NCBI RefSeq assembly: GCF_019029495.1 | Contig: NZ_JAERQM010000001.1 | Location: forward strand, 124,001-188,000 | DNA length: 64,000 nucleotides | Direction: 5' to 3' | DNA from: Falsiroseomonas oleicola | Lineage (GTDB): Bacteria > Pseudomonadota > Alphaproteobacteria > Acetobacterales > Acetobacteraceae | Part shown: positions 1-64,000 of the stretch, one piece after another | Position numbering within the stretch: position 1 is the stretch's first letter | Layout: every line of letters begins with the position of its first letter | The notes under the pieces: model-generated | Database searches by the model: none | The model's input: only the letters and a program-made list of their open reading frames with translations | Told to the model about the DNA's origin: nothing | Made by a program: the position numbers and the translations under genes

Positions 1-383
1 GCATGAACTGGTGCGCCGATGACGCGCCGGTCTGGATGACGACGCGGGCCGGCAAGCTGCTCGCCATGCCCTATCCGCAGGAGGTGAACGACATCCCCTC
101 TGTGGTCGGCCGCAAGGATGGTGCCGCGGATTTCGCCGACATGATCCTGGACGATTTCCATGAAAGGCTGGCGCAGGTGGCGGATGGGCTGCCGCAGGTG
201 ATGGGCATCGCCCTGCACCCCTATATCATCGGCCAGCCGCATCGCATGCGGCACCTGCGCCGGGCGCTCACCGAGATCGCCGCGCATCGCGACCAGGTCT
301 GGATCACCACGGCCGGAGGCATCTTCGAGCATGTCGCCGCGTTGCCCCCAGGTGTTGTTCCTGGATCGGAGTGGGCGACGTGA
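1..383 (+). CDS. Polysaccharide deacetylase, PuuE/allantoinase-like (3' part only)
   Basis: Only the C-terminal part lies in the window; the frame is open from the left edge, so the real start is upstream. The visible 126 residues carry features of the PuuE-like branch of NodB-type deacetylases: MPYPQEVNDIP, then GIALHPYIIGQPHRMRHL, then a closing VWITTAGGIFEHV strand. In this branch the fold hydrolyses C-N bonds, for example in allantoinase, but the substrate cannot be fixed from this fragment and the catalytic N-terminal His/Asp region is missing. The stop overlaps the GTG start of the following lipocalin, so the two are probably co-transcribed. Confidence 0.8.
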   Translation, partial: MNWCADDAPVWMTTRAGKLLAMPYPQEVNDIPSVVGRKDGAADFADMILDDFHERLAQVADGLPQVMGIALHPYIIGQPHRMRHLRRALTEIAAHRDQVWITTAGGIFEHVAALPPGVVPGSEWAT

Positions 384-904
384 AAAAAGCCATTGTCGGG
401 CTGATGCTGCTGCTGGGCGCCTGCGCCACCACCCCTGCCCGACCGCCGGTCGCCACGGTGCCGCAGGTGGATCTGGCCCGCTATGCGGGGACCTGGTTCG
501 AGATCGCCCGCCTGCCGAACAGCTTCCAGGATGGCGGCGACCGCGGCTGCACCGCGACCACGGCCACCTATACGCCGCAGCCGGATGGCAAGGTCGGGGT
601 GGTCAATCGCTGCCTCGCCCATGACGGCACGCCCCGGATCGCGGAGGGCAGCGCCTATGCGGTGGAGGGCAGCGGCAATGCCCGGCTGCGGGTCAGCTTC
701 TTCTGGCCCTTCTATGGCGACTACTGGGTGATCGGGCTGGACCCGGCCTATCGCTGGGCCGTGGTGGGCGCGCCCGGGCGGGATTACCTGTGGATCCTGG
801 CGCGCAGGCCGAGCCTGGCGCCGGGTGACTATTCGGAAGCCGTGGGCATCGCGGCGCAGCAGGGGTTCGAGGTGACAAGGCTGCAGACGACGCCGCAGCC
901 CTGA
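380..904 (+). CDS. blc: Blc-type lipocalin, outer-membrane lipoprotein
   Basis: A bacterial lipocalin of about 174 residues, expected to be lipid-anchored in the envelope and to bind fatty acids or lysophospholipids. The N-terminus is a lipoprotein signal: two lysines, a short hydrophobic run and lipobox LGAC with Cys at about residue 15. The lipocalin signature GTWFEIARLPN follows at residues 37-47, and the C-terminal half has YWVIGLDPAYRWAVVG and DYLWILAR, as in Blc. I chose the GTG at 380 because GGAG lies 8 nt upstream and the start overlaps the previous stop (GTGA). An in-frame GTG at 371 would add three residues. Confidence 0.87.
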   Translation: MKKAIVGLMLLLGACATTPARPPVATVPQVDLARYAGTWFEIARLPNSFQDGGDRGCTATTATYTPQPDGKVGVVNRCLAHDGTPRIAEGSAYAVEGSGNARLRVSFFWPFYGDYWVIGLDPAYRWAVVGAPGRDYLWILARRPSLAPGDYSEAVGIAAQQGFEVTRLQTTPQP

Positions 905-914
905 GGGCAGACAT

Positions 915-970
915 TAAACCTTTTGGTTGACTCTTTGGCGACCCATCCTCATTCTCAACCATAGGGTTGA
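915..970 (+). promoter_or_regulatory. Promoter with paired 6-4-6 operators upstream of the RibD-C reductase
   Basis: Two inverted repeats of the same design lie between the lipocalin and the reductase: TAAACC-TTTT-GGTTGA (915-930) and TCAACC-ATAG-GGTTGA (955-970). Their centres are exactly 40 bp apart. A plausible promoter fits between them: TTGACT at 927-932, a 17-bp spacer and CATTCT at 950-955. The first repeat overlaps the -35 and the second lies just past the -10. Paired AACC-N4-GGTT sites of this kind are typical of a dimeric winged-helix repressor. No candidate repressor gene adjoins, so the regulator is unknown. Confidence 0.6.
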
Positions 971-988
971 ACATAAGGAGAGAGCGCC

Positions 989-1564
989 ATGCGCCAGCTG
1001 ATCGCCGGGATGAAGATTTCACTCGATGGCAGGACCGAAGGGCCGGACCGCCTCGCCGACTGGGTCGAGGCCTGGTCCGAGGATTACGGCCTGACGCCAA
1101 GGATCGACGCCTGCATCCTCGGCGGCGGCATGTATCCTGGCTATGTCGCCTATTGGACGAGCATCCAGGTCGATCCCTCGCAGCCCACCCTGGCGACAGG
1201 CCGGCCGCCTTCGCCGGGCGAGCTGGCCTGGGCCAAGGCCATCGGTGGCCTGCCGCACCACGTGCTGACCCGCGAATTGCCGGAGGAACGCCTGCCCGGC
1301 ACCCAGCGCCTGGATGGGCTGGCGGCCGTGGCGGCACTGAAACGGCAGGCGGGGCGCGATATCTATCTGGTCGGCGGCGGCCGGACCACGGCGAGCCTGA
1401 TCCAGGCGGGGCTGGTCGATGAACTCCGGCTGCTGGTCTATCCGCTGATCGCCGGCCCCGGCACACCGCTATTCGACGACACCACCCAGCGCCGCGGCCT
1501 GACGCTGCGCCAGGCCGAGCCCCGGCCGGATGGGCGGGTGTTGCTGGTCTATGGCGCCGGCTGA
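989..1564 (+). CDS. Dihydrofolate reductase-like (RibD C-terminal domain) protein
   Basis: 191 residues matching the RibD-C/DHFR-like reductase fold: an N-terminal strand MRQLIAGMKISLDG, a central LGGGMYPGY segment, the nucleotide-binding glycine turn YLVGGGRTTASLI and a terminal LVDELRLLVYPLIAGPG. These stand-alone proteins are NAD(P)H-dependent reductases of mostly unknown substrate. The ATG has a strong AAGGAGAG ribosome site 6-8 nt upstream and a probable regulated promoter with two operators. The stop abuts the stop of the convergent GNAT gene with no gap. Confidence 0.85.
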   Translation: MRQLIAGMKISLDGRTEGPDRLADWVEAWSEDYGLTPRIDACILGGGMYPGYVAYWTSIQVDPSQPTLATGRPPSPGELAWAKAIGGLPHHVLTRELPEERLPGTQRLDGLAAVAALKRQAGRDIYLVGGGRTTASLIQAGLVDELRLLVYPLIAGPGTPLFDDTTQRRGLTLRQAEPRPDGRVLLVYGAG

Positions 1565-2401
1565 TCAGCCCAACTCGAAACTCATCACCCCGAACAGCCG
1601 CTCCGCCCGGATCGCGGGCGCGGGGCCGGTGTACATCCGCGCCGTCTCGAAACCGGGCGTCAGGCCGAGGGATTCGGCCAGCGCCACGGCGGCGCGGTGC
1701 GGTTCGGGCACGTCGAGGTAGACCGGGCCCTCCGGCACACGGGCGATCAGCGCGGCAGCCAGCGCCTGCGCCACCTGCGCATTCTCGGCGACGAGCGGGC
1801 CGAACTTGTGGCCCTCCCGCGCCGGGCGGATCACGCCGAAGCCGGTGACCGCGCCATCGGCCACGGCCGCCAGGGCGACATGGCCGGGCTGGGCGATCCA
1901 GGCGCGGAGATAGGCTTCCCGATCTGCCGGGAAGACGCTGCGGTCCAGCGCGGCCAGGGCGGTGAAAGGCACATCGCCCGCCGGGACGATGCCGGAGGTC
2001 GGCGCCGGCGGGCGGCTCGGCAGGCCGCCGAAGCGGATATTGTTCCAGGCGAGCGAGAAGCCGGATTTGCGGTAGTTGTCCTGCTGCGCCACCACGCCAT
2101 CCAGGCCGATCAGCCGGCCCTCAAGCTGCGCCATGGCGGCGCGCCACACCGCCATGCCGTGCCCCTGCCCGCGCAGCTCCGGCCGCGCGATGTAGAAGCC
2201 GATGAACCCGAATTTTTGGGCATAGCGCGTGGCGGAGATGACGCTGAGCAGTGCGCCGTCTTCCTCCACCGCGAGGAACAGGCCGGCGTCCTGCGCCAGG
2301 AAGCAGGGCAGGTCCGAGAGGCCGGGATTCCAGCCCTCGGATGCGGCCCATTCGACGGCCGTCGCGGCCTGTGCCGCGCTCAGGGTGATGAGGCGTGCCA
2401 T
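1565..2401 (-). CDS. GNAT-family N-acetyltransferase with C-terminal YitH-like domain
   Basis: 278 residues. The N-terminal GNAT core shows the beta-4/alpha-3 acetyl-CoA loop ARPELRGQGHGMAVW after GFIGFYI. The C-terminal half, with LDRSVFPADREAYLRAW, VTGFGVIRPAREGHKFGPLVAENAQVAQAL and a YTGPAP ending, matches the second domain of YitH/HolE-type acetyltransferases. The substrate is unknown. It is the last gene of the leftward hut run and starts 1 bp beyond the stop of the SDR gene. Longer upstream starts in this frame would run through the SDR and are not supported. Confidence 0.8.
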   Translation of the reverse strand: MARLITLSAAQAATAVEWAASEGWNPGLSDLPCFLAQDAGLFLAVEEDGALLSVISATRYAQKFGFIGFYIARPELRGQGHGMAVWRAAMAQLEGRLIGLDGVVAQQDNYRKSGFSLAWNNIRFGGLPSRPPAPTSGIVPAGDVPFTALAALDRSVFPADREAYLRAWIAQPGHVALAAVADGAVTGFGVIRPAREGHKFGPLVAENAQVAQALAAALIARVPEGPVYLDVPEPHRAAVALAESLGLTPGFETARMYTGPAPAIRAERLFGVMSFELG

Positions 2402-2402
2402 C

Positions 2403-3158
2403 TCAATGCATGATGTCGCCGCCATTCGGCGACAGCGTGGCGCCCACGAAGAAGTCGCCGCCGGGCGAGGAGGCCAGCAGCAGCGCCGCCGCCGCGATTT
2501 CCTCCGGCTGGCCCACCCGGCCGATCGGCAGCTTCGCGCCGATGCTCGCCGCCCATTCGGGACCAAGCTGCGCGGTGAGGTCGGTGGCCACCGGCCCCGG
2601 CGCGATGGCATTGACCAGAATGCCCTTCGGCGCGCCCTCATGCCCCAGCGCGCGCGTGAACCCGATCAGCGCGGCCTTGGCGGTGCAATAGGGCACGATA
2701 TTCGCGGCCCCCTTCAGCCCGAGCTGGCTGGCGGTGGTGATGATGCGGCCGCGGCCGCGCGCCGCCATGCCATCCCAGACGGCCTGGGCGGCGAAGAAGC
2801 TGGCCTTGACGTGGACATCCATCACCCGGTCGAACATGTCTTCCGTGATCGTCTCGATCGCGCCGCGAATGTTCAGGCCGGCATTGTTCACCAGGATGTC
2901 GCAGGGGCCCAGCTGCGCCTGCGCGTCGGCGATGAAGGCTCGGAGCGCGGGCAGGTCCGCGACATCGACCGAAGCCGCGAAGGCGCGGCGGCCCAGCGCC
3001 GCGACCTGTGCGACGACGGCATCCGCGCCCTCGGCATCGTTCAGGTGGCAGAAGGCGATGTCGGCGCCTTCCCGGGCAAACAGCAGCGCGATGGCGCGGC
3101 CGATGCCGCGGCTGCCGCCGGTGATGATCGCCACCTGTCCGGCCAATTGTCCACTCAT
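2403..3158 (-). CDS. Short-chain dehydrogenase/reductase (SDR)
   Basis: 251-residue classical SDR. The cofactor loop TGGSRGIG is near residues 13-20, NNAG near 90, the catalytic Ser is in TTASQLG, and the Tyr and Lys are in YCTAK. The ending LSPNGGDIMH is typical of the FabG-like branch. The substrate cannot be predicted. Its start overlaps the hutF stop by 4 bp, so it is translationally coupled to the hut genes. It is not a known step of histidine degradation and is either a passenger gene or a side reaction. Confidence 0.85.
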   Translation of the reverse strand: MSGQLAGQVAIITGGSRGIGRAIALLFAREGADIAFCHLNDAEGADAVVAQVAALGRRAFAASVDVADLPALRAFIADAQAQLGPCDILVNNAGLNIRGAIETITEDMFDRVMDVHVKASFFAAQAVWDGMAARGRGRIITTASQLGLKGAANIVPYCTAKAALIGFTRALGHEGAPKGILVNAIAPGPVATDLTAQLGPEWAASIGAKLPIGRVGQPEEIAAAALLLASSPGGDFFVGATLSPNGGDIMH

Positions 3159-4516
3159 GCCAATAGTCTCCGCATTGCGGCGCCAAACTGGTCCCGTATC
3201 GCCATGGCGTCGAGATGCCGGCCGCCCTCCACCACCGCGCGGCCGCCGACGACCACGGTCTTCACCGGGTTGGACTGGCCGCTGAACACCCAGGCGTCGA
3301 GCAGCGCATCACCCTCCCGCCCGATCAGCGTGGGGTGCTGGGCGTCGAGCTCCACCAGGTCCGCGCGCAGGCCCGGCGCGATGGCGCCGATGCGGCGGCC
3401 GCTGGCCTGCGCGCCGCCCGCCAGCACGGCGTCGAGCAAAGTGCGCCCGGGATGCGGGTTCTGGTCCGCCGTGGCGACGGAGCGTGAATTGTCGCGCAGG
3501 CGCTGGCTGGTCTCGAGCTGGCGCAGCTCGTCGCGTGGTGCGGTGCCGACATGGCTGTCGGTGCCGATGCCGAAGCTTCCGCCGGCGGCGAGCCAGGCGG
3601 GCAGCGCGAAGATACCGTCGCCGAGCGAGGCTTCGGTCGTCGGGCACAGGCCGGCGACGGCGCCGCTGCGGGCGAGACCCTCGACTTCGGTGGCGTCCAT
3701 ATGCGTCGCATGGATCAGCACCCAGCGCGCATCGAGCGGCGCGTTGTCCAGCAGCCAGCGCACGGGGCGCGCGCCCGTGGCGGCGAGGCATTCCGCGACT
3801 TCCTTCGGCTGCTCGGCCGCATGGATGTGGATCGGGCCCGCGAAATCCTGGATGGCGCGCAGCATCTCGGGCGTCACCGCGCGCAGCGAATGCGGCGCGA
3901 GGCCGAGCGCCATCTGCGGGTCCTGGCCGATGGCGGCGCGCGTGGCGTCCACAATGGCGAAGAAGCCGCCGAGGTCGTTCAGGAAGCGCCGCTGGCCCTC
4001 ATGCGGCGCCACGCCGAAGATGCCGCCGTGACGGTAGAGCGAGGGCAGCATGGTGAGCCCGATGCCGGTACGCCGCGCCGCCGCGATGTTCCGGCGCGCC
4101 ATCTCGGCGCGGTCGGCATAAGGCGTGCCGTCCGGCTGGTGGTGCAGGTAGTGGAATTCGCAAAGACTCGAGAAGCCGTGTTCCAGGAGTTCGACGTGGA
4201 GTTGCGCGGCGACGGCCTCGGCATCCTCGGGCGAGAAACGCCCGACGAAGCGGTACATCGTCTCCCGCCAGGTCCAGAAGCTGTCCTGGCCCATCGGGCT
4301 GCGCCGTTCGGCGCCGCCGGCCATGGCGCGCTGGAAGGCGTGGGAGTGCAGGTTCGGCACGCCGGGTATCACAGCGCCCGCAAGGCGCCGCACGCCCGGT
4401 GCCGTGGCACCCGGCGTCACGGACCGGATGTCACCCAAAACGTCGGTCTCGATCAGGACATCGCGCGCCCAGCCTTGCGGCAGCAGCGCGGAGGCGGCGA
4501 GGATCTGGCGCATCAT
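3155..4516 (-). CDS. hutF: Formimidoylglutamate deiminase
   Basis: 453 residues of the amidohydrolase superfamily. HutF converts N-formimidoyl-L-glutamate to N-formyl-L-glutamate and ammonia, the branch of histidine degradation that needs HutG afterwards. Zn/catalytic motifs are visible: H57-x-H59 in NLHSHAFQRAM, H230-x-H232 in HIHAAEQPKEV, His269 in VLIHATH and Asp320 in GIGTDSHV. The LTMLPSLYRHGGIFG segment is also HutF-like. The ATG overlaps the hutC stop (ATGA), so hutC and hutF are coupled. No hutG was found in the window. Confidence 0.93.
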   Translation of the reverse strand: MMRQILAASALLPQGWARDVLIETDVLGDIRSVTPGATAPGVRRLAGAVIPGVPNLHSHAFQRAMAGGAERRSPMGQDSFWTWRETMYRFVGRFSPEDAEAVAAQLHVELLEHGFSSLCEFHYLHHQPDGTPYADRAEMARRNIAAARRTGIGLTMLPSLYRHGGIFGVAPHEGQRRFLNDLGGFFAIVDATRAAIGQDPQMALGLAPHSLRAVTPEMLRAIQDFAGPIHIHAAEQPKEVAECLAATGARPVRWLLDNAPLDARWVLIHATHMDATEVEGLARSGAVAGLCPTTEASLGDGIFALPAWLAAGGSFGIGTDSHVGTAPRDELRQLETSQRLRDNSRSVATADQNPHPGRTLLDAVLAGGAQASGRRIGAIAPGLRADLVELDAQHPTLIGREGDALLDAWVFSGQSNPVKTVVVGGRAVVEGGRHLDAMAIRDQFGAAMRRLLA

Positions 4517-5241
4517 GATATCCGCATGCCCGGTTGCGGGGCTTCGCGCAACCGGGGCGTGGACCGGCCGGTGAAGGCGTGGCGGTCGCCCGGATAGGTG
4601 AAGCGCACCGCGGTGACGGGCAGGCCCTCGCGGCGGCTCAGCCGGTCCAGCACCAGGCAGGGCGCGCCCTCCGCCACGGCGAGAAGTGCGGCGGTCGCGG
4701 CATCAGCGGCGAGGGCGCCGATGCGATGCTCCGCCTCGGTCCAGGGCACGCGTTCCAGCAGCCAGGAGCCGGGGGGCGCGGCGCCGAAATCCTCCGCCGC
4801 CGCCTCCGGCACCGCGGCCAGGTTGATCAGCCGGTCCTCGATCGCCTGCGGCACTGCGCCGGCCATGTGTCGCACCTGAAGCGCCAGCACGCGGGCGCCG
4901 CGCGGCAAGGCGCCGAGCCGCGCCTTGTCCGCCGCGGTCGCGGCGCGCGTGGCGCGGTGCAGCACCGCATGGGCATGGCCGGGGCCGAGGGTGGCGCGCA
5001 GGTCGGGAATGCCGAACAGCGATTCCTCCGCCCGCGGGACCGCGACGAAGCTGCCGGCCTTGCGCCGGCGCACCACCAGGCCGGCGGCGACCAGATCGGC
5101 CAGGGCCCGGCTCGCCGTCATCCGGGCCACGCCATGTTCCGCCACCAGCTCCGCCTCCGACGGCAGCTTGTCGCCGGGGCGGAGCGCGCCGGAGAGGATG
5201 CGGGCCTCGATCTGGGCGCGGATGGCGGCGTGGCGGGTCAT
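4513..5241 (-). CDS. hutC: Histidine-utilisation repressor, GntR/HutC family
   Basis: 242 residues: an N-terminal GntR winged helix ([20 protein letters not shown] through [19 protein letters not shown], about residues 10-68) and a C-terminal UTRA effector domain that in HutC senses urocanate. The start at 5241 places the perfect 22-bp palindrome 5243-5264 immediately upstream of the gene. A longer ATG at 5259 would put the operator inside the reading frame. HutC should repress both divergent hut transcripts, including its own. Confidence 0.9.
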
Positions 5242-5242
5242 G

Positions 5243-5264
5243 AGATTATGTCTAGACATAATCT
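5243..5264. promoter_or_regulatory. HutC operator, perfect 22-bp palindrome
   Basis: The half-site AGATTATGTCT is followed directly by its exact reverse complement, with no spacer. It sits in the 64-bp gap between divergent hutC and hutU, 42 bp before the hutU ATG. Known HutC sites are palindromes with a TGTxTAxACA-type centre; here the centre is TGTCTAGACA. One site can serve both directions. The binding is inferred from position, symmetry and family. Confidence 0.8.
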
Positions 5265-5305
5265 GCCGAAGCCGCAATGCTGAACACAGCACCGGAGAGA
5301 CCCGC

Positions 5306-6976
5306 ATGACCGATCCGCGCCGCCGCAACGCCCCCGCCATCCGCAGCCCCCGCGGGCTGGAGCTGAGCTGTCGCCACTGGACCACCGAGGCGGCGATGCG
5401 GATGCTGATGAACAACCTGGATGACGAGGTGGCGGAAAAGCCCGGGGAGCTGGTGGTCTATGGCGGCATCGGCCGCGCCGCGCGGGACTGGGACAGCTAT
5501 GAGCGCATCGTCGCTACGCTGAAGCGGCTGGAGGAGGACCAGACCTTGCTGGTGCAATCCGGCAAGCCTGTCGGCGTGTTCCGGACGCATAGCGACGCGC
5601 CGCGTGTGCTGATCGCCAATTCCAACCTGGTGCCGCGCTGGGCCACCTGGGAGCACTTTTCGGAACTCGATCGCAAGGGGCTGATGATGTACGGCCAGAT
5701 GACGGCCGGGTCCTGGATCTATATCGGCAGCCAGGGGATCGTGCAGGGCACCTACGAAACCTTCGCGGAAGCCGGCCGCCAGCATTTTGGCGGCGACCTG
5801 GCGGGGCGCTGGATTCTGACCGGCGGGCTCGGCGGCATGGGCGGGGCGCAGCCGCTGGCGGGCGTTTTTGCGGGCGCCTGCGTGCTGGCGGTGGAATGCC
5901 AGCCCTCCTCCATCGAGAAGCGGCTGGAGACCAGGTACCTCGACCACAAGGCAGATGACCTCGACACGGCACTCGCGATGATCCGCGAGGCCTGCGCAGA
6001 GCGCCGCGCCATCAGCGTCGGCCTGCTGGGCAATGCGGCGGAGGTGTTTCCCGAATTGGTGCGGCGCGGTGTGGTGCCGGATATCGTCACGGACCAGACC
6101 AGCGCCCATGACCCCGCCAATGGCTATCTGCCCGCCGGCTGGTCCCTGGAAAAGTGGCAGGCGATGCGGGAGAGCGACCCGGCCGCGGTGGCTGCAGCCG
6201 CGAAGCACTCCATGGTGGCGCATGTGCAGGCGATGCTGGATTTCCAGGCGCGCGGCGCCATCGTGATGGATTACGGCAACAACATCCGGCAGATGGCGAA
6301 GGAGGAAGGTCTTGCGAATGCCTTCGACTTTCCCGGCTTCGTCCCCGCCTACATCCGCCCGCTGTTCTGCCGCGGCGTCGGACCCTTCCGCTGGGCCGCG
6401 CTCTCGGGCGATCCCGAGGACATCCGGCGCACGGATGCGAAGGTGAAGGAGCTGATCCCGGAGGATCGGCACCTGCACAACTGGCTCGACATGGCACAGA
6501 AGAAAATCGCGTTCCAGGGGCTGCCGGCGCGTATCTGCTGGGTGGGCCTCGGCCAGCGGGACCGGCTCGGCCTCGCCTTCAACGAGATGGTGGCGCGCGG
6601 CGAGATCGGCCCCATCGTCATCGGCCGCGACCACCTCGATTCCGGCAGCGTGGCCTCCCCGAACCGGGAGACGGAGGCGATGCGGGATGGATCGGATGCC
6701 GTCTCCGACTGGCCTCTGCTCAACGCGCTGCTGAACACCGCCTCCGGCGCCACCTGGGTCTCCCTGCACCACGGCGGCGGCGTCGGCATGGGTTTTTCCC
6801 AACACGCCGGCATGGTGATCGTGGCGGACGGCACGGAAGCGGCCGCGCGGCGCCTGGCGCGCGTGCTGTGGAACGACCCGGCGACCGGCGTGATGCGCCA
6901 TGCCGATGCGGGCTATGAGGACGCGCTGGATTGCGCCCGCGAAAAGGGTCTCGACCTGCCGGGGATTTTGCGATGA
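5306..6976 (+). CDS. hutU: Urocanate hydratase
   Basis: 556 residues, the usual urocanase length. It adds water to urocanate to give imidazolone propionate, using tightly bound NAD+. Visible hallmarks are [13 protein letters not shown] (51-62), the dinucleotide-binding stretch [10 protein letters not shown] (173-182), [18 protein letters not shown] and the closing [20 protein letters not shown]. The ATG at 5306 has GGAGAGA 6-8 nt upstream and follows the HutC operator. An upstream extension of the frame crosses hutC antisense and is rejected. The stop overlaps the hutH start (ATGA). Confidence 0.96.
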
Positions 6977-8448
6977 TCGACCTCGCCACGCTGCGCGCCG
7001 TGATGGACGGCGCGCGCTTCAACCTGCCCGAGGGCTGGCGCGAGGCCACCGAACAGGGCGCCGCGGTGCTCGCCGCGCGACTGGCCGAGGATGGCCCGAT
7101 CTACGGTGTGAACACGGGTTTCGGCAAACTGGCCTCAACGCGCATCGCGCCGGCGAAGCTGGCGCAGCTTCAGCTAAACCTGCTGCGCAGCCATGCCGCG
7201 GGCACGGGGGCGCCCCTGCCCTCGCAGGTGGTGCGGCTGGTGCTGGCGCTGAAGGCGCTGTCCCTGTCGCGCGGTGCCTCCGGCGTGCGGGTCGAGGTGG
7301 TGGAGGCGCTGCTGAACTTGCTCGCCACCGATGCGCTGCCGGTGATCCCCGCGAAAGGCTCGGTCGGCGCTTCCGGCGACCTGGCGCCGCTGGCGCATCT
7401 CTCGCTCGTGCTGGTCGGCGAGGGCGAGGTTTTTGTGAATGGCCTCCGCCGGCCGGGTGCCGAGGCGGGCATTGCGCCCCTCACCCTCGGGCCGAAGGAA
7501 GGGCTCGCGCTGCTGAACGGCACGCAGGTTTCCACGGCCATCGCGCTTGCAAACCTTTTCGCCGCCCAAAGCCTGCTGCACACATCGCTGGTGGCGGGCG
7601 CGCTCAGCGTCGATGCGGCACGCGGCTCCGACACACCCTTCGATGCGCGCATCCACGCGCTGCGCGGCCAGCCGGGCCAGATCCGCTGCGCCGCGGCGCT
7701 GCGCGGATTGATGGCCGGCAGCGAAATCCGCGACAGTCACCGGGAGGGTGATACCCGCGTGCAGGACCCCTATTCGCTGCGCTGCCAGCCCCAGGTCGCC
7801 GGCGCCTGCCTCGACCTGCTGGATCACGCGGCGGCGGTGCTCGCGCGGGAGGCCAATGCCGTCACCGACAATCCGCTGGTCATGGCCGATGGCGACATCC
7901 TGTCGGGCGGCAATTTCCATGCGGAGCCGGTGGCCTTCGCCGCCGATAGCATCGCGCTGGCCCTGGCCGAACTCGGCGCCATCAGTGAGCGCCGCATCGC
8001 CCTTCTCGTGGACCCGGTGCTGTCGGGCCTGCCGGCCTTCCTGGTGTCCGAAGGCGGTCTGCATTCCGGCTTCATGATCGCCCAGGTCACCGCCGCCGCG
8101 CTGGTCGCGGAGAACCGCGCGCTCGCCACGCCCCGCAGCGTCGACAGCCTGCCCACCAGCGCGAACCAGGAGGATCATGTCAGCATGGCCACCGGCGCGG
8201 CGCTGCGGCTCGGAGAGATGGCGGAGAACCTGTCCTCCATCCTCTCCATCGAACTGCTGTGTGCCGCGCAGGGGCTGGAGTTCCATCGGCCACTCACGAC
8301 CTCCGCGCCGCTCGCCGCCGCACAAGCCCTGGTGCGCGGCGTCGCGGCGCCCTGGGATGCCGATCGTTTCATGGCCCCCGACATGGAAGCGGTGCGGCTG
8401 CTGGTCCAAAGTGGCGCCTTCGCCAGGCTGGTGGAGTTGCCCGCATGA
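6973..8448 (+). CDS. hutH: Histidine ammonia-lyase
   Basis: 491 residues. It deaminates L-histidine to urocanate, the first step of the pathway. The MIO cofactor triad Ala133-Ser134-Gly135 lies in [12 protein letters not shown]. Other active-site elements are IYGVNTGFG (43-51), [11 protein letters not shown] and NAVTDNPLV. Translationally coupled on both sides: ATGA overlap with hutU and ATGA overlap with hutI. Confidence 0.96.
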
Positions 8449-9650
8449 TCTTCGACCGCGTCTGGCTCGACGCCCATCTCTGCACCATGGTTTCCCGGGA
8501 AGGCGACCCGCTCGGGGTGATCGAGGATGGTGCGATCGCCGCCAAGGATGGGCGCATCGCCTGGGTTGGTCCTCGCGCCGACCTCCCCGGCGGCGCGGAG
8601 ATCACGACACGTTGCGACGGCGCCTGGATCCTGCCCGGGCTGATCGATTGCCACACCCACCTCATCTTCGCTGGCGACCGCGCCCGCGAATTCGAGATGC
8701 GGCTGGAGGGCGCGAGCTACGAAGCCATCGCCAAGGCCGGCGGCGGAATCCTCTCCACGGTCCGCGCCACGCGCGACGCGACCGAGGATGCGCTGGTGCA
8801 GGCCGCCCTGCCCCGCCTCGACCAGTTGCTGGCCGAAGGCGTCACCACGATCGAGGTCAAATCGGGCTATGGCCTCGACCTGCCGACCGAGGCGCGGATG
8901 CTGCGCGCCGCGCGGCGCCTGCCGGGGCTGCGCCAACTCTCCCTGCAGACCAGCCTGCTCGCCGCCCATGCGACGCCGCCGGAATTTGCGGGTCGCACCG
9001 CCGAATTCGCGCGCCATGTGGCGGAGGACATCTTGCCGGCCATCGCAGCCGAGGGCTTGGCCGATGCGGTGGACGCTTTTACGGACAGTGCCATCGGTTT
9101 CACGGCCGAGCAGACGGCATGGGTGTTCGATGCCGCACAACGCGCCGGGCTGCCGGTAAAACTGCATGCGGATCAGCTCCGCGATGATGGCGGCTGCGCG
9201 CTGGCGGCGGGCTACGGCGCGCTGTCCGCCGATCACATCGAATATGCCAGCCCAGATGGCATCGCGGCCATGGCGCAGGCGGGGACCGTCGGCGTGCTGC
9301 TGCCGGGCGCCTTCTACTTCATCCGCGAAACCCACTTCCCCGACATCGCCACGATGCGCGCCGCCGGACTGCGCATTGCCTTGGCGACGGACCTCAACCC
9401 CGGCTCCTGCCCCGCACCGTCCCTGCTGCTGATGCTGAACATGGGCTGCACCCTGTTCCGGCTGACGGTGGCCGAAGCCCTGGCCGGCGTCACGCGGAAC
9501 GCCGCGGCCGCCCTTGGCCTCGCCGATCGCGGCACGTTGACGCCGGGGCTGCGCTGCGATCTGGCGCTGTATGGCATCTCCCGCCCCGCGGAGCTCTGCT
9601 ACTGGATCGGCCGCAACCCCTGCCTCGGCCGCGTGGTGGGCGGGGCATGA
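8445..9650 (+). CDS. hutI: Imidazolonepropionase
   Basis: 401 residues of the amidohydrolase fold. It opens imidazolone propionate to formimidoylglutamate, the HutF substrate. Metal-site motifs are H70-T-H72 in [14 protein letters not shown], the VKSGYGLD loop, [14 protein letters not shown] and [11 protein letters not shown]. The start overlaps the hutH stop and the stop overlaps the next ATG, each by 4 bp, so hutU-hutH-hutI-thioesterase form one coupled run. Confidence 0.95.
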
Positions 9651-10057
9651 CGCCCGAGGCGATGCAGGCGAGGGTGCGGGAGGGTCTGCCACTGGCCGCC
9701 ACCTGGGCAGTGGAGGTGCTGTCCTGCAGCGCGGGCAACGCTCTGCTGCGCCTTCCAGCGCAGGAAGGGCTGCTGCGGCCCGGCGGCACGGTCTCGGGTC
9801 CCGCGCTGATGGGGCTGGCCGACATGGCGATGTGGGCCGCGCTGCTGAGCGTGACGGATGGGCGCGACGAAAGCCTGACCACCAACCTCACCATCACCTT
9901 CCTGCGCGCCCCGGCCGCCGGCGCGGTCTGCGCGGAAGCGCACATCATCCGCCGTGGTCGAACCTTGTCCTATGGGGAAGTCCTGCTGCGCGCCGAAGGG
10001 GCGACGGAGCCCTGCGCCCATGTCACGAGCAGTTGGATCAATATATCCAATAGATGA
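9647..10057 (+). CDS. PaaI-family hotdog thioesterase
   Basis: 136 residues with the single-domain hotdog pattern: [25 protein letters not shown] (the PaaI-like helix, with Asp in GLADMAM), [14 protein letters not shown] and an [13 protein letters not shown] strand. The family hydrolyses acyl-CoA thioesters; the substrate here is unknown. It is the last gene of the rightward hut run (ATGA overlap with hutI). The final codons contain the inverted repeat TTGGAT-CAATAT-ATCCAA (10033-10050), which could be an operator or weak terminator at the hut/CBS boundary. Confidence 0.8.
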
Positions 10058-10120
10058 ACCCCCCTTCACTTTTCGGGCTCGCTGCGCCATTTCTTTCTTC
10101 AAGCTGAGGAGGAATGAAAC

Positions 10121-10810
10121 ATGCGCGCCGCTGATCTGATGACCCCGGACCCGATGACCTTCCAACCCGCCACGCCCATCGCCGTGGTCGCGCGCACCCT
10201 GGCGGAGCGCGGCATTTCCGGCGCGCCGGTGGTGGATGCGCAGGGGGCGTTGCTGGGGATGATCACGGAAGGCGACCTGCTGCGCCGCATTGCCGCACCC
10301 GCGGATGCGCCGAAATCCTGGGTCGCCGGCCTGTTCAGCCCCGCCGCGCGCCAGGCGGACCATTTCGCCCGCACGCATGGCCAGACCGCGGGCGATGTGA
10401 TGACGCGCGGCGCGGTGACGGCGGAGGAGGAGACGCCGATCGACAAGCTGGCCCATGCGATGGAGGAGCGGAACATCCGCCGCATTCCGGTGCTGCGCGA
10501 TGGCCGCCTGGTGGGCATCGTCTCCCGCGCCGATCTCATCCGCGCGCTGCTGCAGCCGGCCGAGCATCTCTCGGCCGATGCGCCGGATGAACGCATCCGC
10601 CGGGAATTGGTGGGCCGCATGAAGGACCAGCCCTGGATCGACGCCTTCGCGATCTTCCCGGAGGTGGAGAATGGCGTGGTGATCTTCCACGGCTATTGCC
10701 GCAATGACGCGGTGCTGCGGGCCCTGCCAGTGCTGGCGGAAACCATCCCTGGCGTGAAGGGGGTGCGGGTGATGGTGGAGAACCAGTCGCTGCGCATGTC
10801 GGAGGCCTGA
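10121..10810 (+). CDS. Tandem CBS domains plus C-terminal BON domain protein
   Basis: 229 residues. Two CBS repeats are clear: MTPDPMTFQPATPI with GAPVVDAQGALLGMITEGDLLRR (about 7-60), and DVMTRGAVTAEEETPI with RRIPVLRDGRLVGIVSRADLIR (about 90-145). A BON-type domain follows, including NGVVIFHGYCRNDAVLRAL and GVKGVRVMVENQ. Such CBS-BON proteins are thought to sense adenine nucleotides and may associate with membranes; the partner is unknown. AGGAGGAA lies 6-8 nt before the ATG. Its stop overlaps the next start by 1 bp. Confidence 0.85.
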   Translation: MRAADLMTPDPMTFQPATPIAVVARTLAERGISGAPVVDAQGALLGMITEGDLLRRIAAPADAPKSWVAGLFSPAARQADHFARTHGQTAGDVMTRGAVTAEEETPIDKLAHAMEERNIRRIPVLRDGRLVGIVSRADLIRALLQPAEHLSADAPDERIRRELVGRMKDQPWIDAFAIFPEVENGVVIFHGYCRNDAVLRALPVLAETIPGVKGVRVMVENQSLRMSEA

Positions 10811-12174
10811 TGCCGAAACTGCCGCGCCGCGCTTTGCTCGCCCTGCCCGGCGGGTTTTCCGGCGCGCGCGCGGCACGGGCGGATGCGCCGGTCACCGGCG
10901 CGGATGCGCTGCTGCTGGTGATGGGCGACCTGCATTCGGCCATGGAGCGTTCGCCGGCCCTGCTGGCCGTGGTGGACGCGGCGCTGGCCGCGCATCGCGG
11001 CGTGCCGGCCTTCATCCTCATCAATGGCGATGTGTTCGAGCGCGGCAATGCCGTGGCGCGCCGCAGCGCCGCGGTGGCGGATTGGAGCTTCCTCGCTGCC
11101 CTGCGCCGACGCGCGCCGGTGGTGCTGAACATCGGCAATCACGAGACCGCGCTGATCGTCGACCTGGCGGAGGTGGTGGAACGCGCCGTCGCGCTGGACC
11201 TGCGTGTCGTCTCCAATCTGCGGGACCGCCGCAGCGGCCTGCCCTTCGCCGAGGTTTCCACGCATTTCGATCTGCCCGGCCGCCGCGGCCTGCGGGTCAT
11301 CGGCATGGCGACAGATGAGGCCGCCACCTACCGACCGGAGGCGCGCGCGCTGATCGACATGCCCGAACCCGTCGCCTGGGCGCGGGAGCGGCTGCCGGCG
11401 CTGTTCGCGGCGGATGAGGTGCGCGTGCTGCTGAGCCATGCGGGCGTCGCCGCCGATCGCGCCATCCTGCCTATGCTGCCGGGCGGGACCTTGCTGGTCG
11501 GCGGGCATGAGCATCTGCGCTTCACCCATGCGGCAGGGGCGACGCGCTATGTGCATACCGGGTCCTGGAATCGCTTCCTCACCCTGGTCGGGCTGCATCT
11601 CGGCCAGCCCATCCCCCGGCTGGAATTGCGGGAGCTGGCGGTGGAGCCGGGCCAGGCGGAGGATGCGGACCACGCGGCGCTGGTCGCCCAGGTGATGGCC
11701 GCCCATGCCTCGGCCGAGGATGCGGAGGTGCTGTTCGACCTGGACCGGCCGCTGTCCCTGGCCGTCGCGGCCGGCCGGGCCTGCGCCGCGCTGGCCGCCG
11801 CCACCGGCAGCCAGGCCGGCCTGCTCGGCCACACCGGCTTCGGCACGGGCCTGCCCGCCGGGCCGGTGCGGCGGCTGGATTTCGATGCCTTCCTGCGCTT
11901 CGATGGGCCCGTCTTCCGCGCCGAGGCCGATGCGGCGGCTTTGGCCGCCATGGCCCCCCGGTTGAACCAGCATGCCGCCACCCCCCTGGCCGACCGGATC
12001 GGCGATTTCTGCCATGCCGGTCCCTGGCCGGCGCAGCCCGGGCCGCTGGCCAGCAATGGCTGGGTGCGGCTGCATGCGGCCCGCTTCCTGGGCGATCCCG
12101 CGCCGGATTTCGCGCCAGTGCCTGGGCTGATGCTGAAGCCCCTGGTCGAGGCGGCATTGCGCGTGGGCCGATAA
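10810..12174 (+). CDS. Exported metallophosphoesterase, 5'-nucleotidase-like
   Basis: 454 residues. A short N-terminal signal with an RR pair (PRRALLALPGG) is consistent with export, possibly by Tat. The calcineurin-like metal motifs occur in order: MGDLHSAMERSP, INGDVFERGN, LNIGNHETALI, VLLSHAGV and VGGHEHLRFTH. The rest includes LDRPLSLAVAAGR and LGHTGFGTGLPAGPVRRLDFDAFL, resembling the C-terminal domain of UshA-type nucleotidases. The nucleotide substrate is a guess. The ATG shares one base with the CBS gene stop, so it is co-translated. Confidence 0.75.
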   Translation: MPKLPRRALLALPGGFSGARAARADAPVTGADALLLVMGDLHSAMERSPALLAVVDAALAAHRGVPAFILINGDVFERGNAVARRSAAVADWSFLAALRRRAPVVLNIGNHETALIVDLAEVVERAVALDLRVVSNLRDRRSGLPFAEVSTHFDLPGRRGLRVIGMATDEAATYRPEARALIDMPEPVAWARERLPALFAADEVRVLLSHAGVAADRAILPMLPGGTLLVGGHEHLRFTHAAGATRYVHTGSWNRFLTLVGLHLGQPIPRLELRELAVEPGQAEDADHAALVAQVMAAHASAEDAEVLFDLDRPLSLAVAAGRACAALAAATGSQAGLLGHTGFGTGLPAGPVRRLDFDAFLRFDGPVFRAEADAAALAAMAPRLNQHAATPLADRIGDFCHAGPWPAQPGPLASNGWVRLHAARFLGDPAPDFAPVPGLMLKPLVEAALRVGR

Positions 12175-12246
12175 CACCGACGCCGAGTGGCGCGCGCTGT
12201 CGCCGATTCGTCTTGAAAATGTCTCAGAGCAGGGCCAAGATTCGTC

Positions 12247-12268
12247 CCAGAGGCCCGGGTCCCTCTGG
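12247..12268 (+). terminator. Possible terminator hairpin after the metallophosphoesterase
   Basis: CCAGAGG (12247-12253) pairs with CCTCTGG (12262-12268) around an 8-nt loop, 73 bp past the metallophosphoesterase stop. No T-run follows, so this is a weak call. Nothing else clear was seen between 12175 and the small gene at 12359. Confidence 0.3.
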
Positions 12269-12358
12269 CGAGGCGTCTCCCCCGGCGCACCGCGATGTCG
12301 GGCCTCCCACAAACCGCCGCGCCCCCGCGCAGCGACGGAAGCGGAGGCTGAGGGCGTC

Positions 12359-12583
12359 ATGGATGGTCGGATCAGCGCGTCAGGTGGTGTGCTGAAGCTA
12401 CGTCTGGTGGAACGTTTGTCCGACCTGGAACGGCTGATCGCCGCAGAGCGCGCCCGCACGGCGCCGGATGAGGCCCTGATCCGGCGACTTTCCCGGGAAA
12501 AGCTGCTGGCCCGCGACCGCATGGCCGCCCTGGCCGGTTGCGGCATGCCGCGCTGGGCGCGGGAGGATGGGGTGCCCGGCTGA
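12359..12583 (+). CDS. Small DUF465/YdcH-like protein
   Basis: 74 residues. The core LVERLSDLERLIAAERARTAPDE followed by IRRLSREKLLARDRMAAL matches the DUF465 pattern of a short helical hairpin ending in a basic KLxLKDxI stretch. The family is small, soluble and of unknown function. It is flanked by a convergent EamA gene 9 bp away. The ribosome site is not strong. Confidence rests on the motif, since a random short frame in this GC-rich DNA is possible. Confidence 0.5.
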   Translation: MDGRISASGGVLKLRLVERLSDLERLIAAERARTAPDEALIRRLSREKLLARDRMAALAGCGMPRWAREDGVPG

Positions 12584-12592
12584 CGGTCCCGG

Positions 12593-13492
12593 CTAAGCCT
12601 GCACCCGGCGGCCGGTGAACAGGACGGCGACCAGCATGGCGGAAACCGCCAGCACCACGCCGGCCAGCTTGGCGACGCCCAAGGGCTCATCCAGGATCAG
12701 CACGGACATCAGCACGGCCGCCACCGGCACCATGGTGGTCAGGCAGGCGGTGCGCGTCGCGCCCATCAACTCCCCCGCCCGGGCATAGAGCGTGGTGGCG
12801 ATGGCAGAGGACAGCACCCCCTGGGCGAAGCCCTGCAACAGGCTGGATTCCCAGGGCATATGCGGCACCGCGCCACCGCCCAGCAACAGCCAGGGCGGCA
12901 GCAGCACCAGGGCCGATAGGATGCACATGGCGGCATTGCCGGCGAGCGCCGGAATCCGCCAGCGCCGCAGCAGCACTGTGAAGGCGCCCCAGACCGTGCC
13001 GGCGCCCATCAGGATGATATCGCCGCGCCAGGCACCGGGATGGCTGCCGCCGATGCCGTCATAGCCGATCAGCAGGACGCCACAGGCGATGAAGCCAAGG
13101 GCGATGGCCCGGCCGCGCGTCGGGCGTTCGCCCAGCAGCGGCACGGCCAGCACCGCGCCCATGACGGCGGCGGTGATGGGGGCGACGGTGCCGCCATGGC
13201 TGGCCGGCGCATGCACCAGGCCCCAGCCGAACAGCAGCGCATTGGCCGCGCCGCCCGTGGCCACCAGCCCCATCAGCTTCGGCAGCCCGATCTCCGCCAA
13301 CACCCGCCGCGCCCGCCAGGCAAAGGGCAGCAGCACCAGAGCGGCGAAGCTGTAGCGCAGCACGGCGAGGTCGAGCGGCGAATAGCCGGCCACGGCGCCG
13401 CTGCGCGCCACCACCGCCTGGCCGCCCCAGGTCAGCGCCGCGGCGACGCCGAAGATGAGACCGATGAGGACATTGCGGCCGGGCCCGGTCAC
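12593..13492 (-). CDS. EamA/DMT-family inner-membrane transporter
   Basis: 299 residues with about ten hydrophobic helices in two EamA repeats. The first begins GLIFGVAAALTWGGQAVVARSG and ends near LLIGYDGIGG. The second begins GDIILMGAGTVWGAFTVLLRR and ends VLMSVLILDEPLGVAKLAGVVL, the conserved LxEP-type motif. The family exports or exchanges metabolites; the substrate is unknown. It stands alone, convergent with the DUF465-like gene. Confidence 0.85.
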   Translation of the reverse strand: MTGPGRNVLIGLIFGVAAALTWGGQAVVARSGAVAGYSPLDLAVLRYSFAALVLLPFAWRARRVLAEIGLPKLMGLVATGGAANALLFGWGLVHAPASHGGTVAPITAAVMGAVLAVPLLGERPTRGRAIALGFIACGVLLIGYDGIGGSHPGAWRGDIILMGAGTVWGAFTVLLRRWRIPALAGNAAMCILSALVLLPPWLLLGGGAVPHMPWESSLLQGFAQGVLSSAIATTLYARAGELMGATRTACLTTMVPVAAVLMSVLILDEPLGVAKLAGVVLAVSAMLVAVLFTGRRVQA

Positions 13493-13562
13493 GCCGGCAG
13501 GATCATGTGATGCACGCGGCGGACCCTACGCCGCCCCGTCGCCCCTTCCCAGGGGGCGCGCC

Positions 13563-14081
13563 TCAGGCCGCGTGGATCTCGTTCACGTCCTGGCCGAAGC
13601 GGTCGAAGGCGACACCGTAGCAATGGATGGAAATGGCGGTGCGGCAGGACAGGTTGGCCAGGCGATGGATCAGCGCCGGATCGGCCGGGCCATGGCTGCC
13701 CTCCCCGCGCATCAGCAGCTTCGTCGCGGCCGGCACCGGCAGGTCGCCCTCGTCCTGGGAATAATAGGTCTCGGTCAGCGCGCCGTGATGCACGGCGAAG
13801 GCGCACCACGTGCGATGGGCATGCACCGGGGACATCTGGCCGGGCCGCCAGACCAGCGCCACCACGGCATAGCCGCCGGCGGGGTCGCTGTGCAGCAGGT
13901 GGCGCACATAGCGATCCGGGCAACAGGGGCAGTCCAGACCCTCCAGCAGCGCGGGATCGGCGGCGAAGGCCTGGATCGCGGCGGCCACGGCACCCGGCCG
14001 ATCATGCTCCGGAAGCCGGGCGGCCGCGTCGATGCCGGCGAGCATGGTGTCACGGGGCGGCAGGCTGCGGACGAAGGTCAT
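13563..14081 (-). CDS. Cysteine dioxygenase-like cupin protein
   Basis: 172 residues. The cupin metal motif is visible as SPVHAHRTWCAFAVHHGALTETYY (two His, then a cross-link-type Cys), with a C-terminal His in AISIHCYG, as in cysteine dioxygenase-like enzymes that oxidise thiols. CPCCPDRYVRHLLH is an unusual cysteine-rich stretch. The start is the ATG at 14081; the frame stays open much further upstream but across the divergent Bug gene, with no homology. Substrate (cysteine or a 3-mercapto acid) is not decided. Confidence 0.72.
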   Translation of the reverse strand: MTFVRSLPPRDTMLAGIDAAARLPEHDRPGAVAAAIQAFAADPALLEGLDCPCCPDRYVRHLLHSDPAGGYAVVALVWRPGQMSPVHAHRTWCAFAVHHGALTETYYSQDEGDLPVPAATKLLMRGEGSHGPADPALIHRLANLSCRTAISIHCYGVAFDRFGQDVNEIHAA

Positions 14082-14264
14082 CGGCGTGGGATTTCCTGTT
14101 CGAACGCGAAGATAGACCCGTAATTTTTCCCTGCGCAACTCAAAAAGAGAGTGTCCTTCCACATCCACCCCCATACGCGTCATCTTCATCCTGCCACCCA
14201 AAGCCCTCTGGTCGATCGCCCGCCGAAGGCTATGCTGTGGGATACAAGTTACGGAGCTTCCGCC

Positions 14265-15218
14265 ATGCGTCGCCGCACCCTTCTCGCCGCCGCCGCCCTT
14301 CCCCTTCTCGCCACGCCGGCCCTGGCGCAGACCGCGCGCCGTCCGCTGCGGCTTGTGGTCCCCTTCCCCGCCGGCGGCACCGCCGACCTTCTGGGCCGCC
14401 TCGCGGCGCGGGAGATCGAGGCCGCGCTGGGCAGCCCGGTGGTCGTGGAGAACCGGGCCGGCGCCGGCGGGGCCATCGGCTCCGATTCCGTGGCGCGCGG
14501 CCCGGCGGATGGCAGCACCATCCTGCTGTCCAATATCGCGTCCCAGGCCATCGGCCCGGCGGTGAACCGCACGGTGCCCTACAATCCGGTGACGGATTTC
14601 CGCCATATCGCGCTGGTCGCGGCGGTGCCCTCCGCCATCGCTGTCGCCGCCGACGGGCCGATCCGCACCATGGCGGACCTGGTCGCGCGGGCGAAGGCGC
14701 AGGCGGGCGGGGTGCGCTTCGGCTCCACCGGCATCGGCACCTCCAGCCATGTGAAGCTGGAACTGCTGAACCGTGCCGCCGGGGTGGACATCACCCATGT
14801 GCCCTATCGCGGCAGCGCGCCGGCCACCACCGATGTCATCGGCGGGCAGGTGGAGGGGCTGATCGCCGCCGTGCCGGATATCGGCAACAATGACCGCCTG
14901 CGCCTGCTGGCCATCACTTTGCCTGATCGCGCCGCCCGCTGGCCGAATGTGCCGACGGTGGTGGAGGCCGGATTCCCGTCGCTGGTCGCCACCAACTGGT
15001 TCGGCCTGTCCGGCCATGCCGGCATGCCGGCCGAGGCCGCCGCCGAGATCAACCGCGCCGTGGTCGCCGGGCTGAACACCCCCGCCATGATCGACCGCCT
15101 GGCCCAGCTCGGCGCACCGCCGAACCGGATGAGCCCGGCCGAGTACAGCGAGATGGTCGCGAGCGAGGTCACCCGCTGGGCTGACATCGCCCGCAGCGCG
15201 AATATCCGCGTCGAATGA
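14265..15218 (+). CDS. Bug-family (TctC-like) substrate-binding protein
   Basis: 317 residues. The signal peptide MRRRTLLAAAALPLLATPALA is followed by the Bug core RPLRLVVPFPAGGTADLLGRL, VVVENRAGAGGAIGSDSVARG, HVPYRGSAPATTDVIGGQV and WPNVPTVVEAG. These periplasmic proteins bind carboxylates for tripartite tricarboxylate transporters. No TctA/TctB genes adjoin, so it is an orphan receptor, common in this lineage. GGAG precedes the ATG by about 8 nt. The stop overlaps the next ATG (ATGA). Confidence 0.9.
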   Translation: MRRRTLLAAAALPLLATPALAQTARRPLRLVVPFPAGGTADLLGRLAAREIEAALGSPVVVENRAGAGGAIGSDSVARGPADGSTILLSNIASQAIGPAVNRTVPYNPVTDFRHIALVAAVPSAIAVAADGPIRTMADLVARAKAQAGGVRFGSTGIGTSSHVKLELLNRAAGVDITHVPYRGSAPATTDVIGGQVEGLIAAVPDIGNNDRLRLLAITLPDRAARWPNVPTVVEAGFPSLVATNWFGLSGHAGMPAEAAAEINRAVVAGLNTPAMIDRLAQLGAPPNRMSPAEYSEMVASEVTRWADIARSANIRVE

Positions 15219-15937
15219 GCGGCGCGGAGACGACGGCGGAGCTGGAAGCCCGCCTGGCCGAGGTGAAGGCCAAGCGCGGCTACCTGCTGCCGCATCACGG
15301 GCTGATGGCGCTGGCTTTTCCCAAATTGCTCGCCGGCTACGACGCGGCCTACACCGCGCTCGCGCTTGACGATCGGGTGCTGAGCCACCACGACCGGGAA
15401 TTCGTCTGGATGGCGGTGCTCGCCGCCACCGACGAGGCACTGGCGACGCATCACATCGCCAAGTTCCGCGCCGCCGGCGGCACCGACGCCATGATCGGGG
15501 CCGCCTTTGCTTCGGCCGCCTTCGCCATCGGCGCGGAGGCCTTCGACTTCGCCGCGCGCGACTGGGGCCGCCAGCTTGTCCCCTTCGACCCGCAGGCGAG
15601 CTACCTGGCGACGCTGCGCATCGTGGCGCCGGCCGCCCCGATCCGGCTGGTGCATCTGGCGGGCCTCGCCGTGCAGGTCTGTCGTGCCCGCTGGCGGCCC
15701 TTCGGCTGGCACCTGCGGGCGGCCTACGACGATGCGGTGGAGGAGGAGGCGATGGCGGAGGCGATCAGCTTGGCGATGTTCCCCGGCAGCGTGCCGCGCT
15801 TCGTCGAGGCCTGTGGCCATTGGCGCGGCCTGATCGCCGACGGCACTCTGCCCGCCAGCCCGCGCTTCCGGGCCTGGGCAGCGCTGACCGGCCAGGGCGG
15901 GCATGACGAGGCGGCGGGGCTGGCCCCGCCGGGCTGA
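15215..15937 (+). CDS. Carboxymuconolactone decarboxylase-like protein, two repeats
   Basis: 240 residues. DREFVWMAVLAATDEALATHHIAKFRAAGGTD followed by AFAIGAEAFDF resembles the AhpD/CMD helical fold, and a second similar half follows (FGWHLRAAYDDAVEEEAMAEAISLAMFPGS). No CxxC redox motif is present, so an AhpD-type peroxidase role is unlikely; a decarboxylase or hydrolase-like role is possible. It is co-translated with the Bug receptor, hinting that it handles the imported compound. Confidence 0.6.
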   Translation: MSGAETTAELEARLAEVKAKRGYLLPHHGLMALAFPKLLAGYDAAYTALALDDRVLSHHDREFVWMAVLAATDEALATHHIAKFRAAGGTDAMIGAAFASAAFAIGAEAFDFAARDWGRQLVPFDPQASYLATLRIVAPAAPIRLVHLAGLAVQVCRARWRPFGWHLRAAYDDAVEEEAMAEAISLAMFPGSVPRFVEACGHWRGLIADGTLPASPRFRAWAALTGQGGHDEAAGLAPPG

Positions 15938-15938
15938 A

Positions 15939-17051
15939 CTAGAGCCGCGCCAGCACCGCATCGCCCATCGCCGCCGTGCCCAGCACCGCCTCGCCGGGCA
16001 AGGCGATGTCGGCGGTGCGGGCGCCGTCCTCCAGCGCGGCGGTCACCGCCCGCTCCAACTCCGCCGCCGCCGCCTCGGACCCCGCCGACCAGCGCAGGAG
16101 CTGGGCTGCGGAAAGGATGGCGGCGAGCGGATTGGCGATGCCCTTCCCCGCGATATCCGGCGCCGAGCCATGCACCGGCTCATACAGCGCCCGCCGTCGC
16201 CCATCCGGGCGCGGGGCGGACAGGCTGGCGCTGGGCAGCAGGCCGAGGCTGCCGGCCAGCCCGGCGGCGGCATCGGACAGCAGGTCGCCGAACAGGTTGT
16301 CGGTCAGGATCACGTCGAAGCGCTTCGGGTCGCGGTTCAGCATCAGTGCACAGGTATCGGCCAGCATGTGGTCCAGCCGCACGTCGCGGAATTCGTCCTG
16401 GTGCAGCGCCGTCACCACCTGCCGCCACAGCGCGCCAGCCTCCATCACATTGGCCTTGTCGACGCTGGTCAGCACGCCGCGCCGGCCGCGCGCCAAGGCG
16501 AAGGCGAAGCGGGCGGCGCGGATGATCTGGTCCTCGTCATAGATGTGCGTGTTGACGCCGCGCCGCCGGCCATCGGCATCGCGTTCGATACCGCGCGGCT
16601 GCCCGTAATAGACGCCACCCGACAGTTCCCGCACGAAGCACAGATCCACTCCCGCCAGGGTGCGCGGCTTGAACGGGGAGACCTCGTCCAGCGCCCGCTC
16701 GGTCCGCACCGGACGCAGATTGGCGAAGAGGCCCAGCCGCTTGCGCAACGACAGCAGGCTGCCCCGGGCGCGTTCCTCGGCCGGCATGCCGGTGCGGTCC
16801 AGGCTGTCCACCGCGCCGAACAGCACGGCATCGGCGCGGTCCACCGCGGCATGGGTCTCGGGCGGCATCAGATGGCCCGTGGCCCGCCAGGTGGCGTTGC
16901 CATAGGGCAGTTCCTCGATCCGCATCGCCAGGTCGTGCTTCGCCTGCATGTGGCGCAGCACCCGCAAGGCCTGGGCGGTCACCTCCGGCCCGATGCCGTC
17001 CCCGCCCAGGACCAGGACGTTCAGCGGCGGGTTGGCGGCGGATGCGGTCAT
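15939..17051 (-). CDS. leuB: 3-isopropylmalate dehydrogenase-family enzyme
   Basis: 370 residues of the beta-decarboxylating dehydrogenase family. LGGDGIGPEV binds NAD, SLRKRLGLFANLRPVR carries the substrate arginines, VRELSGGVYYGQPRG is LeuB-like, SVDKANVMEAGALWRQVV and LTDNLFGDLLSDAAAGLAGSLG hold the catalytic Lys and Asp, and EPVHGSAPDIAGKG closes. One segment normally GAVGGPKW reads GAVDSLDRTG, so it may be a LeuB paralogue acting on another 2-hydroxyacid. No leuCD is nearby. The start is the ATG at 17051. Confidence 0.75.
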   Translation of the reverse strand: MTASAANPPLNVLVLGGDGIGPEVTAQALRVLRHMQAKHDLAMRIEELPYGNATWRATGHLMPPETHAAVDRADAVLFGAVDSLDRTGMPAEERARGSLLSLRKRLGLFANLRPVRTERALDEVSPFKPRTLAGVDLCFVRELSGGVYYGQPRGIERDADGRRRGVNTHIYDEDQIIRAARFAFALARGRRGVLTSVDKANVMEAGALWRQVVTALHQDEFRDVRLDHMLADTCALMLNRDPKRFDVILTDNLFGDLLSDAAAGLAGSLGLLPSASLSAPRPDGRRRALYEPVHGSAPDIAGKGIANPLAAILSAAQLLRWSAGSEAAAAELERAVTAALEDGARTADIALPGEAVLGTAAMGDAVLARL

Positions 17052-17175
17052 GAATGCGGGCTCCGGTGACATGGCGGGCGCGCATGGCGCAGATGCGGGG
17101 CGCATCCGTCAAGCCGGCCGAACGCGATCCGCCGCTTTGCGGGGTTGGTGGGAAGCATGCGAGGATGCCAGTCCG

Positions 17176-18003
17176 ATGCAGGACGCCGATCCCCAGCCCC
17201 GACCCGCCGTGCTGGTGCTGGGTATGCACCGTTCCGGCACCTCCGCCCTCACCCGCGTCCTGTCGCTGCACGGGTTGGCCCTGCCGGCGCGGCTGGTGGG
17301 GGCAAGGTCGGACAATCCGCGCGGCTTCTGGGAATCGGCCGAAGTGGCCGCGCTGAACGACCGCATCCTGGCCGCCATGGGCAGCAGCTATGGCGACCCG
17401 CGCCCGCTGCCGCGCGGCCTGCTGCCGCCCGAGCGCCTGGAAGGCTTCATCACCGAGGCCGCGGAGCTGCTCGGCGCCGAATTCCCCGGCGAGGCGCCCT
17501 TCGTGCTGAAGGACCCGCGCATCTGCCGCCTGCTCGGCATCTGGCTGCCCGCCCTGGTGCGCTTCGGCACCGCACCCCTGGCCCTGATCCCGGTGCGCAA
17601 CCCGCTGGAGGTCGCCCGCTCCCTCGAACGGCGGGAGGCGATGCCGAAGCGGCGCGCCCTGCTGCTATGGCTGTCGCATGTGCTGGCGGCGGAGCGCGAC
17701 AGCCGCGCCTTGCCCCGCGCCGTGGCGCATTACGACGACCTGCTGCGCGACTGGCGCGGCTACCTGGCCCGACTCGGCGCGCCGGTGCGGCCGGAGGCGA
17801 CGCCCGCCACCGACGCCTTCCTCACCCCCGCGCTGCGCCACCATGAGGCGACGACGGACATGCTGCTGCGGGATGCGGAGGTGCCAGCACAGGTGAAGCG
17901 CCTTTACGCCGAACTGCGCCGGGCCCCGGGCGAATCCGGGCTGGAGCCGGAGCCCTTCGCCACCGCCGCCGCCTGGCTCGAGGCGCAGCGGGATTTTGGC
18001 TGA
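17176..18003 (+). CDS. Sulfotransferase-family protein
   Basis: 275 residues. VLVLGMHRSGTSALTRVLSLHGL near the N-terminus is the PAPS 5'-phosphosulfate loop, and LKDPRICRL with LIPVRNPLEVARSLERRE matches the 3'-phosphate-binding region (Arg/Ser) of bacterial sulfotransferases. It would transfer sulfate to a glycan or small molecule; the acceptor is unknown. It is cytosolic with no signal or membrane segment. I chose the ATG at 17176; the frame is open upstream but lies antisense to the leuB start. Confidence 0.7.
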   Translation: MQDADPQPRPAVLVLGMHRSGTSALTRVLSLHGLALPARLVGARSDNPRGFWESAEVAALNDRILAAMGSSYGDPRPLPRGLLPPERLEGFITEAAELLGAEFPGEAPFVLKDPRICRLLGIWLPALVRFGTAPLALIPVRNPLEVARSLERREAMPKRRALLLWLSHVLAAERDSRALPRAVAHYDDLLRDWRGYLARLGAPVRPEATPATDAFLTPALRHHEATTDMLLRDAEVPAQVKRLYAELRRAPGESGLEPEPFATAAAWLEAQRDFG

Positions 18004-18109
18004 GGCCTCGCTGTAGGCCGCCCCTTGCGGAAAGGCCGCGCCAGCCCCCATTCTGCGCCCGGAAAAAGAGGCCGGCCGTCCAAGGCGCGGCGGAATGGGA
18101 GGGGTTCGC

Positions 18110-19150
18110 ATGACCAATCTGATCACCCGGCGCATCGCGCTGGCCGCCGCTGCCGGCGCGCTCGCGGCACCGCATGTCGCCCGGGCGCAGGGGCGCTACA
18201 AATCCGAATACAAGCTCTCGGTCGTCGGCAACCGCACCATCCCGCTGGCCGATGGCGCCTTCCGCTGGGCGGAGCTGGTCACCGAACGCTCGGGCGGGCG
18301 GATCAATGTGAAGGTCTATCCGGGCAGCCAGTTGGTCGGCGGCGACCAGACTCGCGAACTGGTGGCGATGCGCCAGGGGGTGATCGACTTCGCGGTCTTC
18401 TCCACCATCAACATCTCGCCCCAGATCCGCGAGATGAACCTGTTCTCCCTGCCCTTCCTGCTGCAGGACAGCCGCGGCTTCGACGCCATCATCAAGGGGC
18501 CGATCGGGGCGGAGCTGTTCCGCACCCTGGAATCGCGCGACGTGCAGCCGGTGGCCTGGGGCGAGAACGGCTTCCGCGAGATTTCCAACAGCCGTCGCGC
18601 CATCCGCACGCCGGAAGACCTGCGCGGCATGAAAATCCGCTTCGCGGCCGGCGCCATCTTCTCCGAGATCTTCACCGCCCTCGGCGCCAATCCGGTGCAG
18701 ATGTCCTTCGCCGACCTCCAGCCGGCGCTGTCCACCGGCGCGGTGGACGGGCAGGAGAATCCGGTGAACCTGTTCCTCGGCTTCCGCATGGACACGCTGG
18801 CGCAGCGCCACCTGACCATCTGGAACTACGTCGCCGATGCCGGGATCTTCCTGCTGACCAAGCAGGTGCTGAACAGCTTCTCCGCCGAGGACCAGGCGCT
18901 GGTCCGCGCCTGCGCGCAGGAAGCGGCGCAGGAGCAGATCACGGCCAGCCGCAAGGGGCTGGGCGCCGGCGGCGACCGCAGCTCGCTCGATGAACTGGCG
19001 CGGCGCAACGTGACGGTCACCATCCTGTCGGATGCGGAAAAGCAGGCCTTCGCCCGCGCCACCCGCCCGGTCTACGACAAATATGCCCAGACCGTGGGCG
19101 CCGACCTGGTGCGCCGCACCGAAGCCGCGGTGACTGCCGCGCGCGCCTGA
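18110..19150 (+). CDS. dctP: TRAP transporter substrate-binding protein
   Basis: 346 residues. A signal peptide with an RR pair (ITRRIALAAAAGALAAPHVARA) precedes the DctP core: TERSGGRINVKVYPGSQLVGGDQ, FSLPFLLQD, PVAWGENGFREISNS, RTPEDLRGMKIR and VDGQENPVNLF, where Arg and Asn bind the carboxylate. It delivers an organic acid to the DctQM permease encoded next. The ATG at 18110 has GGGAGGGG about 8 nt upstream. A GC-rich hairpin separates it from dctQ. Confidence 0.93.
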   Translation: MTNLITRRIALAAAAGALAAPHVARAQGRYKSEYKLSVVGNRTIPLADGAFRWAELVTERSGGRINVKVYPGSQLVGGDQTRELVAMRQGVIDFAVFSTINISPQIREMNLFSLPFLLQDSRGFDAIIKGPIGAELFRTLESRDVQPVAWGENGFREISNSRRAIRTPEDLRGMKIRFAAGAIFSEIFTALGANPVQMSFADLQPALSTGAVDGQENPVNLFLGFRMDTLAQRHLTIWNYVADAGIFLLTKQVLNSFSAEDQALVRACAQEAAQEQITASRKGLGAGGDRSSLDELARRNVTVTILSDAEKQAFARATRPVYDKYAQTVGADLVRRTEAAVTAARA

Positions 19151-19158
19151 ATTTTTGG

Positions 19159-19185
19159 GGCGCGCGGGGCGAGCCCCCGCGCGCC
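19159..19185 (+). promoter_or_regulatory. Intercistronic stem-loop between dctP and dctQ
   Basis: GGCGCGCGGGG (19159-19169) pairs perfectly with CCCCGCGCGCC (19175-19185) around CGAGC. It starts 8 bp after the dctP stop, inside the operon. Such structures often protect the upstream mRNA or cut readthrough, raising binding protein over permease. That role is inferred. Confidence 0.55.
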
Positions 19186-19203
19186 GCCTGCGGGACATCT
19201 CCC

Positions 19204-19740
19204 ATGACCGAGCACGCCGACATCCAGGCCCCCGGCCTGCAACTGGGGGAAGCCCCGCCGCGCATCCCGGTGACGATCGAGGGCGCGATCGGCGCCACCA
19301 TCATGGGGGTGCTGGCGCTCATCACCTTCGCCAATGTGGTGGTGCGCTACTTCACCAACGTCTCCTTCGCCTTCACCGAGGAATATTCGGTGGCGCTGAT
19401 GGTGGTGATGGCCTTCGTCGGCGCCGCCGCCGCCTTCGGCAATGACCGCCATATCCGCATGACCTTCTTCACCGAGCGCCTGCCGCTGCGCGCGGCCCGG
19501 CTGGTGGAGCAGCTCGTGCTGCTCGCCTGCCTGTTCATCTTCGGCTGCATTGCCTGGTACGGCGCCTGGTACACCTGGGACGAATACCGCTTCGAGGTGC
19601 TCTCCCCCGGCCTCGGCGTACCCTCCTGGTACTACACCGTCTGGATGCCGCTGCTGTCGGCCGTGATCTGCCTGCGCATCCTGGGCCGCATGGTCCGCGT
19701 GCTGCGCGCGGCGCGCGCCCTGCCATCCAGCCGGGCCTGA
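19204..19740 (+). CDS. dctQ: TRAP transporter small permease
   Basis: 178 residues with four predicted membrane helices (AIGATIMGVLALITFANVVVRYF; YSVALMVVMAFVGAAAAF; LVLLACLFIFGCIAWYGAWYTW; VWMPLLSAVICLRIL). The DctQ hallmarks EEYSVALMVVMAFVGAAAAFGNDRHIRMTFF and SWYYTVWMPL are present. It partners DctM in the membrane. It lies 53 bp after dctP across a hairpin and 5 bp before dctM. Confidence 0.92.
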   Translation: MTEHADIQAPGLQLGEAPPRIPVTIEGAIGATIMGVLALITFANVVVRYFTNVSFAFTEEYSVALMVVMAFVGAAAAFGNDRHIRMTFFTERLPLRAARLVEQLVLLACLFIFGCIAWYGAWYTWDEYRFEVLSPGLGVPSWYYTVWMPLLSAVICLRILGRMVRVLRAARALPSSRA

Positions 19741-19745
19741 CGGCC

Positions 19746-21041
19746 ATGGTGCTCGAAGGCTCCCTCATCCTGCTCGGCACCTTCTTCCTGCTGCTGTTCC
19801 TCGGCGTGCCGGTCGGCGTCTCGCTGGGCCTGGCCGGCTTCCTGGTGATCGCCATCGAGGGGCTGGGCATCATGGCCCTGCCCACCAACATCTGGACGGG
19901 CATCGCCAAATACCCGCTGCTGGCCCTGCCGATGTTCGTCCTGGCCGGCATGGTCTTCGAACGCGCGGGCGTCGCCGCGCGCCTCGTCATCTTCGCCCAG
20001 GCACTGGTCGGGCCACGACGGGGAGCCCTGGCCATCGTCGCCGTGCTGGTCTGCCTGGTCCTCGGCGGCATCAGCGGTTCGGGTGCGGCGGATTCGGCGG
20101 CCGTGGCCGCGGTGATGCTGCCGGCGATGCTGAAGGAAGGCTATCCGCGCGCCTATTCCGCCAGCCTGATCGCCGCCGCCGGGTCCACCGCCGTGCTGAT
20201 CCCGCCCTCCATCCCCTTCATCGTCTATGCCGTGCTGGTGCCGGGCGTGTCCGTGCCCGCGCTGTTCCTCGGCGGCGTCATCCCCGGGCTGCTGGCGGGC
20301 ATCGCCCTGCTGGTCCCGGCGATCCTGCTGGCCCGCATCCATGGCTTCGGCCTGCCCGACATCACCCAGGCCAGGCCACCCCTCTGGGCCTCCTTCAAGG
20401 ATGCGATCTGGGGGCTGCTGGCGCCGATCATCATCCTAGGCGGGCTGCGCTCCGGCGCCTTCACCCCGACCGAGGCCGCCGTCGTCGCGGTATTCTACGG
20501 CCTGTTCGTCGGGCTGTTCATCTACCGCGTGCTGCGCTGGGCCGATGTCTATGCGACGCTCCGCGACAGCGCCGAAATCAGCGCGGTGGTGCTGATGATC
20601 GTGGCGCTGGCCAGTATCTTCGCCCATGCCGGCAGCACCGTCGGCGCCTTCGACGCCCTGGCCCAGACCCTGGTCGGCATCACCGCCAACGAAACCGTCA
20701 TGCTGCTGATGATCACCGCGCTGGTGCTGGTCGCCGGCATGCTGATCGACGCGATCTCGATCTTCCTGGTCTTCCTGCCCATCCTGCTGCCCATCGCCCG
20801 CAGTTTCGGCTGGGACCTGACCTGGTTCGGCATCCTGCTGACCATGAACGTGGCCATCGGCGCCTTCACACCCCCCATGGCGGTGAACCTGATGGTGACC
20901 TGCAAAGTCGCCGGCACCTCCATGGAATCCACCATCCCCTGGGTGATCTGGTTCGTCCTGGCGATGCTGAGCGCCCTGCTCCTGGTCGCCTTCATCCCCG
21001 ACCTCGCCCTGTTCCTGCCCCGCCTGATGGGAGACCTGTAG
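19746..21041 (+). CDS. dctM: TRAP transporter large permease
   Basis: 431 residues, almost entirely hydrophobic. DctM motifs include LFLGVPVGVSLGLAGF, GISGSGAADSAAVAAVMLPAM, SLIAAAGSTAVLIPPSIPFIVYA, GAFTPTEAAVVAVFYGLFVG and the late FTPPMAVNLMVTCKVAG. It is the sodium-coupled channel subunit. The ligand is unknown; a carboxylate is typical. It ends at the complex inverted hairpin region that separates it from the convergent amidohydrolase. Confidence 0.93.
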   Translation: MVLEGSLILLGTFFLLLFLGVPVGVSLGLAGFLVIAIEGLGIMALPTNIWTGIAKYPLLALPMFVLAGMVFERAGVAARLVIFAQALVGPRRGALAIVAVLVCLVLGGISGSGAADSAAVAAVMLPAMLKEGYPRAYSASLIAAAGSTAVLIPPSIPFIVYAVLVPGVSVPALFLGGVIPGLLAGIALLVPAILLARIHGFGLPDITQARPPLWASFKDAIWGLLAPIIILGGLRSGAFTPTEAAVVAVFYGLFVGLFIYRVLRWADVYATLRDSAEISAVVLMIVALASIFAHAGSTVGAFDALAQTLVGITANETVMLLMITALVLVAGMLIDAISIFLVFLPILLPIARSFGWDLTWFGILLTMNVAIGAFTPPMAVNLMVTCKVAGTSMESTIPWVIWFVLAMLSALLLVAFIPDLALFLPRLMGDL

Positions 21042-21067
21042 GGCTGGCTGGCTTTCGCGGGTGGCTC

Positions 21068-21283
21068 GCAGGGAGGGCGCTGCCCTCCCCGCACCCCTCC
21101 CGCGAAGGGGCAGTGGCCCCTTCGAACCCAGGGATGAGGGGTAGGTGGAAGGAGGGGCGTGGAGGACGTTCAGGGCTAGGCGGTCGCGCCGTGCCCCTCC
21201 TTCCACCTACCCCTTAACGGGATTCCAAAGGGACCACTGTCCCTTTGGCAGGGGGTGCAGGGGGACGGCGTCCCCCTGCCGGG
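21068..21283. repeat. Two inverted copies of a hairpin-bearing repeat element (convergent 3' ends)
   Basis: The gap between dctM and the convergent amidohydrolase is built from two inverted copies of one element of about 90 bp. Left copy: hairpin GGGAGGGC-GCT-GCCCTCCC (21071-21089), hairpin CGAAGGGGC-AGTG-GCCCCTTCG (21103-21124), then a 21-nt arm (21138-21158, beginning GGGGTAGGTGG). Right copy, reversed: the same 21-nt arm (21193-21213), hairpin CCAAAGGGAC-CACT-GTCCCTTTGG (21225-21248) and hairpin GCAGGGGGAC-GGC-GTCCCCCTGC (21257-21279). Stem bases differ between copies in compensating pairs. Each copy faces the end of the gene it follows, suggesting a mobile or selected 3' element that may terminate or protect mRNA. 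Confidence 0.75.
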
Positions 21284-21307
21284 CAAACCCCCGAAAAGCA
21301 GCCCGTC

Positions 21308-22726
21308 CTACAGGCTCATATCCAGGGCCGGCTTGGCGTCGGCCGGGAGGGGGCTTTCGTAGGGCTTGCCGCCGGTGCGCTTGGCGTGGTCGGCCTTGGC
21401 TTCGGCGATGAGCGTCGGGTTTTGCAGGGCGTCGATGGCGGTGCCGGCCATGACCTTGGCGACGTGGATCATGCCCTTATGGGCCGCCGGCAGCTTGCCC
21501 TGGCCGGTGAGCTGCCAGGAGTGGAAGGGCGTGCCGATGGCGCAGGTGGCGCCGCGGGCCTGCACGGTCGGCACTTTCCAGGAGACGTCGCCGACGTCGG
21601 TGGAGCCGATCATCGGCACGCCCTTGGCGTTCTCCGGCACGACCTGCTCGCAGAGCACCTCGCCGGGGCGGGGTTCGACGCCGACGCGGCGCCAGGCGGA
21701 GAGGATGTCCTCCTCCGACAGGGTGGCCTGGAATTCGGCGGCCTTGGCGCGGTCGGCGTCGTCCCATTCGGGCGCGCCGATGCGGGCCAGGTTGGCGTGC
21801 ATCGCCTTCTCCAGCGCCGTGTTGCCGAGCAGGTTGGACACTGCCGAGACGACGCGGGTGGAGACGGTGCATTCCGTCATCAGAGCGGCGCCATCGGCGA
21901 TCTTGCGCACGCGGGTCACCAGGGCGTTCAGCTCGGTCACGTTGCGGGCGCGGATCAGGTAGCGGACCTTGGCGGTGGACTGCACGACGTTCGGCGCGAT
22001 GCCGCCGGCGTCCAGATAAGCGTAGTGGATGCGGGCGTCGGAGGGCATGTGCTCCCGCATGTAGTTCACGCCGACATTCATCAGTTCGACGGCGTCGAGC
22101 GCGGAGCGCCCGAGGTGCGGCGCGGCTGCAGCGTGGCTGGCGCGGCCAATGAAGGAGAAGTCGATGCGGGTATTGGCGAGGGAGATCGCGTCGTCGACGC
22201 CGGCGAAGCTGGCCGGATGCCAGGTGATGGCGATGTCCACATCGTCGAAGGCGCCGTCGCGCACCATGAAGCCCTTGGCGGCGCCACCTTCCTCGGCCGG
22301 GCAGCCGTAGTAGCGCACGCGGCCCGGCAGGCCGTTGGCCTTCAGCCAGTCCTTCACCGCGGCGGCGGCCATCAGGCTGGCGGAGCCGAGCAGGTTGTGG
22401 CCGCAGCCATGGCCGCGGGTTTCGCCCGGAACCGGGCGGGGCTCGGTCACGCCGGCTTCCTGGGACAAGCCCGGCAGGGCGTCGTATTCGCCGAGGATGG
22501 CGATCACGGGACCGCCCTCACCCGCCTCGCCCATCACCGCGGTGGGGATGCCGGCGACGTCGGTGGTGACCTTGAAACCTTCCGCTTCCAGCATCGCCTT
22601 GTGCTCGGCGGCGGAGCGGTGCTCGTCGTAGCAGAGTTCCGGCATCCCCCAGATCTTGTCGGCGAGTTCCACATAGGGCTCGCGGCGCTGGTCGACGAGT
22701 TGCCAGATCTGTTCCGAATTCTGCAT
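21308..22726 (-). CDS. abgB: M20-family amidohydrolase, AbgB-like
   Basis: 472 residues. Metal-site motifs of the M20D branch are visible: ILGEYDALPGLSQ, GHGCGHNLLGSAS, PAEEGGAAKGFM (Glu-Glu), an ITWHPASF segment and the closing GSTDVGDVSWKVPTVQ. AbgB-type enzymes cleave p-aminobenzoyl-glutamate or related N-acyl amino acids. No abgA partner adjoins, so the substrate is open. GGGAG lies 8 nt before the ATG. Confidence 0.75.
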   Translation of the reverse strand: MQNSEQIWQLVDQRREPYVELADKIWGMPELCYDEHRSAAEHKAMLEAEGFKVTTDVAGIPTAVMGEAGEGGPVIAILGEYDALPGLSQEAGVTEPRPVPGETRGHGCGHNLLGSASLMAAAAVKDWLKANGLPGRVRYYGCPAEEGGAAKGFMVRDGAFDDVDIAITWHPASFAGVDDAISLANTRIDFSFIGRASHAAAAPHLGRSALDAVELMNVGVNYMREHMPSDARIHYAYLDAGGIAPNVVQSTAKVRYLIRARNVTELNALVTRVRKIADGAALMTECTVSTRVVSAVSNLLGNTALEKAMHANLARIGAPEWDDADRAKAAEFQATLSEEDILSAWRRVGVEPRPGEVLCEQVVPENAKGVPMIGSTDVGDVSWKVPTVQARGATCAIGTPFHSWQLTGQGKLPAAHKGMIHVAKVMAGTAIDALQNPTLIAEAKADHAKRTGGKPYESPLPADAKPALDMSL

Positions 22727-22842
22727 AGCGGGGCTCCCTTGCCTATGACGGCTTTATGGCGCGGATCGACCAACCGGGCCAGCGCCGGGTCAACTTCTGG
22801 CCGCCTGGGGCGTTGGTTGGGAAGGCTTTGAAGGGCGACAAC

Positions 22843-23190
22843 ATGCAGATCCAGGTGAACACGCCGGACGGCGCCGGCGGCGAGGACCTCACCGCCCGCG
22901 TGGAACAGGCCGTGGTCGAGGCGGTGGCCAGGTTCAGCGAGCAGATCACGCGGATCGAGGTGCATCTCTCCGACGCAAATGCCGAGAAGGGCGGGGAGGA
23001 TAAGCGCTGCATGATCGAGGCGCGGCCGACCGGCAGGGCGCCGGTCGCCATCACCCATCAGGCCGCGACGGTGCCGATGGCGCTGCGCGGTGGGCTGAAC
23101 AAGTTGACCCGCAAGCTGGACAGCGTGCTCGCCGCCCGCACCGATCACAAGGGCGCGGCCTCGGTGCGGGACAACGATCCGGGACAATGA
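22843..23190 (+). CDS. HPF/RaiA-like ribosome-associated protein
   Basis: 115 residues. MQIQVNTPDGAGGEDLTARVEQAVVEAVARFSEQITRIEVHLSDAN resembles the beta-alpha-beta core of hibernation-promoting factors, followed by CMIEARPTGRAPVAITHQAATVPMALRGGLNKLTRKLDSVLA. The long C-terminal dimer domain of long-form HPF is absent. It may bind ribosomes under stress, but a divergent role is possible. AAGGGCG is 7 nt upstream of the ATG. Upstream in-frame codons lack a ribosome site. Confidence 0.7.
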   Translation: MQIQVNTPDGAGGEDLTARVEQAVVEAVARFSEQITRIEVHLSDANAEKGGEDKRCMIEARPTGRAPVAITHQAATVPMALRGGLNKLTRKLDSVLAARTDHKGAASVRDNDPGQ

Positions 23191-23231
23191 GGTGAGCCGC
23201 GCCGGTTGACCCCAGCCAGCCTGGGCGCGGG

Positions 23232-24716
23232 TCAACTCCAGGCTGGCGTCACCCCAGGCGGCGGGGAATAGGGCAGGTCACCACGGGCGAGCACCGCCTC
23301 CCGCCCTCCATTCGCCGCCAGGATCGCCGCCTGCCGGGCCTTGACCGCCGCATCGATATCAGCCGGGTCGCCGCCCAGACGCTGGCGCAGGCTGATCTCC
23401 ATGCGGGCGATCAGCAGCGCATTGGCGGGGTCGGTGGCCAGGTCCACCAGTTCTTCCGGATCGGCCGCCAGGTCGAAGAGCTGCGGCGGATAGCTGGCAT
23501 AGCGCACGTACTTATAGGGGCCGTCCCGCAGCATGAAGGCGGCCTCCCGCGACCCGCTGGCGTGATAGGCGGACAGCGCCACGCGATCCGGCGCCGCGCC
23601 GAGCGCGATCTGGAACAGCGATGTCGCATGCGGCGGCGGCGCCTCCGCGCAGCCCACCGCCTCCAGCGCCGTGGCGCCGATATCGGTCAGGCAGACCGGG
23701 ATGGCGGAGATGCGGCCGGCGGGCACGCCGTCCCCCGCCAGGATCATCGGCACGCCAACCGCCTCCTCATACATCACGCTTTTGCCCCAGAGGCCGCGCG
23801 CGCCGACGTTGTCGCCGTGGTCGGAGGTGTAGAGCACGCGGGTCGAGGCCCCGAGCCCGGCGCCTTCCAGCGCGCCCAGGATCTTCCCCACCTGCTCATC
23901 CATGAAGGAGACCAGCCCGTAATAGCCGGCCATCATCCGCTGCACCGTGGCCTGGTCCCGAACGCTGGCATCGTAGGGGATGGTGCTGGCGTAGTCCTGG
24001 AGGAAGGGGTGGGTCGGGCGCTGGTCCCGGGCATAGAGCTTGGGCATCCCCACCACTTCCGGCGGGTAGCGGTAGAAATGCTCGGGCGGCGCGGTCAGCG
24101 GGAAATGCGGCGTGACCAGCGACACGAACAGCACCCAGGGCTTGCCGGGCGCGGCTTTCGCCCTCTCCCGCAGCCAGATCTGCGCGGCGGCGGCGATGTC
24201 GCGGTCGTAGCGGGTGTAGTCGCTCTCGCCCGGCCCGGCAGCGGCGGACATCTTGGCGGCGCCCTTGCGGGCCGGTGCCGTCTCGTCGCGGATCAGCGCC
24301 AGCAGGTCGCCCTTGCCGTCCACCACATGCATGGCGAGCTTCTCCTCGGAGAAGCCATGGTCGTCGCCCGGCTGGCCGCGAAAATGCAGCTTGCCGATGG
24401 AGACCACCTCATGCCCCGCATCGCGCAGCGCGTGGTGCCAGGACCGGATGCCGCCGTCATAGGGGTCCGCATTGTCGGCATAACGGCCCATCTCGTGCAG
24501 CGCCTGGCCGGTGGCCAGCGCGGCGCGGGCCGGCACGCAGATGGGGGAAGGCGTATAGGCCGCGGCGAAGCGGGTGCCGGTGGCGGCCAGCCGGTCGAGG
24601 TTGGGCGTATGGACGAAGGGATGCCCGGCGCAGCCCAGCGCGCGGGGCGCATGTTCATCGGACAGGATGATGAGCAGGTTCTGCGGGGTAAATGGCGCGG
24701 CAGGCTCGTTAAGCAT
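23232..24716 (-). CDS. Sulfatase (formylglycine type)
   Basis: 494 residues of the alkaline-phosphatase superfamily. LIILSDEHAPRALGCAG is the metal-binding start. The sulfatase signature C-x-P-x-R-x4-T-G is exact at Cys60 (CVPARAALATG), so Cys60 should be converted to formylglycine. SIGKLHFRG, LVTPHFPLTAP and YTSDHGDNVGARGLWGK complete the site. No signal peptide is seen, fitting a cytosolic choline- or aryl-sulfatase-like enzyme. The ATG at 24716 has GGGAGAA 9 nt upstream. The frame is open far beyond this start, through the hairpin array, but that extension has no family match. Confidence 0.87.
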   Translation of the reverse strand: MLNEPAAPFTPQNLLIILSDEHAPRALGCAGHPFVHTPNLDRLAATGTRFAAAYTPSPICVPARAALATGQALHEMGRYADNADPYDGGIRSWHHALRDAGHEVVSIGKLHFRGQPGDDHGFSEEKLAMHVVDGKGDLLALIRDETAPARKGAAKMSAAAGPGESDYTRYDRDIAAAAQIWLRERAKAAPGKPWVLFVSLVTPHFPLTAPPEHFYRYPPEVVGMPKLYARDQRPTHPFLQDYASTIPYDASVRDQATVQRMMAGYYGLVSFMDEQVGKILGALEGAGLGASTRVLYTSDHGDNVGARGLWGKSVMYEEAVGVPMILAGDGVPAGRISAIPVCLTDIGATALEAVGCAEAPPPHATSLFQIALGAAPDRVALSAYHASGSREAAFMLRDGPYKYVRYASYPPQLFDLAADPEELVDLATDPANALLIARMEISLRQRLGGDPADIDAAVKARQAAILAANGGREAVLARGDLPYSPPPGVTPAWS

Positions 24717-24759
24717 CTGGCAATCTTCTCCCGTTGCGTTCATATTGCGCGCGATGCGG

Positions 24760-24778
24760 CAGGGGGAAAATCCCCCTG
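24760..24778. repeat. Hairpin heading the 25-bp repeat array
   Basis: CAGGGGGA (24760-24767) and TCCCCCTG (24771-24778) form a perfect 8-bp stem with an AAA loop. It closely resembles the outer hairpin of the 21-kb element (GCAGGGGGAC stem) and is followed by GGCCCCCGCGCCAA, similar to what follows that hairpin there. It probably marks the start of the array. Confidence 0.6.
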
Positions 24779-24784
24779 GCCCCC

Positions 24785-25118
24785 GCGCCAACACGGCGCC
24801 TCCCCCAAAGACCGCGCCAGGATGGCGCCCGGAACCATGCCAACAGGGCGTGCGAAGACCCCGCGCCAAGAAGGGCGCCGAAATGCCCGCGCCAGGACGG
24901 CGCCGAACCCGCGCCAAGAAGGCGCCGAGACGATTGCGCCAACACGGCGCCGAAACCTTCATGCCAGAACGGCGTTCCGGGCGGTGCGCCAAAAGGGCGC
25001 CCGCATCATGCGCCAGGACGGCGCCCGCATCGCCCCGGGGCCAGGACGGCCGACGGGACTTCATGCCAGGATGGCGCCCCAATCCCGCGCCAGACTGGCG
25101 CCCCGTCGCCAAAGGGCC
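24785..25118. repeat. Array of about 14 short hairpin units at about 25-bp spacing
   Basis: This 407-bp gap between the divergent sulfatase and paraslipin genes holds about 14 units of form GCGCCA-N4-GGCGCC. They start at 24785, 24814, 24837, 24863, 24889, 24911, 24936, 24961, 24986, 25010, 25038, 25063, 25087 and 25106. Stems are 5 bp (GCGCC/GGCGC) plus a conserved A; loops vary (ACAC, GGAT, ACAG, AGAAG, GGAC, AGAA, GAAC, AAAG, GACT). Units at 24837 and 24961 change the outer G-C pair to A-T together, a compensatory change. Spacers are 3-13 nt and several begin GAAA or GAAC. The period is not a multiple of three, so it is not a coding repeat. No cas genes are present. The function is unknown. 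Confidence 0.85.
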
Positions 25119-25123
25119 TTGAG

Positions 25124-26086
25124 ATGCCGGAGCTTTCGCTGACCTCCATCGTGCTGATCGCACTGCTGCTGCTGGCGGTGCTGACCGTGGCGCAGGGCAT
25201 CCGGACCGTGCCGCAGGGCCAGGTCTGGACGGTGGAGCGCTTCGGCGCCTTCACGCGCCTGCTCTCCCCGGGCCTCAATATCATCATCCCCTTCGTCGAC
25301 CGCGTCGGCCACAAGCTGAATGTGCAGGAGGTGGTGCTGGATATCCCGGAACAGTCGGTCATCACCAAGGACAATGCCACGGTCGCGGTGGATGGCATCG
25401 TCTATTACCGCGTCATGGACCCGGCCAAGGCGGCCTATGCAGTGCAGGACCTGACCCAGGCCCTGGTCGCCATGGCGATGACCAATATCCGCGCCGTGAT
25501 CGGCGAGATGGACCTGGACCAGACCCTGTCCTCCCGCGACCGCATCAACACTTCCCTTCTCACCATCCTGGATGGCGCGACCGACCCCTGGGGGGCCAAG
25601 GTCAGCCGGGTGGAAATCCGCAAGATCGAGCCGCCGGAAACGCTGATCCGCGCCATGAACCTGCAGATGACGGCGGAGCGGGAGCGCCGCGCCAGCGTCG
25701 CCAAGGCGGAAGGTGAGAAGCAGGCGCTGGTGCTTCAGGCGGAGGGCCGCCGCGACGCCGCGATGCGCGACGCCGAGGCGCGGGAAGCGCTGGCCCAGGC
25801 GGAAGCCAATGCGACGAAGATGGTGGCGGAAGCCGCCGCCGGCGCGGGCGCCGATGCGCTGCGCTACTTCATCGCCGAAAAATACGTGAAGGCCTTCGAG
25901 GCAATGGCCGCCAACCCCTCCTCCCGCCTCGTCGTCGTGCCGATGGAAAGCGCGGCGCTGGCGGGCGGCATCACCCAGGCCATGGAATTGCTGCGTGGTA
26001 CGGCGCCCCTTCCGCCACCCGCCGCACCGGGTGGCGGCAGCGTTCCGGGCGGCATGGCCGGGGGGCGTCCGTGGAACCGGGCCTGA
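25124..26086 (+). CDS. qmcA: SPFH/band-7 membrane protein, paraslipin (QmcA-like)
   Basis: 320 residues. One N-terminal membrane helix (SIVLIALLLLAVLTVAQGI, about 7-25) precedes the band-7 domain: TVPQGQVWTVERFGAFTRLLSPGLNIIIPFVDRVGHKLNVQE, VITKDNATVAVDGIVYYRV, GEMDLDQTLSSRDRIN and EIRKIEPPETLIRAM. A long charged coiled coil (AERERRASVAKAEGEKQALVLQAEG) and a Pro/Gly tail follow. These proteins form membrane scaffolds and pair with NfeD, encoded next. The ATG follows the hairpin array by 5 bp, so the array lies in its 5' leader or promoter. Confidence 0.93.
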   Translation: MPELSLTSIVLIALLLLAVLTVAQGIRTVPQGQVWTVERFGAFTRLLSPGLNIIIPFVDRVGHKLNVQEVVLDIPEQSVITKDNATVAVDGIVYYRVMDPAKAAYAVQDLTQALVAMAMTNIRAVIGEMDLDQTLSSRDRINTSLLTILDGATDPWGAKVSRVEIRKIEPPETLIRAMNLQMTAERERRASVAKAEGEKQALVLQAEGRRDAAMRDAEAREALAQAEANATKMVAEAAAGAGADALRYFIAEKYVKAFEAMAANPSSRLVVVPMESAALAGGITQAMELLRGTAPLPPPAAPGGGSVPGGMAGGRPWNRA

Positions 26087-26514
26087 TCTGGATCCTGATC
26101 GGCCTCGTGGCGCTGGGCGCGGAACTGCTTTTGCCGGGTGTCTACATCCTCTGGGCCGGGCTGGCCGCCGTGGGCACCGGGCTTCTGATCCTCGCCATGG
26201 GTGATCTCGGCTTCGGGCTGGATGTGGCGGCATTCCTGGCGCTGTTGGCCCTTGGCATCGCTACCTCGCTGCTGCTGCGACGCTTTCGCAGGCCGGCGGC
26301 GGAGGTAAACGTGCCGGAATCCGGGCTGGCCGGCCGCATCGCCACCCTGGTCCGGGGGAGCGACGGGACGCTGCGTGTGCGCCTGGGTGACAGCGAATGG
26401 CCGGCGCGCCTGCCGCCCGGCATCCTGGCACCCCCGATCGGCGCTTCCGTGCGTGTGGTGGCTGTGGAGGGGGTGGTGTTGGTGGTGCGTCCCGATGGCG
26501 GTCGAGTTGGCTGA
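26071..26514 (+). CDS. NfeD-like membrane protein, short form
   Basis: 147 residues: three hydrophobic helices (LIWILIGLVALGAELLLPGVYILWAGLAAVGTGLLIL and FGLDVAAFLALLALGIATSLLL), then a soluble OB-fold tail (GLAGRIATLVRGSDGTLRVRLGDSEWPAR and GASVRVVAVEGVVLVV). This is the NfeD1b layout that partners SPFH proteins; the protease part of long NfeD is absent. The GTG start overlaps the qmcA end by 16 bp. Confidence 0.88.
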   Translation: MEPGLIWILIGLVALGAELLLPGVYILWAGLAAVGTGLLILAMGDLGFGLDVAAFLALLALGIATSLLLRRFRRPAAEVNVPESGLAGRIATLVRGSDGTLRVRLGDSEWPARLPPGILAPPIGASVRVVAVEGVVLVVRPDGGRVG

Positions 26515-26515
26515 G

Positions 26516-27226
26516 ATGATGATGTCCTCGATCCGCCGCGCCCTGTTGCTGGGCGCCCTGCTGCTGCCCTGCCCCGCCTTGGCCGCGCCCGACCCGCTGG
26601 AGGGCTGGAACAGGCAGGTCCACGGGTTCAACCGCCTCGCCCAGGACTGGGTGCTGAACCCGATCACGACGGCCTATGTCACCCACACCCCGGCATCGCT
26701 ACGCCAGGGCATCGCCAATGCCTTCGCCAATCTGCGGGAGCCGCTGACCGCGCTGACCGGCCTGGCGGCGGGTGATCTCGACCTCGCCTGGCATGCCACC
26801 GCGCGCTTCGGCATCAATTCCAGCCTGGGCTGGGGCGGGATTCGGGATGCCGCGGCGGAACGGGGCTGGACGCGCCGCGCGGCGATGCCGGCGGATGCGC
26901 TCTGCGCCTGGGGCGTGCCAAGCGGACCCTATGTGGTGCTGCCGATCCTCGGCCCCTCCACCCTGCGTGACGCCGGTGCGCTGCTGGCCAGCAGCACGGG
27001 CCTCGCCCATGTGCTGGGCCCGCAGGTTTTCCTGCCCTGGCGCGGTGGTGACCTGCTTGTGGAATACAGCGCCATCGCGCCGGAGATCGGCCGGGTGGAG
27101 GCCAGCGCGCTCGACCCCTATGCGGTCTATCGCAGTGCCTATCTCCAGCGCCGCGCCGCGGCCTGCGCGCCCGACCGCGCCGCCATCGCGGCGGCCGAGG
27201 CGGCGGAGCTGGCAGAGGCGGATTGA
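26516..27226 (+). CDS. mlaA: MlaA/VacJ family phospholipid-transport protein
   Basis: 236 residues. DPLEGWNRQVHGFN, PASLRQGIANAFANLREPLTALTGLAAGD, RFGINSSLGWGGIRDAAAERG, GVPSGPYVVLPILGPSTLRDA and ALDPYAVYRSAYL are the MlaA signatures. MlaA removes misplaced phospholipid from the outer leaflet of the outer membrane and hands it to MlaC. The signal peptide ends ALA-APDP; its only Cys sits in LLPCP, a poor lipobox, so it may be cut by signal peptidase I instead of lipidated. Three ATGs occur in a row (26516, 26519, 26522). No mlaBCDEF is nearby. Confidence 0.88.
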   Translation: MMMSSIRRALLLGALLLPCPALAAPDPLEGWNRQVHGFNRLAQDWVLNPITTAYVTHTPASLRQGIANAFANLREPLTALTGLAAGDLDLAWHATARFGINSSLGWGGIRDAAAERGWTRRAAMPADALCAWGVPSGPYVVLPILGPSTLRDAGALLASSTGLAHVLGPQVFLPWRGGDLLVEYSAIAPEIGRVEASALDPYAVYRSAYLQRRAAACAPDRAAIAAAEAAELAEAD

Positions 27227-27396
27227 CCAACGCACGCCACGGTCGATGGGGCGATCCCGCGGCACGGCCGTTGGCGTTGGGAGCGTATAATGCAGGCCGC
27301 CGCGCACCTCCTGGCTTGAAGCCATCGCGCAACCCGGCATAGCCTCCCTCCAAGCCCCCGGGAGCAACCTGGGGGCAGAGGAGGAGAGACGATCCC

Positions 27397-28386
27397 ATGA
27401 GCCTGCTGTCCCGCCGTTCCCTTTTGGCCGCCAGCGGCGCCGCGCTGGCCACCCCGCTGGCCGCGCCCGCACTTGGCCAGGCCAACTGGCCCTCGCGCCC
27501 GATCCAGCTTCTTGTCCCCTGGGGCGCCGGCGGCGGCACGGATGCCACCGCGCGAATCGTCGGCAGCCTGCTGGAACGGGACCTCGGCCAGCCGGTGAAT
27601 GTGGTGAACCGCACGGGCGGCTCGGGCGTCGTCGGCCATTCCGCCATCGCGACCGCGCAGCCGGATGGATACACCATCGGCATGATCACGGTGGAAATCA
27701 CCATGATGCACTGGCAGGGGCTGACCCAGCTCAACCCCGGCTCCTACACCCCGCTCGCGCTGATGAATTCCGATCCGCCCGGCGTGCAGGTGAAGGCCGA
27801 TTCGCCCTACCAGGACATCAAGGCGCTGGCGGACGCCATCAAGGCGCGGCCGGCCGGCACCTTCAAGGCGAGCGGCACCGGCCAGGGCGGCATCTGGCAC
27901 CTAGCCCTTGTCGGCTGGCTTCAGGCCATGGGGCTGAAGGGCGACCATGTGCGCTGGGTGCCTTCCAACGGCGCGGCGCCGGCGATGCAGGAACTGGCGG
28001 CGGGCGGTGTCGACATCGTCACCTGCTCGGTGCCGGAGGCGCGCGCCATGCTCGATGCCGGCCGGGCCAAGTCGCTGGCGATCATGGCGCCGGCGCGCAA
28101 CCCGATGTTCGCCCAGGTGCCCACGCTGAACGAGACGCTGGGCATCAACTACTCGGTCGGCGCCTGGCGCGGCATCGCGGCCCCCAGGAACCTGCCGGCG
28201 CCGATCGCCCAGCGCTTCGGCACCGCGCTGAAGAAGGTCTATGACAGCGCCGAGTTCAAGGACTTCATGACCCAGCGTGGCTTCGGCACCGTCTGGCAGG
28301 ACGCGAACGGCTTCGCCAGCTTCATGGCCGAGGGCGATCGCGCCATGGGCGAGGCGATGCGCGGCGCGGGCCTGGCGCGCGGCTGA
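27397..28386 (+). CDS. tctC: Tripartite tricarboxylate transporter binding protein (Bug)
   Basis: 329 residues. The signal peptide SRRSLLAASGAALATPLAAPALG has an RR pair. Bug motifs: RPIQLLVPWGAGGGTDATARIV, VNVVNRTGGSGVVGHSAIATAQPDGYTIG, HVRWVPSNGAAPAMQELAAGGVDIV and FAQVPTLNETLG. First gene of a complete tctCBA operon and presumably its periplasmic receptor. GAGGAGAGA lies 7-8 nt upstream. An isolated TATAAT occurs at 27286-27291 without a good -35. Confidence 0.93.
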   Translation: MSLLSRRSLLAASGAALATPLAAPALGQANWPSRPIQLLVPWGAGGGTDATARIVGSLLERDLGQPVNVVNRTGGSGVVGHSAIATAQPDGYTIGMITVEITMMHWQGLTQLNPGSYTPLALMNSDPPGVQVKADSPYQDIKALADAIKARPAGTFKASGTGQGGIWHLALVGWLQAMGLKGDHVRWVPSNGAAPAMQELAAGGVDIVTCSVPEARAMLDAGRAKSLAIMAPARNPMFAQVPTLNETLGINYSVGAWRGIAAPRNLPAPIAQRFGTALKKVYDSAEFKDFMTQRGFGTVWQDANGFASFMAEGDRAMGEAMRGAGLARG

Positions 28387-28394
28387 TCCCCCGG

Positions 28395-28413
28395 GGGGCG
28401 GCGCCGCCGCCCC
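28395..28413 (+). promoter_or_regulatory. Intercistronic stem-loop between tctC and tctB
   Basis: GGGGCGGC (28395-28402) pairs with GCCGCCCC (28406-28413) around GCC, 8 bp after the tctC stop. The position matches the dctP-dctQ hairpin. It may stabilise receptor mRNA or limit readthrough into the permease genes (inference). Confidence 0.5.
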
Positions 28414-28444
28414 TTCTGCTTCGCGGCGTCCGGAAGGGCTGGCC

Positions 28445-28909
28445 ATGCGTATGAACGATGCCCTTCTGGGCGCGATCCTGCTGGGATTCGCGGGGTGGGT
28501 CTGGTGGCTCACCAGCTTCTTCCCCGCCTTCCCTGGCCAGGATTATGGGCCGAACCTGTTCCCGCGCATCCTCGCCGCGGGAATCGGCCTGTGCGCGCTG
28601 GTGCTGCTGATGCGCGGTCTGCGGAACCGGGCGCCGCTGCTGACGGTGGAGGGCTGGGTGGTGGAGCCCGCCCGGCTGACCTCCTTCCTGCTGATCCCTG
28701 GCGCCGCGCTGGCCTATATCCTGGTCTCGGAGCCGCTCGGCTTCATCCCCACCGCCTTCCTGCTGCTGCTCGGCCTGTCGCTGTGGTTCCGCGCCAGGCC
28801 GGCGGTGGCACTGCCTGTCTCCGCGGGGATGACGCTGCTGGTGCATTGGTTCTTTGCCGGGCTGATGCGCGTGCCGCTGCCGCGCGGCATCCTCGACAGC
28901 GTATTGTGA
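28445..28909 (+). CDS. tctB: Tripartite tricarboxylate transporter small permease
   Basis: 154 residues with four predicted membrane helices, including LLGAILLGFAGWVWWLTSFFP, FPRILAAGIGLCALVLLM, LLIPGAALAYILVSEPLGFIPTAFLLLLGLSL and VSAGMTLLVHWFFAGLM. PAFPGQDYGPNLFPRIL and EPLGFIPTAFLLL are TctB-like. It forms the membrane complex with TctA, whose gene starts 11 bp on. Confidence 0.88.
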   Translation: MRMNDALLGAILLGFAGWVWWLTSFFPAFPGQDYGPNLFPRILAAGIGLCALVLLMRGLRNRAPLLTVEGWVVEPARLTSFLLIPGAALAYILVSEPLGFIPTAFLLLLGLSLWFRARPAVALPVSAGMTLLVHWFFAGLMRVPLPRGILDSVL

Positions 28910-28919
28910 GGACCGGCTG

Positions 28920-30413
28920 ATGGACGCGCTGATGCAGGCCTTCGGGCTGGTCTTCGACCCCTTTGTGCTGGCCGTCATCGGCCTGTCCGCCATTTTCGGC
29001 ATGTTCGTCGGCGCCATGCCGGGGCTGACCGCCACCATGGCCACGGCGCTGCTGGTGCCGGTCACCTTCTTCATGCCGCCGGTGCCGGCACTCGGTGCCA
29101 TCGTCACCGCGACCACCATGGCGATCTTCGCCGGCGACATCCCCGGCGCCATGCTGCGCATGCCGGGCACACCGGCTTCCGCGGCCTATGCGGATGAATC
29201 CTACGCCATGACGCAGAAGGGGCAGTTGAACCTCTGCATGGGCGTGAACCTTGTGTTCTCGGTGGGCGGCGGACTGATTGGCGTGGCGGTTCTTATCGCC
29301 TTCGCGCCGATGCTGGCGGAAGTCGCCATCAACTTCTCATCCTATGAGTATTTCTGGCTGGCCTGCCTCGGCCTGACCTGCGCCGTCTTCATGTCCAACG
29401 CCGACCCGGTGAAGGGCTTTCTGTCGCTGTTCTTCGGGCTGCTGCTGGCGACCGTGGGCATCGACCCGGCGGCCGGCTTCCCGCGCTTCACCTTCGACGA
29501 CGTGAACCTGATGGGCGGCGTCAACTTCATCGCCACCATGATCGGCATGTTCGCGGTGAGCGAGTTGATGCGCGGCGCAGTGACGGTGGATGCGACGACC
29601 AAGGTGGTCGCCCAGGCTGTGGGCAATCTGTTTCGTGGGATTGGCGGCGTGTTCCGGCGCTACTGGCTGAACTTCCTGCGCGGCAGCTTCATTGGCACCG
29701 CCATCGGCGCCCTTCCCGGCGCCGGCGCCGATATCGCCGCCTGGATCAGCTACGCCGTCTCCAAGCGATTCTCGAAGCAGCCGGAGAAGTTCGGCACGGG
29801 GGAGGTGGAGGGTATTGTCGATGCGACCTCCGCCAACAATTCGGCCCTCGGCAGCGCCTGGATTCCGGCCCTGGTCTTCGGCATTCCGGGTGATTCGATC
29901 ACGGCGATCGTCATCGGTGTGCTCTACATGAAGGGCATGAATCCCGGGCCCACGGTGTTCCAGGAGAACCCGCAGCTCATCTATTCCGTGTTCCTGATCT
30001 TCATCCTGGCCAACCTCATCATGCTGCCTCTGGGCTGGGTCGCGATCAAATCCGCGCGGCAGATCCTGCGCGTGCCGCGCAACCTGCTGTTGCCGGTGAT
30101 CCTGCTGTTCTGCCTGGTCGGCAGCTTCGCCATGACCAACAGCCTGTATGGCGTGGTGCTGATGCTGTGCATGGGCATCCTCGGCTGGATCATGGAGGAG
30201 CACGGCATCCCCATCGCGCCGCTGATCCTGGGCCTGGTGCTGGGGGAACTGCTGGAACAGACCTTCGTGCAATCCATGATAAAGGCCGATGGCGACTACC
30301 TGGATTTCTTCAGCCGCCCGATCGCCGGTGTGCTCGGCGTTGTCACCCTGACGATCTGGCTGGTGATGCTGGCGCGCGGTTTCCGACGGGGGCCGGTGGC
30401 AGCCCCCGCCTGA
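28920..30413 (+). CDS. tctA: Tripartite tricarboxylate transporter large permease
   Basis: 497 residues, highly hydrophobic. TctA motifs: GMFVGAMPGLTATMATALLVPVTFFM, GDIPGAMLRMPGTPASAAYADESYAM, the second repeat FIGTAIGALPGAGADIAAWISYAVSKR, EGIVDATSANNSALGSAWIPALVFGIPGDSITAIVIG and EEHGIPIAPLILGLVLGELLEQTFVQSM. It is the transport channel of the system. It is 11 bp after tctB, completing the operon. Confidence 0.95.
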   Translation: MDALMQAFGLVFDPFVLAVIGLSAIFGMFVGAMPGLTATMATALLVPVTFFMPPVPALGAIVTATTMAIFAGDIPGAMLRMPGTPASAAYADESYAMTQKGQLNLCMGVNLVFSVGGGLIGVAVLIAFAPMLAEVAINFSSYEYFWLACLGLTCAVFMSNADPVKGFLSLFFGLLLATVGIDPAAGFPRFTFDDVNLMGGVNFIATMIGMFAVSELMRGAVTVDATTKVVAQAVGNLFRGIGGVFRRYWLNFLRGSFIGTAIGALPGAGADIAAWISYAVSKRFSKQPEKFGTGEVEGIVDATSANNSALGSAWIPALVFGIPGDSITAIVIGVLYMKGMNPGPTVFQENPQLIYSVFLIFILANLIMLPLGWVAIKSARQILRVPRNLLLPVILLFCLVGSFAMTNSLYGVVLMLCMGILGWIMEEHGIPIAPLILGLVLGELLEQTFVQSMIKADGDYLDFFSRPIAGVLGVVTLTIWLVMLARGFRRGPVAAPA

Positions 30414-30422
30414 CACCCGCCG

Positions 30423-31382
30423 TCAGTCGATCCGCGCCCCGCTGACACGCACCGCCTCGCCCCATTTCTGCGCCTCTGCGCGCAGGAAGGTGGCGAAGCG
30501 GTCGGGGCCCATGCCGATGGCGATGCTGCCATCCGCTGTCGTGCGTGCCCGGAAGGCCGGGTCCTCCAGCGCCTGACGCACCGCGGCATCGACCCGGGTG
30601 ATCGCATCCACCGGCGTGCCAGTTGGCGCCATCAGCGCGAACCAGGAGGTGAGGTCAAAGCCCGGCAGGGTCTCCGCCATGGTCGGCACTTGCGGCAGCG
30701 CGTGGTTGCGCGCGGCGGAGGTCACGGCCAGGCCCTTCAGCTTCCCGGCCTTCACCAGCTCCGTCGCCGTGGCAAGCGTCGGGAAGCCGAACTGCACCTG
30801 GCCGGACATGACATTGTTGACGATGTCGGGCGCGCCCCGGAAGGGCACATGCACCGCCTGCACCTGGGCGCTGGCCTTGAACATCTCCGCCGCCAGATGG
30901 GCGCCGGAGCCATTGCCGCCGGAGGCGTAGTTCTGGTCCGGTCGCGCCTTCAGGCCCTCGATCAGCGCGGCCGTGCTGACGGGGCCGTTGGACGGCACGA
31001 TCAGCAGATGCGGCATGGCGAAGGCGACATTCACCGGGGCGAAATCGCGGAAGGCGTCATAGCCCAGGGTGCGGCTGGTCAGCGCCGGGTTGATGACCAG
31101 GGAGTTGGTGCCGAGCAGGAAGGTGTAGCCATCCGGCGCGGCGCGGGCGCCGGCCTCGAAGCCGATATTGCCCCCTGCCCCGCCACGGTTCTCGACCACC
31201 ATCGGCTGGCCCAGGCTGGCGCCGATGCGCTCGGCGAGTTGCCTGGCAATGACATCGGGCGCGCTGCCGGGAATGAAGGGCACCAGCAGCCGCACCGTCC
31301 GCGCCGGCCAGGCGGGCTGCGCCCGCAGCGCGGGGGCGGCCAGCAGCCCGGCGCCGACCGCCAGCAAAAGGCGACGTTGCAT
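30423..31382 (-). CDS. Bug-family substrate-binding protein (orphan)
   Basis: 319 residues, convergent with tctA. Signal peptide RRLLLAVGAGLLAAPALRA; Bug core RTVRLLVPFIPGSAPDVIARQLA, MVVENRGGAGGNIGFEAGARAAPDGYTFLLG, VHVPFRGAPDIVNNVMSGQVQFGF, LPQVPTMAETLPGFDLTSWFALMAPTG and FLRAEAQKWGEAVR. It could feed the neighbouring TctAB or another permease. It diverges from the MaoC-like gene. GGAGGGA lies upstream of the ATG. Confidence 0.9.
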   Translation of the reverse strand: MQRRLLLAVGAGLLAAPALRAQPAWPARTVRLLVPFIPGSAPDVIARQLAERIGASLGQPMVVENRGGAGGNIGFEAGARAAPDGYTFLLGTNSLVINPALTSRTLGYDAFRDFAPVNVAFAMPHLLIVPSNGPVSTAALIEGLKARPDQNYASGGNGSGAHLAAEMFKASAQVQAVHVPFRGAPDIVNNVMSGQVQFGFPTLATATELVKAGKLKGLAVTSAARNHALPQVPTMAETLPGFDLTSWFALMAPTGTPVDAITRVDAAVRQALEDPAFRARTTADGSIAIGMGPDRFATFLRAEAQKWGEAVRVSGARID

Positions 31383-31468
31383 GCGTTCCCTCCATTTCGT
31401 TGCTTGGGAGGAAGGCTAGGCGACGCCGCCGGCTGGCCGCAAGCGAAGCGCGTGGATAGGCTGAAGAA

Positions 31469-31912
31469 ATGACACCGCTCAGCTCCCTCGACGACCTCCG
31501 CCCCGGCCAGGAATTTGACCTGGGCACCTTCAGCCTGCCGCGCGCGGAGGTGCTGGCCTTCGCCAGCCGCTACGACCCGCAGTATTTCCACCTGGATGAG
31601 GCTGCGGCGAAGGATTCGCTGTTTGGCGGGCTGGTGGCCAGCGGCTTGCACACGCTCTCTGCCACCGTCGGCCAGTTGGTGCGCAGCGGGCTGATCTCGA
31701 ACATCAACCTGGCCGGCAGCGACATGACCATCGCCTGGCCCGCACCCCTGGCGCCGGAGGAGGAGGTGCGCTTCCTGCTGCGGGTGGAGGAGGTCCGCCC
31801 CTCCCGCAGCAAGCCGGAGATGGGAATCGCCAAGCTGCGCTACCGGGTCAGCAAGGTGGCCGACGACACGCTGGTGCTGGACGTGCTGTGTACGCATTTC
31901 ATGAGGCGCTGA
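31469..31912 (+). CDS. MaoC-like hydratase/dehydratase
   Basis: 147 residues of the hotdog (R)-hydratase family. LRPGQEFDLGTFSLPRAEVLAFASRYDPQYFHLDEAAAKDSLFGGLVASGLHTLSATVGQL contains the hydratase-2 Asp-x(4-5)-His pattern (YDPQYFHLD) and the GLVASGLHT loop. It hydrates or dehydrates an acyl-CoA or related substrate. Divergent from the orphan Bug gene. Followed by a string of palindromes. Confidence 0.85.
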   Translation: MTPLSSLDDLRPGQEFDLGTFSLPRAEVLAFASRYDPQYFHLDEAAAKDSLFGGLVASGLHTLSATVGQLVRSGLISNINLAGSDMTIAWPAPLAPEEEVRFLLRVEEVRPSRSKPEMGIAKLRYRVSKVADDTLVLDVLCTHFMRR

Positions 31913-31954
31913 CCAACGCCACTGCGACGGACCTGCGCCCACCGCTGGCGGACG

Positions 31955-32070
31955 GGCGGCCGGATGGCCGCCGCCGCTTATGGGTCATGCCGAAGGCATG
32001 TCACGGCACTGCCGTGACGCCAAGGAAATCGGAGGTTTCCGCGTCACGGCGCAGGCGTGCCTCCGGCACG
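31955..32070. repeat. String of short perfect hairpins downstream of the MaoC-like gene
   Basis: Five palindromes lie in the 274-bp gap before fusA: GGCGGCC-GGAT-GGCCGCC (31955-31972), CATGCC-GAA-GGCATG (31986-32000), GTCACGGC-ACT-GCCGTGAC (32000-32018), GGAAA-N7-TTTCC (32024-32040) and CGTGCC-TCC-GGCACG (32056-32070). Most loops are 3-4 nt. The order of a strong hairpin then GCCAA and a second hairpin recalls the 21-kb element, so this may be a diverged relative. Terminator or mRNA-end function is possible. Confidence 0.6.
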
Positions 32071-32130
32071 ACCGACTGAGGGTGGCCCGGAGCGGTCACA
32101 CGGAGGGGCCGTTGGCATGAGCCCGAATCA

Positions 32131-32164
32131 CAAGCGGCGCGGAGGTTGCCCTCCGCGCCGCTTG
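32131..32164 (-). terminator. fusA terminator hairpin
   Basis: A perfect 15-bp stem: CAAGCGGCGCGGAGG (32131-32145) with its reverse complement (32150-32164) around TTGC. It lies 23 bp past the fusA stop. No T-run follows on the minus strand, as is common in GC-rich genomes. It could also stop rightward transcription from the MaoC-like gene. Confidence 0.7.
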
Positions 32165-32186
32165 CCGCCCGCCGATCCTGGAAGGA

Positions 32187-34268
32187 TCAGGCAGACTTCT
32201 TCATGATTTCCTCGGCAACGTTGCGCGGCACCGGGTCGTAGTGGTGGAACTGCATCGAGAAGCTGGCGCGGCCCTTGGTCATGCCGCGCAGGTTCGAGAT
32301 GTAGCCGAACATTTCCTTCAGCGGCACATGCGCCCGCACGATGACCGAGGTGCCGGCCATGTCCTGGGACTGGATGACGCCACGGCGGCGGTTCAGGTCG
32401 CCGACGACGTCGCCGACATGGTCGGACGGCGTGGTGACTTCCACGTCCATGATCGGCTCCAGGATCACCGGGCCGGCCTTCTTCATGCCTTCGCGGAAGC
32501 AGGCCTTGGCGGCGATTTCGAAGGCCAGGGCCGACGAGTCGACGTCGTGGTACTTGCCGTCCACCAGGGTGTACTTGAAGTCCACCGTCGGGAAGCCAGC
32601 CAGCACGCCGGTATCGGCCTGCACCTTGATGCCCTTTTCCACCGCCGGGATGTATTCGCGCGGCACCGAGCCACCGGTCGTGCCGTTGACGAACTCGACG
32701 CCCTCGGTGCGCTCCTTCGGCTCGAAGACGATCTTGACTTCGGCGTACTGGCCCGAGCCACCCGACTGCTTCTTGTGGGTGTAGGTCTCGGTGTGGCTCT
32801 TCGTGATCGTCTCACGATAGGCCACCTGCGGCGCGCCGATATGCGCATCCACGCCGTATTCGCGCATCAGGCGGTCGACGATGATCTCAAGGTGCAGCTC
32901 GCCCATGCCGGACAGGATGGTCTGGCCGGTCTCCTGGTCCGTGCGCAGGCGCAGGCTGGGGTCCTCGCCCGCCAGCTTCTGCAGGCCGAGCGTCATCTTC
33001 TCGACGCCCTCCTTGGTCTTCGGCTCGACGGAGATGTCGATGACCGGCACCGGGAAGGCCATGCGCTCCAGGATCACCGGGTCGTCGTTAGACGCCAGCG
33101 TGTCACCCGTGCCCGTGTCCTTCAACCCGACGAAGGCCGCGATGTCGCCGGCGAAGACTTCCTTGATTTCCTCGCGCTTGTCGGCGTGCATCTGGAACAT
33201 GCGGCCGATGCGCTCGCGGCTGTTCTTCGTGGTGTTCTGCACCATGTCGCCCTGGCGCAGCGTGCCGCGATAGACGCGCACGAAGGTCAGGTTGCCGTAC
33301 TTGTCGTTGATGATCTTGAAGGCGAGGCCGGCGAAGGGCGCGTCCGGATCGGCCGGGATCGAGCGGCGGTCCTGCGTCTCGTCCATGCCCTCGTCCGGCG
33401 CGACCTTGATGCCGGGCACGTCGATCGGGCTCGGCAGGTAGTCCAGCACGGCATCGAGCAGCGGCTGCACGCCCTTGTTCTTGAAGGCGGTGCCGCACAG
33501 CACCGGGCGGAACTCGCCGCTGATCGTGCCCTTCTTGATGCACTTCTTCAGCGTCTCCACGGAGACGTCGCCGTCCGCGAAGTATTCCTCCATCGCCGTC
33601 TCGTCGATGCCGACGGCGGTGTCGACCAGCTTCTGGCGGTACTCGGCGGCCTTTTCCTTCAGGTCGTCCGGAATATCCTGGTACTCGTACTGCGCGCCGA
33701 GCTCGTCACCCTTCCAGATGATGGCCTTCATCTCGACCAGGTCGACGACGCCGATGAAGGTGTCCTCGATGCCGATCGGCAGCTGCAGGGTGACCCAGTT
33801 GATGCCCAGCTTCTCGGTCAGCGTGTCCGCGGCGCGATAGAAATCGGCGCCCGTGCGGTCCAGCTTGTTGATGAAGATGATGCGCGGGACGTTGTAGCGG
33901 TCGGCCAGGCGCCAGTTCGTCTCGGACTGCGGCTGCACGCCGGCCACGCCCTCGATGATGAAGATGGCGCCGTCGAGCACGCGCAGCGACCGGTTGACCT
34001 CGATGTTGAAGTCGATGTGGCCGGGGGTGTCGATGACGTTGATGCGGTGATCCTTCCAGATCGCCGTCACGGCGGCGGAGGTGATGGTGATCCCCCGCTC
34101 GCGCTCCTGCGCCATGTAGTCCGTCGTGGTGTTGCCGTCATGGACCTCACCGATGCGGTGGGACTTGCCGGTGTAGTACAGGATCCGCTCGGTCGTGGTC
34201 GTCTTACCGGCATCGATATGCGCGGTGATGCCGATATTGCGGATCAGGGCCAGTTCAGTGCGCGCCAC
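32187..34268 (-). CDS. fusA: Elongation factor G, stand-alone and divergent copy
   Basis: 693 residues, full-length EF-G. GTPase motifs: AHIDAGKT (16-23), switch I around [16 protein letters not shown] (46-61), DTPGH (80-84) and NKLD (134-137). Domains II-V follow to the end. It catalyses ribosomal translocation or, for some paralogues, ribosome recycling. Several nearly invariant positions differ from bulk alphaproteobacterial EF-G as I remember it: TTTDYMAQE where ATMDWMEQE is usual, HIDFNIEVN for [19 protein letters not shown] for GVEPQSETVW. The usual neighbours rpsL, rpsG and tuf are absent, so this may be a second EF-G. Confidence 0.9.
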
Positions 34269-34435
34269 GATGGGTCTCCATAGGCGAAAGCGGGTCAGCC
34301 CGCGGGCTTACGCCCGTTGCCGCCCGCGCAATGATGTCGAATATAGCTTCTCGGGCCGGGACATGCCCTCTCCGGCCGGCTTTTGCAAGCGCTGGCGCTC
34401 GCAGGACAGGGTTGCGAGCCCATTTGGCGCCGGCG

Positions 34436-35380
34436 TCAGGGAATTCGCTGCGCCACGCTCCGGATGCCGAGAAGGTCCCAGGCCGCCGCGCGCGCCATGG
34501 TCCGGCTCGGCTGCTGGGCGAAGGCGGAAAGCCGCAGCCGCGCCGCCTGCACGCGGCGCCCAGCCAGGGCCGCGCCATCCGCCTCCACCGCCAATTGGCT
34601 GGTCCGGCACAGGCGCAGCGCCGCCTCGTCCAACAGGCAGACGGCCTGGGCATAGGCCTCGGCGACCCGCTGGTTCGCCGCGCGCCGCGCCGCGCCCTCC
34701 GCCCCCTCAGGGTCCAGGGCGCGGACCATGCGGTCCGCCAGGGGGCGCGGCAGGCATCCCACCGGGGCGCAGGCGGCCAGATGCAGCCAGAGGTCCCAGT
34801 CCTCGGCCCGCTGGAGCTGTTCGTTGAAGCCGCCGACCGCCCGCAGCAGCGCCGTGCACGCCATGACGGTGGAGGTCGCGACCAGCGGCTCGGCATAGAT
34901 CGCCGCCTGCGCTTCCCGGTCCAGGATGAAGGCCTCCCGGCACATCGCGTGGCGTGCCGCGAACTGGGCGCACTGGCCGAAGCCGGTGGTCAGCTCCGTG
35001 CCGTCTTCGGCGAAGCGGCGATGGTCGGTGAAGGAGAAGCCGATCTCCGGATACAGCCGGTGCAACTCCATCTGCCGGGCGATCTTGCCGCGACGCCAGC
35101 GGTCATCGGCATCGAGGAAGGCGATCAGCGGCGACCGCGCAACCGCCAACCCGGCATTGCGGGCCGCGGCCGGACCCGCACCGGGGGTGGAGATGGCCCG
35201 GATCCGTGGATCGGCGGTGGCACTGCCGCGCAGATAGGCGGCGGTTCCATCCTCCGACCCATCATCGACCACCACGATCTCGAGCCAGGGCCGTGCGCCG
35301 AGGGAGGCGATGGCGCCAGGCAGCCAGCGCAGTGCGTTGCGGGCAGGAATGACGACGGTGAGCCTGGGCTGGGGGTGCAC
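34436..35380 (-). CDS. Glycosyltransferase family 2
   Basis: About 314 residues. The GT-A start LTVVIPARNALRWLPGAIASL, the nucleotide-binding VVDDGSEDGTAAYL, AAARNAGLAVA and the metal-binding FLDADDRWRRGKI (DxD-type) are clear. GGFNEQLQRAEDWDLWLHLA is the usual acceptor-side motif. It transfers a sugar to an envelope or exopolysaccharide acceptor; donor unknown. I favour the GTG at 35380, with AGAGG 6 nt upstream. ATG at 35428 and a longer start at 35449 are alternatives. Confidence 0.82.
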   Translation of the reverse strand: MHPQPRLTVVIPARNALRWLPGAIASLGARPWLEIVVVDDGSEDGTAAYLRGSATADPRIRAISTPGAGPAAARNAGLAVARSPLIAFLDADDRWRRGKIARQMELHRLYPEIGFSFTDHRRFAEDGTELTTGFGQCAQFAARHAMCREAFILDREAQAAIYAEPLVATSTVMACTALLRAVGGFNEQLQRAEDWDLWLHLAACAPVGCLPRPLADRMVRALDPEGAEGAARRAANQRVAEAYAQAVCLLDEAALRLCRTSQLAVEADGAALAGRRVQAARLRLSAFAQQPSRTMARAAAWDLLGIRSVAQRIP

Positions 35381-35509
35381 GGGCGGCCTCTTGTTCTGCA
35401 ACGCCGGCCCCGAAGTGGAACCCGGCATGCAGCGCCCTGCAGGAAGCATTCCGGCAATCCGCGTCGCAAATTGCGACTCAATGGCCAGAAGCCCTCCGTG
35501 CCCGACCCT

Positions 35510-36181
35510 TCAGCGCGCGCCGTAACGCAACAACATCGCCCGCAGCGGATCGGAGCCGGGGTTATGCGCCTCCATCGCCACCACGATCTGCCGGGCGGAA
35601 TAGCCGCGCCCGTAATAGGCCGTGGCCGAATTCGGCCGGTAGGACATGACGGAGCCGGACAGGCTGATGCCCGCGAAAAGCCCGCGGGACTTGGCCACCG
35701 CCACGATATCGGCCCCGGCAGCTGCCGTGGTGCTGCCCTGGATGCCGCCGCCAATGGTGGCGAGCGCCAGGGAGGCATCCGCGCCCACCTTGAACTGGCT
35801 GTCCATCACCGCCTGCAATCCGCGATCGGTCATGATCATCATCGCGACCATCGCATCCTGCACGCCGACCTGCAGGCCGAAGCTGCCCGAGCCCATGCCG
35901 TAGAAGGCCGGCGAGGACCAGGACCCGGCGCCATCCCGCCCGACCAGCACGCAGGACCCACCCTCGCCGCCGAAGATGAAGCCGGCGCGGAACACCCTGG
36001 GGCACACCATCACCGCCCGCGCGCGCTGAAGGAAGCCCACCGCGTCCCCCGCGGTATCGCCACTGGTCATCAGCTCCTGCACCGCGAGCGTGGCGCGATC
36101 GACCAGCGCCTGCTCCTCCTGCTGCGCCGCAACCGGCAGCGCCCAGAGGAGTCCGATGGCGAGCATCATTCCACGGAACAT
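35510..36181 (-). CDS. SYLF (Ysc84-type) lipid-binding domain protein, secreted
   Basis: 223 residues. The signal peptide MLAIGLLWALPVAAQ targets the periplasm. The SYLF domain spans most of the rest: ARAVMVCPRVFRAGFIFGGEGGSCVLVGRD, SSPAFYGMGSGSFGLQVGVQDAMVAMMIMTDRGLQAVMDSQFKVGADASLA and VAKSRGLFAGISLSGSVMSYR. Eukaryotic SYLF proteins bind phosphoinositides; the bacterial role is unclear, probably at the envelope. Confidence 0.88.
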   Translation of the reverse strand: MFRGMMLAIGLLWALPVAAQQEEQALVDRATLAVQELMTSGDTAGDAVGFLQRARAVMVCPRVFRAGFIFGGEGGSCVLVGRDGAGSWSSPAFYGMGSGSFGLQVGVQDAMVAMMIMTDRGLQAVMDSQFKVGADASLALATIGGGIQGSTTAAAGADIVAVAKSRGLFAGISLSGSVMSYRPNSATAYYGRGYSARQIVVAMEAHNPGSDPLRAMLLRYGAR

Positions 36182-36266
36182 GAAAAGCCCCCCACAACCC
36201 TATGTCCGGGCTCAATCTACATGAGGGAGACTCGGGTGTCCAAGGTTGCGCGGCCCGGTGGGGGGT

Positions 36267-36902
36267 TCAGGCCGGACCCGGCAGGGTGAAGGGTTCCTCA
36301 TTCACCGCCGCCACCCGCCAATCGGCGCCATGCCGCTCCAGCCGGGTCAGGGACAGGTTCTTGACCGAGAAGATCAGGGCCTGGTGCGGCGTCAGCCCCA
36401 TCGCCTGGGCAATGGCGGCGCGGATCGAGCCGCCATGCGCCACGATCACGATGTCGCGCCCCGGAGTCTCCTCCACCAGTCGTTCCAGGGTGGCGGCGAC
36501 CCGTTCGACCACCTCGGCGAAGGATTCCCCGCCCGGCGGCTTCTCCTCCCCCGCATGGGGCCAGAAGGGATGCGGCGGGTGGCGGATCAGCTCCGCGAAG
36601 CGTTCATGCGACAGGCCCTGCCATTCGCCCAGATACTGCTCGGCCAGGTCCGGCTCCACCTTCAGCGGGGCCTCCGCATGGCCGGCGGCGAAGATGGCGG
36701 CGGCCGTGGCGCGGGTGCGGGACAGCGGTGTCACCACCCAGCGCGCGCCTTCGGGCAGCCGGTTGGCGAGCCAGCGATAGGCCGCCGCCTCCTGCCGCAG
36801 GGTCAGTTCGCACAGCCCCACATCCATGCTGCCATAGACAACGGCGCGGGCGGAGGGCTCGACCAGCGCGTGGCGGACGAGGAAGAGTCGGGTGATTTGC
36901 AC
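36267..36902 (-). CDS. Histidine phosphatase family protein
   Basis: 211 residues. LFLVRHALVEPSARAVVYGSMDVGL carries the phospho-histidine (RHA, where RHG is usual), WVVTPLSRTRATAAAI has the second Arg, EQYLGEWQGLS the Glu, and DIVIVAHGGSIRAAI the second His. This is the CobC/phosphoglycerate-mutase branch. CobC would fit the cobalamin genes 12 kb away, but the substrate cannot be decided. Confidence 0.85.
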   Translation of the reverse strand: MQITRLFLVRHALVEPSARAVVYGSMDVGLCELTLRQEAAAYRWLANRLPEGARWVVTPLSRTRATAAAIFAAGHAEAPLKVEPDLAEQYLGEWQGLSHERFAELIRHPPHPFWPHAGEEKPPGGESFAEVVERVAATLERLVEETPGRDIVIVAHGGSIRAAIAQAMGLTPHQALIFSVKNLSLTRLERHGADWRVAAVNEEPFTLPGPA

Positions 36903-36989
36903 CGCGCCGATCTATCCCAACTCCGGGAGCGGGGAAATCATCCCAAGGCGGGAATTATCGGCGCCTGGGATTGGTCGAACGCCTAGCGT

Positions 36990-38147
36990 TCAGCCGAAGC
37001 CGCGCCGTCGCTCCACCAGCGGTCCCTGGAAATGCCGGATGCCGACCTCCCATCCCCAGGCGATGGCGGCGGGCCGATCCACCCCGGCCAGAACCACCGT
37101 CTCCGGCCGCCGCAGCAGCGGCACGATGGAGGCCGGAACGGCAACCGGCAATTCGGGGGTCCAGCGCAGCCGCACCAGGTCGAGGCCCAGACGCTCCGGT
37201 GGGAGCAGCGCCAGGAGGTCGGCCGAGGCATCGTCCAGCGCCAGCCGGTAGCCGCTGCCCCGGATCTCGTCGCGCGCCGCGGCGAAGGCGACCGGGTCGG
37301 CCAGGATATCGGCGGGGCGGAAGGCCAGGGTGATGTCGCGCCGCCGCCCGGCCGGAAGACTGGAATCGAAACGGCGAAAGGCGGCGGAGGAGACGGTCGC
37401 CGGGGCGACCGGCAGGCCAACCTTCCGCCAGCCGAGCTGCGCGGCCGGCCGGCCGATCTCCGCCAGCATCCGCAATTCCGCCAGCCGCGCCAGGCGGCGT
37501 TGCAGAGCGGAGCAGCCGGTGACGTCGACGCCCGGCAGCACCGCCTCCGCCAGGCTGGGCCAGGCGATGCGCCGATCTTCCCAAAGCGGCTCGGCGGGCT
37601 CTCCATCCGGGTCCAGCAGGCAGACATTCTGGGCGAGCGTCACCGCCTCCAGATCCGCCTGGGCCAGGGCGCGCTCGGCCATGGCCAGGTCGAAGCTGGT
37701 GATCGGTACGGTATCGGCCGCCGGGCGCAGCTTCTCGGTGAAGGCGGCGAGGCCCAGGCTGTCCGCCGTCACGGCCAGCAGCCAGGCCGCCCCATCCGGC
37801 AGTCGCATGGCCTGGACCGCATGCGCCGATGCGGCATCCAGCGTGCCGAGCAGCGCCATGCGCGCATGTCCCAGCGCCAGCCCCGGCGGCACCGCGACGG
37901 CGACGACATCGCCATTCGGCAGGTCGAAGACCCGTGTCCGCGCCGCCGCCAGCACCGGTTCGAGCGCATCGCGCAGCAGACGCTGGTGATGTGGCTGGCG
38001 GATCTCCGGCCCCATGCCGGACAGGCGCAGGTGCAGCACCTCCCGCACCGCATTGGCGGCGACGCTTTCGCGCACCAGCGCGGCGAGTTCCGCCGCCGCG
38101 CGAACGCCGCCGGCCCGGCGGTCGCCCTCCATATCGCCGATTCTCAT
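36990..38147 (-). CDS. Degenerate EAL-domain protein (first of two)
   Basis: 385 residues. The C-terminal region follows the EAL phosphodiesterase order in worn-down form: YRLALDDASADLLALL (for IALDDFGTG), LGLDLVRLRWTPEL (for DxIKIDxxF) and VVLAGVDRPAAIAWGWEVGIRHFQGPLVE (for VAEGVET to GxxxQGYLF). The ExL signature and most metal ligands are not seen, so c-di-GMP hydrolysis is unlikely. The N-terminal 200 residues match nothing I recognise. Its start lies 10 bp after the stop of a similar gene. Confidence 0.6.
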   Translation of the reverse strand: MRIGDMEGDRRAGGVRAAAELAALVRESVAANAVREVLHLRLSGMGPEIRQPHHQRLLRDALEPVLAAARTRVFDLPNGDVVAVAVPPGLALGHARMALLGTLDAASAHAVQAMRLPDGAAWLLAVTADSLGLAAFTEKLRPAADTVPITSFDLAMAERALAQADLEAVTLAQNVCLLDPDGEPAEPLWEDRRIAWPSLAEAVLPGVDVTGCSALQRRLARLAELRMLAEIGRPAAQLGWRKVGLPVAPATVSSAAFRRFDSSLPAGRRRDITLAFRPADILADPVAFAAARDEIRGSGYRLALDDASADLLALLPPERLGLDLVRLRWTPELPVAVPASIVPLLRRPETVVLAGVDRPAAIAWGWEVGIRHFQGPLVERRRGFG

Positions 38148-38157
38148 GCCCGGTACT

Positions 38158-39318
38158 TCATGCGGCAGGCCGTGCCGGCTGGGGCCTCTGGGCCATGCTG
38201 CCCGCGAGGACATTGGGCAGCTTCGCCGCGAGCGGCGCGGGCAGCGCCGTCGCGGCGTCCCCTTCGACGAGTCGCAGGCCAAGCCGGGCGGCCCAGTCCA
38301 GCGCGGCCCTGTCCTCGGCGCCGGACAGGATCAGCTTCGCCGGATCGACCCGCCGCAGCGCCTCCGTCACCTCGGCGGTCGCCAAGGCAGGGGACCAGCT
38401 GAGCCGCAGCCAGTCCACCGGTAGCGCCTCGATCGCCATCAGGCGCAGCGCGGTGGCGGTGATGCCCTCGATCTCCAGCTCCCAGCCCTGCGCGGCCAGC
38501 CCGGCGCGGCGGGCGGCGAGCATGGCGGGGTCGGCGGCCACTTCCAGGCACATGGTGGCGACCAGCCCGCCACGTCCGGCGCCACCACCGTCACCGCCCC
38601 GCCCGCTGAAAGGCGCCAGCGGCACCGGAAGGTGCAGCGGTCCGGGAAGGCTGTTGCCCATCAATTCGCGGCGCTGGAGCGGGTCGCCGATGGCGATCAG
38701 CAGCCGGCTGGCGAGGCTCCGCGCCGCATGTTCCAGCACATCGCCATCCGCCCCGAGGCCGCCCAGCAGTCCGGCCAGGGCCGGGCGGTCGATCCACAGG
38801 CGCAGGAAGGCCGGCCGCGCCGCGATACCGGAGGCATCGAGCCGCATCCCCGTCGCCCGGCGCGCCACCTGGGCCAGCGACAGGTTCCGCAGCCAGACAT
38901 CGAGGCCCGCCAGGTCCGGCGCGCGTCCGGCCGCTCTGGCGGACCCGGCCTCCGCCCCGGCGGCGTAGTCCAGCAGCGCCGCCGCATCGCGCTCCAGCGA
39001 CCAGGCGCTGGTCAGGGGGCCGCCAAGCAGCCGGTCCAGCAAGGCCCGAAGCCGCGCCGCGCGTCCGGCCTCGGCACCGATCAGCAGCAGGTCATGCTGC
39101 GCACCCTCCGTCACCACGCCGCCGGCCACCAGGGCACCTTCCTGCAGCAGCGCCAGGGCGACGCGCCGACGATGCGGGACCATCGGCGGCACGCGCAGCA
39201 CCACCCGCCCGGCGGCATGGCGCAGGGCCTCCCGCATCACCGCGAGCAGGGGCGCGTTCTGCGCCGCCGTGGCGGTTGGCGACGGGGCTTGATCCTTCAG
39301 GGCGAGACCGTCTGGCAT
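38158..39318 (-). CDS. Degenerate EAL-like protein (second of two)
   Basis: 386 residues. The C-terminus repeats the pattern of its neighbour: WELEIEGITATALRLMAIEALPVDWLRLSWSPALA and KLILSGAEDRAALDWAARLGLRLVEGDAA. Catalytic EAL residues are lacking. A central RNLSLAQVARRATGMRL and a glycine-rich linker (GRGGDGGGAGRGG) are present. Probably a paralogue of the downstream gene and co-transcribed with it. A regulatory role is a guess. Confidence 0.55.
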   Translation of the reverse strand: MPDGLALKDQAPSPTATAAQNAPLLAVMREALRHAAGRVVLRVPPMVPHRRRVALALLQEGALVAGGVVTEGAQHDLLLIGAEAGRAARLRALLDRLLGGPLTSAWSLERDAAALLDYAAGAEAGSARAAGRAPDLAGLDVWLRNLSLAQVARRATGMRLDASGIAARPAFLRLWIDRPALAGLLGGLGADGDVLEHAARSLASRLLIAIGDPLQRRELMGNSLPGPLHLPVPLAPFSGRGGDGGGAGRGGLVATMCLEVAADPAMLAARRAGLAAQGWELEIEGITATALRLMAIEALPVDWLRLSWSPALATAEVTEALRRVDPAKLILSGAEDRAALDWAARLGLRLVEGDAATALPAPLAAKLPNVLAGSMAQRPQPARPAA

Positions 39319-39381
39319 GTGTCGGGAACCGTGAGGTCGGGATGGCGAGGGCGCCCCCGATCCGCGTAGAATTCGCCTGCA

Positions 39382-40104
39382 ATGCCTGCGAAAGCCTTAA
39401 TCACACCGCTGCCTGCCCCCGCCTGCCTGCCGCAGGGGCTGCGAATCTACGCCATTGGCGATGTGCATGGCTGCGACCTGGCCCTGGCGGCGTTGCACGA
39501 CCTTGTCTCGGCCGACCTGGTGGCGCGGCCGGTGACGCGGGCGCTGCTGCTGCATCTGGGCGATTATGTCGATCGCGGGCCGGACAGCGCCGGGGTGCTG
39601 GGGCGCCTGGCCCGACCGCTGCCCGGCCTCGAAACGCTGAACCTGCGGGGCAACCACGACCAGATGATGCTCGACGCCCTGGCCCCCGGCGCCACCGAGG
39701 CACAGGTGTCGCTCTGGCTGCTGAATGGCGGCGTCGCGACGCTGGAGAGCTACGGCGCAGCGCCGCGCGATCGGGCGAGCTGGCAGCGCATCCCGGATGC
39801 GGATCTGGAGCTGCTGCGCGGCTGCCCGACCTGTTTTGAGGCCGGCGGCTATGTCTTCGCCCATGCCGGCATCCGCCCCGGCACCCCGATCGCCACGCAG
39901 GACCCGGCCGACCTGATGTGGATCCGGGAGCCCTTTCTGTCCTGGCGCGGCAGCCTGCCGGCGGTGGTGGTGCACGGCCATACCCCCGCCGCAGCGCCGG
40001 AGGTGAGGCCGCACCGCATCGGCCTCGACACCGGCGCGGTCTTCGGCGGCCCCCTGACCTGCGGTGTGCTGGAAGCGGATCGGATCGTTTTCCTTCAGGT
40101 GTGA
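39382..40104 (+). CDS. PPP-family metallophosphatase (Ser/Thr phosphatase or Ap4A hydrolase-like)
   Basis: 240 residues. Metal and catalytic motifs in order: YAIGDVHGCDLAL (GDxHG), HLGDYVDRGPDS (GDxVDRG), NLRGNHDQMML (GNHD), FAHAGIRPG and VVHGHTPAA. This is the cytosolic PPP phosphatase arrangement. The substrate may be phosphoproteins or dinucleoside polyphosphates. It diverges from the EAL-like pair. Confidence 0.88.
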   Translation: MPAKALITPLPAPACLPQGLRIYAIGDVHGCDLALAALHDLVSADLVARPVTRALLLHLGDYVDRGPDSAGVLGRLARPLPGLETLNLRGNHDQMMLDALAPGATEAQVSLWLLNGGVATLESYGAAPRDRASWQRIPDADLELLRGCPTCFEAGGYVFAHAGIRPGTPIATQDPADLMWIREPFLSWRGSLPAVVVHGHTPAAAPEVRPHRIGLDTGAVFGGPLTCGVLEADRIVFLQV

Positions 40105-40183
40105 TCACGCCGGGTGACCGTTTGTTTCCGCTGAGGCCCTGGCTGCCTTGCGTGCAATACGACGATTGGGCTACGCCTTGGTG

Positions 40184-41674
40184 ATGCAAGGCCCCGCGCC
40201 CGCCGACCTTCCCATGCCCGAAATCCCCATCGGCGACCTCGTCGAGGCCGTGCGCCAACTCAAGCGCGCCTCGGTGCTTGTCGTCGGCGACGCCATGCTC
40301 GACCGCTATGTCTATGGGCAGGTGGAGCGGGTGAGCCCCGAGGCCCCCGTCGCCGTGCTGGCGGTGGAGCGGGAGGTCGCCATGCCCGGCGGCGCCGGCA
40401 ATGTGGTACGCAACCTGACGGCACTGGGCGCCGCTGTGGCCTTCGTTTCCGTTGTCGGCGACGATCAGGCGGGCAGCGACCTGACCGGGTTGATCGGCGG
40501 CCAGCCGAATGTGGAACCCTGGCTGCTGGTGCAGGGCGGCCGCGCCACGACCACCAAGACCCGTTTCATCGCCGCCGGCCAGCAATTGCTGCGCGCCGAT
40601 CATGAGATGGCCGGGCCGATCCATCCCCGGCTGGCGGAGCGTCTGGTCCGCATCGCCGCCGATGCGGTGGCGGCCACCACGGTCATGGTGCTGTCGGACT
40701 ACAACAAGGGCGTGCTCTCCGGCGACACGGCGCAGCGTCTGATCACAGCCGCGCGCAGCGCCGGGCGCCGCGTGGTGGTGGATCCCAAGGGGGTCGATTA
40801 CGCGCGCTATGCCGGCGCCGACCTCATCACGCCGAACCGCGCCGAGCTGAAGCAGGCCACCGGCATGCCGGTGGATACCGAGGCCGCGCTGGTCGCCGCC
40901 GCCCAGCGGCTGCGCACGGATCACGGCTTCGGCGCCGTGCTGGTGACCCGCAGCGAGGACGGCATGACCCTGGTCGATGCCGCCGGCGCCCGCCATTTCC
41001 CGGCTGAGGCGCCGGAGGTGCATGACGTCTCCGGTGCCGGCGACACGGTGGTGGCGGTGGCCGCCGCCGGCATCGCCGCCGGCCTCGCCGCCCCGGTTGC
41101 CGCCCGCCTGGCGAACATCGCCGCCGGCATCGTGGTCGGCAAGATCGGCACCGCCGTGGCGCGGGAGAGCGACCTGCTGGAGGCGCTGACGCCGGAGCGC
41201 GGCGCGCTGCGCAAGGTGCAGTCGCGTGCCCAGGCGGTGGAGCAGGTGGAGCGCTGGCGCCGCCGCGGCTGGCGCGTCGGCTTCACCAATGGCTGCTTCG
41301 ACCTCCTGCATCCCGGCCATGTGCATCTGCTGGAACAGGCCCGGTCCTGGTGCGACCGGCTGGTCGTGGGCCTCAACGCCGATTCCAGCGTCAAGCGGCT
41401 GAAGGGTGAGACCCGCCCGATCCAGGGCGATGCCGCCCGCGCCGCCGTGCTTGCCTCCCTCGCCTCGGTCGACCTGGTGACGGTGTTTGAGGAGGATACC
41501 CCCCTGGAACTGCTGCGCCTGCTGCGGCCCGAAGTGCTGGTGAAGGGGTCCGACTATACGGTGGACCAGGTGGTGGGCGCCGATCTCGTCAGCGAATGGG
41601 GCGGCCAGGTGCGCCTCGCCGCGCTGCTGCCGGGGCAGAGCACCACGGCAACGGTGGCGCGGATTCGCGGCTGA
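40184..41674 (+). CDS. hldE: Bifunctional heptose 7-phosphate kinase / heptose 1-phosphate adenylyltransferase
   Basis: About 496 residues. The N-terminal PfkB-type kinase shows VLVVGDAMLDRYVYGQVERVSPEAPVAVL, PGGAGNVVRNL, LITPNRAELKQATG and VHDVSGAGDTVVAVAAAGIAAG. The C-terminal cytidylyltransferase domain starts VGFTNGCFDLLHPGHVHLLEQA (HxGH) and has VLVKGSDYTVDQVVGAD. It makes ADP-heptose for the lipopolysaccharide core. The start is uncertain: ATG at 40184 or 40214, neither with a good ribosome site. Confidence 0.95.
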   Translation: MQGPAPADLPMPEIPIGDLVEAVRQLKRASVLVVGDAMLDRYVYGQVERVSPEAPVAVLAVEREVAMPGGAGNVVRNLTALGAAVAFVSVVGDDQAGSDLTGLIGGQPNVEPWLLVQGGRATTTKTRFIAAGQQLLRADHEMAGPIHPRLAERLVRIAADAVAATTVMVLSDYNKGVLSGDTAQRLITAARSAGRRVVVDPKGVDYARYAGADLITPNRAELKQATGMPVDTEAALVAAAQRLRTDHGFGAVLVTRSEDGMTLVDAAGARHFPAEAPEVHDVSGAGDTVVAVAAAGIAAGLAAPVAARLANIAAGIVVGKIGTAVARESDLLEALTPERGALRKVQSRAQAVEQVERWRRRGWRVGFTNGCFDLLHPGHVHLLEQARSWCDRLVVGLNADSSVKRLKGETRPIQGDAARAAVLASLASVDLVTVFEEDTPLELLRLLRPEVLVKGSDYTVDQVVGADLVSEWGGQVRLAALLPGQSTTATVARIRG

Positions 41675-41678
41675 GCCG

Positions 41679-42164
41679 CTATTCCGCGCGCAGTGCCGCG
41701 CGGATTTCCGCCTGCCCGGCCGGGTCCTGCAGGCCGGCCAGCCGGCCAGCGGCCACCATGGCGTAGCGGTGCAGCAAGGCACGGCGACGTGCCGGCGCCA
41801 GGGGGTGGGTTGGCGCTTCCCGCACCAGGGTGGCGTCAGGCCCTTCCGTCACCAGCAGGCCGACCTCCTCCGGCAGCAGCGTCTCCGGGAAGTCCAGGTC
41901 GACGGCGAAATACAGCCGGTCGCAGAAATCGCGATATTCGGGCCATTTCCCGTCGCTGAGGAAATCCCGCGCGCAGGACTTCACCTCCACCACCGCGAAG
42001 CCGCCATCCGGCAGCAGCGCCAGGATATCCGCCCGCCGCCCGTTCGGCAGCGGCATTTCCCGCACCGGCGCCCAGCCACGCTGGGCACAGAACCGCGCGG
42101 CGGCACGGCAGACGCTCAGTGTTCGCTCGGGAATGGTGGGTATGGGGGGCAGGGCCAGGGACAT
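41679..42164 (-). CDS. mmcB: MmcB-family DNA repair protein
   Basis: 161 residues. RRADILALLPDGGFAVVEVKSCARDFLSDGKWPEYRDFCDRLYFAV contains a PD-(D/E)xK-like core (D, then E-x-K) and matches the DUF1052/MmcB family linked to the DNA-damage response in alphaproteobacteria. LPEEVGLLVTEGPDATLVREAPTHPLAPARRRALLHR follows. Convergent with hldE, with 4 bp between stops. Confidence 0.82.
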   Translation of the reverse strand: MSLALPPIPTIPERTLSVCRAAARFCAQRGWAPVREMPLPNGRRADILALLPDGGFAVVEVKSCARDFLSDGKWPEYRDFCDRLYFAVDLDFPETLLPEEVGLLVTEGPDATLVREAPTHPLAPARRRALLHRYAMVAAGRLAGLQDPAGQAEIRAALRAE

Positions 42165-42250
42165 GAGCGCATGTTCGTCTTGCGTTCACGTCCCAGTCAA
42201 GCGACGGGTTCGATGCGGAACCATTGGCGTCACCGCGCGTGTAGACCGAC

Positions 42251-42697
42251 ATGGTCGCAACCCGCTTCGCCGTCGCCGTGCACATTCTCATCCTCCTGGC
42301 CACAGCGCCGGGCGGCCAGCTCACGAGCGGCCGGATCGCGGAGAGTGTCGGCACCAACCCCGTCGTCATCCGCCGGCTCGCCGGGCAGCTCGCCCGGGCC
42401 GGGCTGATCCGTATCCGGCGCGGTCCAGGTGGGGCCGAGCTGGCCCGGGCGCCGGGGGCGATCACCCTCGGCCAGGTATGGCAGGCGATGCGGCGAAAGG
42501 GACTGCCCTTGCTGCCGGTGCATCGCGGTCCGGCGGGGGCAAACGCGGCCCCGGCGATCCCCAGCCTGCTGCGCGGTGTCTTCGATTCGGCGGAGGCGGC
42601 GATGGAGGCCAATCTTGCGGCGGTGACGCTGGAGGATCTCTGCCAGCAGATGCGACAGCCGCAGCCGGCCCAGGCGGAGGCCGCTCAGGCCACCTGA
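42251..42697 (+). CDS. Rrf2-family transcriptional regulator
   Basis: 148 residues. The N-terminal winged helix: MVATRFAVAVHILILLATAPGGQLTSGRIAESVGTNPVVIRRLAGQLARAGLIRIRRGPGGAELARAPGAITLGQV. Its only Cys is in a late DLCQQM, so it lacks the three-Cys Fe-S site of IscR/NsrR and is nearer YwnA. It diverges from mmcB. Its 3' end overlaps the convergent Nudix gene by 13 bp. Confidence 0.85.
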   Translation: MVATRFAVAVHILILLATAPGGQLTSGRIAESVGTNPVVIRRLAGQLARAGLIRIRRGPGGAELARAPGAITLGQVWQAMRRKGLPLLPVHRGPAGANAAPAIPSLLRGVFDSAEAAMEANLAAVTLEDLCQQMRQPQPAQAEAAQAT

Positions 42698-43560
42698 TCG
42701 AGCCCGGCGCGCAGCGCCTCCGCCCCCGGCGCCGCGGCATCCAGCAGGCCGTGGCGCAGGAAGAAGTCGATCAGCACCAGGTTGACGTTGAACTTAACCC
42801 GGTCGCGGTCGCGCACCTCCTCCAGCACCCTGGCGGCCGGCCAGAGCTCGAAGCGCTCCACCTCGTCGTCATTCGGGCGCGGCTCCAACCCCTCCGGCAA
42901 TTCAAGGTCGTGGCAGTGCAGCACGTCCCGGCGCAGGCCTTCGGACGCGGCCATGACATAGGAGACACGGCCGACCGATACGGCGCGGGCGGCGATCTCC
43001 GGCGGGATGCTCGCTTCCTCCGCGGCTTCCTTCACCAGCGTCTCGGCGGGTGACAGGCCGGCGGGGACGCCGCCGGCGACGATATTGTCCAGCTTGCCCG
43101 GCGCCACCGCCTTCCGGGGAGAGCGCCAGCCGACCCAGAGATGCAGCCCGTCCGGCCGGCGCACGAAGCCGTTGACATGCACGCCCTGGGACATGGCGCC
43201 GAAGGCCGGCATGGCGCCGCGGTCCAACTGCGCCAGCACGGGGCCATCCGGTGCCGCGCGGATGTCGAAGGCCTCCCCACGCAGGGTCAGGTGGCCGCGC
43301 GCCGCCAGCCCCCGAACCACCATGGCCAGGGCCTGGCTGCGCGCGCCGGGCGCCCGCAGCCGCCCCGCCAGGGCCACACCCTGCTGGTCGAAATGGAAGT
43401 CGCGCGGATAGAAGGCCAAGGCGCGCGCCAGATCCATGCCGACCCAGCCGACCTGGTCCTCCCCGATCCTGAAGCGGATGAGGCTGGCCGGGGAGGCGAT
43501 GTTGTTGCAGGCGGCGATATGCCGCTCAAACGGGGCGAAGTCGGTCGCGGGCGGGTGCAT
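42685..43560 (-). CDS. Nudix hydrolase with DUF4743 N-terminal domain
   Basis: 291 residues. The N-terminal half (FERHIAACNNIASPASLIRFRIGEDQVGWVG onward) matches DUF4743, found with Nudix domains in plant and yeast proteins related to thiamine diphosphate metabolism. The Nudix box is GGVPAGLSPAETLVKEAAEEASI, with Lys for the usual Arg and Ser for the usual Gly. It probably hydrolyses a nucleotide or thiamine-type diphosphate. The ATG at 43560 has AGGGG 5 nt upstream. Confidence 0.85.
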   Translation of the reverse strand: MHPPATDFAPFERHIAACNNIASPASLIRFRIGEDQVGWVGMDLARALAFYPRDFHFDQQGVALAGRLRAPGARSQALAMVVRGLAARGHLTLRGEAFDIRAAPDGPVLAQLDRGAMPAFGAMSQGVHVNGFVRRPDGLHLWVGWRSPRKAVAPGKLDNIVAGGVPAGLSPAETLVKEAAEEASIPPEIAARAVSVGRVSYVMAASEGLRRDVLHCHDLELPEGLEPRPNDDEVERFELWPAARVLEEVRDRDRVKFNVNLVLIDFFLRHGLLDAAAPGAEALRAGLDQVA

Positions 43561-43665
43561 GCCGCCCCTGTAGCGCGCGCCACGCATGGCACGGAAGCCC
43601 AGTCGGCGGTTTGCGCCGGGCGCATCAAGGCCCATTTTGGCATCAACCTGCTCCCGGAGCTTCAC

Positions 43666-45507
43666 GTGCAGAAAGAAATTCCCCGCGAGCGCAGTCACAT
43701 GCGAACGCTACTCACGCTTGCCCCCTATCTCTGGCCGAAGGGCGAGCCTGGCCTGCGGTTCCGGGTTGTCGCCAGCCTGGTGCTGCTGGTTTTCGCCAAG
43801 GCCGCCAATGTGGTGGTGCCGATTGCCTTCGCCCGCGCCGTCGATGCGCTGGCACCGCAGGTCGGGCCGGCGGCGACCATCGCCGTGGTGCCGATCGCGC
43901 TGGTGCTGGCCTATGGCCTGCTGCGCCTGACCAGCAGCGCCTTCAACGAGGCGCGCGACGCCATCTTCGTGAAGGTGCAGGCCCGGGCGACCCGGCGCAT
44001 CGCGCTTCAGGTGTTCCAGCACCTGCACGCCCTGTCGTTGCGCTTCCACCTGGACCGGCAGACCGGCGGCCTGTCCCGCGTGCTGGAACGCGGCACGCGC
44101 GGCATGACCTTCGTGCTGGACTTCCTGCTGTTCAACATCGTGCCCACCATCTTCGAGATCCTGCTGGTGGCGGCGATCCTGTGGGGGATGTTCGACTTCA
44201 CCTTCAGCGCCGTCATCATGGTGACGGTCGGCATCTACATCGCCTTCACCCTGATGTTCACCGAATGGCGCCTGCGCTTCCGCCGGGCGATGAACGACAC
44301 CGACACGGAGGCCAATACCCGCGCCGTCGACAGCCTGCTGAACTTCGAGACGGTGAAGTATTTTGGCAATGAGCGCCACGAGGCCCGCCGCTACGACGCC
44401 AGCCTGGAACGCTATGAGCGGGCCTATTCCCGGTCCGAGGTCAGCCTGAATGCGCTGAACTTCGGCCAGCAGTCCGTCATCGCCCTGGGCCTGACGGTGG
44501 TGATGATGATGGCGGCCAGCCGGGTCTCTGGCGGCGGGATGACCGTCGGCGACTTCGTGCTGGTCAATACCTACATGATCCAGTTGTTCCAGCCATTGAA
44601 CTTCCTGGGATTTGCCTATCGCGAGATCAAGCAGGGTCTGGTGGACATGGAGGCCATGTTCACCCTGATGCGGGAGGATCGGGAGATTGCAGATGCCCCC
44701 GACGCGCCCGCTTTGGTCGCCACGGGCGGGGAGGTGCGTTTCGAGGATGTCCGATTCGGCTATCGGCCGGACCGGGAAATCCTGAAGGGCGTCAGCTTCA
44801 CCGTGCCGCCGGGGCGGACGCTGGCCATCGTCGGCCCGACGGGCGCCGGCAAGTCCACCATCAGCCGCCTGCTGTTCCGCTTCTACGACGCGACCGGCGG
44901 CCGGGTGGTGATCGATGGGCAGGATGTGCGGGAAGTGCAGCAGGACAGCGTGCGGGCGGCGATCGGCGTGGTGCCGCAGGACACCGTGCTGTTCAATGAC
45001 AGTATCCGCTACAATATCGCCTATGGCCGCCCCGATGCGAGCCAGGAGGAGATCGAGGCCGCGGCCCGCGCCGCCCAGGTGCATGACTTCGTACTGCGCC
45101 TGCCGGATGGCTACGAGACCAAGGTGGGCGAGCGTGGCCTGAAGCTCTCGGGCGGGGAGAAGCAGCGGGTCGCCATCGCCCGCACCCTTCTGAAGAACCC
45201 GCGAATCGTCATCCTGGACGAGGCGACCAGCGCGCTGGATACCCGGACGGAACAGGATATCCAGACCGCGCTGCGCGATGCGGCGCGGGGCCGCACCACG
45301 CTGGTGATCGCCCACCGCCTGTCCACCGTGGTCGATGCCGACGAAATCCTGGTCTTGCAGGAAGGCCAGGTGGCCGAGCGTGGCCCGCATGCCGCGCTGA
45401 TCGCGGCCGATGGCCTCTATGCCGCCATGTGGCGCCGGCAGTCGGAGGCCGTGGCGGCCGCCGAAGCCGCCGCCGCCGCGCAGGCCGCTGCCGGATTGCC
45501 TGCCTGA
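43666..45507 (+). CDS. Atm1-like ABC exporter (fused membrane and ATPase domains)
   Basis: About 613 residues. Six membrane helices with the Atm1 hallmarks LRFHLDRQTGGLSRVLERGTRGM, DTDTEANTRAVDSLLNFETVKYFGNERHEARRYD and FQPLNFLGFAYREIKQGLVDME. The ATPase has Walker A GPTGAGKS, signature LSGGEKQR and Walker B RIVILDEATSALD. The family exports glutathione-linked sulfur or metal compounds. It ends in an Ala-rich tail. I prefer the GTG at 43666 (GGAG 6 nt upstream); ATG at 43699 is the alternative. Confidence 0.92.
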   Translation: MQKEIPRERSHMRTLLTLAPYLWPKGEPGLRFRVVASLVLLVFAKAANVVVPIAFARAVDALAPQVGPAATIAVVPIALVLAYGLLRLTSSAFNEARDAIFVKVQARATRRIALQVFQHLHALSLRFHLDRQTGGLSRVLERGTRGMTFVLDFLLFNIVPTIFEILLVAAILWGMFDFTFSAVIMVTVGIYIAFTLMFTEWRLRFRRAMNDTDTEANTRAVDSLLNFETVKYFGNERHEARRYDASLERYERAYSRSEVSLNALNFGQQSVIALGLTVVMMMAASRVSGGGMTVGDFVLVNTYMIQLFQPLNFLGFAYREIKQGLVDMEAMFTLMREDREIADAPDAPALVATGGEVRFEDVRFGYRPDREILKGVSFTVPPGRTLAIVGPTGAGKSTISRLLFRFYDATGGRVVIDGQDVREVQQDSVRAAIGVVPQDTVLFNDSIRYNIAYGRPDASQEEIEAAARAAQVHDFVLRLPDGYETKVGERGLKLSGGEKQRVAIARTLLKNPRIVILDEATSALDTRTEQDIQTALRDAARGRTTLVIAHRLSTVVDADEILVLQEGQVAERGPHAALIAADGLYAAMWRRQSEAVAAAEAAAAAQAAAGLPA

Positions 45508-45586
45508 CCATCAGGATAGGGCGCGTGCGAGGGGTTTCCTCGCCGCGCTGTCCTGCCTATGTCCCGATCCATTGAGGAGGCCACCT

Positions 45587-45856
45587 ATGCAGTTCGACCC
45601 CCAGGGCGTGGCCCCGGAAGACCTGAGCCACGCCGGCTCGGTGGTGGACAAGGCCATCGAATACATGCTCGAGCAGGGCATCACGCCGATTTCCATCGCC
45701 TCCGCCCTTCTGGGTGGTTCGCTGGGCATGCTGGCGCGCAGCATGGATGACCGGGCCGTGGCTGGCGTGCTGCGCAGCGCCCTGGCCTCCGTCGAGGGCG
45801 GGGAGCTGGCGGAGATGCGCCGCGCCGCGGCGGAAGGGCAGAGCGGCGGAAATTGA
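45587..45856 (+). CDS. Small conserved-looking hypothetical protein
   Basis: 89 residues. FDPQGVAPEDLSHAGSVVDKAIEYMLEQGITPISIASALLGGSLGMLARSMDD looks helical and folded, ending in an Ala/Glu-rich helix. I recognise no family. GAGGAGG lies 7 nt before the ATG, a strong ribosome site, and the gene sits in a 505-bp gap between the exporter and rpmB that is otherwise empty. There is no signal or clear membrane segment. Confidence 0.65.
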   Translation: MQFDPQGVAPEDLSHAGSVVDKAIEYMLEQGITPISIASALLGGSLGMLARSMDDRAVAGVLRSALASVEGGELAEMRRAAAEGQSGGN

Positions 45857-45899
45857 CGCCGCACTGCCGTCGCAAGGCTGTCACGATCGGGCAGCGGAC

Positions 45900-45928
45900 T
45901 TGACGAGTGGGGCGTGATCCGCGATAGG
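45900..45928 (+). promoter_or_regulatory. Probable rpmB promoter
   Basis: TTGACG (45900-45905), 17-bp spacer, GATAGG (45923-45928), about 85 bp before the rpmB ATG. The -35 is close to consensus; the -10 keeps only the central ATA. Placement suits a housekeeping sigma-70 promoter. Confidence 0.5.
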
Positions 45929-46012
45929 CCCCGCTCCGGACCACCTCCGCGCGCGGCCGCCTGGCCCCTTCGGCCCAGGACCCGCGCGTGCGCTTTTCGG
46001 GATTGATGTGTC

Positions 46013-46309
46013 ATGGCCCGCCGCTGCGGTATTACCGGCAAGGGCGTGCTGACGGGTAACAACGTCAGCCACGCGAACAACAAGACGCGCCGGCGTTTCC
46101 TGCCGAACATGCAGGAGACATCGTTCTTCTCCGACATCCTCGGCACGCCCGTGCGGATGCGCCTGTCGGTCAACGGCATTCGCACCGTCGAGCACAATGG
46201 CGGCCTGGACTCCTTCCTGCTCGGCACGCCGAATCGCCGCCTGCCGGTCGAGGCGCAGGTGCTGAAGCGCCGGCTGGAGCGCGCGCGGGACAAGAAGGCC
46301 GCGGCCTGA
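46013..46309 (+). CDS. rpmB: 50S ribosomal protein L28
   Basis: 98 residues. [34 protein letters not shown] is the L28 N-terminus, with [10 protein letters not shown]-type sequence and a basic C-terminus ([15 protein letters not shown]). The 98-residue form is usual in alphaproteobacteria. rpmG is not adjacent. It has its own probable promoter. Confidence 0.97.
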
Positions 46310-46425
46310 TCCTGCGGGCGGGGACTGCCCTCGCCCCCCCTCTGCCTCCCGTGTCACGTTTTCGTTACTTCCGGGCGGTGTGGCATTAAGGGATTGGCAA
46401 GGGTGATCGCGGCAAACTCGCCGCG

Positions 46426-47229
46426 ATGTGGACCACCACCACCTTTGCCGCGGCTTTGCTGCTCAGTGGCCCTCTGATCGCCCTGGGCCTGTGGGTGCAT
46501 GGCGCTCTTGCGGGAGCGCGCCAGCGGGTTGCCTCGGCGGAGAGGCTCGCTGCGGCGCGCGGTCGCTGCCTGTCTCTGGCAGCGCAGGAGTTGCGAGGCC
46601 CCGGCCTCGCCCTGATGGCCGCGGCGGACCATTCCGATCTGGTGCGGCCAAGCCAGGACAATCCTATTGAGGCCGTCGCACAGCAATTGCTGCGACTCGC
46701 CGACGACCTGGCCGATTTCGCCACGGAACCCGCACCGCGCACGCTGCATGAGGCCCCTGCTTTGCTCGGCCCGGTGGTGGATGCCGCCATCGCCAATGTC
46801 GCCGCCCAGCTCCGTCCCGGTCAGCGCCACTGGAAGATCACGCCGGAACTGCGCAGCCTGCGGGTGCAGGCCGACCGTCGCGCGCTGGAAGGGGCGCTCT
46901 CCGCCTTGCTGCGACGCGCCGCGCGCCATTCGCGGGACGGCGATGTGGTTGCCCTGCGCCATGTGCTGGGCGCCGAGACGGTGGCCATCATCGTCGAGGA
47001 TGAGGGGGATGGCCTGCCCGCCCAGGACCTGGTGACGGAGACCGCCAGCGGTCTCCAGCATGGCATGGTCGGCACGGCCAATGGCACGCGCGGACTTGAT
47101 CTGGGCCTGACGCTCGCGCGTTCACTCGCCGTGGCGCATGGCGGCGATATCCGGCTGGAAAGCGCGCCGGGAATCGGCGCACGGGCGTGGCTCACACTGC
47201 CCAGCACCAGGGTGCTGGGGCCGGCATGA
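46426..47229 (+). CDS. Histidine-kinase-like ATPase lacking the phospho-acceptor His
   Basis: 267 residues. One N-terminal membrane helix (FAAALLLSGPLIALGLWVHGAL), then a dimerisation-like region and an HATPase domain: VQADRRALEGALSALLRRAARHS (N box; Asn replaced), VEDEGDGLP (G1) and TRGLDLGLTLARSLAVAHGGDIRLESAPGIGARAWLTLP (G2). The expected H-box SHELRTP reads AQELRGP, with Gln54 where His should be, so it is unlikely to autophosphorylate normally. No response regulator adjoins. Confidence 0.7.
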   Translation: MWTTTTFAAALLLSGPLIALGLWVHGALAGARQRVASAERLAAARGRCLSLAAQELRGPGLALMAAADHSDLVRPSQDNPIEAVAQQLLRLADDLADFATEPAPRTLHEAPALLGPVVDAAIANVAAQLRPGQRHWKITPELRSLRVQADRRALEGALSALLRRAARHSRDGDVVALRHVLGAETVAIIVEDEGDGLPAQDLVTETASGLQHGMVGTANGTRGLDLGLTLARSLAVAHGGDIRLESAPGIGARAWLTLPSTRVLGPA

Positions 47230-48171
47230 CTACGGTTCCAGCGTGAAGAGCAGCAGGATGGTGGCCTGCAGGATGCTCTCATTGTCATCCGAGATCACGG
47301 CGACCAGCAGCCGCCCCCGCCAGGGCAGGACGGCGACACCCTCGTAGTTGTCGACCGGCAGCGGCGCGGCGAAGCGCAACAATTCCTCCCCTTGCAGCAC
47401 CGGGGCCGACCAGGCGGAGGGCGCCAGGCGCACCAGCCGGCCGGAGAACCCGCCGAACAGGCTGAACCCACGTTCCAGCACCAGCGCCCCACCATCGGGC
47501 AGTGCCGCCGCGTCCACAGGGTCGAGTCGCGGGGCCGGGCGGTAGGAAAGGCGCTGCCAGGCCCCCGGCCGACCGATCCAGCCCTGCCGGTCCGCGGGCG
47601 CATTGGGCGGCGCCAGCCCCTCGGACAAGGCAAACCAGCGCCCATCCGCCAGCACGGTCAGGGATTCCAGCGCCGCATTTCTTGGCGAGCGTTCCAGGCC
47701 AGGGGGCGGCGGCACTTCCCGCCCCGGCCCAGCCAGGTCGCGATGCTGCTGGATGCGGTGGCGGCGCTCGAATCCGATCAGCCAGGACCCGTCCGGCAGC
47801 CGCGCCAGTGCCTCCGCATCTCCATTCGTTCCCGACAAGGGGCGCCCTGCGCTATCGCGCAGCGGGCCGCTGCGCAGCTGTGACAGGGCCCGCGGCCGGC
47901 CAGCTTCATCCAATGCCAGCCGCATCTGCACGAAACGGCCACGGTCGCTGATGGTGGTCAGTGTGAGGTCCGGCGCCAGATGCAGGCCGGACAGCCCGCC
48001 AAAGCCCAGCACGCCGGTATTGATCCGCAGCCCACCCAGCAGACGCAGCGGCCCTGGCGGCAGTTCCGGCAGGTCCAGCCGACGGGTGAGCGCGGGACCT
48101 TCCGCGCTGCCGGCACAGCCGGGCAGCGCGGCGAAAGCCGCCGCAAGGGCGGCGCGGCGGTGGAAGATCAG
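47230..48171 (-). CDS. Phytase-like esterase domain lipoprotein, probable CTG start
   Basis: The core ([96 protein letters not shown] and [25 protein letters not shown]) matches the esterase-like activity of phytase family. An internal GTG at 48012 would remove the start of the domain. Reading upstream in frame gives [19 protein letters not shown], a lipoprotein signal with lipobox LPGC. It begins at a CTG (48171) that overlaps the cobT stop as CTGA. No ATG, GTG or TTG fits, so a CTG start or a lost start codon is likely. Confidence 0.7.
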
Positions 48172-50036
48172 GCGATCTGCGCCGCGCGTTCCGAGGAAGC
48201 CCGCTGCCAGGCCATCGCCGCATCCTCGTCGAACAGTTCGGCGAGCTTCTTCATCATGGTGCCGCCCAACTCCTCGGCATCCACGATGGTCACGGCGCGG
48301 CGGTAGTAGCGGGTGACGTCGTGGCCGATGCCGATGGCGATCAACTCCACGGCCTCCCGCCCCTCGATCTCCCCGATCACCTTGCGCAGGTGGCGTTCCA
48401 GGTAGTTGCCCGGGTTCACGGACAGGGTGCTGTCATCCACCGGCGCGCCATCCGAGATCACCATCAGGATGCGGCGATGCTCGGTGCGGGTCAGCAGGCG
48501 CCTATAGGCCCATTCCAGCGCCTCGCCGTCGATGTTCTCCTTCAGCAGCCCCTCGCGCAGCATCAGCCCGAGATTCTTGCGGGCACGGCGCCAGGGGGCG
48601 TCGGCGGACTTGTAGATCACGTGGCGCAGGTCGTTCAGGCGACCCGGATTGCGCGGCTTGCCTTCCTGCACCCAACGCTCGCGGGACTGGCCGCCCTTCC
48701 AGGCGCGGGTGGTGAAGCCGAGGATCTCGGTCTTCACTGCGCAGCGTTCCAGCGTGCGGGCCAGGATGTCGCAGCACATGGCGGCGACGGTGATCGGCCG
48801 GCCGCGCATGGAGCCCGAATTGTCGATCAGCAGCGTCACCACGGTGTCGCGGAAATCGGCCTCCCGCTCCCGCTTGTAGGACAGCGACTGCATCGGGTTC
48901 ACCACGACGCGGGCCAGCCGCGCCACGTCCAGCAACCCTTCCTCCAGGTCGAATTCCCAGGCGCGCTGCTGCTGCGCCATCAGCCGGCGCTGCAGGCGAT
49001 TCGCCAGCTTGGAAACCACCCCTTGCAGATGCGAAAGCTGCTGGTCGAGTTGCTGGCGCAGACGCGCCAACTCCTCCGCATCACACAGGTCGTCGGCCTC
49101 CACCACCTCGTCGAAGGCCTTGTTATAGGCGCGGTAGACGGAGGCATCGTCGGTGGCCGGCACTTCCTTGCGCTGCTGCGGGCCGCCGGGGCGGTCGTCG
49201 CCCTCGGCCGCGGCGCCTTCCTCCTCGCCTTCCTCGCCGTCATCCTCGGCGCTGTCGCCCTGCATGGTCTCGGGCTGGGCACCGAGCATGCTCTCGGTGT
49301 CCTGGGCCTGGGATTCACCCTCGCCGGACTGGTCCTGCTGCGAGGTGGTCTCACCGCCCTCGCCTTCCTCCTCATCCTGCTCGGCCTCGGTCTCCACCTC
49401 GGCCTCGGCCAGGTCGAGCGCAGCCAGCAGCTTGCGCGCGGCGCGGCCAAAGGCGTCCTGGTCGCCGCTCTTGTCGGCCATTTCCTTCAGCGCGGATTCG
49501 GCGGATTCGCCGATGGTGTCGCGCCACATCTCCAGAATGCGCTGCGCCGGGGCCGGGGCCGGCTGGCCGGAAAGCCTTTCGCGGGCCAGCAGGCCCAGCG
49601 CGGCGGCCAAGGGCAACTGGTCCTTCCGCGTCATACGGTCGTAGCCTTCCGACTCGCACTGGTCGGTCAGGCGGGCGCGCAGATTGGCGGCGACGCCGGA
49701 CATATGCTGACTGCCCACCACTTCGACGCGCACATCCTCCAGCGCATCGAACACCTCCCGCGCCTCGCGGCGAGCGGGGATGCGGTTGGCGTGCACGCCC
49801 TCATCATGGTGGCGCAGCTTCAGGGCGATGGCGTCCGCGGCGCCGCGCAGCTTGGCCATTTCGGCCGGCGGCAGGGCGCGGGTCGGCAGCGGCAGGCGGG
49901 CGCGCTTGCCGGCGAGGCCGGAGGGGCCGGGCTGGTAGGCGACCTGCACTTCCGGCTGGCGGGCGATGGCGCGCACGGCGCCCGCGGTGGCGCGCTTGAA
50001 TTCTTCCTGCCGCGTCTGGTCGGGCTTGCCGGTCAC
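48168..50036 (-). CDS. cobT: Cobaltochelatase subunit CobT
   Basis: 622 residues. Part of the ATP-dependent CobNST complex that inserts cobalt into hydrogenobyrinate diamide in aerobic cobalamin synthesis. The middle is a long acidic linker (about residues 210-290), and the C-terminal von Willebrand A domain has the MIDAS motif [13 protein letters not shown] plus [14 protein letters not shown]-type sequence. The GTG at 50036 follows TAGGAAG. cobT normally follows cobS directly; here a foreign gene intervenes. Confidence 0.95.
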
Positions 50037-50077
50037 CTTCCTACCTTCTCACTTAATTTGCTGGCACCCTAGAATGC

Positions 50078-50656
50078 TTAAAGAAGCTGGAGACTGCTAG
50101 CAGACAAAGTTCGGAACTCATGAACATACGCTTCAAGCGAAATAGAAATACCGCGGTCAATAAAGGCGACCTCGTTGCGCCATCCCTTGTCCTGAGATTT
50201 AATCAGCGGCGGAACATAATCCGCATCGCCCGCAACCAGGACAATTGTTGACGGCCCCTGCTGCGTATAGATTGTTTCCATAATCTCCACAATAAGATAC
50301 GCATCATCCTGCTTGGATCTGTTACCCGTGCCAAGATACCCGCGCCTAACGACAAAACCCTTGCTCTCAGCAGCCTTCCAGAAACTATCATCGTCGGGGA
50401 TTACGCCCGCAATGTAAGCACTACCAACAGCGCGAGTGTTCCCATTCGAGTCCTTTGCGACTTCCATCAACAGTCGACCAAAATCTATTCTATAGGAACG
50501 CCCGCCCTCATTATTCCGTATCCCGTAAAATAAATTTTGGTCGTCTACAAAAACATGGACCACACCATTTGCGAGATCTTGGTGCTGAGCAGCCCGCCCA
50601 ACTCTTTTGGTAGCTTGGCCAGATGATTTCTTAATTTTCTTCGCTTTGCCGGCCAT
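50078..50656 (-). CDS. NYN-domain (LabA/DUF88-type) protein inserted between cobS and cobT
   Basis: 192 residues. A basic Lys-rich N-terminus precedes a PIN-like NYN fold: GVVHVFVDDQNLFYGIRN (first acidic motif DDQN), IPDDDSFWKAAESKGFVVRRGYLGTGNRSKQDDAYLIVEIMETIY (second, QDDAYLIV) and STIVLVAGDADYVPPLIKSQDKGW (third, GDADY). NYN proteins are putative RNases. The DNA is far richer in A+T than its neighbours, with rare codons such as ATA and AGA. GGGGGAG lies 7 nt before the ATG. It splits cobST, indicating recent acquisition. Confidence 0.85.
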   Translation of the reverse strand: MAGKAKKIKKSSGQATKRVGRAAQHQDLANGVVHVFVDDQNLFYGIRNNEGGRSYRIDFGRLLMEVAKDSNGNTRAVGSAYIAGVIPDDDSFWKAAESKGFVVRRGYLGTGNRSKQDDAYLIVEIMETIYTQQGPSTIVLVAGDADYVPPLIKSQDKGWRNEVAFIDRGISISLEAYVHEFRTLSASSLQLL

Positions 50657-50691
50657 AGCTGCACTCCCCCAAGATCAAGCTAGTGGATAAC

Positions 50692-51723
50692 TCACCCCGC
50701 CTTGCGCAGCGAGCTGCCGGTCGGCAGTTCCTCGTTGAAGCAGCGCTGATAGTATTCGGCGACGGTGCCGCGCTCGGCCTCGTCGCACTTGTTCAGGAAG
50801 GTCATGCGGAAGGCGAAGCCGATATCGCCGAAGATCCGCACATTCTCCGCCCAGGTGATGACGGTGCGCGGGGACATGACGGTGGAGATGTCGCCGGCGA
50901 TGAAGCCGGCGCGGGTCAGGTCGGCCAGCGCCACCATGGCCTCCGTCTGGCGCTTCATCTTCGCGTCCTTGTCGTCCCAGCCGAGCTTGGCCATGACGAT
51001 CGCGGTTTCCTGCGCATGCGGCAGGTAGTTCAGCGTGGCCACCAGGTTCCAACGGTCCATCTGACCTTGGTTGATCTGCTGCGTGCCATGATACAGGCCG
51101 GTCGTGTCGCCCAAGCCGACCGTGTTCGCCGTGGCAAACAGGCGAAACATCGGATGCGGGCGGATCACCTTGTTCTGGTCGAGCAGGGTCAGCTTGCCCT
51201 CCACCTCCAGCACGCGCTGGATCACGAACATGACGTCCGGGCGGCCGGCATCGTATTCGTCGAAGACCAGCGCGCAGGGGTGCTGCAGGGCCCAGGGCAG
51301 GATGCCTTCACGGAATTCCGTGATCTGCTTCCCGTCCTTCAACACGATGGCGTCCTTGCCGATCAGGTCGATGCGGGAAATGTGGCTGTCCAGGTTCACG
51401 CGGATGCAGGGCCAGTTCAGCCGTGCCGCCACCTGTTCGATATGCGTGGACTTGCCGGTGCCGTGATAGCCCTGGACCATCACGCGGCGGTTGAAGGCGA
51501 AGCCGGCCACAATGGCCAACGTCGTCTCACGGTCGAAGCGGTAGGTGCTGTCGATCTCCGGCACGTGCTCGGTGCGGCGGCTGAAGGCGGGCACCACCAT
51601 GTCGCTATCGATACCGAAGACGTCGCGCACGGCGAGCTTGATATCCGGCTGGTCGATCGCGGAGGTGGGGTTGATCTCGGCGAGGCTGGCGGCCTTGTTC
51701 ATATCTCGGTCCGGCTGTGACAT
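50692..51723 (-). CDS. cobS: Cobaltochelatase subunit CobS (AAA+ ATPase)
   Basis: 343 residues. [33 protein letters not shown] is the CobS N-terminus; Walker A GYHGTGKS (85-92), Walker [10 protein letters not shown] (152-160), [31 protein letters not shown] sensor region and the C-terminal lid. It drives cobalt insertion with CobT and CobN. The ATG at 51723 is chosen; a TTG nine bases upstream is less likely. cobN is not in the window. Confidence 0.95.
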
Positions 51724-51757
51724 CGATTGCAATCCTAAGGCGCCCAGGCGGGCGCGG

Positions 51758-52366
51758 CTACCCGGCAGAAGCGGGTGCGGGCATCGCTTTGCCCGGAAGT
51801 TTACGTCGGACGAGGCTGTAGGCGCGATTGATGTCCTTCAGCCGCTCCTCCGCCTGGCGATCGCCGCCATTGGCATCGGGGTGGTAACGCTTGGCGAGTT
51901 CCTTGTAACGCGTGCGCAGCGCCAGGGAATCGATGGGCCAGCCGAGGCCCAGCACATCCAGCGCGGCGCGCAGCTCCGCCGGCGGCTCATCCGGCCGCGG
52001 CTGGCGGGCACGGCGCTGGGCATGCAGCGGGGTCGCGCCGAGCACGCCCAGCGGATCGCGCAGCGCCTCCGTATCGAAGGGATTGGCGCCACCCAGCCGG
52101 CCGAGCGGCCAGGTCGGCCGCTGCCAGCCGCTGTCGGAGCGCAGATTGGCCTCGATCTCGCCAGCGCTCATGCCCTTGTAGTAGTCCCAGGCCCGGTTAT
52201 AGGCGCGCACATGTTCCAGGCAGAACCATCGATACTCATTGAGCGTCTTGCGGTCGCGCGGAGCGCGGTAGTCGCCGGCCGCGGCACAGCCCGGCTGCTC
52301 GCAGAGCCGCACCGGCGCCTCCGGCTCCGCGGTCAGTGTTCCGATGCGGTCGCCACGTCGCGCCAT
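51758..52366 (-). CDS. DnaJ-domain protein
   Basis: 202 residues. The C-terminal J domain reads [45 protein letters not shown], with the HPD motif for DnaK stimulation. The N-terminal part has two Cys pairs ([13 protein letters not shown] and [11 protein letters not shown]) that may bind zinc. This layout upstream of cobS is common in alphaproteobacteria (established pattern, from memory). The start is the ATG at 52366, divergent from bolA. Confidence 0.9.
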
Positions 52367-52479
52367 GCGGGTCTTATGGTCGTCGCATTTCCCCGGCGCA
52401 AGCGGGCGGCGCGCATCGGGGCCATGCCTGGCCGGACCATGGCGGAACTGGCGAGCCATCCCATATGCAAAAGGAATAC

Positions 52480-52761
52480 ATGATGAGCCGAGCCGAGCGG
52501 ATCGCAGCAAGGCTGCGCGAGACCTTCGCCGCGGCGGAGGTCGTCGTGCAGGACGACAGTGCCCAGCATGCCGGCCATGCCGGCGCCCGGCCGGGTGGGG
52601 AGACGCATTATTCGGTGCGCATCGTCTCCCCTGCCTTCAGCGGACTCAACCGCGTCGCCCGGTCCCGCGCCGCGCATGAGGCGCTGGCGGCGGAATTCGA
52701 CACCGGGCTGCATGCGCTATCGCTGAGGCTGCTGACGCCGGAGGAGGCGGCGAAGGGCTGA
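52480..52761 (+). CDS. bolA: BolA-family protein
   Basis: 93 residues. The BolA fold is recognisable: AERIAARLRETFAAAEVVVQDDSAQHAGHAG, then GETHYSVRIVSPAFSGLNRVARSRAAHEALAAEF and LHALSLRLLTPEEA. BolA proteins partner monothiol glutaredoxins in Fe-S handling; the His in HAGH is a cluster-ligand candidate. AAGGA precedes the ATG at 52480 by 5 nt and the ATG at 52483 by 8 nt. Confidence 0.93.
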   Translation: MMSRAERIAARLRETFAAAEVVVQDDSAQHAGHAGARPGGETHYSVRIVSPAFSGLNRVARSRAAHEALAAEFDTGLHALSLRLLTPEEAAKG

Positions 52762-52765
52762 AACC

Positions 52766-53350
52766 CTACTCCGCGCCGCCACCCTCCCGATGCCGCCGCA
52801 CCACCGGGCTGTCTTCGGCATAGGCGTAGCAGCTTCCGATCGGCAGTCGCCGCGGCGGCGGGGCTTCGGAGGTGTCGCCGGCCGCGATCGCCGCCGCACG
52901 CCTCGCACGGTCGCGGCGCCACTTCCAGGGGGCGATGGTCTGGTAGGCCACCGTCGCCATCTGGGCCATCACCTCCCGCAGATGGGTGCAGCCGAGCACG
53001 CCGCCGACCCGTTCCTTCACCGCCCGGTTGAAGCCCGGGCCGATGGAAACGCCGGCCAGGCGGCTCATGCTCTGCGCGGCCTTGGGGCAGATCTCATAGG
53101 GGGTGAAGTCGGAAACGGCCTCGCAGGCGTGGATCATCATCGCCTCATCCACGGTCAGGCGCACCCACATGCCGTGCAACTGGTCGCCGGGCGCCAGCGT
53201 GCCGCGGTCCATGTTGTCGAAGGGGTAGGACTTGGTGTCGACGAGATGCGCCTCGATGTCGAACAGCCCATCGGTGCGCTGATAGCCATCCAGGGTGATC
53301 TGGCGGCGGTGCAGCGGAACGCGCGGAACCTCGGGCTCGGGAAGCGGCAT
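52766..53350 (-). CDS. DUF2889 protein
   Basis: 194 residues. LHRRQITLDGYQRTDGLFDIEAHLVDTKSYPF, GDQLHGMWVRLTVDEAMMIHACEAVSDFTPYEICP and GVSIGPGFNRAVKERVGGVLGCTHLREVMAQMATVAYQT match DUF2889, of unknown function. The start is either the ATG at 53350 or one at 53398. Convergent with bolA, 4 bp between stops. Confidence 0.82.
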   Translation of the reverse strand: MPLPEPEVPRVPLHRRQITLDGYQRTDGLFDIEAHLVDTKSYPFDNMDRGTLAPGDQLHGMWVRLTVDEAMMIHACEAVSDFTPYEICPKAAQSMSRLAGVSIGPGFNRAVKERVGGVLGCTHLREVMAQMATVAYQTIAPWKWRRDRARRAAAIAAGDTSEAPPPRRLPIGSCYAYAEDSPVVRRHREGGGAE

Positions 53351-53419
53351 CGGGCAGGGGATCCCCGGATGGTGCAGTGCAGCGCCCGGGTATCGCATGC
53401 GTTTGCCAGTACAGGAAGG

Positions 53420-55126
53420 CTACGCCGCCGCGCCCTCATCCCGCAGCAGGGACATGACGGCGGCCGGCGGCACTTCCGAGGTCGTGAAGGCATCCCCCGG
53501 CCCGCGCAGCAGCACGAAGCGCATCGCCCCGTCCCGCACCTTCTTGTCCTTGCGCATCCTCGTCATCAGCCGCTCCGCCGAGAATGAACGCGGCAGGTCG
53601 CCGATCCGCGCCGGCAGCCCACAGGCCTGAAGATGGGCGATCACCCGCCCCGGCAGTTCCTGCGAACAGAAGCCCAGCCGGGCGGAGAGTGAGGCCGCGA
53701 GGCCGAGGCCCACCGCCACCGCCTCCCCATGCAGCAGCGTGCCGCCATAGCCGCATTCCGCCTCGAAGGCGTGCCCGAAGGTATGGCCGAGGTTGAGCAA
53801 AGCGCGGCCGCCCTCGGCGCTTTCCTCCCGCTCATCCGCCGCCACCACGCCGGATTTCAGGCGGCAGGATTCCAGCACGGCATGGGCCAGCGCGGCCGGA
53901 TCACCGGCCACCGCCCTCGCCCCCTCGGCCTCGCACCAGTCCCAGAGCGCGCCCTGCAACAGCCCGTGCTTGGCGACTTCAGCATAGCCCGCCCGCAATT
54001 CGCGCGGCGGCAGGGTGGCGAGCACGGTGGTGTCGGCCAGCACCAGCAAAGGCTGATGAAATGCGCCGACGAGGTTCTTTCCCAGGCCGAGATTGATGCC
54101 GGTCTTGCCGCCCACCGAACTGTCCACCTGCGCCAGCAGGGTGGTCGGCACCTGGATGAAGGGCAGGCCGCGCAGCGCGACCGCCGCGGCGAAGCCGGCC
54201 AGGTCGCCGACCACGCCGCCGCCGAGGGCGACCACCGCGGTGCGCCGGTCCGCCCCGGCGGCCAGCGCCGCCTCCACCACCTTCTCCAACTGGGCGAAGG
54301 ACTTGCTGGCCTCGCCCGGCGGCACCTCCACGGTCGCCACCAGTGTGATCCCGGCCTGTTCCAGGCCAGCGCGCAGCGCCGGCAGGTGCAGCGGCGCGAC
54401 GCTGGAATCGGTGACCACCACCGCGCGGCGCGCCGGCAGGACGGGGGCCATCAGCGCGCCGGCGCGTTCCAGCAGCCCGTCACCCACCACGATGTCATAG
54501 CTGCGCTCCGACAGGCGCACCTTCAGCCGGGCGGGGTCGCGATGCACCGCCAAGGCGTCCATCACCCGCTTTGTCGTCGTCTCGGGCGGTTCGTCGGTGC
54601 AGTCCACGATCACTTGGGCCTCTGCGAAGGTCGGGTGGCGCGCGACCATCAGGCGCTCCAGCACCTCGCGCGGGTCCCGGTTGAGAAACATCGGGCGGTG
54701 GTCCCGCCCCGCGACTCGGCGCAGCAGCACCGGCAGGGTGCAGCGCAGCCAGACCGCCAGGGCGCCGGATTCGCGCACCGCCGCGCGCGTCCGCGCATCG
54801 GTGAAGGCCCCTCCACCGGTGGCCAGCACCAAGGGCGGGCCGGCCAGCAGCCGGGCGATGACGCGGCGCTCCCCATCCCGGAAATGCGGCTCCCCATAGC
54901 GGCTGAAGATCTCGGTGATGGGCAGGCCGGCGGCCGCCTCGATCTCCGTATCCGCGTCGAGAAAGGGCAGGTCGAGCCGCGCCGCCAGGCGCTTGCCGAT
55001 GGAGGATTTGCCACAGCCGGGCATGCCGACCAGCACGATGCTGCGCGGCGAAGGGGAGAAGGCCACCGCCTCGGGCGGTAGGGCCTCAGCCTGAGGCCAG
55101 GTCGAAAGGGCGCTGTTGCGTGACAC
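53420..55126 (-). CDS. aroKB: Fused shikimate kinase / 3-dehydroquinate synthase
   Basis: About 568 residues joining two shikimate-pathway enzymes. The N-terminal kinase: SIVLVGMPGCGKSSIGKRLA (Walker A 34-41), FLDADTEIE, FRDGERRVI and LATGGGAF. The C-terminal synthase begins near residue 205 (VRLSERSYDIVVGDGLLERAG) and has EASKSFAQLEKVVEAAL, ALGGGVVGDLAGFAAAV, VPTTLLAQVDSSVGGKTGINLGLGKNLVGAFHQP and LNLGHTFGHAFE with metal-binding His. The pathway leads to chorismate. The start is unclear: GTG at 55126 gives a normal kinase N-terminus but a weak ribosome site. Confidence 0.93.
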   Translation of the reverse strand: MSRNSALSTWPQAEALPPEAVAFSPSPRSIVLVGMPGCGKSSIGKRLAARLDLPFLDADTEIEAAAGLPITEIFSRYGEPHFRDGERRVIARLLAGPPLVLATGGGAFTDARTRAAVRESGALAVWLRCTLPVLLRRVAGRDHRPMFLNRDPREVLERLMVARHPTFAEAQVIVDCTDEPPETTTKRVMDALAVHRDPARLKVRLSERSYDIVVGDGLLERAGALMAPVLPARRAVVVTDSSVAPLHLPALRAGLEQAGITLVATVEVPPGEASKSFAQLEKVVEAALAAGADRRTAVVALGGGVVGDLAGFAAAVALRGLPFIQVPTTLLAQVDSSVGGKTGINLGLGKNLVGAFHQPLLVLADTTVLATLPPRELRAGYAEVAKHGLLQGALWDWCEAEGARAVAGDPAALAHAVLESCRLKSGVVAADEREESAEGGRALLNLGHTFGHAFEAECGYGGTLLHGEAVAVGLGLAASLSARLGFCSQELPGRVIAHLQACGLPARIGDLPRSFSAERLMTRMRKDKKVRDGAMRFVLLRGPGDAFTTSEVPPAAVMSLLRDEGAAA

Positions 55127-55290
55127 GGTGGCGGAGGCTACAGCACTTTCCGCCTGGACGTAATCGTCCGAGCCGGGTGTATACTGTGGATTCAGTTGCT
55201 TCGAGAAGGAAGCTTCCCGCCACGGACGCCCGGTCCCAGGAGGGGCGACCGTGTTTGCACGGCCCCAGCGCGTGAGGATCCCCATCCACG

Positions 55291-55437
55291 ATGTTTCGTC
55301 ACCCTCTGCTCCTGCTGGCCGCCGTCATCTTTGCGCTGCTGGTGGTCGGGTTGCTGGGCATAGGGGCCTTCCCGCCTTCCGTCGCGCCGCAGCCGGTGGA
55401 GCGCAGCGTGCCCGCCGAGCGCTTCGGAACCCGCTGA
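55291..55437 (+). CDS. 48-residue single-pass membrane protein upstream of xerD
   Basis: MFRHPLLLLAAVIFALLVV begins a single membrane helix. After it comes GIGAFPPSVAPQPVERSVPAERFGTR. The AFPP...VE..VP..RF tail resembles a small protein I recall next to xerD in other Rhodospirillales. The stop is 10 bp before the xerD ATG, so they are probably co-transcribed. A TATACT at 55180-55185 may be part of its promoter. Function unknown. Confidence 0.65.
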   Translation: MFRHPLLLLAAVIFALLVVGLLGIGAFPPSVAPQPVERSVPAERFGTR

Positions 55438-55447
55438 CGCCGCCACT

Positions 55448-56350
55448 ATGGATCGGCACGCGGAGGCCTTTCTCGAAATGCTGGCGGCCGAGCGTGGCGC
55501 GGCCCGCAACACCCTGGCCGCCTATGCTGCCGACCTGGCCGATTTCAGCGACCATTGCGCGCCGCGCGGCATCACCCCGCTGACCGCCGATGCCGGCACC
55601 ATCCAATCCTATCTGCGCGCCCTGACCGATGCCGGCTTCGCCGCCCGCACCGCCGCCCGCCGCCTTTCCGCGCTGCGCCAGTTCTTCCGCTTCCTGGTGC
55701 AGGAAGGGCTGCGGGAGGATGATCCGACAGCGCTCGAGGAAGGCCCCCGCCTGCCCGCCAGCCTGCCCAAGCCGCTGGCGGAGGCGGAGATGGAGGCGCT
55801 GCTGGAAGGCGCCGCCCGGCTGCCCGGCAACCGTGGCCCCTTCGCCGTCGCGCTGATCGAACTGCTCTACAGCAGCGGCCTGCGCGTGAGCGAATTGGCC
55901 GCCCTGCCCGCCAGCGCGCTGCGGCCGGGCCAGCCGCTGGTCACCGTGCGCGGCAAGGGCAACAAGGACCGCCTGGTGCCGATCTCCACCCGGGCGCGCG
56001 CCGCCGTCCAGGCAGCGCTGGAGGCGCGGCCCAACCCGGAAAAACCTTCCCGCTGGCTGTTTCCCTCCCGCGCGGCGGAAGGGCATGTGACGCGCCAGAC
56101 GATCGGGCTGATCCTGAAGGATGCGGCGCTGAACGCCGGGCTGGACCCGGCCAGGGTCAGCCCGCATGTGCTGCGGCATTCCTTCGCCTCCCACCTCCTG
56201 GCCCGCGGCGCCGATCTGCGCAGCCTGCAGGTGCTGCTGGGCCATGCGGATATCGCCACCACGCAGATCTACACCAAGGTGCTGGAGGAGAAGCTCCAGC
56301 GTCTGGTCCAGGACCATCACCCACTCGCTGTGCAGGAAACCGCGCCATGA
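55448..56350 (+). CDS. xerD: Tyrosine recombinase XerD
   Basis: 300 residues. The SAM-like core-binding domain is followed by a complete catalytic set: Arg146 (SSGLRVSEL), Lys170 (VRGKGNKDR), His240 and Arg243 (SPHVLRHSFASH), His266 (LLGHADIATTQIYT) and nucleophile Tyr275. With XerC it resolves chromosome dimers at dif. No dif site was seen here. Coupled to the next gene by ATGA. Confidence 0.94.
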   Translation: MDRHAEAFLEMLAAERGAARNTLAAYAADLADFSDHCAPRGITPLTADAGTIQSYLRALTDAGFAARTAARRLSALRQFFRFLVQEGLREDDPTALEEGPRLPASLPKPLAEAEMEALLEGAARLPGNRGPFAVALIELLYSSGLRVSELAALPASALRPGQPLVTVRGKGNKDRLVPISTRARAAVQAALEARPNPEKPSRWLFPSRAAEGHVTRQTIGLILKDAALNAGLDPARVSPHVLRHSFASHLLARGADLRSLQVLLGHADIATTQIYTKVLEEKLQRLVQDHHPLAVQETAP

Positions 56351-57276
56351 CCGCCGCCCCCCTCGCCCGTCTGCACCGCAGCGAACTCGCCGTGCCGGCG
56401 ATCCGCCCGGAGCTGTTCCCGAAGGCCGCCGCCGGCCTCGCCGATGCGGTGTTCCTCGACCTGGAGGACAGCGTGCCGGAGGCCGAGAAGGACCGCGCCC
56501 GCGCCAATGCCGTCGCCGCGTTGGCCGGCATCGACTGGGGCCGCAAGATCCTGGCGGTGCGGGTGAACGGCCAGGACACGCCGCATTTCTACAAGGATGT
56601 CATCGCCCTGCTGGAAGCTGCCGGCGACCGTCTCGACGTCATCATGATCCCCAAGGTCGGCGATCCGAGGGAGGTCTTTGCCGCCGACCTGCTGTTCAGC
56701 CAGATCGAGGCCAGCGCCGGCCGCGCCCGCCGCGTCGGCCTCGGCTTGGTGATCGAGACGGCCAAGGGCCTGGCGAATGTGGAGGCGATCGCCACCGCCT
56801 CCCCCCGCAATGAGAGCCTGCATCTGGGCGTGGCCGACCTCGCCGCCAGCCTCGGCATGCGCACCACGGCGATCGGCGGGCTGAACCCGGACTATGCCAG
56901 CCCGGCCGGGTTGCTGGACCCCTGGCATTTTGCGGTGTCCCGCGTGATCACCGCCGGCCGCGCCGCCGGGCTGCGTCCGATCGACGGGCCCTATGGCGAT
57001 TTCCGCGATGCGGAGGGGCTGGAGGCCGCGGCGCGGCGTGGCCGGGCGCTGGGCGCGGAGGGCAAAATGGTGATCCACCCCAACCAGGTCGCCACGCTGA
57101 ACACCGCCTTCCAGCCAGATGAGAAGGAAGTCGTCCAGGCCCGCCGCGTGCTGGCGGCGATGGAGGCCGCCCGACTTGAAGGCCGCGCCGCCGTGGCGCT
57201 GGACGGCAAGCTGCTGGACATCGCCTCGATCCGCCAGGCCGAAGCGATGGTCGCCAAGGCCGAACGGGCGGCCTGA
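56347..57276 (+). CDS. HpcH/HpaI (CitE-like) CoA-ester lyase
   Basis: 309 residues. RSELAVPAIRPELFPKAAAGLADAVFLDLEDSVPEAEKDRAR is the CitE/malyl-CoA lyase start with the metal-binding Glu/Asp. MIPKVGDPREV, GLGLVIETAKGLANVEAIA, LGVADLAASLG and MVIHPNQVATLNTAFQPDEKEV follow. It likely cleaves a 3-hydroxyacyl-CoA such as malyl-CoA or citramalyl-CoA. Confidence 0.87.
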   Translation: MTAAPLARLHRSELAVPAIRPELFPKAAAGLADAVFLDLEDSVPEAEKDRARANAVAALAGIDWGRKILAVRVNGQDTPHFYKDVIALLEAAGDRLDVIMIPKVGDPREVFAADLLFSQIEASAGRARRVGLGLVIETAKGLANVEAIATASPRNESLHLGVADLAASLGMRTTAIGGLNPDYASPAGLLDPWHFAVSRVITAGRAAGLRPIDGPYGDFRDAEGLEAAARRGRALGAEGKMVIHPNQVATLNTAFQPDEKEVVQARRVLAAMEAARLEGRAAVALDGKLLDIASIRQAEAMVAKAERAA

Positions 57277-57280
57277 GGCG

Positions 57281-58297
57281 ATGGTGCCCGCCGCCGACCG
57301 CCTCTGCCGCCTGATGGGCGGCGCCATCACCGATGTCGCCGGCGTGAAGGTCGGCCATTTCACCGAGACCCGCCGCCCCACGGGCTGCACCGTGATCCTG
57401 ACGGAGGAAGGTGCCGTGGCCGGCGTCGATGTGCGCGGTGCCGCGCCGGGGACGCGGGAGACGGAGTTGCTCGATCCCTCCAACCTGGTGGAGCAGGTGC
57501 ATGCCGTGCTGCTCTCCGGCGGCAGCGTCTTCGGGCTGGAGGCGGCGACCGGCGTGGTGCGGTGGCTGGAGGAGAAGGGCATCGGCTTTCCCGCCGGCCC
57601 GGCCACCGTGCCGATCGTGCCCGCCGCCATCCTGTTCGACCTCGACCACGGCGACCACCACATCCGGCCCGATGCCGCCGCCGGCCATGCCGCCTGCGCG
57701 GCCGCGACCAGCCTGCCGCCGGCGGAAGGGTCGGTGGGGGCGGGCACCGGGGCGACGGTGGGCAAGCTGTTCGGCGCGGCCCGCGCCATGAAGGGCGGTA
57801 TCGGCACCGCCTCGGTGAAGCTTGGCCAGATCACGGTGGGCGCCATCGTCGCGGTGAATGCGGTGGGCGATGTGGTGGACCCCGCCAGCGGCCGCGTTCT
57901 GGCCGGCGCGCGCGACACGGCCGAGGGACGTGAGCGCATCGGCACCGTCGACAGCATCCTGCGCGGCGACCTGCCCGCCATCCTTCAGGCGGGCATGGCG
58001 ACCACCATCGGGGTCGTCGCCACCGATGCGACCCTGACCAAGGCGCAGGCCCGGCGCTTGGCCCAGGTGGCGCATGACGGCCTGGCCCGCACCATCAACC
58101 CGGTTCACACGATGTGGGACGGCGATACGATCTTCGCGCTGGCGACCGGCAAATCCGGCCAGGCGGGGAACATGACCGTTCTGTCCGTGATGGCGGCGGA
58201 GGCGATGGCGGCGGCCGTGCTGCGGGCCGTGCTGCACGCCCAGGCCATCGCCGGCCCGGGCGTCCCGCAGCTACCGACCGCGTCGGATTTCGACTGA
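57281..58297 (+). CDS. P1-family aminopeptidase/esterase (DmpA-like)
   Basis: 338 residues. ITDVAGVKVGHFTETRRPTGCTVILTEEGAVAGVDVRGAAPGTRETELLDP is the P1 start; SVGAGTGATVGKL, KGGIGTASVKLGQITVGAIVAVNAVGDVVDP and ATTIGVVATDATLTKAQARRLAQVAHDGLARTINPVHTMWDGDTIFALATG complete it. P1 enzymes self-cleave to expose a Ser or Thr nucleophile; the Thr in TTIGVVATD is the candidate. It starts 4 bp after the lyase stop. Confidence 0.9.
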   Translation: MVPAADRLCRLMGGAITDVAGVKVGHFTETRRPTGCTVILTEEGAVAGVDVRGAAPGTRETELLDPSNLVEQVHAVLLSGGSVFGLEAATGVVRWLEEKGIGFPAGPATVPIVPAAILFDLDHGDHHIRPDAAAGHAACAAATSLPPAEGSVGAGTGATVGKLFGAARAMKGGIGTASVKLGQITVGAIVAVNAVGDVVDPASGRVLAGARDTAEGRERIGTVDSILRGDLPAILQAGMATTIGVVATDATLTKAQARRLAQVAHDGLARTINPVHTMWDGDTIFALATGKSGQAGNMTVLSVMAAEAMAAAVLRAVLHAQAIAGPGVPQLPTASDFD

Positions 58298-58306
58298 CAT
58301 CAGCCT

Positions 58307-58452
58307 TTGTGCACGCGCAGCGGCCCGAAGCTCTGGCTCACGGGCATGACCTGCAAGGTGTTCACATTCACCCGCGCCGGCCGCGTCGCCACCCAATGCA
58401 CGGCATCGGCGATATCCTCCGGTAGCAGCGGGTCTGCGCCGGCAAAGGGCGC
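58307..58452 (-). pseudogene. Orphaned duplicate of the 3' end of the SDR gene
   Basis: 146 bp that match the functional SDR 3' end at 59329-59474 with 7 mismatches by eye. On the minus strand it encodes the SDR ending LRVHK followed by Gly and a stop, whereas the functional gene ends LRVHKIDLK. E. coli YdfG ends at about the same place as this copy, so the fragment looks like the original gene end, displaced by the insertion 58453-59328. No start and no promoter. Confidence 0.85.
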
Positions 58453-58483
58453 AAATGCATTCTTTAGTCAGATATTTTTCAGC

Positions 58484-59218
58484 CTAATGCAATCCTCGAC
58501 GTGGCGCGGCTCGAATCACAGAATTTAGCGCCTGCCACACCGAGCGAGCGACATGTCTAATTGCTCCCTGCTTCATACGCGCATATACGACAGTTCCAAT
58601 CGCATCCAAATCACTCTCACCCCTATAATGTCGAGCAATCGGACGAAGATTGCGTATTATGGCCAGCATATCCTCCAACGAAATAGAAGCACTTTCGCCC
58701 AACCCATATAGTTGAACGCTTTTATTTATGCGATGAGCAATCAAAAAATAATCCTGCTGCGGCTTGAGACTGAAGACCTGCTGGAAGAACGGAATTGCGC
58801 GGCCATTTGAAGCAGCCACCTCCCGCGCCACCTTTTGAAAGATACTTCCACCCGGTCGCTCAGACCGAAATCTGTCTCTGCCAATCTCGAAGAGTGCCGA
58901 AGGGACAGGATATGCCGCACCCATTCCAGCAAAAAGAAAATTCGCAGATTGACCGCGCTCAAAGCTCTCCCTCATTTCGACACCACCCTCACTCATTGCC
59001 CGGGCAGATAAATCCGGATCGAAAAATAGAAGCATGATTTCGGGCCCGAGCGCATCATCAAACTGATTTTTATTTTCGAGGCAAGATTGAATCAGCATTT
59101 CCATAGCCGAACTGCTGCCGTGCAACATGATTAATATATTTGCTGGATTAGCGGCGCCTTGATCTGTATCGAAAAACCAGTGAAATATTGCTCCAGGATG
59201 CCCTTCCTTGACGTCCAT
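58484..59218 (-). CDS. Unrecognised protein carried on the insertion
   Basis: About 244 residues with no family I can name. Near the N-terminus ANILIMLHGSSSAMEMLIQS is a hydrophobic strand then a HGSSS turn, weakly recalling hydrolase or P-loop-like folds; EIMLLFFDPDLS follows. The C-terminus is mixed basic (RMKQGAIRHVARSVWQALNSVIRAAPRRGLH). No signal or membrane segment. Codon use and A+T content differ sharply from the chromosome. I chose the ATG at 59218 with GGGAGGAG just upstream; ATG at 59230 is an alternative. Confidence 0.7.
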   Translation of the reverse strand: MDVKEGHPGAIFHWFFDTDQGAANPANILIMLHGSSSAMEMLIQSCLENKNQFDDALGPEIMLLFFDPDLSARAMSEGGVEMRESFERGQSANFLFAGMGAAYPVPSALFEIGRDRFRSERPGGSIFQKVAREVAASNGRAIPFFQQVFSLKPQQDYFLIAHRINKSVQLYGLGESASISLEDMLAIIRNLRPIARHYRGESDLDAIGTVVYARMKQGAIRHVARSVWQALNSVIRAAPRRGLH

Positions 59219-59312
59219 ATCTCCTCCCATCTTCAAAATCGGTATTTGTTTTTATTAACGAAGGTTTGCGTAATCATAATAGAAAGTAATTCTGCGACCG
59301 TCAATAATGTTG

Positions 59313-60080
59313 TTATTTCAAATCAATCTTGTGCACGCGCAGCGGCCCGAAGCTCTGGCTCACCGGCATCACCTGCAAGGTGTTCACATTCACCCGCGCC
59401 GGCCGCGTCGCCACCCAATGCACGGCATCGGCGATATCCTCCGGCAGCAGCGGATCGGTGCCGGCATAGGGCGCCGCGGCCTTTTCCGCATCGCCCTTGA
59501 AACGCACCGCGCTGAATTCCGTACCGCCGACCAGGCCGGGTTCGATATCGGTCACTCGCACCGCCGTGCCATACAGGTCGGCGCGCAGATTCAGGCTGAA
59601 ATGCCGGACGAAGGCCTTGGTGGCACCGTAGACATTGCCACCCGGATAGGGCCACTCACCGGCCGTCGAGCCGATATTCACCACATGCCCGCGATTGCGC
59701 GCCACCATCCCCGGCAGCACGGCGCGCGTCACATACATCAGCCCCTTGCAGTTGGTATCGACCATCGCCTCCCAGTCATCGAGGTCGGCGCCTTGGGCGG
59801 GGTTCAGGCCGAGCGCCAGCCCTGCATTGTTCACCAGCAGGTCGATGTCCATGAAGCCGGCCGGCAGCTCGGCCACCGCCTGCGCCACCGCGGTGCGGTC
59901 GCGCACATCCAGCGTCACCGCATGGCAGCGCTCCGCGCCGAGTTCCGCCACCAGCCCCTCCAGCCGATCCTGTCGGCGGCCGGCCGCGACGATGTGCCAG
60001 CCATCGGCGGCGAAGCGCCGTGCGATGGCCAGGCCGAAGCCGGCGGTGGCGCCGGTGATGAGGGCGATGGGTGCGGTCAT
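59313..60080 (-). CDS. ydfG: YdfG-like NADP-dependent SDR with an insertion-derived C-terminus
   Basis: 255 residues. ITGATAGFGLAIARRFA binds NADP, LVNNAGLALG, NIGSTAGEWPYPGGNVYGATKAFVRHFS holds the Ser-Tyr-Lys triad, and VRVTDIEPGLVGGTEFSAVRFKGD with VNVNTLQVMPVSQSFGPLRVHK match YdfG, which reduces 3-hydroxy acids and malonic semialdehyde. The last four residues, IDLK, come from the adjoining insertion. The ATG at 60080 has AGGAGAG 7 nt upstream. Confidence 0.9.
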   Translation of the reverse strand: MTAPIALITGATAGFGLAIARRFAADGWHIVAAGRRQDRLEGLVAELGAERCHAVTLDVRDRTAVAQAVAELPAGFMDIDLLVNNAGLALGLNPAQGADLDDWEAMVDTNCKGLMYVTRAVLPGMVARNRGHVVNIGSTAGEWPYPGGNVYGATKAFVRHFSLNLRADLYGTAVRVTDIEPGLVGGTEFSAVRFKGDAEKAAAPYAGTDPLLPEDIADAVHWVATRPARVNVNTLQVMPVSQSFGPLRVHKIDLK

Positions 60081-60101
60081 CAGTCGTCTCTCCTGCAACA
60101 G

Positions 60102-60821
60102 TCAGCCAACGCGCAACAGCCTCGGCCCATGGGCGCGCAGCCAGGCGACGGCGACCGCGCGATGCGGCGTCAACCGCGTGACCAGCGCCCAGAAACGGGC
60201 TGAGTGGTTCATCTCCCGCAGATGCGCCACCTCATGCGCCACCACGTAGTCCAGCACCCAGGCCGGCGCCATCACCAGGCGCCAGGAGAAGGCGAGCGTG
60301 CCATCCGGCGCGCAGCTGCCCCAGCGGGTGGTGGTATCCTTGATGAGGATGCCGCGCGGGGTGGCGCCCAGCCTCGCCGCATGCGGCCCGACCAGCGCGG
60401 CGATGCGCCGCCTCGCCTCCGCCCGCAGGAAATCGGCCACGCGGCGCGGCAGGAAGGCGGGATCGCCGGTGATGACCAGGTCGCGGCCATCGAGGAAGGC
60501 GCCGCCCCGCGCCTCCTCTTCATGTCTTATGAGAAAATCCTGCCCGCCGAGGCTGATGCACCCGCCATCCACCAGCGGCGTGGCCGGCGCCAGCGCCGCC
60601 AGACGGTCCAGCACCCAGGATCGGTTTTCGTGCAGCAGCGCCATGCCGGCGCGTCGCCCTGCGCGCGGCGGCAGGACCACCACCACCGCCCCCTGGCGCG
60701 GGCAGATGCGCAGCGAAACCTGCCGCGCCCGCGCCGTCGGGCGCCACTGCACCCGGCATTCCCCGCTCTGCCCCGCCACGGCGCCCGGCAATACGATGAT
60801 TTCGGAATCGGGCAGGTTCAT
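60102..60821 (-). CDS. YgjP/DUF45-like M48-type metallopeptidase
   Basis: 239 residues. The zinc motif is LDYVVAHEVAHLREMNHSARFWALV, with HExxH and the downstream His, plus TTTRWGSCAPDGTLAFSWRLVMAP, which is diagnostic of the YgjP/SprT-like family. The N-terminal RQVSLRICPRQGAVVVVLPP is also typical. Cytosolic; substrate unknown. It is 21 bp upstream of the SDR gene. Confidence 0.87.
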   Translation of the reverse strand: MNLPDSEIIVLPGAVAGQSGECRVQWRPTARARQVSLRICPRQGAVVVVLPPRAGRRAGMALLHENRSWVLDRLAALAPATPLVDGGCISLGGQDFLIRHEEEARGGAFLDGRDLVITGDPAFLPRRVADFLRAEARRRIAALVGPHAARLGATPRGILIKDTTTRWGSCAPDGTLAFSWRLVMAPAWVLDYVVAHEVAHLREMNHSARFWALVTRLTPHRAVAVAWLRAHGPRLLRVG

Positions 60822-60886
60822 TGACCCAATGATGTCGCAAGGCGGGGCGCCACCGCAACGGCGGCGCCCCCCCCTCCCCGGAATGC

Positions 60887-61201
60887 TCAGCCCGCCAGGG
60901 CCTTCAGCTCGACCTCGACGAAGGACATCTTCTCCGTCCCGGCATTGACCACATTGTGCTCCACCCCCGGATCGCGGGTGTAGGAGACGCCGGCCGTCAG
61001 CGTGGCGTTGGCGGTGGCACCGCCCGGCAGTTCCAGCAGCAGCGTGCCGTCCGTCACCGGAATCACCACATAGCCCCAGCCATGGCGATGCCAGCCCGTT
61101 TCCGCGCCGGGATCGAAGTCCCAGCGCGTGACGCGAACCATGGCGTCGTCCTGCTGCACGGTGCCGATGGCCGGCGCCCGGCAGGTGAGCGGCGTGCTCA
61201 C
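60887..61201 (-). CDS. Cupin-domain protein
   Basis: 104 residues, one small beta-barrel: FDPGAETGWHRHGWGYVVIPVTDGTLLLELPGG has two metal-binding His and an early Tyr where Glu is common, and the second motif reads GVEHNVVNAG. It could be an isomerase, dioxygenase or sensor. Coupled by ATGA to the DHDPS-family gene, suggesting a shared pathway. Confidence 0.8.
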   Translation of the reverse strand: MSTPLTCRAPAIGTVQQDDAMVRVTRWDFDPGAETGWHRHGWGYVVIPVTDGTLLLELPGGATANATLTAGVSYTRDPGVEHNVVNAGTEKMSFVEVELKALAG

Positions 61202-62136
61202 TCCGCGGCGGCCTTCATCCCAAGGCCCGGCAGCGGCAGGGCGCCGGCCGCTTCCATATTGTCCCAGGCCTTCTGCCCGGCCTCGGCGGACAGGGGCAGA
61301 TGCGGCGGGCGGATGTTGCGCCAGGCGTCATCGCCGGTGGCGCGGGCGATGATCTCGCGCAGGCCAGGGATGAGCGGGGAGGCCGTGGCCGCCTTGCGGG
61401 TCGCGTTCAACACGGCCTGCGCCGCATCGGCCTCCGGCCCGGTGCGGTGCTTGTAGACAAGTGCGCCGAAGCGCGCGTTCACATTGCCGGCCGCGGTGAT
61501 GCAGCCCGCGCCGCCCTCGGCCAGGATCTTCTGCACGAACTCGTCGGAGCCCGAATAGACCTCGAAGCCGTCCTTGGCGAAGGCGTCGATCATCGCCTTC
61601 ATGTTCGCGTAGTCGCCGGAGCTGTCCTTCACGCCCTTGATCTGGCCCGGAAAGGCCTTCAGCAGCCGCCCGATCAGGTCCAGGCTGAAGGGCACCGCGC
61701 TCTGCTGCGGAAAATGGTACAGGTAGATGGCGATGCCGCCGCCAACCCGCTGAACCAGTTCGGAGAAATACGCGAACAGCCCGTCATCCGACGGCGCCTT
61801 GTAATAGAAGGGCGGCAGCACCAGCACGCCGCGGCAGCCCTGCGCCTTGGCATGCTTCGTCAGTTCCACCGTATCGGCGAGCGAGGCGCAGCCGGTGCCC
61901 GGCATCAGCTTCGTGGCCGGCACACCCCGGGCGATGATGCCCTCCAGGATCTGCTTGCGCTCCTCGAAGCCGAAGCTGTTCGCCTCGCCGGTGGTGCCGA
62001 GGATGCCGAGGCCGTTGCAGCCATTGGCCAGCAGCCAGTTGCAATGGGCGGCATAGCGATCGAGGTCCGGCGAGAAGTCGGCCTTCATCGCCGTCAGGGC
62101 CGCGGCGTTCACGCCGCCGAAAAGCGCGTCTTTCAT
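61198..62136 (-). CDS. Dihydrodipicolinate synthase-family aldolase/lyase
   Basis: 312 residues. The family motif GLGILGTTGEANSFGFEERKQIL, the Tyr in IAIYLYHFPQQSAVPFSLDLIGRLL and the Schiff-base Lys in GQIKGVKDSSGDYANMKAM are present. The divergence from DapA (LYHFP, not YNVP) suggests a catabolic pyruvate- or keto-acid-lyase. GGAAGGA lies about 10 nt before the ATG. Confidence 0.87.
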   Translation of the reverse strand: MKDALFGGVNAAALTAMKADFSPDLDRYAAHCNWLLANGCNGLGILGTTGEANSFGFEERKQILEGIIARGVPATKLMPGTGCASLADTVELTKHAKAQGCRGVLVLPPFYYKAPSDDGLFAYFSELVQRVGGGIAIYLYHFPQQSAVPFSLDLIGRLLKAFPGQIKGVKDSSGDYANMKAMIDAFAKDGFEVYSGSDEFVQKILAEGGAGCITAAGNVNARFGALVYKHRTGPEADAAQAVLNATRKAATASPLIPGLREIIARATGDDAWRNIRPPHLPLSAEAGQKAWDNMEAAGALPLPGLGMKAAAE

Positions 62137-62158
62137 CGGTTCGGGTCCTTCCCGTTGG

Positions 62159-62650
62159 TCATCGATCCGCCCGCCTCGGGCGGGGTTTGGGCCGTGCCGC
62201 CGGCGGCCAGTTGCCCGGCCAGTCCACGGCATGGTCTTCCAGCGCCCCGGCATCCCGTTCCGCGACACTGCGGCCGCGCACCGAAACGCCGGCCGCATGC
62301 ACCGTCTCCCGCGTGCCGGAGACCAGCGGGTGCCACCAGGGCAGGTCGCGACCCTCGGCCAGCAGGCGATAGGCGCAGGTGGGCGGCAGCCAGTCGATCG
62401 CGGCGACCTTGGCCGGGGTCAGCTTCACGCAGTCCGGCACCATGGCCTTGCGGTTGGCATAGTTGCGGCACAGGCAGCTTTCGCCATCCAGCAGCCGGCA
62501 GGCGACGCTGGTCCAGACCAGCTCCTCGGTCTCCGCATCGCGCAGCTTGTGCAGGCAGCAGCGGCCGCAGCCGTCGCACAGACTTTCCCATTCCGGGCGC
62601 GTCATCGCGCCAAGGGTCTTGGTCCGCCAGAAGGGTTCAGGGCCTGCCAT
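62159..62650 (-). CDS. YcgN-family cysteine-cluster protein (UPF0260)
   Basis: 163 residues. Cys motifs: [13 protein letters not shown], then [31 protein letters not shown] and [25 protein letters not shown]. These define the YcgN family, which probably binds a metal or Fe-S cluster. The tail is Pro/Arg-rich. The ATG at 62650 is chosen over an upstream TTG. Confidence 0.88.
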
Positions 62651-62708
62651 CAGCGGCAACCTATCCTGTGCGGCCCCGGCTGCAAACGGCGCCGCGCGCC
62701 GGCGCGCC

Positions 62709-62969
62709 TCAGCTTTCGGCGGTATCGCGGAAATAGGGCTCGACCGTGCCCTTCAGCTTCAGCGTCAGCGGCTGGCCCTTGCGGTCCACCGCCTTGCCGA
62801 CGGAGACCCGCACCCAGCCTTCGCTGACGCAGTATTCCTCGACATTGGTCTTCTCGACCCCGTTGAAGCGGATGCCGATGCCGCGCGCGAGCAGCGCCTC
62901 CTGATGGAAGGGGCTGCGCGGGTCCACGGAGAGGCGGTCGGGCAGGGTTTCGGGTGCGTCTTCGGTCAT
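62709..62969 (-). CDS. DUF3297 protein
   Basis: 86 residues. [72 protein letters not shown] matches DUF3297, a small cytosolic family of unknown function. Its ATG overlaps the stop of the HD gene (ATGA). Confidence 0.88.
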
Positions 62970-63619
62970 GGCGGGGTGGTAGTCGCCGCGGGGCGCGCTG
63001 CCAAGGGTTCCTGCAAGCGCCGCAGCGCCGCCAGGAAACGCGAAGCCGCGAGTTCCGGCGGCCAGGGCTGCCATGGGGTGCCGCCGAACTCCGCCACCAG
63101 CGGGTCCGTGGCCATCACCGCCGCCCGGATTCCGAGCGTGGCGCGCACCTCCGCCTGCGACCAGCCGGCGACATGCACCGCCTCCGCCGCCGCCATCGCC
63201 ACATCCAGCTTCTTGTGCAGTTTTCTTTCAATCGGGTCCCAGGGCGGCAGGGCGTAGCGCTGTGCCAGCACGGCGGACAGCCGGTCCTGCAGGGCCAGGA
63301 ATCCCGGCCCCAGAAAGGGCTTCAGCGGAGAGATGCAGTCGAAATTGGTCAGCCCCTCCTCCGCATCATGCAGCAGTTCCCTCAATGCCTCCGCCCGCCC
63401 AGGTGCCGGCTTTGTTCGAATTCGCAGCGCGAGTACGGCCAGCGAATGCTGCGCGACGGACAGCGGCGCACCTGGCCAGATGGAATGCCCGCCCCAGCGA
63501 AAAGTCCGGGACAAGCCGGTGGCCAGGTCCTCATCCGTCCAGTCGAAGGGCGTCGGCGCCAGCAGGTCCAGCCGGCGGCCGGAGGGCAGGCGGACCCAGG
63601 CGCGCACGGCCCCGCTCAA
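62966..63619 (-). CDS. HD-domain phosphohydrolase, YfbR-like, TTG start
   Basis: 217 residues. The HD residues read SVAQHSLAVLAL, then LRELLHDAEEGLTNFDCISPLK, and HKKLDVAMAAAEAVHVAGW near the end. This is the YfbR-like group that dephosphorylates nucleotides. The best start is a TTG at 63619 overlapping the upstream stop as TTGA. A GTG four codons downstream is the alternative. Confidence 0.82.
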   Translation of the reverse strand: MSGAVRAWVRLPSGRRLDLLAPTPFDWTDEDLATGLSRTFRWGGHSIWPGAPLSVAQHSLAVLALRIRTKPAPGRAEALRELLHDAEEGLTNFDCISPLKPFLGPGFLALQDRLSAVLAQRYALPPWDPIERKLHKKLDVAMAAAEAVHVAGWSQAEVRATLGIRAAVMATDPLVAEFGGTPWQPWPPELAASRFLAALRRLQEPLAARPAATTTPP

Positions 63620-64000
63620 GGCGCCGTCAGGTCGAAATCGGCGGTCACGGCCAGGTCCTCGCTGAACCAGGACCGGATCGCCGCCTGCCGCTGCCCGCAA
63701 TATTCGGGGTGGCCCTCCGCATCCAGCCGCATGGTCAGGTCATGCCCCGGCACCAGCAGCGTGCCCGCCACCGCCCGCCAGAGCGACCAGATGCCCGCCA
63801 TGGAGGATTCGGAGGCTGCCGCATCCATGGTCATGTCGGCCGCCATCGACAGCATCTCCGCCCGGTTCTTCGCGGCGTCGCCACTGAAGATCACCGGCGG
63901 GTCGTTGCCGGCCAGGTAATAGACCAGGCAGCCCGGCGTATGACCGGGGGCGGCTATGGCATGGACGCCCGGCAGCGGCTGTTCCCCTGCCACGATCCGC
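63616..64000 (-). CDS. MBL-fold metallo-hydrolase (C-terminal part)
   Basis: The N-terminus lies beyond the right edge: the frame reads RIVAGEQPLPGVHAIAAPGHTPGCLVYYLAGNDPPVIFSGDAAKNR from the window end. Metal motifs seen are HTPG, SGDA and PGHD. The N-terminal HxHxDH is outside. Coupled to the HD gene by TTGA. Substrate unknown. Confidence 0.82.
   Translation of the reverse strand, partial: RIVAGEQPLPGVHAIAAPGHTPGCLVYYLAGNDPPVIFSGDAAKNRAEMLSMAADMTMDAAASESSMAGIWSLWRAVAGTLLVPGHDLTMRLDAEGHPEYCGQRQAAIRSWFSEDLAVTADFDLTAP

Follow-up and report, generated by a model that had tools for sequence, protein, structure and literature searches.

The 3′ end of an SDR gene of Falsiroseomonas oleicola is present twice in direct orientation, once as the end of the intact, restored gene and once as a remnant with an ancestral-type ending on the far side of an A+T-rich segment that holds a single ORF. 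Relatives lack the insert, and a second insertion with the same footprint lies behind an aldolase-like gene of the same genome. In our view these observations are best accounted for by the insertion of about 1.0 kb of DNA through a single crossover in the gene tail, probably by host recombination, a reading that we advance tentatively and with a little less than even confidence.

The duplicated SDR gene end and its insert

The window analysed here is the whole stretch of 64,000 nt from positions 124,001 to 188,000 of contig NZ_JAERQM010000001.1, and its relevant features are collected in Table 1. The initial annotation had described a 146-bp copy of the SDR 3′ end with seven mismatches beyond an A+T-rich segment, and both the repeat comparison and self-BLAST agree with this description. 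The two copies, which start 1022 nt apart, are identical at 139 of 146 positions (95.2%), and the self-BLAST E value of 2.8e-58 indicates that the repeat did not arise by chance. Numbered in the orientation of the gene, the mismatches fall at positions 8, 16, 18, 21, 30, 105 and 111, and the 74 nt between positions 30 and 105 are the same in both copies. The working gene encodes the C-terminus RVHKIDLK, while the left copy, which lacks the remainder of the SDR gene, encodes RVHKG. This layout is read from the assembly alone, in a contig of 1.44 Mb and with seven differences between the two tail copies. Among NCBIfam models the SDR gene scores best with YdfG, at 401 bits, below the cut-off of 411. 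The names of the peptidase-, CitE-, aldolase- and SMP-30-like genes, argG, cobS/cobT and the methyltransferase were read from sequence.

Table 1. Features of the SDR locus and of the other insertions discussed in the text. Positions are those of the window unless a contig is given; strand is + or -.
Feature	Position	Strand	Evidence or remark
SDR gene (YdfG-like), complete, new last codons IDLK	59313..60080	-	Pfam adh_short E 2.8e-53; NCBIfam YdfG
Working copy of the 146-nt tail repeat	59329..59474	-	
Remnant copy of the SDR tail, then Gly-stop	58307..58452	-	stop 58300-58302
74-nt identical stretch, working side	59371..59444	-	counterpart 58349-58422; putative place of the crossover
A+T-rich insert between the tail copies	58453..59328	.	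876 nt, 46% G+C
Cargo ORF, 244 aa (250 aa from upstream TTG at 59236)	58484..59218	-	no recognised family
Sigma-70-like promoter TTGACG-17-TATTAT, candidate for the cargo	59276..59304	-	between SDR stop and cargo ORF
Peptidase-like gene, convergent neighbour	57281..58297	+	name read from sequence; stop 2 nt from remnant stop
NYN-domain ORF between cobS and cobT	50078-50656	-	Pfam E 1.2e-13
Second insertion, aldolase-like tail copy	G000:C1:783213-784501 = L114:15213-16501	.	repeat scan

The insert has a G+C content of 46%, compared with a contig mean of about 70%, and the cargo ORF is the only ORF of at least 100 aa wholly inside it, on the same strand as the SDR gene. Its ATG at 59218 is closely preceded by GGAGG, which resembles a ribosome-binding site, and its GC3 of 0.45 is to be compared with 0.83 for the SDR gene and 0.91 for the neighbouring peptidase-like gene. 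The promoter scan returned two sites in the region against a shuffle mean of 1.1 (s.d. 1.2) and is not significant by itself.

The cargo had been called unrecognised, and no database searched yielded a convincing relative. The ORF has no match in Pfam at E ≤ 1, in NCBIfam or PADLOC at E ≤ 5, among PDB sequences at E ≤ 10, in plasmids and phages at E ≤ 0.01, or in the genome_contigs and viral_contigs collections. As Pfam, NCBIfam and PADLOC are all without a match, the cargo contains no recognisable recombinase, in agreement with the earlier account of an element of about 1 kb that carries none. Two PHROGs matches (E 0.33 and 0.48) are at the level of chance. Short C-terminal matches in four other genomes of the 397 family genomes (E 4.6e-5 to 6.5e-4) are probably due to chance as well; those in L032 and L033, the two inspected, lie inside ORFs that read as tRNA nucleotidyltransferases. 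The structure predicted for the cargo alone has a mean pLDDT of 39.9 and was set aside. An accessory, perhaps defence, role for the cargo is a guess.

The SDR locus in relatives and the search for a mobile source

The initial annotation had called for an empty site in relatives, and this was found: close relatives carry the SDR gene without the insert, ending in HK followed by Gly, Ala, Ser or Pro and then a stop, in agreement with IDLK of the working gene having taken the place of an ending of the Gly-stop type. The SDRs of five genomes of the same genus, Falsiroseomonas, have S, P, G, A and A, respectively, after HK. Among 80 SDR loci of named genomes, one of which (L319) cannot be recognised at its end, HKIDLK does not occur as an ending, and the cargo is absent from all 80. 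When these loci were searched for tail copies over 3.5 kb downstream, or as far as the contig end, a clear copy was seen at one only, that of G001 (L255; also L003), as a 30-bp tandem of 96.7% identity with no cargo. Weaker or shorter matches of 14–47 nt occur at five other loci; the longest of them (47 nt, in L295) probably reflects coding DNA with no relation to the tail.

A match to the SDR tail at E ≤ 1e-6 is found in 99 of 397 family genomes, that of the window among them, and in the genome of the window alone do two tails share a contig, in a search that scored two candidates per genome and that short second copies could escape. In G025 the two matches are on separate contigs, one of them in an SDR paralogue of 34% identity. 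The suggestion that the SDR end might be a hot spot with other cargo behind a duplicated tail was not borne out among the other 98 matching genomes (two candidates per genome), and no larger version of an island is present at the SDR end in them.

In G001 and G007 the SDR gene is convergent with a CitE-like gene, and neither the peptidase-like gene nor the cargo lies between the two. The gap between the CitE-like and SDR genes has gained two things in the window, because the peptidase-like gene is also missing from this place in relatives; its relatives of 79% identity are located elsewhere in G009 and G010. For the same reason, synteny with the adjoining peptidase-like gene is no proof that the remnant side is the native one.

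As to which of the tail copies is old, the left copy carries the ancestral type of ending, and the new codons belong to the working copy, which lies next to the cargo. A single crossover within the tail would predict just this, with the old ending on the left copy and the new codons on the copy that adjoins the cargo. At positions 8, 16 and 30 the working copy agrees with 14, 13 and 13, respectively, of the 14 relatives compared, and the remnant departs from this state, as expected for an arm freed from coding constraint; the state at positions 18, 21, 105 and 111 is variable among the 14. Statistical support for an asymmetry of the mismatches is modest: Fisher's test gives 0.004 for the SDR repeat with a boundary chosen afterwards and the longest gap gives 0.048, while for the SDR and aldolase repeats pooled the KS value is 0.08 and 10 of 15 mismatches fall in the first half (p = 0.15).

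A tyrosine recombinase gene lies 2 kb from the insert (55448-56350, + strand). It is Xer-like, and G001 and G007, both without the insert, have kept it next to the CitE-like gene. The genome as a whole has 12 integrase-family matches, 11 of them over the cut-off, and no recombinase is recognisable in either the SDR or the aldolase insert. No SDR tail resembling an attP was found in plasmids, phages or viral contigs. In mobile DNA, matches to the SDR tail at 69–76% identity occur in five plasmids and in one Klebsiella phage. Of the plasmid places, two are annotated as SDR, one as ydfG and two are unannotated; the match in the phage record belongs to a complete dehydrogenase gene on the far side of integrase and dcp and was read as host DNA. 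None of 45 viral stretches that match a pattern encodes an SDR tail.

A second insertion and other repeats of the genome

Close direct repeats were scanned in 2.44 of the 5.62 Mb of the genome (43%: C1 whole, C23 1-600,000 and C25 1-400,000). Three non-tandem repeats of at least 100 nt and at least 90% identity were found in the 2.44 Mb, namely those at the SDR and aldolase-like genes and one 1062-nt pair. The last 114 nt of the aldolase-like gene (784388-785143, - strand) are copied with 93.0% identity and one single-base deletion, and the copies flank a segment of 50% G+C with a single 219-aa ORF on the strand of the aldolase-like gene, in the same polarity as at the SDR gene. This ORF has no match in Pfam at E ≤ 1 and none in NCBIfam or PADLOC at E ≤ 0.01; partial matches occur in five other genomes of the 397. 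The SDR and aldolase repeats have no common core: their longest shared stretch is 7 nt, which 89% of random pairs equal or better; the two copies of the SDR tail have 74 nt in a row without a difference. Among 13 A+T-rich segments of at least 900 nt in 2.05 Mb scanned, two have flanking tail repeats. A rough estimate puts at the order of 1e-4 the probability that two of the three close repeats would fall on A+T-rich one-gene segments by chance. This second case suggests that single genes can be inserted behind host genes without carrying a gene for a recombination enzyme.

In the relative G001 (L179 = G001:C119, about 8074-8870), the place between the two flanking genes is taken by a different single ORF, which is methyltransferase-like. 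Within it, 14 nt could be what is left of an aldolase tail, which is only suggestive (p = 0.0008 by mononucleotide shuffling and 0.01 by comparison with windows of the genome). The aldolase remnant departs from the common state at most of the differing sites; position 66, where the commoner state is that of the remnant and not of the working copy, counts against the single-crossover reading. For about 40 nt past the stop codon, the working aldolase-like gene and G001 have the same sequence in common. The incoming DNA would therefore have had to carry that stretch too, which tells against the simplest single-crossover model.

A possible third case was left uncounted. Behind argG (G000:C23:548023-551074 = L215:8023-11074), a 334-nt copy of the gene tail with 89% identity lies beyond a 725-aa ORF with leucine-rich-type repeats. 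In G003 argG is followed by the same gene (84% identity over argG and the gene), with no second argG tail in the 10 kb read. Along its length, the argG remnant is neither clearly donor-like nor clearly host-like in a mosaic test, and two argG-tail matches are found in 5 of 397 genomes. We regard this case as ambiguous. Five other close repeats are not, as far as could be judged, gene-tail copies around a foreign gene, and the remaining entries were judged on length, identity and spacing only.

Some further features of the genome were noted. Perfect direct repeats of 46 and 50 nt lie 16 and 14 kb apart at G000:C23:120662-136786 and G000:C25:248253-262077, respectively, each pair with an integrase-family match inside it near one end, and these segments look like ordinary integrative islands. 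At G000:C1:406046-422637 there is a 1189-nt direct repeat, 99.5% identical and 15.4 kb apart. Three A+T-rich one-gene segments (L124:3145-4350, L174:12902-14416 and L155:3057-3695) encode, respectively, a TIR domain, a protein of the OLD-like ATPase/TOPRIM type and a protein whose match to HEPN/AbiU2 is weak and does not reach the cut-off (E 0.003); single genes of these types are of kinds known from defence.

Origin of the insertions

Under the reading that we prefer, the incoming DNA of about 1.0 kb would have consisted of one A+T-rich gene with its own promoter and a copy of the SDR 3′ end. A single crossover inside the homologous SDR tail would put this DNA, in its simplest form a circle, into the chromosome; it would join the host SDR gene to the incoming tail, so that the gene would stay whole but gain IDLK, and the host's own tail would be stranded on the far side as the remnant. 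Homology to the gene tail would act as the address of the insertion, and homologous recombination through 114–146 nt would need nothing encoded. We infer the crossover and, with it, the circle, passage from cell to cell and the role of RecA. In our opinion a dedicated recombinase is less likely than homologous recombination of the RecA type, since the second insertion lies at the tail of another gene and the two tails have no core in common. Against this reading, there are only two clear instances of such a tail-duplicating one-gene insertion, in 43% of one genome, and neither a circle nor an empty site within the species was seen.

A full gene, the insert and a truncated copy of the gene follow one another in direct orientation at the SDR locus, and again at the aldolase-like gene. 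According to the passages of PMC3240628 drawn on here, Campbell-type single-crossover insertion-duplication gives the same product, an intact gene, an insert and a truncated gene part. The same passages describe a conjugation test in Escherichia coli in which small non-replicating DNA with a gene end led mostly to partial gene duplications by single crossover, and these prevailed over the expected deletions among the clones analysed. The E. coli case is a laboratory plasmid, whereas here natural one-gene DNA is found at two genes of one genome.

The textbook case of an integrative element at the 3′ end of a protein gene is e14 at icd. Integron gene cassettes resemble the present inserts in being about 1 kb long, with one gene and no recombinase of their own, but they are joined at an attC site, whereas the repeat here is a coding gene tail. 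The SDR insertion works like gene-end integration, and the earlier proposal of gene-end integration that restores its target is still the best description of the anatomy of the locus: the duplicated and restored end fits it, and the repeat includes the end of the target gene, which stays whole, as in integrase elements at gene 3′ ends. This description does not extend to membership in an integrase-driven family; the insert, with a single ORF that has no match in Pfam, NCBIfam or PADLOC, does not include the integrase gene of a tyrosine-integrase element. In the portions of PMC5704250 used here, IMEs, ICEs and prophages at protein-gene 3′ ends likewise keep the target whole through an element-borne end and leave a truncated native end beyond the insert. 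The present inserts differ from them in being about 1 kb, with one gene and no recombinase, and in having repeats of 114–146 nt at two genes without a common core. A site-specific tyrosine recombinase acting in trans could nevertheless insert minimal cassettes at gene 3′ ends, with the repeat as attL and attR; such ends are usual targets at which one flanking repeat restores the gene (PMC5704250, same portions), and the genome has integrase-family genes that might serve. We consider this unlikely, given that the SDR and aldolase repeats share no core, that searches of the 98 other family genomes and of plasmids, phages and viral contigs gave no integrase-bearing element with the SDR tail, and that the tyrosine recombinase closest to the locus, an Xer-like one, is conserved where the insert is missing. 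The minimal cassette moved in trans, as initially proposed, is thus weakened by the second insertion, while its small size and lack of a recombinase hold.

The decay of a larger, integrase-bearing element at the SDR end to one gene between its ends is somewhat less probable still. CIMEs, as defined in the part of PMC5704250 cited, keep attL and attR without integration genes, and the SDR locus would be like them, if its flanking repeats were once the att sites of a larger element, in having both ends, and neither integration nor transfer genes beside its single ORF; the low G+C content also fits foreign DNA. The locus is unlike a CIME in that a larger progenitor has left no sign at the SDR site in the 98 other genomes with a match. 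The two inserts, each of about 1.0–1.2 kb with one intact ORF and both ends kept, also make a decayed island, the other origin initially offered, possible but less economical. The 30-bp tandem copy of the SDR end in G001, which has no cargo, would fit a different sequence of events, in which slippage first duplicated the tail in tandem and an A+T-rich gene afterwards came to lie between the copies for unrelated reasons. Two events would then be needed at each of two genes, and the possible 14-nt aldolase-tail relic in G001 is only suggestive (p about 0.01), so that we find this improbable. Even less credence is given to homology-facilitated illegitimate recombination, by which a linear fragment would use SDR-tail homology at one end and an illegitimate join at a short match at the other. 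In the passages of PMC3240628 concerned, this process, which has been described in three competent species and seldom occurs in E. coli, requires no encoded recombinase and usually yields a deletion, not a duplication; moreover, a wholly native remnant should decay evenly, whereas five of the seven changes lie in the first 30 nt.

Single genes are also gained at conserved places in another manner. In the window, an A+T-rich one-gene insertion at 50040-50690 separates cobS and cobT, with no tail copy at the site. The corresponding gap in 14 other genomes of the genus contains a GST-like gene in three, another ORF in one, a PIN-like ORF preceded by a small ORF in one (as their sequences read) and only 58–125 nt in nine. 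The gain of one gene between conserved genes is thus a recurrent event in the genus. As the gain between cobS and cobT came without a tail copy, gene exchange may need no more than homology of the neighbours, with a duplicated tail as just one possible result among several.

Beyond the SDR locus itself, these Acetobacteraceae might harbour a class of recombinase-free, homology-addressed one-gene cassettes, each a foreign gene joined to the 3′ end of a host gene as a portable address, with different tails for different cassettes, which host recombination would move in and out of the chromosome with no loss of function of the target gene. We offer this as speculation and hold it to be doubtful on present evidence. 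No account of recombinase-free one-gene insertions with duplicated gene tails was found among the top matches in open-access text. Bacterial chromosomes often contain single accessory genes that have no mobile element next to them. For the entry of such genes, two insertions with the same footprint in one genome, a host-gene tail that is duplicated and restored, point to a concrete and testable route that does without an encoded recombinase, and its signature, a gene tail, a foreign gene and the gene tail again, is simple and can be searched for in any collection of genomes.
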